Virus record (IMG/VR): IMGVR_UViG_3300025941_000098
Span: 1-23,347 of that record
DNA from: a virus
Direction: 5' to 3' (one strand)
DNA length: 23,347 nt
The notes under the pieces: model-generated
Seen by the model: only the letters and a program-made list of their open reading frames with translations
What the model was told of the DNA's origin: nothing
Database searches by the model: none
Made by a program: the position numbers and the translations under genes
Shown: piece by piece, positions 1 through 23,347 of the stretch
Layout of the letters: each line of letters starts with the position of its first letter
How positions within the stretch are numbered: position 1 is the first letter of the stretch

Positions 1-502
1 TGGTCTGGATCGAGTTAGCCGTTGCAGCAGTCGAGTTCTGCCCGGTTATCAGCAGCGTGATCGCGGCAGTATCGGTGATGGCAAGGTTGCTGTTGAAACC
101 GTTAGACCCGGAATTAGAGGCCAGATTATGAAACGATGTCCATGCCTGGGTATTGGTCCCGGTCTTCCACAGCCACTCATCGATATACCAGGTCGTCTGG
201 CCTACGATGTTGGTATTGAATGTGTCGCTGTTTGACCCGCCGAACTTGACCCGCACCGACTTGGTATCAGTTGATGCGGCGTTCGTCCCCCTGGCGATAA
301 TGTGGATCGCGTCGCCGACATTGACGAACGTCCCGGCCGGTATGGTCACCGTGAACAGTGTGTCCTCGGTGGTATCTGCGCCATTACCGACGACGGCTAC
401 CTGAGACGAGATCAGCGTCGTCACCGATGCCGCGCCACCCGTGACGGTCTGCGCCCGCGCCAACAACGGCACAAGCAGCAGAAGTGCCAGCAACCCCCTC
501 AC
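1..502 (-). CDS. Secreted beta-rich phage fibre-type protein (3' end outside the window)
   Basis: This partial gene begins with GTG at 502, overlapping the TGA of the upstream gene as GTGA, and stays open to base 1, giving about 167 residues. The N-terminus (MRGLLALLLLVPLLARAQ) is a textbook Sec signal peptide: one Arg, a Leu-rich core and cleavage after ARA. The mature part has alternating small, polar and hydrophobic residues typical of beta structure. It includes a stretch around VGNGADTTEDTLFTV, then IPAGTF, then VKFGGSN, a pattern I associate with receptor-binding or fibre-tip domains of tailed phages, though no function can be assigned. It is the last visible gene of the fibre cassette and shares the signal-peptide oddity of its two upstream neighbours. 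The reading frame is firm; the product name is inference. Confidence 0.75.
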   Translation of the reverse strand, partial: MRGLLALLLLVPLLARAQTVTGGAASVTTLISSQVAVVGNGADTTEDTLFTVTIPAGTFVNVGDAIHIIARGTNAASTDTKSVRVKFGGSNSDTFNTNIVGQTTWYIDEWLWKTGTNTQAWTSFHNLASNSGSNGFNSNLAITDTAAITLLITGQNSTAATANSIQT

Positions 503-726
503 GGTTTGGGTGCTTCCGGCTTGGTCTCCGTCGAGGCAACCTGCTTGTTCAGGTCGTCAACGTGGCGTTGGAGAGTGATCGCCTGCGTCTGCCACTGTAG
601 CTGTTCGCCGGTCAGCTTTAGGATCGTCTGCTGACACGCTTCGACGTTCGGTGCCAACGGCGGGGGCTGTTGCTGCGCCATAGCAGCGAAGGGGAGGAGG
701 CCGGCAAGGAATGCGATGCGCTTCAT
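499..726 (-). CDS. Small secreted coiled-coil protein (75 aa)
   Basis: The 75-residue product starts with a signal peptide (MKRIAFLAGLLPFAAMA, cleavage before QQQ). A short Pro/Gln linker follows, then a heptad-like helix from about residue 32 to 65 (ILKLTGEQLQWQ.. to VDDLNKQVA), and a Lys/Pro tail. The only cysteine, near residue 31, starts the helix. An AGGAG ribosome site at 732-736 overlaps the stop of the upstream fibre gene and lies about 5 bases from the ATG, so the start is well supported. The gene is coupled to the next one by GTGA. Size, signal peptide and coiled coil would also fit a spanin-like or periplasmic accessory protein. I see no lipobox, so o-spanin is unlikely. The family is not recognised. 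Confidence 0.8.
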   Translation of the reverse strand: MKRIAFLAGLLPFAAMAQQQPPPLAPNVEACQQTILKLTGEQLQWQTQAITLQRHVDDLNKQVASTETKPEAPKP

Positions 727-734
727 GTGAACTC

Positions 735-3700
735 CTAGTTTCCGAAGCAGGCGTAGTCGAAGATATGGCCGCTACTGGACGTGTTAACGATGGTGATGGC
801 GGCCAGCGTGTAGCTGTAGGAGAAGGCCGCATCAGGCGTTTGGGACCCGACTTTGCAGTGGTTCCATGACCGATAGGCTGTGGCGAACGTGACGACACAG
901 CCCGTGGTCGTGGTGCCCTCTGTGACAACGCCGTGCGCCATGTTGGAATGGCTCTCAACGGTCGGCGATCCGGTGCCACAGGCGGATAGCACCGGCACCG
1001 CCGTCGAGACATTGGTCCAGGTGAGCAGGCCGCCGATCTGGATCAGGTTGGTTGTGGTAGATGTCGGCAGCGCGCCGTTGCCTGCGGTGGTAGATAGAAC
1101 GATGTTATTGCCCCCAGCCGTGGCCAGGGTCTGGCAGGCATTCACACCAAGGCAGAGGTTGTTGCCCGATGTGGTAATATCCTTGCCGGCATTGACGCCG
1201 AGCAGGGTATTCGCGTTCGCCGTTGTAAGGGCGATGCCAGCTCCTTTGCCCACTGCGACGTTGTTGGTCGTGCCGTGGGCAACCAGCATGGATTGAAAGC
1301 CGATAGCGACATTCGTCGTATCAGTAGACATCGCCGCGCCCGCGCTGCTGCCGATAATCACGTTCTGAGAGAACGCCTGGCTTACGTCCGCCGCTACACT
1401 GTTTCCAATCAGGACGTTGTTGGATGGAGTCGTGATCCCCGGATTGCCCATGATCCCGCGTCCGACGAGCGTATTCGTGCTCGGGTTGCTGGCTGCCAAT
1501 CGGGTGATCGTGTTGGTGCATGTGCCGGTGCAGCTCACGGCGAGGTCGATCAGCGAGCCTGTGGTCTGGGTCCCGAGTTGGTGCAGCGCGATATAGTTGA
1601 CGCCCTGGCTGTCGGTATAAAGGGTCGTCAGAGAGGATGGGCTGACATAGGTGCTCGGGTTTCCGCTGACCGCCGGGATCGTATAAACGAGCGTCCCGAT
1701 AGTCGCGTTGATCGCCGCCCAGAAGTGCTGTGCGAGCAGCAATGCCGTCGTGTCACCGGCAACGACCGTGTAATTAACCGTCAGCGGTGATCCTGTGACC
1801 AGGCCGCTCGCCGACGAATAGGTGACGGTATAGACCGAACCGACGCTTGGCGTGCCGGTGCCGAGCATGATCGTGCCGGCGCTGCCGTGTAGGTTGCCGT
1901 TACCCACCGACGTATCGTTGACCATGTGACCGTCTGCGGCAGCGCCAGAACCGATGATCGTCGCGCCGGCACAGTCCGTCGTGTCGCGCATCACGTCAGC
2001 ACCGACCGCCGTACAGGCAATCGGCGCGGTGTCCTGGCCGCCTGTGTGCTCTCCGATGTACACGTTGGCATGGGCATTGACCGCATAGGGCAGCGACAGA
2101 GGACCGATCGCCACGCTCTCCGACGTTCCGTCAGTCTCCGATCCCAGAGCCCAGTGCCCGATGGCAATGTGGCCTTCGCCGGATGGCAGGTTGATACCTG
2201 CATACTTCCCCATGATAACGGCGCTGAGGCCGGACGTCTGGTTGTTGAACCGTATCCACGGGACACCGGCAACGCTGAACACGGCAGGGCTGGGAAGCAT
2301 GTTTATGGCGGTAGCCGCGACGGTATTCGCTGCCACGTTGCCGAGTGCTGGAGGCGAGGAGAAACTACTGCCGCCGCCGCTGCCTGCGGGGCATGTCCAT
2401 ACGCCGCTGCCGGTCGAGTAGCAAAGCAACTGATTTGCTGTGTCAACGACGAACGCCGCCTTTCCTAGCGCTCCAACTACGCCCGTAGGGGCTCCAGCCA
2501 TCGTAGGAATTTGGAGGAACCCGGAGGTAGCATTCGTCGCCAGCGCAGAACCGCTGCCAACAATCACGTTCTGGCCGGTATCACCTAGTTGCAGCAGGCC
2601 AGTCGGTGCCGTGGTGATGTTCAGGGTGGCGTTATCCAGGCCGGTGCCGCCCTTTACCGCGACGCCAGCAGGATTTGCCGCGGTTGGGAAGCCGCTATGC
2701 CCGGCAACGGCGGTTACCGTGGCGATCGCTGTGCCACTGAGCGTGGCAACGTTCCATAGACCACCGTACGGGTCCCATATCTGGTCTCCGACCTTATAGC
2801 CCGAGCCGCCACTGGCCACAGCGGCGGACACTTCTGTAAAGCCAGGCACAGATAGCTTGGCGCCACCCGAGATGTAGGTCAGCGACGCCGGACCGATCGT
2901 TTGCTGGCCCTGGCCGTCCACTGTCCAACCGGTGCTGCGCCATGCGAAATTGAGGAAATTCACACCAAACAGGTCCATGCCATAACCGGCGGTCGCCTGC
3001 CATGGATGGGTAACCCCTGCACCGAAAACAGGCATTGGCCGCATGATGGCGCTGGTCGTCAATGTGGTATCAATGGGCCAATCCTGGCCAAGCTCGCCAA
3101 TTTGCATGAGGACGGTGTTGCCGCCCGTGCCTGGGGCAATCGAACCGGCAGATGAGAAGGAGATTGCATAGTCCTGGATCGAACCATGCCCAGCGTCCGC
3201 AACGCCATTGTGGAATGTGGTGTTTCCCTTCGAAAGAGACGTGCTGGTGGCGGTAAGGCGCAGATCGTTTTCCTGGACCAAGACAACGCGGAAAGCGATG
3301 CCTGAGGTGCCGGCATTGTTGCCGGCGCGGGTGTCAAAGTTTACCGATGAGGCCCGACCAGATGGCGCCGCCGGATTGGTGCTTTCCCCCACGTCGTAGT
3401 GCATGAATGCCAGCAGGTTGAACGGCGCGGTGTCCAGACCATCGGTAGCCGCCGCTAACTTGTTGTAGGTCAGGACCAGGTTAACACGATCCCCATTCGC
3501 TCCTGCGTTGTATGCGTGCGAGATATTAAGATCGGCGGTCCCTGGAAGGGCTCGCGCGAAATTCGCGGTGTCGGCAACATTGATCATGTTAAGGTTCGGC
3601 GTGCCTGAGCCGGTGTCTACGGTCCCGGTCCAGGTGACATTCTGAAAAATGCCCATCGGGTTGATCGGTCCAGAACCCATGGAGGTTCCGGCGGCCAGGG

Positions 3701-4151
3701 TCCGGGTGCCGGTCTGGTAGAATGTGCCCGTATTCTGGACCTGGCCCTTGAACAGATAGGTGGGCAGTCCGAACGTGCCGTTGTTGTTGAACGTGACGTT
3801 TCCGTTTGAGCGCGTGAAGCGCATTATTTCGCCGAAAGGCGTTCCGTCGTCGTGGTAGCCGAACAGGCGAAGGTTGCTGCCGGTATCGCCGGTCCCGGTT
3901 TCGGTATCGGTCAGCCCGAATTGCAGCCTATTTTTCGAGGCCGTCTGCCAGAAAAGTGGACGGCCGTTGTTGTTCTGGCCGTTCAGAAGAAGGCTCGCGC
4001 CGGCCGTATCCGTGCCGACTGTGGTGTTGCCGTTCAGCGACGATTTTCCAAGCACCGTGTGGTCCTGGTTCGTCGGCGAGGGATAGTGGCCCTGCGCCCA
4101 CGCGGACGCCGCACTAAGCGTGAAGAATGCCGCAAGAAGGAGTCTGCGCAT
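735..4151 (-). CDS. Large tail fibre / adhesin-like protein with N-terminal signal peptide
   Basis: This is the largest gene in the window (1138 aa) and probably the receptor-binding fibre. Residues 1-19 (MRRLLLAAFFTLSAASAWA) form a complete Sec signal peptide, which is unusual for a fibre. Residues about 20-115 resemble a phage fibre N-terminal beta domain (ASLLLNGQNN.., EIMRFTRSNGNVTF). A GGSGYKVGD segment occurs near residue 446, and a small Cys-containing segment near 575-590. Residues about 655-760 and 890-1010 carry repeats of the trimeric-autotransporter head type (NVLIGNSV, NVIIGSSAG, NVAIGFQS, NVAVGKGAG, NTLLGVNAG), which fold as left-handed parallel beta rolls. The C-terminus (about 1058-1138) has several Cys and ends in YACFGN. 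Ribosome-site similarity before the ATG is weak (GCGAAAG). The gene is separated from the other virion genes by two plus-strand genes, so it probably has its own promoter. Confidence 0.85.
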   Translation of the reverse strand: MRRLLLAAFFTLSAASAWAQGHYPSPTNQDHTVLGKSSLNGNTTVGTDTAGASLLLNGQNNNGRPLFWQTASKNRLQFGLTDTETGTGDTGSNLRLFGYHDDGTPFGEIMRFTRSNGNVTFNNNGTFGLPTYLFKGQVQNTGTFYQTGTRTLAAGTSMGSGPINPMGIFQNVTWTGTVDTGSGTPNLNMINVADTANFARALPGTADLNISHAYNAGANGDRVNLVLTYNKLAAATDGLDTAPFNLLAFMHYDVGESTNPAAPSGRASSVNFDTRAGNNAGTSGIAFRVVLVQENDLRLTATSTSLSKGNTTFHNGVADAGHGSIQDYAISFSSAGSIAPGTGGNTVLMQIGELGQDWPIDTTLTTSAIMRPMPVFGAGVTHPWQATAGYGMDLFGVNFLNFAWRSTGWTVDGQGQQTIGPASLTYISGGAKLSVPGFTEVSAAVASGGSGYKVGDQIWDPYGGLWNVATLSGTAIATVTAVAGHSGFPTAANPAGVAVKGGTGLDNATLNITTAPTGLLQLGDTGQNVIVGSGSALATNATSGFLQIPTMAGAPTGVVGALGKAAFVVDTANQLLCYSTGSGVWTCPAGSGGGSSFSSPPALGNVAANTVAATAINMLPSPAVFSVAGVPWIRFNNQTSGLSAVIMGKYAGINLPSGEGHIAIGHWALGSETDGTSESVAIGPLSLPYAVNAHANVYIGEHTGGQDTAPIACTAVGADVMRDTTDCAGATIIGSGAAADGHMVNDTSVGNGNLHGSAGTIMLGTGTPSVGSVYTVTYSSASGLVTGSPLTVNYTVVAGDTTALLLAQHFWAAINATIGTLVYTIPAVSGNPSTYVSPSSLTTLYTDSQGVNYIALHQLGTQTTGSLIDLAVSCTGTCTNTITRLAASNPSTNTLVGRGIMGNPGITTPSNNVLIGNSVAADVSQAFSQNVIIGSSAGAAMSTDTTNVAIGFQSMLVAHGTTNNVAVGKGAGIALTTANANTLLGVNAGKDITTSGNNLCLGVNACQTLATAGGNNIVLSTTAGNGALPTSTTTNLIQIGGLLTWTNVSTAVPVLSACGTGSPTVESHSNMAHGVVTEGTTTTGCVVTFATAYRSWNHCKVGSQTPDAAFSYSYTLAAITIVNTSSSGHIFDYACFGN

Positions 4152-4274
4152 TATGTGGCTTTCGCGTTACGTTTGGTGGTATGGTGGCCAGACGGCGCTA
4201 GGGTAGCTCCCGAACTCTCGGCCTCCGACCGAGCCGCGCCGTCGCCACAACATCGGATGGCCTGGAGGGCCGCT
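4152..4274. promoter_or_regulatory. Divergent intergenic region between fibre cassette and plus-strand pair
   Basis: This 123-bp gap lies between two genes transcribed away from each other, so it should hold promoters for one or both directions. A GGAGG ribosome site for the plus-strand gene is present at 4264-4268. A small inverted repeat (CTCGG 4217-4221, CCGAG 4229-4233) could be an operator or a weak hairpin. I could not find a convincing -35/-10 pair in either direction. The regulatory role is therefore inferred from gene arrangement rather than from a recognised motif. Confidence 0.4.
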
Positions 4275-4502
4275 ATGAAAACCCTGATCGCACTCGCATT
4301 TGCCGCCGCAACCCTGACTGCGGCGAGCGCCCAAACCTGGACGCAACAGCAGCAGCCCTTTACGGTCTTTCAGCCCAACCAGCCGGTGCAGTGGCCGGAG
4401 CCGATGCAAGGGCCGGTGCAGATGCCGCCGCAGTTGCAGCCCCAGCCCCAGCCGTTCGTGACGTGCTATCCGATCGGCGGGAGAATTGTGAGCTGCCAGT
4501 GA
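4275..4502 (+). CDS. Small secreted Pro/Gln-rich protein (plus strand)
   Basis: The 75-aa product has a signal peptide (MKTLIALAFAAATLTAASA, cleavage before QTW), then a Gln- and Pro-rich stretch with PQLQPQPQP, and a C-terminus carrying two Cys (VTCYPIGGRIVSCQ) that could form a disulfide after export. A GGAGG at 4264-4268 sits 6 bases before this ATG. This supports the internal start rather than a 216-aa reading frame that stays open upstream to 3852 and lies antisense to the fibre gene. It overlaps the next plus-strand gene by GTGA. It lies on the strand opposite to every other virion gene, pointing to an inserted accessory (moron-like) unit or a lysis/exclusion function. No family is recognised. 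Confidence 0.7.
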   Translation: MKTLIALAFAAATLTAASAQTWTQQQQPFTVFQPNQPVQWPEPMQGPVQMPPQLQPQPQPFVTCYPIGGRIVSCQ

Positions 4503-4762
4503 GCATCCTGGTTGGCCTGTCTGCCGGCGCCGCGCTGCTGTATTTCTGGCTGCGCGGCCACTGGTTCGCCCGCATACTGGTATTCCTGCCAATCGGGGTG
4601 TTTGGCTTCGTTGCCGGGAGCAACGTCGCACCGACCTATATGGTCGTGGCGCTCATCTTCGGCGCAATAGGCGTGATCGCCGCGTGGTTCATTTCCGGTC
4701 TTCCGATCTACTACTGGCGCCATAAGATCGCCGGCCTGATGCGTATAATGGAATACCACTAG
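4499..4762 (+). CDS. Three-helix inner-membrane protein (plus strand), possible holin or exclusion protein
   Basis: The GTG start at 4499 overlaps the upstream TGA as GTGA, giving 87 residues. Three hydrophobic segments are visible: about 3-18 (ILVGLSAGAALLYFWL), 25-42 (ILVFLPIGVFGFVAG) and 46-70 (YMVVALIFGAIGVIAAWFI). The C-terminal tail is basic (YYWRHKIAGLMRIM). Size and topology fit a class I holin or a small superinfection-exclusion membrane protein, but no signature separates these. The stop codon shares a CTAG palindrome with the stop of the convergent ejection gene, leaving no room for a terminator. Together with the secreted peptide before it, it forms a two-gene unit directed at the cell envelope. 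Confidence 0.7.
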   Translation: MSILVGLSAGAALLYFWLRGHWFARILVFLPIGVFGFVAGSNVAPTYMVVALIFGAIGVIAAWFISGLPIYYWRHKIAGLMRIMEYH

Positions 4763-6333
4763 GGCGGAGCCCCTGGACCTAGGCGGTTTTGCACGCCCTG
4801 GCCCAACACATCCATTGCCCCCTGTAAGCGGTTTTGCTGCATCCTCGTTGCCAGATTGCGGGCATAGTTAGAACCAAAGTGCGTTACGGCGTAGGCGCCG
4901 ATTGCGCCCGGCACGCCCCCCACAGCTCCTATGCCACCGGCAACCATAGGCACTAGACGGCTGCCAAGCTGATAAGCTGCCTCGCCGAGCGTGCCTCGGT
5001 CGCGCGCCTGTTGCAGCGCCGCGATTTCCTCCGGACTATAACCCCGCAGTCGCTTCGGATTAGCCAGCAGCGTGCGAACCCCGGTAATGATGCCGGTGGA
5101 CGGCTGCGCCTGGCCCTCGGCGCGGGCAGCGATGCGCTCCAGGTCGCCCATCTTCATTGCCTGCGCCCACACAGCCCTGGCACGGGTAAGAGCATCGAAG
5201 CCCTGCGCACCGCCCGACACGTCGATTGGCTCGGCTTTGGCGATCATGTCGCGGAATGTCGATTGCAGATCGAGCAGGTTGTTGCCTTCTTTGCTCAGAC
5301 CCTTGAGACCGTATTCCTTGTCGATCATGTTGCCGAGTGCTTCGTCGATCTCCTGCGCTCCGGCTAGCGAGATCGGCTTGTCGGCGAGTTGCTTGATCCG
5401 GTTGACCAGCGAGGTTATCGGCGTCTCGCCGGCAACAGCCAGCCCTTCCTCGGTCTGTGGCGCGATCTTCTGCACCTCATCGATGAATTTGCTGGTGAAT
5501 TGCGGCGTCAGAGTTCCGCCAGACTGTGCCGCCTGATCATACAGCCGACCGGCAATCGCCTTAGCCTCGGCAGCCGTCTTTGGCACGGCTCCGGCAGATG
5601 GCGCCGTCAGAGCACCACCAGACGGCACTACGGCGGGCGGCGGAGGTGGCGGCACTCCAGGCACGCGAACCGCAACGCCAGGCCCTACTGGGTGTTCTGC
5701 GGACCGGGCGGCGGCGTCCGGCGATAATAGATTGCCCTGCTCGATCTGGAGCGGCGCCCGGCCCTCCAACAACCCAGACGCGGGCAGTTCCATCGCGCCG
5801 CCGCCGAACCGCAGTGGGGAAGCCGCGAACGGTGCGACCGACGCTGCCTCTGGGGTAAGTGCCGGCGTTCCGGTTTCCGGATTGAACGTCACGCCCGGCA
5901 CCATCAGCCTGTTGTTCTGGACCTGTGGCCCCTGCGTTGTCAGTCCGACAATCGGGTCTCGGATCATCCCAGGAATGGCGGGAACGACCTCTCCGGTTGC
6001 TGTGTTGCGTGCCAGCGGCAGGATATTCGCCCGCTCAAAGCCGGGCGGTGTCTGTAGACCGACTACCTGGCTCGGAGCCGGCGGCAGCTTCCCGCCGAGA
6101 TAGGAACCCGACAGAGGGTCTTGCTCTGGTTCTGGCGGCTTCGGCTCCTCTGGCGGCGCCGCCTTGAAGCCATACTCGCCAGCGCCGCCGCCTTTGGTCA
6201 GCGGCTTCCACTGGCCGCCATCGAGCACCAACTCGTCGCCTGCGTCGTTGCGCGCGCGCGGCGCCGGCATCCATTTCTGGGTGCCAGGATCGAGCGTCAG
6301 GTAATTGCCGTTTCCGTCTGTGGCGATCGGCAT
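4759..6333 (-). CDS. Internal virion / DNA-ejection-type protein (524 aa)
   Basis: This starts with ATG immediately after the stop of the upstream ejection gene. The N-terminal ~60 residues have a short hydrophilic pattern (LTLDPGTQKWMPAPR, LDGGQWKPLT), followed by a Pro-rich, low-complexity middle to about residue 250. A helical region follows from about 255 to 440 (AEAKAIAGRLYDQAAQ, FDALTRARAVWAQAMKMGDLERIAARAEG). Near the C-terminus is a Gly/Ala/Val-rich hydrophobic segment (LVPMVAGGIGAVGGVPG) that could contact membrane. Length, helical character and position after two other ejection-type genes fit a third ejection protein, in the place of P22 gp16 or gp20. No enzymatic motif was found. 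The assignment rests mainly on context. Confidence 0.7.
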   Translation of the reverse strand: MPIATDGNGNYLTLDPGTQKWMPAPRARNDAGDELVLDGGQWKPLTKGGGAGEYGFKAAPPEEPKPPEPEQDPLSGSYLGGKLPPAPSQVVGLQTPPGFERANILPLARNTATGEVVPAIPGMIRDPIVGLTTQGPQVQNNRLMVPGVTFNPETGTPALTPEAASVAPFAASPLRFGGGAMELPASGLLEGRAPLQIEQGNLLSPDAAARSAEHPVGPGVAVRVPGVPPPPPPAVVPSGGALTAPSAGAVPKTAAEAKAIAGRLYDQAAQSGGTLTPQFTSKFIDEVQKIAPQTEEGLAVAGETPITSLVNRIKQLADKPISLAGAQEIDEALGNMIDKEYGLKGLSKEGNNLLDLQSTFRDMIAKAEPIDVSGGAQGFDALTRARAVWAQAMKMGDLERIAARAEGQAQPSTGIITGVRTLLANPKRLRGYSPEEIAALQQARDRGTLGEAAYQLGSRLVPMVAGGIGAVGGVPGAIGAYAVTHFGSNYARNLATRMQQNRLQGAMDVLGQGVQNRLGPGAPP

Positions 6334-8700
6334 CTATTGCACCACAGTAAACCCAGGCGGCAGCGGCGGATGTGCCGCATCAGCGCCAGTCACGGTCGGC
6401 GGCGTCGCCGTCTGAGTGTTGGCCGGCTGCATCGACAATCGCCCGGTCTTGCCCTGAACGACCGCCCTCGGATCGGCGCGCGAGACGATGTTCAATGCCC
6501 GCTCATATTCGGTATCTGACAGGCCAGTTGCCCAACCATGCACCTTGACACCGTTGATCTCTCCATCCTTCGGTGGCAACCCGGCCAAGGCGCCGGCCGC
6601 AGCGGCGTAGACCTGCGGATTGCGCTGCGCCTGCCATTGCCGTTCATACGTGGTCAGGGAATCGTATTGTTTGCCACCGCTATCGGCGAAACGCTTTTCG
6701 TTGTCTCCGAAGTGCGCCAGCGCACCTTGGGTGTAGTCGATGTCGGCCTGGTTCGCGACCTGCATCACCTTCAGCATTCGCTTGTTGGAATCGGTCAGCA
6801 GCTCCATGCCTGGGTTCGATTGGACAAACATCTTGGTCGCCAGCGCACCGCCACGAGCACCGAGCACGCCGCGTTCCTGAGTGGTGGCATTGCGGAACGC
6901 CAGCTTGTTGAACACCTGTGATGCCGCCGCGTCACTCATGCCGTCAACCTGCTGGCTGAACTGGCTCGATATGCTCGCCGGCAACCACCGCTCGGCCCAT
7001 GCCTGCATGGCAACCTTGGTCCCGCTTCCGGGCCCGGTGTAGATACGGTCCAATTGGTCCTGCATCTCCTGAATGCGGACCTGATCGGACTGCGCCTGCT
7101 GACCAACCTTTGCGTAGTCGTCAACCTTCGCGGAGTCGCGCTTGTAGGCTTCCTGGCGCACGGTGTAGCCGGCCTGCGGAGATTCGGTCGCCGCCGGGAA
7201 GAACGTCCGCGTGCCTGACTGACTGATCCAATGACCGGGCACTTGCTTAGACGGATCGTTTGGATCGGGCCCGACGCCCTCGACCGGACGGCCGGTTGGG
7301 GCAAACATCGGCGCCTGTCCTGGCGAGGTGAAAACGCCTGGCGCCGTCTCCTGGTAGTTCTTCGCCGCCTCAGCCGCATTGTCCGTTTTGCCGGTCAGTA
7401 CATGGAGCTGCGTCCCATCCGGCAACTTCACCACGCTATCGGCCTGCATGTAGGCCGCAGCCTTGCTCTTTAGATACTCGACGGCCGCTTTGACCTGCGG
7501 ATTTGAGGCGGCGCCCGGCAGTGATTCAAGCTGGGCCGCCTGCCTCAAAAAGCCCTGTGCAGCCTGGAACTGTGCCGACTGCGTTCCGGTCTGTGGCGGC
7601 GCGGCAGCGGGTTGCGCAGGGGCTGGTGCGGCGCTTCCTGGAGCCATCGGGATCGGCTGCGGAGCAGGCATCCCAGGAGCGGCAGAGGGGGGCGGCGGTA
7701 ACAGCGCGTTCTGCGCCACCACTGGCGCCGGAGTATTGGCCAGCGACTGCGGCGTCACGACAGGCGAGTTAGGGCCGATGGTCGGCAATGGACGAGGCCC
7801 CACCAGATCGGCCGATGGCGCCGTTGCGGCGGTGCTGGGCGTCGGTGCGCCCGGCCCGGCTACCTGGACGGGGGCAAGCGGCGCAGCGGCCCCTGGCGCG
7901 GCCTGTGGCGTAGCCTGCGGCGGTGCCCCAGGCGGTGCGGCTGCGGCTATCGCAGCGCCCCCCTTAGGAGCAGAGGCAGCCCACGGCGTCGCGCCATACT
8001 TGTCAAACAACGCGCCAGCCGCAGCGCGCTGCGCCATCCACGGCGCATCCATCGCCCGCGGATACTTCGAAACATCAATGCCAGCTAGCTTGGCTGCGTC
8101 CTTCCAAGTGCTGTCGAGCATCTGCCAATAGCCGGATGCTGTGCTGGCTCCCTCTGCATTCGGGACGTTTTTGTTGCCGCTCTCTCGTGCCGCAATGGCA
8201 TCCAACGCCTGCTCGCGTGGCATTCCAGCGACAGGATCTGGGCCACTGGCCGTCGCCGTTCCAGGAGCCGCCGGGGCGTTGCTGCCATATACGTTCTTCA
8301 GAGCATCGGTAATCGCCGGATTGCTCACGAGGCCGAGTGAGTACTGATCCTTCAGCGAAAGGCCCATCTGCTGGACCCGCCGCAACGCCGCCTCTCCGGG
8401 GTAGATCGACGGCGCGTTCTTCGCGAACCCCAGCTTCTGGAGATCTGACACCGCACTAGGATACGCCGCCGCACGGCTCGCCTCGTCCGGCATGGACAGC
8501 AACCCCGAAGCCGCCCGCGCCAGCATCTCGGTCTCGGCCTCGCCGGTCTGCTGCTGCGCCTGCTGCACCTGATACGGCGCCAGCTTTGCCAGGAGATCGT
8601 TCCGCAGCAACTGATTCTGCACCGAGGCAGTGGTCGCGCCGCTTGCCGCATCGAACAGGATGTTGGCCGGCGCGAAGCTCGATACCTGGGTGCCGGACAT
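6334..8700 (-). CDS. Ejection protein with lytic transglycosylase-like domain (788 aa)
   Basis: Residues 1-145 are helical. About 160-241 form a lysozyme/transglycosylase-like domain: ALDAIAARESGN with candidate catalytic Glu173, then ASGYWQMLDSTW, then a helix bearing AAAGALFDKYG. This resembles soluble lytic transglycosylase-type cell-wall hydrolases. Residues about 245-370 are an Ala/Pro-rich linker, and 370-788 is a long helical part with no recognised motif. Such a protein is packaged in the capsid and released with the DNA, locally opening peptidoglycan while the short tail is extended by ejected proteins. The gene lies directly after the gp7-like gene (TAG then ATG with no gap) and directly before another ejection-type gene. 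The domain call is fairly firm; the role as an ejection protein is by context. Confidence 0.8.
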   Translation of the reverse strand: MSGTQVSSFAPANILFDAASGATTASVQNQLLRNDLLAKLAPYQVQQAQQQTGEAETEMLARAASGLLSMPDEASRAAAYPSAVSDLQKLGFAKNAPSIYPGEAALRRVQQMGLSLKDQYSLGLVSNPAITDALKNVYGSNAPAAPGTATASGPDPVAGMPREQALDAIAARESGNKNVPNAEGASTASGYWQMLDSTWKDAAKLAGIDVSKYPRAMDAPWMAQRAAAGALFDKYGATPWAASAPKGGAAIAAAAPPGAPPQATPQAAPGAAAPLAPVQVAGPGAPTPSTAATAPSADLVGPRPLPTIGPNSPVVTPQSLANTPAPVVAQNALLPPPPSAAPGMPAPQPIPMAPGSAAPAPAQPAAAPPQTGTQSAQFQAAQGFLRQAAQLESLPGAASNPQVKAAVEYLKSKAAAYMQADSVVKLPDGTQLHVLTGKTDNAAEAAKNYQETAPGVFTSPGQAPMFAPTGRPVEGVGPDPNDPSKQVPGHWISQSGTRTFFPAATESPQAGYTVRQEAYKRDSAKVDDYAKVGQQAQSDQVRIQEMQDQLDRIYTGPGSGTKVAMQAWAERWLPASISSQFSQQVDGMSDAAASQVFNKLAFRNATTQERGVLGARGGALATKMFVQSNPGMELLTDSNKRMLKVMQVANQADIDYTQGALAHFGDNEKRFADSGGKQYDSLTTYERQWQAQRNPQVYAAAAGALAGLPPKDGEINGVKVHGWATGLSDTEYERALNIVSRADPRAVVQGKTGRLSMQPANTQTATPPTVTGADAAHPPLPPGFTVVQ

Positions 8701-9456
8701 CTAGAACACCCCGCCCGACTGAAACAGCGTATTACCGAAGCCTGGCGATGTGCTCGTGCCACCGATCAGACCGCCGGCCGGATTGAAGCTGCTGCTGCCG
8801 TTGAAAAGGCCCTTGAGCGACGATTGCACGTTCGGATTGCTGAACAGCCCGTTGATCGAACTGCCAAGCCCGCTGGCCGTGTTGCCGAAGATCGAGGACT
8901 GCGCGTTGCCCGCACCGAGCGCCGTCGTCGCCTGCGATGTGGCGTTGTTCTCCAGGCCAGCGCCTAGGTTGTTGCCGGCCGTGGCGATCCCACCAGCCGC
9001 CGTCAGGCCCATTCCAGACAGGCCCATCAGTCTGTTGTAGTAGTTGCCGAACTCCTGATCCGCCAACCCCGTTCCGAACGTCTGCTCTGCCTTGATCGTC
9101 GCACCCGAGTGCAGCAACCCCTTGGAAGCCGCGCCCGCATCGATGGCGCGCATACCCTGGTCCTGCGAGAACTGGTAGCCGGGAGAGGTCTGGAACTTCG
9201 CCATTGCCGCCGTGGCAGCGTCCTGGCCGTTCAGCCCGAGCAGGTCTTGCTGGTCTTGCAGCGACAGCTTGCTGACATCGGAGAATGGCTGGAAGCCTGC
9301 AACCGAGGTGTTGTAGTTCTGCTGGAGTTGCGGGACGACGAGTTGCAGGTTGCGATTTGCCTGACCCGATGCGCTTTTCACCGCACCTGACTGCATGGCG
9401 GCGCCAGCAATCCCAGCCGCCGCCGATACTCCCGCCGCCGCGATCCCGAAGGGCAC
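8701..9456 (-). CDS. DNA-transfer / ejection protein, gp7-like
   Basis: A 251-aa Gly/Ala/Ser/Asn-rich protein. The N-terminus is small-residue hydrophobic (GIAAAGVSAAAGIAGAA). Residues about 75-130 contain the signature I recognise from P22-type DNA transfer proteins: FQTSPGYQFSQDQGMRAID, then AASKGLLHSGATIKA, then FGNYYNRLMGLSGMG. The C-terminus is low complexity. Proteins of this group are minor virion components released into the cell envelope during infection. The start is GTG at 9456, with GGAGGA about 6 bases upstream, 2 bases after the stop of the cupin gene. It heads the block of three ejection-type genes. Confidence 0.85.
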   Translation of the reverse strand: MPFGIAAAGVSAAAGIAGAAMQSGAVKSASGQANRNLQLVVPQLQQNYNTSVAGFQPFSDVSKLSLQDQQDLLGLNGQDAATAAMAKFQTSPGYQFSQDQGMRAIDAGAASKGLLHSGATIKAEQTFGTGLADQEFGNYYNRLMGLSGMGLTAAGGIATAGNNLGAGLENNATSQATTALGAGNAQSSIFGNTASGLGSSINGLFSNPNVQSSLKGLFNGSSSFNPAGGLIGGTSTSPGFGNTLFQSGGVF

Positions 9457-9458
9457 GA

Positions 9459-9803
9459 TCAGTCCTCCAATTCCAAGACGTGCTCGTCTGCCACCGCCGG
9501 CTCATCATTTTCCAGATGATCCGCGTTGTGGATGCACGCCAGCGCCACGTCGTCGGTGAGCGTCAGGAAGCTGTGCAGCGTCCCAGCTGGGATACGGACC
9601 ACAGCCGGCGCGCAAAAATCCCCGATCATCTCCTCGCCATGCCATGCCCGGACGGAACCTTGCAGTATGGCGGTCAGGTGGTCGAAGTGGTGCCCATGCT
9701 GAGGGAGTAGCGTGCCGGCGTCAGGCACCCGGTACACCTTATAGTAAATCCCCGCATAGATTGATACGCTGACGGTCTCCGGCTGGCGTTCCGCGCGTTT
9801 CAT
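9459..9803 (-). CDS. Small cupin-fold protein
   Basis: A 114-aa single-domain cupin. The first cupin motif is visible around residues 36-49 (QHGHHFDHLTAILQG, with His36, His38, His39 and His42 as candidate metal ligands). The second motif is around 72-79 (PAGTLHSF, His77). The protein is the right size for one beta-barrel and carries no second domain. Cupins of this kind bind a metal and can be isomerases, dioxygenases or non-enzymatic binders; the substrate cannot be read from the sequence. The ATG overlaps the stop of the HNH gene as ATGA. Before the HNH gene entered, it would have been next to the oxygenase gene, so the two may work together. Confidence 0.8.
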   Translation of the reverse strand: MKRAERQPETVSVSIYAGIYYKVYRVPDAGTLLPQHGHHFDHLTAILQGSVRAWHGEEMIGDFCAPAVVRIPAGTLHSFLTLTDDVALACIHNADHLENDEPAVADEHVLELED

Positions 9804-10306
9804 TCTGTCCTCGCGTATGGCCCATGGACACGCTTAGCAGCCTTACCATAAGCCGCGTGCGCCTCAGAGGCAGAGGCGAACCGTCCAAGGCACGTCTGCT
9901 TTCCTTTGAACTTTATCCTCGCGCGCCACAGTCCCGTGTCAGCGCATAGGGAAACTCCCTTATAACCGCTTCGATTCGAAGGCGCTGCGCCTCTGTTAGC
10001 GCAGTTCTGCGAACGGGATGCGGCTCTAAGGTTAGCCCATCGATTGTCCCGGACATCTCCGTTGATGTGGTCCATGTCGTATTTTGGCCAGCGTCCTGTG
10101 ACCATAAGATAAATTACCCGATGGACGAGGTAGGGCTGTCCATACAGAGAAATCTGAATATACCGACTGGTCGCGCCCATCATACGTACGGGACGTTCGG
10201 GGTGGCAGCGCCCTCCAGCGTCGATAAATGCGCGGCGCGTCAGCGCGCCTGTATCAGGGTTGTAGGTAAGCCTGGATCGCACATCCTCCGCGGTTAGCCT
10301 ACTCAC
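9800..10306 (-). CDS. HNH homing endonuclease with AP2 DNA-binding domain
   Basis: A 168-aa protein with the standard free-standing homing-endonuclease architecture. An HNH nuclease core lies at about residues 58-105 (YLVHRVIYLMVTG with His62, then YDMDHINGDVRDNRWANLR with Asp79-His80 and conserved Asn82, Asn88 and Asn92). An AP2-type DNA-binding domain follows at about 113-163 (SGYKGVS, LWRARIKFKGK, LGRFASASEAHAAY). These enzymes cut intron-less or insertion-free alleles and so spread their own gene. The GTG start overlaps the 3' end of the oxygenase gene by 8 bases, and its stop overlaps the cupin start by ATGA, so it is embedded without visible damage to either neighbour. It is best read as a selfish insertion in the virion operon. 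Confidence 0.9.
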   Translation of the reverse strand: MSRLTAEDVRSRLTYNPDTGALTRRAFIDAGGRCHPERPVRMMGATSRYIQISLYGQPYLVHRVIYLMVTGRWPKYDMDHINGDVRDNRWANLRAASRSQNCANRGAAPSNRSGYKGVSLCADTGLWRARIKFKGKQTCLGRFASASEAHAAYGKAAKRVHGPYARTE

Positions 10307-10841
10307 TGCGCATACTCACAATGACCACGATACGATCGCTATCGCCATCGTTTGCGATGCTATGCATCAGCAGATTGTCAAAAGTAAATATCGTCCCGGC
10401 ATCAAACCGCATGGTCTCATCCTCACAACGCACTAACGCAGTGCCAGCGAGTGTGATATGAGCCTTACAGTTATAAAAACAAGGCGCCCAATTGCCCGCG
10501 TCAGAGTGCGGCAATATCTCGCCGCCTGGCGGTAACTTGGTGATCAGGATAGACCCGAGTTCCACTGCCGCAACCCGGTGCATTAGCGCGAACACCATCG
10601 GCCGCAGAGATGGCAGCTCATACCATGCCGGCCAGAACACGTTGCGATGCTCCAGGCGCCGCGCCTCCATCGTAAGCAGATGCTCCGACATGTAGCGCAC
10701 GGTGATGTCGGTCATCGCCCCATGTGGCGTGCCTGGGTAAAGCCGCCGTTCCGGGTTCCGATCCCACAGATGCGAAGCTCGGTTCAGTTCGGCCAGCACC
10801 GGTACGCAATCAACCCCGCCTGCCAACTGCACAAACCGCAT
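10299..10841 (-). CDS. 2OG-Fe(II) oxygenase, aspartyl/asparaginyl beta-hydroxylase-like
   Basis: A 180-aa protein whose C-terminal half shows the double-stranded beta-helix oxygenase pattern. The HxD iron ligands are His112 and Asp114 (GGEILPHSDAG). The distal ligand is His160 in FDNLLMHSIAND, and Arg170 is positioned to bind 2-oxoglutarate (GDSDRIVVIV). An Arg about 10 residues after the second His fits the aspartyl/asparaginyl hydroxylase group better than classical prolyl hydroxylases, which use Lys. The start is ATG at 10841, sharing one base with the upstream TAA. A longer in-frame extension to 11066 runs antisense to codons of the upstream gene and is rejected. The substrate is unknown: a virion protein, a host protein or a small molecule are all possible. 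Confidence 0.8.
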   Translation of the reverse strand: MRFVQLAGGVDCVPVLAELNRASHLWDRNPERRLYPGTPHGAMTDITVRYMSEHLLTMEARRLEHRNVFWPAWYELPSLRPMVFALMHRVAAVELGSILITKLPPGGEILPHSDAGNWAPCFYNCKAHITLAGTALVRCEDETMRFDAGTIFTFDNLLMHSIANDGDSDRIVVIVSMRSE

Positions 10842-11455
10842 TACCGCACCCGCCTCGCTCCCACGAACCCACCAGCCGCCACCACGCCGCTGGCGAACGT
10901 CGCCAGCGCCCCGAGATACACCGTGGTCGTCGCTGCCAGGCTGAACCGCCGCGGCGACAGCGCCAGCACCGTCTGTGTCGCGTAGAACCCGTTCGTCGCG
11001 TGCCGCATCGAGGCGTAGCCGGGCGACGGCTGCGACGGCTCGGAGGCAGATGCGTTGTTCACCCACGCGGCGATGATCGCCATGTTGCCGGCCGAACTCG
11101 TGAAATGGACCACCCCGGCCGCGTCCCAGTCACCTGCCGTGAGGGAAATGCTGCACACGTTGGTTGCTGCAGAAAACCCCAGGCCGACGCTCGAAATCGC
11201 CGCGCTGGCCGAGATGTATTCGCCTTTGTCGCCCGCCGCCGCGTCGCTGCCGTCCGTGACGCCGTGACTGAGTGCCGGCAGACCAGCCTTGATGTCATCC
11301 ACCACGCCGCGCAGCACCGCGAGCTGGTCGGCCATCTGCTGGAAATGGTCGAGCCAGGCACCCGTAGGGGCGCCCGTGTCCTTGTTGACGACCGGCGCCA
11401 CCAGAGGCGGCTGAATGCGCGGCGTCGATAGCGTGCTGACCGTCGTGATCGCCAT
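10841..11455 (-). CDS. Tail structural protein in tail-needle position
   Basis: A 204-aa protein. Residues about 25-62 form a helix with coiled-coil character (GAWLDHFQQMADQLAVLRGVVDDI). The rest is a beta domain starting at KGEYISASAAI, with NVCSISLTAGDWDAAGVVHF in the middle. That last pattern is common in C-terminal domains of phage tail and fibre proteins. A coiled coil followed by a knob, directly after the gp10-like gene, is where P22-like phages carry the tail needle (gp26), so that role is possible but unproven. The start overlaps the upstream stop as TGATG. Confidence 0.7.
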   Translation of the reverse strand: MAITTVSTLSTPRIQPPLVAPVVNKDTGAPTGAWLDHFQQMADQLAVLRGVVDDIKAGLPALSHGVTDGSDAAAGDKGEYISASAAISSVGLGFSAATNVCSISLTAGDWDAAGVVHFTSSAGNMAIIAAWVNNASASEPSQPSPGYASMRHATNGFYATQTVLALSPRRFSLAATTTVYLGALATFASGVVAAGGFVGARRVR

Positions 11456-12933
11456 CAGGACGAGCCACCGGAAATGTCCGCGTCAATGGCGTACAGCGTC
11501 GTGGCATCGAGCGAGGAGAGCCGGAACACGCGCTGCCGGAAGGAGCCGAGCCGCGTCGCCACCATTCGCGTCCGCGTCTGGCCGAACGCCGCCGCCGGGA
11601 TCGCCCTCGGGCCACCGTTCCAGTTGATCCCGCCGTCGTCCGACCACTCCAGCGTCATGGACGACGTAGACCGCGCCGTGCCGACCTCCATCTCGACCTC
11701 GAGCCTCGAGCAGAAGGCACGCCTGGTGCCGGCCCAGATCGGCGGCAGCGTGGCCTGATGAAGCACCGGAACGCCCGCATCAGTCGTCACCGCCGGGTCG
11801 GCCAAATACACATTCCCCGCCGTCTTGTCGCCGACATACACCAGGTTTTCCACGCTCCCTGTGCAGTTGCCGCGCCACGGGCCGACGCCATCCGCCTGGC
11901 TCGACCGCTCGTGCCAGAATTGCGTGTTGCAGTCGTAGACCAGCGTCCGGTCGTTCTCGATGGTCAGGACATAGAAGGAATGCCCGGCCTGCATGTAGGC
12001 CATGCCCTGCGCCTTAAGCGATGCGCTGATCCCATAGGACGCGATGATGGCCTCGATGCCGTGCGTCGAGATGCGCTTCGGCGTGTAGCCGACGCTGCGA
12101 AAGACAATGCCGTCCTTGTCTAACCAAAACACCGAGCCATCGATCTGCGCAATAGACTTCGGCGTGGCAACGCCATACTCGATCACCCCGCCGGTTTGGC
12201 GCCGCCGGAACGGGAAATCGGCATCGCCGGACTCATACCAGATTTCGAACCCAGACCTTCCAGCAAGCCACAGCTCGCCGCCGTGCGTGATGGCGCGCAG
12301 CATGATGTTGGACCCCGCCTCCAGGCTCGCGAAGTCGAGCGCATCGAACGCAGTCGGGTCATCGATCTTCGACACGAAGAAGCTCTCGCCATACCCTTCC
12401 TGCGAAAAGATGAAGTACTGGCCCAGGTAGGTGACCGAGTTTGCGCCGGGGAAGTCGCCGCCGATCTGATTGGCCGTCGAGCCGACCGCGTGAGCCGCTG
12501 TAAAGGCATTCGGAGGCACGCAGATCACCACGGCGCTCGGCGAGACAGCAATCGTCGCCGCCATGATCAGATCAGGATTGACGCCACCAGCTGGCGAGGC
12601 AACGCCGACCGGCCCCATGTCCCAGATCGTGCCCGAATAGCCATATGCGTGATTGCCCGACACGAAATATCCGACGCCGGGCATGTCCAAATTCATCGCA
12701 TGGATCGGGCCGGTTCCGAACGCTCCGTTGAACTGATCTGGGAGCCATAGCCCCGGCGCCGGCACCAGCGCGGCCTGCGTCCTCGCATCGGACGGCTGCT
12801 CTTCCGCCATCCAGTTGAGCAGATGCTTCGACGAAAGAGGTTTCGACGGGTGCTGGTAGCTTTCCAGCGGGAACGGAATGCGCCGCATCCCGCCAGCAGC
12901 CGGAGCAGCCTGCTGTGCCTGCGCTCCGCTCAT
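11455..12933 (-). CDS. Packaged DNA stabilisation / tail protein, P22 gp10-like
   Basis: A 492-aa protein matching the P22 gp10 group in length (gp10 is about 470 aa) and overall pattern. It has an N-terminal segment IPFPLESYQHPS..NWMAEEQ, then beta-propeller-like repeats with motifs such as GELWLAGRSGFEIWYESGD, QIDGSVFWLDKDG and YVLTIENDRTLVYDC, followed by FWHERSS. In P22, gp10 binds under gp4 and helps close the portal and attach the tailspikes. The start is taken at ATG 12933, which overlaps the stop of a 56-aa gene as ATGA. The frame stays open to 13185, but that extension is Arg/Gly/Ala-rich antisense-like sequence and is not accepted. Confidence 0.8.
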   Translation of the reverse strand: MSGAQAQQAAPAAGGMRRIPFPLESYQHPSKPLSSKHLLNWMAEEQPSDARTQAALVPAPGLWLPDQFNGAFGTGPIHAMNLDMPGVGYFVSGNHAYGYSGTIWDMGPVGVASPAGGVNPDLIMAATIAVSPSAVVICVPPNAFTAAHAVGSTANQIGGDFPGANSVTYLGQYFIFSQEGYGESFFVSKIDDPTAFDALDFASLEAGSNIMLRAITHGGELWLAGRSGFEIWYESGDADFPFRRRQTGGVIEYGVATPKSIAQIDGSVFWLDKDGIVFRSVGYTPKRISTHGIEAIIASYGISASLKAQGMAYMQAGHSFYVLTIENDRTLVYDCNTQFWHERSSQADGVGPWRGNCTGSVENLVYVGDKTAGNVYLADPAVTTDAGVPVLHQATLPPIWAGTRRAFCSRLEVEMEVGTARSTSSMTLEWSDDGGINWNGGPRAIPAAAFGQTRTRMVATRLGSFRQRVFRLSSLDATTLYAIDADISGGSS

Positions 12934-13100
12934 GTGGGGCCAGGAACCGGGGGCGCCTGTACCGGCACCACCACCATGCTGCCAGCCGCAATCGCCGCCA
13001 GAGCATCGCGCACCGCGACGAACGCCGGCACCTCGGCCCCCTGGATGCTCATGCGCTGCAAGAACTGCAATGCAATCGCCGCTAACTGTCGGTCCATCAT
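12930..13100 (-). CDS. Small hypothetical protein (56 aa)
   Basis: A short gene filling the gap between the fibre-like gene and the gp10-like gene. The product begins MMDRQLAAIALQF, continues as a helix with RMSIQGAEVPAFVAV and RDALAAIAAGSM, and ends in a Pro/Val tail (VVVPVQAPPVPGPT). The start shares a base with the upstream TGA (TGATG), and the stop overlaps the downstream start (ATGA). Coupling at both ends is the main evidence that it is real. An alternative start is the second ATG at 13097. It could be a small chaperone or assembly factor for one of its neighbours, but no family is recognised. Confidence 0.65.
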   Translation of the reverse strand: MMDRQLAAIALQFLQRMSIQGAEVPAFVAVRDALAAIAAGSMVVVPVQAPPVPGPT

Positions 13101-14107
13101 CACACGTTGTAATACGGGAACTTAAAGCTAACCCCGCCGATCTTCTGCACCAGATAGCCGGCCACCTGGGCAGGCGGGGCACCATTCGCGCCGATCGTCG
13201 CAGAAGCCGCCGTTGTCGGCGTTACATAGTTAATCGTGCCGTCGTGGCCGATGACGATACCGGGCGTCACATAATCACCCGAGTGGTTGATCGAAGCATG
13301 AACCACCCCAGCGCCGTCGATCACCGATATCGCAAGCCGCGTGCCATCGAATGCACCCATCTGCTGCAATATCAGGTTCGGGACTCCCACCGGCGCCGCC
13401 ATGCGGACCAAAGCCCCCGCGCCCGCAGGTGATGCTGTAGTGCTGCCATCGATAAAGATGCCATACGACGTGGCCGCCTGCGGGTGCACATAGATTCCAT
13501 GTTGGAACGGCTGCGCTCCCAACAGCACCGCCAGCCCCATCAGGCTCGGAAAATTGCCATAGGCCGCAAGTTGTAAGGCAATCGTGCAGAACTCGGTGGT
13601 TCCGAATGAGTTGAGCGGCGGTGTTGCCCCTGTAGGGGTGCCGGCGAAATTGAAGGAGTTTAACTCGTTCGTCGCCACACCAGGCACACCGACCGTTGAC
13701 AGATCGGCCCTACCGAACACCCCGAACACGGTATTTCCGGCAGTCGTCAAAGAACCATACCCGGTGATCCCACACGGGAACGCCAGCGTCGATGGCGGGA
13801 GGCTGTTGATCGTCTGACCAATCAGCGCGTTCTGCGCCCCCGTGGCAGACGCAGCCAGCATCGGAGTGCCGAAGTCTGGCAGTATAGCAGAACCAACGAG
13901 AATCGGCCCCGAAACCGTGCCGCCGGTCAGATGTAGATAGGCTGCATCCGTCGTGACCTTGACGTAATCCAGGACCGCCGTCGCCGCCACTCTGCCGGTT
14001 CCAGCCCGCTCCAGCACGAACTGGGACGCATCGGAGATCGGACCAACGTCCGGCAGATCTGGGATCGTTTCGGTCGGAATCGGAAATGCGGTGATCGTGC
14101 CCATCAT
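13100..14107 (-). CDS. Fibre-like structural protein (335 aa)
   Basis: The N-terminal part (ISDASQFVLERAGTGRVAATAVLDYV, given here only as the GTGR-centred motif around residues 25-50) is typical of phage fibre and fibre-adaptor proteins. The remainder is Gly/Ala/Thr/Val-rich beta sequence with HLTGGTVSGPILVG and YVTPGIVIGHDGTINYVTP, resembling a fibre shaft and tip. It ends FPYYNV. The ATG start overlaps the previous stop as ATGA; a second ATG follows immediately. It lies between an Ig/beta-type protein and the gp10-like gene, so a head-proximal or tail-proximal appendage is plausible. A particular receptor role cannot be read. Confidence 0.7.
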   Translation of the reverse strand: MMGTITAFPIPTETIPDLPDVGPISDASQFVLERAGTGRVAATAVLDYVKVTTDAAYLHLTGGTVSGPILVGSAILPDFGTPMLAASATGAQNALIGQTINSLPPSTLAFPCGITGYGSLTTAGNTVFGVFGRADLSTVGVPGVATNELNSFNFAGTPTGATPPLNSFGTTEFCTIALQLAAYGNFPSLMGLAVLLGAQPFQHGIYVHPQAATSYGIFIDGSTTASPAGAGALVRMAAPVGVPNLILQQMGAFDGTRLAISVIDGAGVVHASINHSGDYVTPGIVIGHDGTINYVTPTTAASATIGANGAPPAQVAGYLVQKIGGVSFKFPYYNV

Positions 14108-14622
14108 GCCCCCAGGATAACGCCGCCGCCGGTATCAATGCCCGAACCATCATCCGTCGTGATGACAGTCGGCGTCAGCAGCCGGTTACCGCTCCAATTC
14201 ACGTTCAGATAGCCACAGATCAGTTGCTCGGACTGCGTTCCGTGGTTCCAGTCCAGTTGCAACGACCACTCGGCACGGCGCGGCCATCCGGCCATCGTGT
14301 TGATCGGGAAGAAGATGATGAACTGCCCCGCCGCGGCATCGCTGATAGTACCCGTGGCGTTCCACAGCGCCGCACCTGGCGTGGTCATAGGCGCGCCGTA
14401 GTCCCACGAGCGCCGGTAACAGCCCCACGGCCAGATAAACAGCGTCACGGTAGGCCCGCCGATACCGCCTGAAAGCTCGATGGGCGTCGCGGCTGGGTCG
14501 TCCGAATCAACCACCGTGATGGTCATCTCGAGACTATCGGCGGCCGACAGCACGAGGTCGCGCCGCGGCACATGAAGCGGCGACGAACGCAGATAGGGGA
14601 CGGTGATGTTGAAAGCCGTCAT
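14104..14622 (-). CDS. Beta-sandwich (Ig-like) phage structural protein (172 aa)
   Basis: The product begins MTAFNITVPYLRSSPLHV and has short hydrophobic strands: DSLEMTITVVDSDD, TVTLFIWPW, GQFIIFFPINTMAGWP and AEWSLQLDW, then GYLNVNWSGN. Alternating beta strands with a polar domain edge resemble the Ig-like N-terminal domains of baseplate and fibre adaptors (BppU type), although I would not assign that family without a profile search. The start at 14622 is fixed by the ATGA overlap with the collagen-like gene. The reading frame continues upstream to 14928, but that part is antisense-like and overlaps two real genes. Confidence 0.7.
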   Translation of the reverse strand: MTAFNITVPYLRSSPLHVPRRDLVLSAADSLEMTITVVDSDDPAATPIELSGGIGGPTVTLFIWPWGCYRRSWDYGAPMTTPGAALWNATGTISDAAAGQFIIFFPINTMAGWPRRAEWSLQLDWNHGTQSEQLICGYLNVNWSGNRLLTPTVITTDDGSGIDTGGGVILGA

Positions 14623-14843
14623 GAGATGGAGATCATCCCGCCGTTGTTCCACATCACGCCGGACGTGGCCGGGAGCGTCGTCGGAAGCGTGCTGATGTCC
14701 ATCGGATTTCCGGGAATCCCCTGGGCGCCGTCGCTGCCGTTTGTGCCAGGGGCGCCGGGCGGGCCTGGAGGTCCTATCCATTGCGCCGGCTCTGGCGGTC
14801 CCATATCGGTGATGTACCCCGCGTAGTGCAGCCTGTAGACCAT
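14619..14843 (-). CDS. Small collagen-like protein (74 aa)
   Basis: Residues 24-47 are eight uninterrupted Gly-X-Y triplets (GPP GPP GAP GTN, then GSD GAQ GIP GNP), the signature of a collagen triple helix. Several Y positions are proline. The N-terminus (VYRLHYAGYITDMGPPEPAQW) and the C-terminus (LPATSGVMWNNGGMISIS) resemble caps seen on short phage tail proteins. Phage collagen-like stretches usually trimerise and act as rigid linkers in fibres or head appendages. The start shares one base with the upstream stop (TGATG), and the stop overlaps the downstream start (ATGA). A 2OG oxygenase is encoded in the same operon about 4 kb downstream. Confidence 0.85.
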   Translation of the reverse strand: MVYRLHYAGYITDMGPPEPAQWIGPPGPPGAPGTNGSDGAQGIPGNPMDISTLPTTLPATSGVMWNNGGMISIS

Positions 14844-15487
14844 CAGAAGTACTCCCCCTGGACACGCTCGCCACTGGTCGGCAGCGCGATGTACTGCGCC
14901 AGGGCCCGGTTGGCCTGCCGGTCGTCATTCGGATCAGGCTTCTTGTCGAACAGTGGCGCCAGGGTGTTGGCAGCGAGCAGGACGTAGCAATCTCCGACCT
15001 CGGGAGGGATGTCGAATACGGTCCACCGCGCCAGCCCGCGCGCCGTCAGATCGTGATGCACGCCCATTACCGCATCCAGCGCCTGATCCTGTGCCGACAT
15101 GACCAGCGCGAACCGCCGTATGCGGCCCTCCAGCATCGAGTAAACCTGTGGATCAGCCGTCTTACCGAACGACGTTGCCATGAGCGCCGCCGTCATCTTC
15201 GTGTATTCCTCGGCGATCGCATCGGGGATGCCTCCATCGTCCCACCAGGCCAGCGCCTGCGACACGATGCTGGTATGAACGGCATTTGCCTTGATGACCG
15301 CGTAAGCGTGGTCGGCGGTCGATGGCGTTTCGTCTGCGGCGATCACGCCGAGCTCGATCAGGGCGTTGTCAGCAATCAGCGTGAGCGGCAGACCCACGGT
15401 AAGAGTCTGCCGATCAGCCAACGGGACGATTGCCACGCCAAGACGGCGTAGGGCTTGCTCTCCAATCGTGGCTACGTCGAGCGTCAC
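14843..15487 (-). CDS. Head-tail adaptor, P22 gp4-like
   Basis: A 214-aa mostly helical protein. The N-terminus ATIGEQALRRLGV resembles the start of P22 gp4-type adaptors (ALRKLGV), and a related pattern ALIELGVIAADETPS recurs near residue 42. The C-terminal part has RWTVFDIPPEV, then YVLLAANTLAPLFDKKPD and GERVQGEYF, a layout common in head-completion proteins next to the coat gene. In P22, gp4 binds the portal and begins tail assembly. The start is GTG at 15487, just after the stop of the upstream gene. Position downstream of the capsid gene and upstream of the gp10-like gene fits the role. Confidence 0.7.
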   Translation of the reverse strand: MTLDVATIGEQALRRLGVAIVPLADRQTLTVGLPLTLIADNALIELGVIAADETPSTADHAYAVIKANAVHTSIVSQALAWWDDGGIPDAIAEEYTKMTAALMATSFGKTADPQVYSMLEGRIRRFALVMSAQDQALDAVMGVHHDLTARGLARWTVFDIPPEVGDCYVLLAANTLAPLFDKKPDPNDDRQANRALAQYIALPTSGERVQGEYF

Positions 15488-15488
15488 G

Positions 15489-15944
15489 TCAGAACCGCAG
15501 CATACCAGCGCCGAGGTTCACGCGACCTGGGTCGGCCGTGTTAGCTCCCGCCGGCGGTGCTGGCGTCGCAACAGACGGTGGCGACCTAGATGCTGCCGCC
15601 TGCTGCGCCGCCGCTGCCTGCTGCGCCGCCGCGCGCTTCTGCGCCTCGTCGTGCAGCCTCATGCGGTCGTCGCGCTCTGCCCTCTGCCTATCCGTCAGTG
15701 GCACCTCCTTCTGTTTAGCAGCCTCTGCCAGCATCTCCTTGCGCTTTACGGCTACGTGCTTGCGCGCCGCATCGAGACGACTGGCCATCGCATCGTCGTC
15801 GCCTTCTGTCGCCGCCGCCATACGCGCCAAAGCCTCGTCACGCGCCTGGGTGTTCTCCACGATGTTGTCGAACAGCAGGCCACGCTGCGCGAGCGATGCA
15901 ACTTCCGCGTCAGTCAGAGGTTCGTCGAGTTGGGTTCCGCTCAT
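15489..15944 (-). CDS. Hypothetical helical protein after the capsid gene (151 aa)
   Basis: A strong ribosome site (GAGGAGA at 15951-15957) lies 6 bases before the ATG. The product begins MSGTQLDEPLTDAEVASLAQR and contains long charged helices to about residue 105, rich in Ala, Arg, Glu and Lys (ARKHVAVKRKEMLAEAAKQKE). A low-complexity stretch of AAQQAAAAQQ type follows, then a Pro-rich linker and a C-terminal GAGMLRF. Such a protein could be a scaffold-like or head-stabilising factor, but no family is recognised. It is 20 bases downstream of the major capsid gene, so the two are co-transcribed. Confidence 0.7.
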   Translation of the reverse strand: MSGTQLDEPLTDAEVASLAQRGLLFDNIVENTQARDEALARMAAATEGDDDAMASRLDAARKHVAVKRKEMLAEAAKQKEVPLTDRQRAERDDRMRLHDEAQKRAAAQQAAAAQQAAASRSPPSVATPAPPAGANTADPGRVNLGAGMLRF

Positions 15945-15965
15945 TTGCTATCTCCTCAGTGCTAA

Positions 15966-17093
15966 TTAAGCGTCGCCAACAGCCGTGGTAACGATCGTAA
16001 ATACACCGTTATCAACCGGCGTGGTCGTGTCCACAGTGGCGTGCTTACCAAAACGCAGCTTCTGCACGCCACGGATTTCCATTATGCCAGCGCCATGCTG
16101 GAATCCGTAGTCGCGATTGTTGGTCCTCGCCTGGGTCTTTTGTGCCCATGCGATGCCCACCGCTTGCGCCCCGCAGAGGAACGTGAACGCCGTATCAAGC
16201 GTCGCGTGCGCGTTGGTTCCGCCTCCCGCATACACCGGAATCTCGGGTATTTCCCGCACAACAATGCCATCCCATAGCAGGTCGCCACCGGCAAACAGCG
16301 GATTGCTATCGCCGCGCGTCTGTGCGTACTGATTGGCCGCAAGAACGTTGGCGTCCTTACGGAAGTCACGAAAAACGAGGCTGGGCATCAGAGCCACATA
16401 CCATTCCTCGCCGTTTTCGAGGCGGATCGGCCGGATATGGGGGCTTGCGGTACGAGCGCGACGCTTGGCCAAAGACAGCGTGGCCGCGGTCATCAGGTCG
16501 GCGGTGTTGTCGAGCGTCGCCATAGAAGTTGACCAATCGTTGGACACCGAGTTCGCGACTACTGCCCCGAATTGAATGCGGTCAGCGTTGTTGGTCAGCC
16601 ACGAATTGCACTGAGCGTCAGTGACGGCGCCGAGTGCGCCGCTCGTGCTGCCGTCAATGGTGATTGCACCGAGGGCCGCGATAATGTCCGCACGGATTTT
16701 TTCGACCGCCCAGTCCATCAGGCCGTCGCGACCGGCCTGGAGCAGATCGATGACGGATTTTTGCTCGTCCCAGTCGGTGACCGCGATGGCGTGGCGAATG
16801 ACATCGACAGTGACCTTGAGAGAACGAGAGTTTAACTGCTCCTCTTGGCCTTCCAGCGTCGTGTTTCCGGTGACGCCTGCTGCCGTCAGTCGCCGGACAG
16901 CTCCGAACACGACCGAATCGCCAGGCTTGCGCGTCAGTTCGTCGCGAAGCTGGATCATAGACGCAGCCGTAGTGCCAAAGTATCTGGTGAATTGGTTCCC
17001 GCGGATGTATTCGCGGAAGAAGTCAGTGGACCATTGCGATGGCGTAAGACCGGCGCGTGCGGTCGTCACCACCATGTCAGCCGTGGCGGTCAT
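15966..17093 (-). CDS. Major capsid protein, N4-gp56 family
   Basis: The 375-aa length and motifs fit the N4-gp56-type HK97-fold coat family: REYIRGNQFTRYFG near residue 28, RKPGDSVVFGAVRRLT near 55, GVTGNTTLEGQEEQLN near 73, VIRHAIAV near 98, and the helix DLLQAGRDGLMDWAVEKIR near 116-134. This is the subunit of the capsid shell. The ATG has an AGGA ribosome site at 17103-17106 and is preceded by the longest minus-strand non-coding gap of the window, which carries a three-copy repeat. The gene follows the scaffold, as expected for this phage type. A 22-residue helix at 121-142 is echoed in a small protein encoded upstream. Confidence 0.9.
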   Translation of the reverse strand: MTATADMVVTTARAGLTPSQWSTDFFREYIRGNQFTRYFGTTAASMIQLRDELTRKPGDSVVFGAVRRLTAAGVTGNTTLEGQEEQLNSRSLKVTVDVIRHAIAVTDWDEQKSVIDLLQAGRDGLMDWAVEKIRADIIAALGAITIDGSTSGALGAVTDAQCNSWLTNNADRIQFGAVVANSVSNDWSTSMATLDNTADLMTAATLSLAKRRARTASPHIRPIRLENGEEWYVALMPSLVFRDFRKDANVLAANQYAQTRGDSNPLFAGGDLLWDGIVVREIPEIPVYAGGGTNAHATLDTAFTFLCGAQAVGIAWAQKTQARTNNRDYGFQHGAGIMEIRGVQKLRFGKHATVDTTTPVDNGVFTIVTTAVGDA

Positions 17094-17128
17094 GGTTGGG
17101 GTTCCTGATAAAGGGGATATGTGTCGGG

Positions 17129-17154
17129 AACGCCCGCGATTAGTCCGGCGACGA
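17129..17154 (-). repeat. Capsid leader repeat, copy 1
   Basis: On the plus strand this copy reads AACGCCCG, 8 bases, then CCGGCGACGA. Read on the transcribed strand, the two conserved ends (CGCC..GG and C..GGCG) can pair imperfectly around an 8-base loop. The other copies are at 17184-17210 and 17222-17247. Confidence 0.7.
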
Positions 17155-17183
17155 CTTCAGCCGATGTAGCTCGGCTGCGGCTC

Positions 17184-17210
17184 AACGCCCGATTAACGAT
17201 CCGGCGACGA
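17184..17210 (-). repeat. Capsid leader repeat, copy 2
   Basis: On the plus strand this copy reads AACGCCCG, 9 bases (AT-rich), then CCGGCGACGA. Start-to-start distance from copy 1 is 55 bases. Confidence 0.7.
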
Positions 17211-17221
17211 TCAACGCACGC

Positions 17222-17247
17222 AACGCCCGAAAGTGCCCCGGCGACGG
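17222..17247 (-). repeat. Capsid leader repeat, copy 3
   Basis: On the plus strand this copy reads AACGCCCG, 8 bases, then CCGGCGACGG. Start-to-start distance from copy 2 is 38 bases. Because 55 and 38 are not multiples of 3, the repeat is unlikely to be a former coding repeat. It ends 1 base before the scaffold stop codon. Confidence 0.7.
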
Positions 17248-17248
17248 G

Positions 17249-18094
17249 TTAGCGACGATGGCCCAGAACATCCTGCAAAGACGGGTCCCCGGTGAATACC
17301 GAGGCGCTGCGGGACGCGACGCTGCGCGCGGTGGCGAGCGAGCGGGGCATATTGGCAATGACGGTCTGCGCCTGCGTCGGCTGCTGCGGCGCACTGGCCT
17401 CGGCTTCCCACTTGGCGCGCTCCTCGGCAATCAGCCGCTCGCGGAACGACGCCGGATCGTCGCCGACCTCGCGCAGCACGCGCAGCCGATCGACTTCCTT
17501 GACCAGCCAGGCATACGGATGGGCCTGCGAGGCCAACTTACCGCCCAGCGTCGGGTCGGTCTCCATGGCGCGCTTGAACTCGGTCACGTAGCCGTCGAGC
17601 TTCTCGGTGCCTATCTTGTCGCGGACCATCATCTCGGAGAAGTTCAGCCGCTCGTTCAGCATCGCTTGCTGCTGGCGCACGGTGGCCTGCTGGATGTAGC
17701 CGATGGGATCGACATTCGGGTCGGGCAACTGCGGCAGGGGCTGGACGGGCGCCTGCGGCGGCGGGGCCGCGGCTGCGCGCTTCAACTCATCAAGCTGCTT
17801 GCGTAGCTCGGCCGCCTCGGTCTCGTGCCTGACCGCACGCTCTTTCCAATCTTGCCTTCGACGCCGCTCGGCCTCGTATGCATTCCTCGGAACGATCTCA
17901 TCGCCCTCACGTGGCGCGGGCGGATCGGCTTCCGTATCCTCCTCTGGCTTGGATACGGCGGCCTGGGCAGGCTTGGTCTCTGGGGGTGGTGTTGGTGCCT
18001 CTGGCGCAGCTGGAGCCGCCTGCGGTGCCTCTGGGGGCGCTGCTGCGGCCTCTGCCGGATCGGCCAGGAATGCGTCGAGTTCAGAAGCCGCCAC
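17249..18094 (-). CDS. Capsid scaffolding protein
   Basis: A 281-aa product begins MAASELDAFLADPAEA and has a long Pro/Ala/Glu-rich acidic N-terminal region to about residue 70. A charged coiled coil follows (about 75-110, YEAERRRRQDWKERAVRHE), then a Pro-rich linker (PPPQAPVQPLPQL) and a helical C-terminal half with LNFSEMMVRDKIG and HPYAWLVKEVDRLR. Composition, length and place between portal and coat genes match scaffolds that guide shell assembly and then leave. The frame is open from 18103, but GTG at 18094 is preferred: GGGAG at 18103-18107 lies 8 bases before it, whereas at 18103 that ribosome site would touch the start. Confidence 0.85.
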   Translation of the reverse strand: MAASELDAFLADPAEAAAAPPEAPQAAPAAPEAPTPPPETKPAQAAVSKPEEDTEADPPAPREGDEIVPRNAYEAERRRRQDWKERAVRHETEAAELRKQLDELKRAAAAPPPQAPVQPLPQLPDPNVDPIGYIQQATVRQQQAMLNERLNFSEMMVRDKIGTEKLDGYVTEFKRAMETDPTLGGKLASQAHPYAWLVKEVDRLRVLREVGDDPASFRERLIAEERAKWEAEASAPQQPTQAQTVIANMPRSLATARSVASRSASVFTGDPSLQDVLGHRR

Positions 18095-18096
18095 GT

Positions 18097-18861
18097 TTAC
18101 CACTCCCTACCGGAGAACGCCTGGTTGGTTGTTGCCCCGAAGATGCTCAGTGCCGCGCCTGGTGCGACGGCCGAGGCCGGACTGCCGCACGCGAACTGTG
18201 CGCCGGCCGGAACCTTGAACGACGGGCGAGACGCCGCAGCAGTGCCCTGGTCCGAAATCCATAGATCGCCGGTCGAGAGGTTCTGCACCACGCAACCGCG
18301 GCGGTTCGGGAAGGCAGCCGCCAGCGCCTGCGCCACGCCTCCCGAGGCGATCACGCCGGAGATATCGGCCATCGTCACGGTGTTCTGGGCCTGCGCAGGC
18401 AGCAGCATTAGCAACAGCGCCGCGAGCGCTCCGCCGAAGATTTTGCCGGCGGTCACGGCCACGAAAATGCCTGTCTTGCCCGCCGCCAGGCCGACGCCGG
18501 TATCCGTAGCCACGCCGTTGATGGTCGCAGTGCCAGCGCCGAATACCTGAGCAGTCGCCGTGCCGGAGTTGGCGATGACACACACTTGGCCCGGCGTCAT
18601 TGACGGCAGCAGCACCGAGTCTTTGGTAGTCGCGACCACCGATACATTATTCACACCGGCAGTGAGCGGCGTGCCGTCTGCGTGCGTGCCGCTGGCCTTC
18701 GCTGTGATCGTATCGGCGGCACTGAGCGAAAGAGGGCCGGACAGCACGACGTGACCCAGATTGGTGGTCGAGGCCGCGAGCGTCGCTGCGTCTACCGCAT
18801 CCAGCGAGGCAGCGTAGGCAACCTCCTGCGTCGTGGCAAATGGGGCAGTCTGTCTGGTCAT
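18097..18861 (-). CDS. Head decoration-type protein, apparent fusion with an internal signal-peptide-like segment
   Basis: A 254-aa protein made of two beta domains. Residues 1-140 look like a phage head/decoration domain (VCVIANSGTATAQVFGAGTATINGV, quoted only for its VIANSG and ATINGVA cores), ending in VAVTAGKIFGG. Residues 160-254 form a second beta domain with NRRGCVVQNLSTGDLWISDQG and PSFKVPAGAQF, ending in GATTNQAFSGREW, a pattern frequent in small phage capsid or tail-associated proteins. Between them, residues 141-158 (GALAALLLMLLPAQA) look exactly like the core and AxA cleavage site of a Sec signal peptide. This suggests two fused genes, or an internal start at GTG 18456 (residue 136). 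The ATG overlaps the upstream stop as ATGA. Confidence 0.75.
   Translation of the reverse strand: MTRQTAPFATTQEVAYAASLDAVDAATLAASTTNLGHVVLSGPLSLSAADTITAKASGTHADGTPLTAGVNNVSVVATTKDSVLLPSMTPGQVCVIANSGTATAQVFGAGTATINGVATDTGVGLAAGKTGIFVAVTAGKIFGGALAALLLMLLPAQAQNTVTMADISGVIASGGVAQALAAAFPNRRGCVVQNLSTGDLWISDQGTAAASRPSFKVPAGAQFACGSPASAVAPGAALSIFGATTNQAFSGREW
18103..18107 (-). promoter_or_regulatory. Ribosome binding site deciding the scaffold start
   Basis: GGGAG on the minus strand, overlapping the last codons of the decoration gene. The 8-base spacing to GTG 18094 is normal, while GTG 18103 overlaps it. Confidence 0.6.
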
Positions 18862-19088
18862 GCCGGCGATCCTAAAGCAGCAATGATGTCAGTCCGCAAC
18901 TTGTCCATGGCCCAATTGCGCAGCATGGCCCTGCCCTCCATAACAAGCGCATAAGATGGAGACGCTTCCAATCGCCTGCGTTGTTCTTCGCGCCGAGCTT
19001 CACGCCGCACATCGTTCCGCATCCGCTCATCCCGCTTGCGCCGCCGGACCGTCTTGCGCCTAACGGCATCCGCTAGACTGGCGCTCAT
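18858..19088 (-). CDS. Small very basic protein with a capsid-like C-terminal helix (76 aa)
   Basis: Residues 1-47 are extremely Arg-rich (RRKTVRRRKRDERMRND, ARREEQRRRLEAS), suited to binding DNA or an acidic partner. The C-terminal helix (GRAMLRNWAMDKLRTDIIAALG at residues 52-73, of which I cite the GR, WA and DIIAALG cores) matches residues 121-142 of the major capsid protein at 14 of 22 positions. The start overlaps the portal stop as ATGA, and its stop overlaps the decoration gene start. It could be a capsid-interacting or packaging-related protein; no family is known to me. Confidence 0.75.
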   Translation of the reverse strand: MSASLADAVRRKTVRRRKRDERMRNDVRREARREEQRRRLEASPSYALVMEGRAMLRNWAMDKLRTDIIAALGSPA

Positions 19089-21151
19089 TTGCTCGCCTTC
19101 GGTGGTGGAGGCTGCATGGCTTGGTGTGCCTGAGCCATCTTGTGCAGCACCGTCGCGGCATTGACGTGCGCCGCCGTCTGCTTCTGCCTCAGGTCGGCCA
19201 TGTCGTGCGCGGCCTGCATGGCTGGATGCATCTGCGGCTCTACCGTGCCCGGTGCTGATGGCGGATCGGGCGCCACGTTCGGCTGGCCGAATGGCGGTGC
19301 GCTGAACTCGCTGTGGATGTTGTGTATCCTCTCCGCCGCGAGAGCGCCGTCTGCCGCCGCCTTGGCCTGCGTCGCCTTGACTTGCGCCTCGGCGTGCGCC
19401 TGCACCAGCGGGGCCTGCGCGGCCTGCTGCTGCTGCATCTGCTGCTGGTGCGCTTTCATCCGATCAAGCAGGTCCGCCTTGTTGCGCAGCGAGGACGCAG
19501 CGATCAGCACATCGCCCGGTATCAATCCAGGCTGGACGCTGGCTAGCTGCACGAGCGTCTGGAATGTTTCAGCTTCCATAGTCGGCAGGTTCTGGCCTTC
19601 CTCTACGGTAATATCCACGTCAAGGTCGGTGATGTCGTTCTCAATACGGATGACCTGCTGCAAGCGCGGATCGCCCGGCACAATGCCCATACTCTGCATG
19701 GCAATGGCACGCTGCGGCGGCGGCATAGCCGCCAGTTCGTCCTGCACCGTCACCGGCCGGTTGATGCCGACCCACTTTGTATCGTTCAGGCTGTCCGTCA
19801 CCCGGACCCACTTGCCGCCCGTCCAGTACTCCCGCGCTGCCATCCAGCACATTTCATAAACGCGCCTCGACCACATGCGCAACGAGTCCGCCAGCGGTTC
19901 ATTCTGCACCGCGCCGCCCGCCTGCTGCGCCAGGATCGCACGTCCGCTTAGCTCGCGCGGATCAGTGCCCGACATCGCAGCGTTAGGGCCGGATAGCTGC
20001 AGCTCTTGCGTAGCGTGTTGCAGCAACTGGAACTGCCCGGTTGCCAACTCCCCGCCAGGCAGCACTTCGAACTTCATCCCAGGCGTGACTTCGACATAAC
20101 CATCCGGCCGCGCAATCTCACGCCGCGCCTTGTCCACATCCTTGACCGCGCCTTGCTCGGCGATGACCTGATGGACGCTTAGAAGATGCAGCGACTTGCT
20201 GCGGCGCTTGTTGATCTCATCCTGTAGGCTGATCCATCCGCGCACCGCACCGTATCGCCAGTTGTCGCGCGTGATATACGCCGATTGAAGGATCAGGCTA
20301 CATGCACTCTTGCCGCGCCGATCCTTGAACGGCGACGGGCGCGGATCATCGACAATGCCGCCCTTGGTGAATGTCGCAGACCACCACGTTCCCTGCTCAT
20401 TCCAGTGGCACTGAACAACGCGCGTTCGCTCGCGCCGGCTGTCGAGCCATGTCGCGTGCGACGGGCGGTCGTCATACGTGCCGCCCATCTGGCCGGAGAA
20501 TGCCGCCTCGATCTCGTCAATGGCGTGCGGATACATCTCCTCAAGCTGGTCGCGATCCATCCAGATCACGATGCCGAGGTAGCGCGCATCGGAGAAGTCG
20601 ATGGCACGTGAGTGCGGGTCCCACCACAGCCGTTCCCACGAGACGTGCGTCAGCCGAATATCCGCGCCGCCCTTGCCGTCGTCCTCCAGGCTGCATTCAA
20701 TACCGCCAGCGCCCTCGATCAGCATGTTCTCGAACACGGCGCTGCGCAGCACGGGGAAGTTGTTATCGTCGTCGATGTAGCGCAGAGCCTGCGTTGCAGC
20801 TGTGGCGCGGTCTTCCTCTTGCGGCGTGCGTGGGAAAGCCTTGGGATCGGTGCGCGCCTTACGCTCCAGGCCACACAGCATCGCCACCTTGTCGTGGATT
20901 TTGTTGATGACCACGGCGGGCTGACCACGTAGACGCAGCGCGTCCAATTCGGCCTTGGTCCACTGCGCGTGATCGTAGTATTCGCGGTCTCGCTCGCTCA
21001 GTTCGCGCGGGTTGGTCGATGCGCGTTCGGCTTCCTCGAACCAGCGGACAAGCCGCTCGTGCAGCGCGATCATGTCGCCGGGGTAGACGTCCACGATTGG
21101 CCGCTGCGGCTGCGCGCTGTAGTCCGATAGCTGGGTGACGGATGCGCTCAC
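19085..21151 (-). CDS. Portal protein, P22-like
   Basis: The 688-aa length (P22 portal is 725) and motifs fit P22-type portals. These are an N-terminal helical region ending SERDREYYDHAQW, RGQPAVVINKI with DKVAMLCG and KARTDPKAFPRTP, IEGAGGIECSLEDDGKGG, the clip/stem pattern WERLWWDPHSRAIDFSDARYLG and VIWMDRDQLEE, and a Gln/Ala-rich C-terminal barrel region (QQQMQQQQAAQAP). The protein forms the dodecameric DNA channel at the head vertex and is the docking site of the terminase. The start overlaps the ART-like gene stop as ATGA. Confidence 0.92.
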   Translation of the reverse strand: MSASVTQLSDYSAQPQRPIVDVYPGDMIALHERLVRWFEEAERASTNPRELSERDREYYDHAQWTKAELDALRLRGQPAVVINKIHDKVAMLCGLERKARTDPKAFPRTPQEEDRATAATQALRYIDDDNNFPVLRSAVFENMLIEGAGGIECSLEDDGKGGADIRLTHVSWERLWWDPHSRAIDFSDARYLGIVIWMDRDQLEEMYPHAIDEIEAAFSGQMGGTYDDRPSHATWLDSRRERTRVVQCHWNEQGTWWSATFTKGGIVDDPRPSPFKDRRGKSACSLILQSAYITRDNWRYGAVRGWISLQDEINKRRSKSLHLLSVHQVIAEQGAVKDVDKARREIARPDGYVEVTPGMKFEVLPGGELATGQFQLLQHATQELQLSGPNAAMSGTDPRELSGRAILAQQAGGAVQNEPLADSLRMWSRRVYEMCWMAAREYWTGGKWVRVTDSLNDTKWVGINRPVTVQDELAAMPPPQRAIAMQSMGIVPGDPRLQQVIRIENDITDLDVDITVEEGQNLPTMEAETFQTLVQLASVQPGLIPGDVLIAASSLRNKADLLDRMKAHQQQMQQQQAAQAPLVQAHAEAQVKATQAKAAADGALAAERIHNIHSEFSAPPFGQPNVAPDPPSAPGTVEPQMHPAMQAAHDMADLRQKQTAAHVNAATVLHKMAQAHQAMQPPPPKASK

Positions 21152-22005
21152 TTCGGCTGCGGCCGTAACTTGCTGGGATTAAGCACGGCAAGCGATAAGC
21201 CGCCTTCGTCCTGAACGCGCGCCGCATCATATCCGAGCAACCGCAGCGCGTCTTGTGTCCTGGCGTTCTCAAAATCAGTATCTGATAAATGCCTGAATGC
21301 GCCCAAGGTCTGTGGTATCGCGTTAAATCTTGCGCGCTCCGCATCATTCATTGCCGTATCGGCATTGTCGCCATACTTCGTCAGAATTGCTTCGATGAAC
21401 TTATCATCGGAGGGGGCCACAGATGATGACCGCTTGAATGTGGCCATTTCCAGTTGTTTTGCCTTCTCTAAGACCGCCGGGTCAGGATGTTGGAGTTTCG
21501 CCACCCGTTCTAGCGCCGCATCGGTCTGTCCGATGGTCATAGAGGCCGGCAAACCCTCGCCGTAAACTCGCATATCCGGCGGAACGGTGACAGATAGAAC
21601 TCGTCCGCCAGGAACATCGCCGCGCTTCATAGGACCGACCGCGGAGAAGTCGTCAGCACCAGTAAGACGCTGCCGCATTCCGCTAAGACCACCCTCTACA
21701 GCGCCTTGCTCGGTTGGAGATAGGTACACAGCACCTCTGGAATTCGTCGTGGTAAATTCGCTGATTGGCGCGTTAGTAAAGTGGTAAAAAGTTCGCGGCG
21801 CCGTCGTTCCCATTAGCATCGCGTTGCCATACTGCCGCGCCGCGTCCGTCCAGGTCTGCGGCTGCTGCATCGCGGACCATGTATCGCTCAGGTTCTGCCC
21901 ATGCCAACTCGCCGCATCGGCCCATGTCGGCTGCGGCGCCAGTTGGTTCTGGGGCGCCTGGCCTACCACGGTAGGATCGAACAGAGCATTACGGGCGCCG
22001 CTCAA
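21148..22005 (-). CDS. ADP-ribosyltransferase-like protein between terminase and portal
   Basis: A 285-aa protein. Residues 1-70 contain a duplicated short motif (TWADAASWHG at 28-37 and TWTDAARQYG at 51-60). Residues 72-281 show the pattern of the small ADP-ribosyltransferase fold found in polyvalent and phage proteins (the ART-PolyVal type): FYHFT (His75), RGAVYLSP (Tyr94), GRVLSVTVPPDMRVYG, and a C-terminal LLGYDAARVQDEGG followed by LAVLNPSKLRP. His75, Tyr94 and an acidic residue near 266-267 would be the H-Y-E/D set, but this alignment is by eye. If right, it modifies host or phage proteins with NAD. The start is TTG at 22005, directly after an in-frame TGA, so the start is fixed. Non-enzymatic structural protein is the main alternative. 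Confidence 0.6.
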   Translation of the reverse strand: MSGARNALFDPTVVGQAPQNQLAPQPTWADAASWHGQNLSDTWSAMQQPQTWTDAARQYGNAMLMGTTAPRTFYHFTNAPISEFTTTNSRGAVYLSPTEQGAVEGGLSGMRQRLTGADDFSAVGPMKRGDVPGGRVLSVTVPPDMRVYGEGLPASMTIGQTDAALERVAKLQHPDPAVLEKAKQLEMATFKRSSSVAPSDDKFIEAILTKYGDNADTAMNDAERARFNAIPQTLGAFRHLSDTDFENARTQDALRLLGYDAARVQDEGGLSLAVLNPSKLRPQPK

Positions 22006-22062
22006 TCAGCACTTCCCGCCCTTGCCCGGCTTCATTGGCATGTCCTTCGGCTTACGCGCCAT
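22006..22062 (-). CDS. 18-aa basic leader-type ORF
   Basis: A very small ORF, MARKPKDMPMKPGKGGKC, with an excellent ribosome site (GAGGAGG at 22069-22075, 6 bases from the ATG). Its TGA is immediately followed by the TTG of the ART-like gene in the same frame. It could be a real tiny basic protein. It could instead be a leader whose translation delivers ribosomes to the weak TTG start by reinitiation, or the former N-terminus of the ART-like gene cut off by a nonsense change. Nothing homologous is known to me. Confidence 0.55.
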   Translation of the reverse strand: MARKPKDMPMKPGKGGKC

Positions 22063-22068
22063 GTGTTG

Positions 22069-22075
22069 CCTCCTC
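22069..22075 (-). promoter_or_regulatory. Strong ribosome binding site for the 18-aa ORF
   Basis: GAGGAGG on the minus strand, 6 bases before the ATG at 22062. It is the strongest Shine-Dalgarno match in this part of the window and the main reason the 18-aa ORF is listed. Confidence 0.65.
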
Positions 22076-22100
22076 GCTCACTGCTCATCCGCCTATACGC

Positions 22101-22349
22101 TCAAGCCCGCATTCCTGGGTCGGTGTCGTGCAGGAGCGCCGCCGGGTCTGCTAGTGACTGCTTTATTGTGTCCATCATATCCTGCGCCACGGCGTTCATC
22201 GCATCGCGGAACCACTGCGTCACGAACGCCTCACGATCCGCTGCCGTCCTCACCGCGTCGTATGGCGCCGCCTCGTATGCAACCAGGAACTCGCGCGCCC
22301 AACGCTGCGGATCGGTGCCGACCTCGCGGCGGAACTGCGCGCCGGTCAC
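22101..22349 (-). CDS. Small hypothetical protein (82 aa)
   Basis: Starts with GTG at 22349, overlapping the stop of the upstream gene as GTGA. The product (MTGAQFRREVGTDPQRW, REFLVAYEAAPYD, FVTQWFRDAMNAV) is acidic to neutral, mostly helical and Asp/Ala-rich, with no signal peptide or membrane segment. Its position just downstream of the terminase gene suggests a packaging or head-vertex accessory, but that is context only. No family recognised. Confidence 0.7.
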   Translation of the reverse strand: MTGAQFRREVGTDPQRWAREFLVAYEAAPYDAVRTAADREAFVTQWFRDAMNAVAQDMMDTIKQSLADPAALLHDTDPGMRA

Positions 22350-22531
22350 CGGCTATGGCGCAGTGCGTTGCGTGGGAACTCCACGACGTGCGCCTTGCCG
22401 CGCATATCCTCGCACAATTCGGCAATCAGTATGCGCAAATCCGCGATCTGATCTTCGAGACCGGAAAACATCTCCTCGACTGTGCGCGGCTGTTCGGGGG
22501 AGTATAGACGGCGCTCCTCGTCGGTCATCAT
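22346..22531 (-). CDS. Small hypothetical coiled-coil protein (61 aa)
   Basis: The product is MMTDEERRLYSPEQP, then a helix TVEEMFSGLEDQIADLRILIAEL with leucine/isoleucine heptads, then a short basic tail (PRNALRHSR). The ATG at 22531 shares one base with the terminase stop (TAATG) and has GGAGG at 22540-22544, 8 bases upstream. The frame is open from 22546, but that start would overlap the ribosome site, so 22531 is preferred (22528 is next). Likely a small partner of packaging or portal proteins; no family recognised. Confidence 0.7.
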   Translation of the reverse strand: MMTDEERRLYSPEQPRTVEEMFSGLEDQIADLRILIAELCEDMRGKAHVVEFPRNALRHSR

Positions 22532-23347
22532 TACGCAATCCTCCACTGTTCCACAGGCTCCGACGCAGCGCCAAAGGCTTCGGCCCAGCTATCACGCGGC
22601 TTGGGCTTCTCCAGGTCGAGCACCATCGGCCGGCTCATGCAGGCATAGCGCACGCTGTCGGGTGCGTGGTCTTCCATGTCACTGTCAACGTCCTCAGGCC
22701 GCGCGTCGTCGTGTTGCAGCGCCGGCAACGTCCGGATGATGTCGCGGCTGGTGGAGAAGAACAGCAGCATCGGCCGTTCGTCCGCATCGCCCGCTAAGCG
22801 CTGCCGAAGCTGATCCCAGCCACCCATTGCACCACGACCTGCAACTCGCTTGTTGTCCGCCGGCCGGAAGATGATGCCAGATCCGATCATGCGCTGTGCA
22901 ATGCTAGGCCCACCGTCCTCTGCGAACATCGCGGGATCGGCCACACCGATCATCGGCTGCGGGTCGTCCTGCTCACGATCACGGATGCCTGCGGCGATGG
23001 CTTCGGCCGTCATGCGCAGACCTACGTTAGGCTCGCCCGGCTTCATGCCATACCATTCGCGATAGTTGACCAGTGCTCCGCGTGCGATGCTGTGGATCGT
23101 TCCGTCTGAAACTGCCCACCAGTGGCAGGCGAACGGACGAGCACTACCCCAGTCGAACGACCGGAAGCGCGGCCAATGATCTGGGATAGCAATTGGAGCA
23201 ATGACGTGACGCTCCATCGAGAACTCTGGGAAAAAACTTCCGGTCACCACTGACCAATCGCCATGCAACCATGCTCTGACGAGTTCTGGTGATCCAGACG
23301 CCTTCAATCGCTGGACGTAATCAGCCCCGAGGTATTTGTTGTCAGTG
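22531..23347 (-). CDS. Terminase large subunit, C-terminal (nuclease) part; 5' end outside the window
   Basis: The frame is open through the right edge; 271 residues are visible. The left of the fragment (DYVQRLKASGSPELVRAWL, quoted for its pattern, then GDWSVVTGSFFPEF) is the junction between ATPase and nuclease domains. The RuvC-like nuclease follows with the expected acidic residues: Asp in FDWGSARP (codon at 23152-23154), Asp in GVADPAMF, and Asp in HAPDSVRYA. It cuts and translocates DNA into the head through the portal. A TTG-start frame at 23307 exists but is only a consequence of the truncated window, because the codons upstream continue the family pattern. Confidence 0.92.
   Translation of the reverse strand, partial: TDNKYLGADYVQRLKASGSPELVRAWLHGDWSVVTGSFFPEFSMERHVIAPIAIPDHWPRFRSFDWGSARPFACHWWAVSDGTIHSIARGALVNYREWYGMKPGEPNVGLRMTAEAIAAGIRDREQDDPQPMIGVADPAMFAEDGGPSIAQRMIGSGIIFRPADNKRVAGRGAMGGWDQLRQRLAGDADERPMLLFFSTSRDIIRTLPALQHDDARPEDVDSDMEDHAPDSVRYACMSRPMVLDLEKPKPRDSWAEAFGAASEPVEQWRIA

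Follow-up and report, generated by a model that had tools for sequence, protein, structure and literature searches.

Tail fibers are textbook products of the cytoplasm, and the phage depolymerases known to us are anchored to the virion and lack a signal peptide. Llp of phage T5 is a small lipoprotein that masks the receptor. Signals or membrane segments are common in phage lysis proteins, and phage lambda encodes, between its tail genes, the signal-bearing outer-membrane protein Lom, which is exported to the host envelope (PMC12309495). A description of tail-fiber domains with Sec signals was not found in the open-license literature that we searched, which is not proof of absence.

Here, we describe such domains in a 23.3-kb virus fragment (IMGVR_UViG_3300025941_000098; hereafter "the window," i.e., the whole stretch of 23,347 nucleotides that was analyzed) and in its relatives (loci with L numbers below). 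As with Lom, phage genes with an export signal lie in a tail gene region; however, Lom is a beta-barrel membrane protein, whereas the proteins here have tail-fiber, tailspike and decoration domains. The function that we propose, receptor blocking on the infected cell and on debris, is that of Llp, although the window proteins carry fiber domains and no lipobox: when a lipobox Cys (as in Llp- or Bor-type lipoproteins) was sought after the predicted cleavage sites, Q or W stood there in all of them. Links to tailspike depolymerases are a pectate-lyase family match and a beta-sandwich that is similar to one portion of the KP34 depolymerase model, but here a signal is found in place of the virion anchor.

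Gp13 of Sinorhizobium phage phiM5 has the same decoration-type domain (46–49% identical over the matched part) but neither a signal nor a Cys; its gene adjoins the major capsid gene, and, according to its annotation, the protein was detected in the proteome of the phage particle. Acetobacter phage phiAX1, a prophage of Acetobacter sp. ATCC 21760 that was found through its Hc3 gene and that its authors predicted to be incomplete (PMC8566455), has a known culturable host and carries two signal-bearing genes in the same slot between coat and Hc3, and both products have an even number of mature Cys: gene 440 (fiber-like, four Cys) and gene 450 (a GH66 glycosyl hydrolase, six Cys). The annotated start of 450 lies 105 bp too late (L223:9388-9493, LC644973), thereby dropping the in-frame signal, and the GH66 Pfam domain starts upstream of it. 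No sequence match was seen between 440/450 and the window cassette.

The signal-bearing cassette and its phage

The window belongs to a P22-like podovirus, with P22-type portal, coat and gp10 head-closure genes in a P22-like order (Table 1). Hc3 is followed by two proteins where P22 has its ejection proteins, and then by the fiber region. Genome contigs searched with portal and Hc3 gave no matching genome, and no fiber homologues were found among isolated phages; the relatives are uncultured contigs. An aspartyl/asparaginyl beta-hydroxylase gene, close to collagen-like GPPGPP fiber anchors and near a cupin-like gene, is kept in the structural clusters of relatives (L057:12239-12754, L104:12007-12561, L095:12185-12601; E 9e-11 to 6e-14) and might encode a modifier of fiber proteins.

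Table 1. Features of the window, with predicted signal cleavage (slash) where a signal was called.
Feature	Position	Strand	Predicted cleavage	Remarks
P0001, signal-bearing beta-sandwich protein	2-502	-	MRGLLALLLLVPLLARA/QTV	GTG start; gene open at the window edge
P0002, signal-bearing, 75 aa	499-726	-	MKRIAFLAGLLPFAAMA/QQQ	QQQPPP after the signal, then probable coiled coil
P0003, signal-bearing fiber-like protein, 1138 aa	735-4151	-	MRRLLLAAFFTLSAASA/WAQ or ...AWA/Q	homologue with signal in L101
P0004, signal-bearing P/Q-rich protein, 75 aa, 2 Cys	4275-4502	+	MKTLIALAFAAATLTAASA/QTW	opposite strand
P0005, membrane protein, 87 aa	4499-4762	+		overlaps P0004 by 4 bp
Cupin-like gene	9459-9803			
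HNH endonuclease	9800-10306	-		phrog_99; within structural cluster
Aspartyl/asparaginyl beta-hydroxylase	10299-10844	-		PF05118
Head-closure Hc3, P22 gp10 type	11455-12921	-		phrog_578; start re-set; query for finding relatives
Signal-less fiber candidate	13100-14107	-		virion-anchor N-terminus of the clade (DLPDVGPISDASQFVLERAGTGR)
P22-type coat	15966-17093	-		phrog_334
Decoration-type domain behind signal, 2 conserved Cys	18097-18462	-	MAVTAGKIFGGALAALLLMLLPAQA/Q	internal GTG of ORF 18097-18861; phrog_22789
P22-type portal	19085-21151	-		PF16510

The initial annotation had read complete Sec signals with AxA-type sites at the start of three consecutive minus-strand genes (P0003, P0002, and P0001) and a further signal on the plus-strand gene nearby; all four calls hold, coordinates of the three included, and the plus-strand signal is of the Sec/signal-peptidase-I type. 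A fifth signal, that of the decoration-type domain, was absent from that annotation. By Sec/SPase I criteria, the window signals are regular, with a positive n-region, a hydrophobic core and an AxA site at the N-terminus. Signals were called with a purpose-written, rule-based predictor that passes five of six known E. coli signals (PhoA falls just under the threshold) and calls none of 318 core virion proteins of the relatives (0/88 portal, 0/133 coat, 0/97 Hc3); false calls were made for members of one gp4-like family. Shuffled N-termini pass at rates of 0.2–0.8% for three of four proteins and of 7.8% for the very hydrophobic P0001. Core proteins and shuffles together rule out chance signals, and mis-annotated starts are unlikely because homologues retain the signal at the same position, with sequences that diverge yet stay signal-like. 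Other high-scoring stretches (e.g., at plus-strand 19317 and 20645, antisense to the portal gene) seem to be chance hits. We regard it as very probable that these N-termini function as Sec/SPase I signals and that the proteins are exported.

P0003 had been taken for a virion tail fiber, a role that its architecture does not favor, as it lacks the N-terminal virion anchor of the clade and consists of a signal and then a passenger, while a separate anchored candidate is present (Table 1). The several Cys that had been pointed out at its C-terminus are indeed there, 12 in number and all in the C-terminal half; the core (residues 1–576) has none, whereas the signal-less relatives L134–L136 have six. 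YadA-like repeats can be discerned by eye near the C-terminus. A C-terminal YadA-type membrane anchor, as in trimeric autotransporter adhesins, was not detected in P0003 (no Pfam match at E <= 0.1), nor was a PEP-CTERM motif, the mark of exosortase substrates. An AlphaFold model of residues 1–600 reached a pLDDT of 35.

P0002 is a possible fiber partner: small QQPPP proteins also lie directly 3' of signal-bearing fibers in L058 and L186, and by this usual gene place the type would serve in fiber assembly. A model of the P0001 family resembles C-terminal domains of tailspikes and depolymerases, with a clear neighborhood only in a viral structure library and a weak match against the PDB. L101 has the whole cassette in a row—fiber, coiled-coil, beta-sandwich and decoration genes, each beginning with a signal. 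Its fiber is 36% identical to residues 1–589 of P0003, signal included, its small protein continues from the signal into QQPP and a coiled-coil-like stretch, and its P0001 homologue (L101:6090-6644) is interrupted by a stop codon in frame shortly downstream of the signal. The cassette is, as far as this arrangement tells, inherited as a unit. On the strand opposite to the structural genes, the P0004/P0005 pair has a P0005 homologue in L133 (16253-16558 (-), 48% identical) and a similarly arranged counterpart in L059 (12077-12591 (-)); pairs of this type are possibly involved in lysis or envelope functions.

Signals, anchors and cysteines across related loci

Searches with portal, Hc3, coat, fiber and decoration sequences gave more than 200 related loci. 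When the rule-based prediction was extended to the virion genes of these phages, as had been proposed, signals recurred on tail-fiber, tailspike, lectin and decoration-type domains within the structural gene cluster, with the core proteins free of them as given above. Examples are, in L104, a tailspike-like protein that contains a pectate-lyase domain (E 7e-13), in L065, a protein with classic tail-fiber repeats (E 1e-27), and other long fiber-like proteins (L058, L074, L095, L169, L174, and L186); LamG-like lectins, beta-sandwich proteins and PEP-CTERM-like proteins are further signal-bearing types on the structural strand. A signal-bearing gene between coat and Hc3 is found in only 10 of 36 non-redundant contigs covering that region (~28%) and is therefore accessory. 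PEP-CTERM-like C-termini occur on signal-bearing proteins near portal or coat genes (L015:11928-12476, L018:15161-15709, L080:888-1436, L094:3324-3872, L022:200-919, L028:6525-7199 (-), L158, L179, and L207), with weak NCBIfam matches where scanned, which suggests surface proteins destined for a host exosortase pathway.

The passenger domains occur in two ways: behind a virion-anchor domain (of the DMPDLG, xYSDYPG or collagen-like type in this clade), or behind a signal and without an anchor. Specifically, the L074 passenger shares 40% identity with the body of an anchored L095 protein across 418 aa, signal-bearing L104 and L065 proteins match anchored proteins of L020 and L016, respectively, and parts of P0003 match anchored proteins of L118 and L092. 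The same passenger also appears in L074 and L169, which differ in the signal and in the first module that precede it. In several genomes, a short anchor protein ending in a "WxNGGxLxV" cap is directly followed by a signal-bearing passenger; among nine capped anchors found by pattern, six have a signal-bearing gene next. The signal-bearing gene often overlaps the short anchor protein by 4–34 bp. Shared passengers and short capped anchors thus indicate that the signal stands where the virion anchor would otherwise be. In the window, L058, L065, L080, L094, L095, L111, and L169, the same locus also encodes an anchored fiber. Homologues lacking the signal, which the initial annotation had named as evidence against export, do exist, but since several carry a virion anchor instead, they account for the signal and do not speak against it.

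In the decoration-type family, the same two Cys are invariant in all signal-bearing members, which fall into eight lineages (the window group, L101, L146, L147, L170, L195/199, L155-158/174, and L200/203/213), whereas all four signal-less relatives (phiM5 gp13, L164, L180, and L181, the last three fused to collagen-like anchors) have no Cys (eight vs. four lineages by manual grouping; Fisher p = 0.002). This covariation suggests that export is real and is the strongest evidence for it. In the window, the signal-like segment lies mid-ORF between two domains, as an in-frame fusion that recurs in the closest relatives, and reflects either translation from an internal GTG or a fusion that spans the membrane. 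A search of solved structures with the family returned mostly designed beta-propellers and was not meaningful. Tat-like twin-arginine N-termini (e.g., SRRSLLLAG, RRRDLLAG) are seen on LamG-like fiber proteins encoded immediately downstream of the decoration gene (L157:5646-6935, L158:7595-8650, L195:915-2285, L199:2226-3308, L200:2072-2725, and L213:1384-2166).

Mature-chain Cys counts were even in 19 and odd in five signal-bearing families, against 57:56 in a control of signal-less structural genes (Fisher p = 0.008), where the unit is the cluster with any Cys before curation and the control includes a few signal-bearing proteins whose signal the predictor overlooked. Curation (a lipoprotein and a membrane anchor dropped, one site re-cut, the phiAX1 proteins and one more L169 fiber added) gave 22:3, a value obtained after seeing the data and secondary to the raw count; the result weakens when mis-called members are kept. 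P0002, L195/L199 and one L169 fiber have odd counts. Fiber homologue pairs show no parity effect (12 Cys in P0003, six in signal-less L134), and signal-bearing fibers have no clearly higher density of Cys. At the level of sequence, the informative cysteine evidence is confined to parity and the decoration pair. The earlier proposal of periplasmic maturation with disulfides is supported by these comparisons, in which signal and Cys pair covary and counts are mostly even. The fiber itself shows no clear effect of this kind.

Readings of the probably exported proteins

We favor exported, disulfide-stabilized domains of fiber or tailspike type that act on host surface polymers, and we give the whole chain, surface action included, an even chance of being right. 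The N-termini would work as Sec/SPase I signals, and the exported proteins would fold in the oxidizing periplasm, a step that the cysteine evidence supports, where P0002-type proteins may help. Passenger domains have two forms in this clade, as their sequences show: an anchored one, cytoplasmic and presumably virion-borne, and an exported one with a signal and no anchor. The latter would be made late from the structural operon and work outside the cytoplasm on a host surface polysaccharide or receptor. We infer this action because the exported set consists of lectin, hydrolase and tailspike folds, because P0001 resembles depolymerases and tailspikes, and because exported forms have no anchor while anchored fibers exist in the same genomes. 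By masking receptors or trimming the polymer, the proteins would prevent the loss of progeny to the dying cell or to its debris, and would shut out superinfecting phages; crossing of the outer membrane before lysis might use host type II secretion.

A part of the virion would account equally well for the gene slot, for the frequent short overlap with anchor genes and for the fact that the signal-less phiM5 relative is a virion protein. Under the main alternative, which we think rather unlikely, the fiber module is Sec-exported, trimerized and disulfide-bonded in the periplasm, and docked on the short anchor at or after lysis. Signal-bearing fibers do occupy the slot of anchored fibers, often overlapping a short capped anchor gene (six of nine such anchors are followed by a signal-bearing gene), and the signal-less decoration relative is a particle protein. 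Late addition of fibers is feasible, given that tailless P22 heads take up tailspikes in vitro. The virion would then be built in two compartments, with the cytoplasm supplying head and anchor and the periplasm the disulfide-bonded fiber module, to be joined only at lysis, a picture that we hold as tentatively as the alternative itself. However, the exported fibers were not found to share any one anchor or docking domain, some capped anchors have no signal-bearing gene beside them, separate anchored fibers are encoded in the same genomes, and enzymes such as the phiAX1 GH66 hydrolase suit a free, secreted role.

Host-derived secreted cargo (morons) without a phage-specific role, to which the PEP-CTERM-like exported proteins of the clade and the patchy distribution might point, is improbable, as the domains are those of phage tail fibers and particles, shared with anchored phage proteins, and the genes are part of the structural operon, run in its direction and overlap at their starts. 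Highly improbable, to our mind, is that the hydrophobic N-termini belong to virion proteins of the cytoplasm, as membrane anchors that stay uncleaved or as structural segments that are buried. The decoration-domain segment of the window, internal to a longer ORF, is what such segments might look like, but AxA-Q sites, divergent sequences with conserved signal properties, absence from the core virion proteins and covariation with Cys all argue for signals instead.

Repeated exchange of anchor for signal, with a Cys pair gained in at least one domain, implies either that phages of this clade export receptor-binding or polymer-degrading domains before lysis, as we favor, or that part of their particle matures in the periplasm; either would, to our knowledge, be without precedent. 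Covariation of signal and Cys also provides a cheap sequence test for exported phage proteins.

What the first reader, a model, noticed from the sequence alone, without database searches (positions are those of the whole stretch)
21148..22005. ADP-ribosyltransferase-like protein encoded between terminase and portal
Seen: FYHFT, RGAVYLSP, and a C-terminal GYDAARVQDEGG/LAVLNPSKLRP pattern matching by eye the small ART fold known from polyvalent phage and conjugative-element proteins. Known: T4 packages the ART Alt and injects it, and MuF-type toxins are encoded next to portal genes. Inference: this protein could be a virion-borne effector delivered with the DNA, or could modify a head or packaging component. 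There is no MuF domain, and the N-terminal 70 residues with a duplicated TW.DAA motif are unexplained; they might be the packaging signal.
Basis: partly seen in the sequence, partly recalled or inferred. Interest (0 to 1): 0.72.

Follow-up and report, generated by a model that had tools for sequence, protein, structure and literature searches.

The report
Swappable effector gene beside phage portal
This gene of an uncultured short-tailed phage joins a constant front piece to an ADP-ribosyltransferase-like enzyme, and in related phages the same front piece carries other enzymes, so it looks like an exchangeable-payload system that may ride inside the virus particle into the bacterium.

Summary
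The ORF is real: minus strand, 21148-22005, 285 aa, TTG start, between a TerL fragment and a P22-type portal gene whose start codon it overlaps. The enzymatic part is ART-like: H75 is invariant and Y94 nearly invariant in a 20-protein alignment, and a two-sequence profile of the core beats all 100 shuffles against ART profiles. Proof is incomplete: no family library hits the window protein, both structure predictions failed, and the usual third catalytic acid is Ser271.

The main result lies in the unexplained N-terminus. Its 65-70 residues belong to a leader family found in about 50 distinct proteins of uncultured P22-portal podoviruses, mostly in head-gene clusters. One leader family precedes several ART types, GNAT, DUF7178, an HExxH peptidase-like protein and unknown domains. 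DNA identity between close relatives breaks at the leader hinge (MGTTAPG), and near-identical phages lack exactly this gene. Leaders evolve under purifying selection like the portal; the window's core is low-GC and looks acquired.

Best reading: a polymorphic effector cassette whose leader probably loads varied enzymes into the capsid for ejection into the host. Architecture and swapping are shown; packaging, ejection and catalysis are inferred.

The parts
21148..22005 (-). Effector gene, 285 aa, TTG start; stop codon overlaps the portal GTG start
21814..22005 (-). Constant leader module (residues 1-64); predicted mostly as two helices (28-46, 49-63), low confidence
   Evidence: Shared with L009, L002, L011, L017 and about 50 distinct proteins; dN/dS 0.07 vs L009
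21796..21813 (-). Hinge MGTTAP (residues 65-70), where DNA identity to the relative with a different core ends
   Evidence: blastn match to L009 ends at 21809; same hinge is the junction in L064 vs L070/L076/L072
21151..21795 (-). ART-like core (residues 71-285), low GC
   Evidence: H75, Y94 and C-terminal strand motif; profile test; GC of 21148-21801 55.4%, GC3 55.8%
21781..21783 (-). His75, strand-1 histidine, invariant in the 20-protein alignment
21724..21726 (-). Tyr94, strand-2 tyrosine, nearly invariant (90% or more)
21193..21195 (-). Ser271 at the position of the third catalytic residue (Glu in L011; Asn or Thr in the YHGS type)
21319..21534 (-). Helical insertion (residues 158-229) seen only in the window/L002 type of core
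   Evidence: low-confidence model
22006..22062 (-). 18-aa mini-ORF MARKPKDMPMKPGKGGKC behind a GAGGAGG-type ribosome site; its TGA abuts the effector TTG; kept in the empty-site relative L049
   Evidence: read from sequence
22101..22349 (-). 82-aa conserved small protein, present with or without the effector, so unlikely to be its immunity protein
19085..21151 (-). P22-type portal protein, the downstream neighbour
   Evidence: PF16510 E=1.4e-120
22531..23346 (-). TerL C-terminal part (runs off the window), the upstream marker
   Evidence: phrog_2 E=2.3e-15

Best explanation
The gene is one allele of a polymorphic effector cassette of P22-portal podoviruses. A constant, helix-rich leader of about 65-110 residues ends in an MGTTAPG hinge and is joined to an exchangeable enzymatic core; in the window the core is an ART-like domain. 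Shown: the modular architecture, exchange of cores at the hinge, presence or absence of the whole gene, purifying selection on the leader, and residence mostly in head-morphogenesis clusters. Inferred: the leader binds a procapsid component (portal, scaffold or ejection proteins), so the protein is packed with the DNA, ejected into the new host, and modifies a host or defence target early in infection. Inferred and less certain: that the window's core is an active mono-ADP-ribosyltransferase.
For: Same leader with different cores: ART types (window/L002, L009, L011 with PF18760 E=8.4e-29, YHGS type), GNAT (L144 E=4.9e-8), DUF7178 (L164, L165 E about 2e-23 or better), an HExxH protein (L072), unknowns (L017, L184). 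Breakpoints at the hinge: window/L009 21809, with the portal 93.7% identical on the other side; L064 vs L070/L076/L072 at 3031-3035, with a 31-34 nt remnant of the tail module left after the new core; L097 vs L114. Clean empty site in L049 and L118. Leader dN/dS 0.07-0.35, portal 0.11. Leader GC3 76.5% and portal 77.9% vs core 55.8%. ART-likeness. Neighbours. Precedent for virion-packaged ARTs coded near terminase and portal: PMC9503650, PMC5512222.
Against: No virion proteomics could be read for any leader protein. Window core has no significant Pfam, PHROG, NCBIfam, PADLOC or PDB hit. AlphaFold models are poor (mean pLDDT 46.7 and 48.3) and Foldseek found nothing with the first. Single-sequence profile score of the window core is not above the background of other window proteins (14.4, best background 20.2); only the two-sequence profile is. 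Third catalytic acid missing. Head-cluster location is shared by late genes that are not packaged.
Confidence: 0.58

Rival explanations
1. The leader proteins act inside the producing cell late in infection, for example on head assembly, host takeover or superinfection exclusion, and are not packaged. The leader simply tethers the enzyme to the portal or terminase.
For: Head-cluster position and translational coupling to the portal fit co-expression with assembly genes; PMC9503650 also raises ARTs that protect packaging components.
Against: Presence/absence in near-identical phages argues against an essential assembly role. The variety of cores under one leader fits delivery of interchangeable effectors better than one assembly task.
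Confidence: 0.25
2. A polymorphic toxin used between bacteria or lysogens, as proposed for MuF toxins, with an immunity gene.
For: Constant N-terminus with swapped C-terminus and a portal neighbour, as in PMC5576092.
Against: No room for a downstream immunity ORF: the stop overlaps the portal start. The upstream 82-aa gene is present also in effector-less phages. No relative was confirmed in 84,980 species genomes with the patterns used, although MuF toxins are common in prophages.
Confidence: 0.08
3. The window core is a decayed or non-catalytic ART-like fold that only binds a ligand.
For: Ser271 replaces the usual acid.
Against: H75 and Y94 are kept in all or nearly all relatives. From general knowledge, human mono-ARTs such as PARP10 work with H-Y-I.
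Confidence: 0.2
4. The core is not an ART but another small enzyme with a chance HFT/YL motif.
For: No family hit; poor models.
Against: Two-sequence profile scores 34.9 against ART profiles, shuffled maximum 19.9 in 100, with both ends in the right order; the same slot holds Pfam-supported ARTs in relatives.
Confidence: 0.15

Closest known systems
MuF polymorphic toxins (PMC5576092, PMC3482391)
   Same: Constant N-terminal head-associated module, variable C-terminal effectors, coded next to the portal, predicted to be delivered by virions
   Different: No MuF domain; leader is unrelated and shorter; mostly upstream of the portal rather than immediately downstream; no adjacent immunity ORF; P22-portal podoviruses from metagenomes rather than mainly Firmicutes temperate phages
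Polyvalent proteins and ART-PolyVal PF18760 (PMC5512222)
   Same: ART cores, GNAT and peptidase-like cores in phage head regions; L011 carries a bona fide PF18760 domain; some relatives have two cores (L166, L169)
   Different: The window protein is a single-core small protein with a dedicated leader, not a giant multidomain protein; its own core does not match PF18760
T4 Alt
   Same: Phage ART that is packaged and injected (as described in PMC5512222)
   Different: Different ART type and, as far as seen, a different head-targeting region; no sequence match was looked for directly
Sulfitobacter phage phiGT1 gene 5 (MT584811)
   Same: Isolated podovirus with a YHGS-type ART and KYGIAG tail in the head cluster after the portal
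   Different: Different N-terminus; its virion mass spectrometry is in Table S3 of PMC10386132, which was not readable here

Membership tests
ART-PolyVal (PF18760) | Pfam model match above cut-off | tested here: not met
   Window protein no hit; L011 with the same leader E=8.4e-29
ART superfamily, H-Y-[ED] clade | His in strand 1 and Tyr in strand 2 | tested here: met
   H75 invariant and Y94 nearly invariant in 20 proteins
ART superfamily, H-Y-[ED] clade | Acidic residue at the start of strand 5 | tested here: not met
   Ser271 in window and L002; Asn/Thr in YHGS type; Glu in L011
ART superfamily | Split beta-sandwich NAD-binding fold | tested here: inconclusive
   AlphaFold mean pLDDT 46.7 and 48.3, no Foldseek match; strand order compatible only
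MuF toxin | MuF domain (PF04233/PF06152) | tested here: not met
   No Pfam hit at E<=1 other than Hpf1_C at 0.12
MuF toxin | Coded in the portal/terminase module | tested here: met
MuF toxin | Small immunity ORF directly downstream | tested here: not met
   Stop codon overlaps portal GTG
Polymorphic effector system (general) | Constant N-terminal trafficking module with recombining C-terminal domains | tested here: met
   trafficking role itself not tested
Polyvalent protein | Two or more disparate enzymatic domains in one chain | tested here: not met
   Window: leader plus one core. Relatives L166 and L169 do have two cores
Virion-packaged effector | Present in mature particles and ejected | not testable with these tools
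   Needs proteomics; phiGT1 Table S3 not held

The most novel reading that the evidence does not exclude
The leader is a dedicated capsid-loading and ejection tag of P22-type podoviruses, unrelated to MuF, that lets a phage lineage exchange injected enzymes (ART, GNAT, peptidase-like, DUF7178 and unknown domains) by recombination at one hinge: a distinct class of polymorphic phage effectors.
Probability: 0.45. Interest if true: 0.8.

Novelty: new variant of a known kind. Interest (0 to 1): 0.64.

Why it matters
Phage effectors injected with the DNA are thought to be widespread but are hard to recognise outside MuF and giant polyvalent proteins. A short conserved leader that marks such cargo would let many unknown enzymes be found by search, including domains without any annotation. 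It also gives a small, testable candidate for a capsid-loading signal in the P22-type assembly pathway.

Tried and rejected
Direct family searches of the window protein (Pfam, PHROGs, NCBIfam, PADLOC, PDB sequences) gave nothing significant. No tblastn match in annotated phages or plasmids. Two scans of genome contigs with the leader and the core found no confirmed relative. The idea that the leader derives from giant ejection proteins (hits starting at residue 54 in a Caulobacter phage) was dropped: the upstream sequence there is unrelated. Both AlphaFold runs were too poor to use; a Foldseek search with the first gave noise. Profile alignment against separate ART profiles was weak at each end; significance came from the combined ART profile and shuffles. 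The 82-aa upstream gene was considered as immunity and rejected because effector-less phages keep a similar gene. A short N-terminal pattern N.L..P...N.L.P also occurs in other head-cluster proteins (29 coding-strand vs 2 opposite-strand hits), but the pattern was tuned on the leaders and is only a lead.

Full report
Observation. The ORF at 21148-22005 is on the minus strand, 285 aa with a TTG start. TerL C-terminal part (phrog_2 E=2.3e-15), a 66-aa ORF, an 82-aa ORF and an 18-aa mini-ORF precede it; the P22-type portal (PF16510 E=1.4e-120) follows. The mini-ORF TGA abuts the effector TTG, and the effector TGA lies inside the portal GTGA. The window is a 23,347-base virus record.

Homologues and the leader. 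A first search gave a 52% identical full-length homologue in one podovirus cluster (L002 and copies) and, in L008/L009, a protein matching mainly the first 70 residues. L009 shares 93.7% DNA identity with the window over the portal, yet its C-terminal domain is a different, shorter ART-like sequence. Window DNA matches L009 through the leader up to 21809, not across the core, and again from 21152. The leader alone also found L011, whose C-terminal domain is PF18760 ART-PolyVal (E=8.4e-29), and L017 with an unknown C-terminus.

Breadth. A survey of 80 loci around relatives of the portal and a leader-profile scan giving 54 loci yield 52 distinct leader-matching ORFs, some of them truncated copies of one another or weak. 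By motif, 35 carry an ART; others carry GNAT (Pfam above cut-off in L144), DUF7178 (L164, L165), an HExxH motif (L072), an unnamed RQLR domain, or unknown sequence. L166 has two ART cores and L169 a GNAT core followed by an ART core, with hinge-like sequence repeated between them, as if a new core had been inserted at the hinge in front of an old one. Many relatives also share a hydrophobic tail (AGLxxGGxAAxAGxQQ), which the window, L002 and L009 lack. A second leader type beginning MSGWLSRLFDP shows the same pattern: L097 and L114 share leader and tail but not core.

Exchange points. L064 against L070, L076 and L072 matches through the leader to 3031-3035 (hinge end 3033); against L070 and L076 it loses the core, then matches 31-34 nt of the tail region at 100%, then the portal. 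This fits core replacement that left a fragment of the tail. L049 and L118 have the mini-ORF stop, 7 nt, and then the portal: exactly the window layout without the gene (the L118 junction rests on the blastn coordinates only).

Selection and composition. Leader dN/dS is 0.07 (window/L009), 0.09 (L064/L076), 0.10 (L064/L072), 0.35 (L064/L070) and 0.09-0.15 for the second leader type; portal window/L009 is 0.11. These are simple counts on short sequences. GC3 is 76.5% in the leader, 77.9% in the portal and 55.8% in the core, so the core looks acquired and the leader resident.

Position. Of 54 leader loci, 31 lie 15-840 nt upstream of the portal, 3 downstream, and 20 have no portal in the held DNA. 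Most of the latter that were checked sit beside TerL, scaffold, major capsid, adaptor or Hc3 genes, while a few showed no recognised neighbour. All six records tested carry a P22 portal.

Is the core an ART? In a 20-protein alignment H75 is invariant and Y94 nearly invariant. A two-sequence profile (window and L002) scores 34.9 against a combined ART profile versus a maximum of 19.9 in 100 column shuffles; against the two separate ART profiles it also exceeded all 100. The best local match covers the C-terminal strands (P=1.4e-4) and a weak second one covers strands 1-2 in the right order. The window sequence alone scores 14.4, within background. The third residue is Ser271. Structure prediction did not help. 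I take the ART reading as likely (about 0.8) and activity as open.

Mechanism. Shown: modularity, exchange, optionality, selection, head-cluster residence. Inferred: loading via the leader, ejection, host modification. Prior work places many phage ARTs near terminase and portal and predicts packaging (PMC9503650, PMC5512222), and MuF toxins are a parallel with another N-terminal module (PMC5576092). In the papers searched I found no description of this leader family; the library lacks most subscription journals.

Limits. All relatives are from metagenomic virus records found through exact peptide patterns, so numbers depend on those patterns and hosts are unknown. phiGT1 virion data could not be read.

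Noticed in passing
L166:2815-4323 and L169:619-2361: Tandem cores behind one leader (ART+ART, GNAT+ART) with hinge-like APGDVPPPG sequence repeated between them, suggesting insertion of a new core before the old one.
   Followed up: partly
L058:2899-3432, L070:3016-3429, L104:1996-2361: Other small portal-adjacent proteins begin with a similar N.L..P....N.L.P stretch, a possible shorter tag shared beyond the effectors; no PHROG hit.
   Followed up: partly
window 10299-11066 minus: ORF with an HSD...H pattern resembling aspartyl hydroxylase-type 2OG oxygenases among the structural genes; a similar ORF is in L005 12043-12690. By eye only.
   Followed up: no
window 9800-10306 minus: HNH-endonuclease-like ORF with an AP2-like C-terminus by eye, in the tail region.
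   Followed up: no
window 4759-6333 minus: 524-aa ORF in the ejection-gene region matches phrog_21712, annotated major head protein (E=4.4e-9), although the capsid gene is elsewhere (15966-17093).
   Followed up: no
L011 6403-7437: 344-aa GNAT-like ORF between tail and ejection genes of the phage that carries the leader plus ART-PolyVal; by eye.
   Followed up: no
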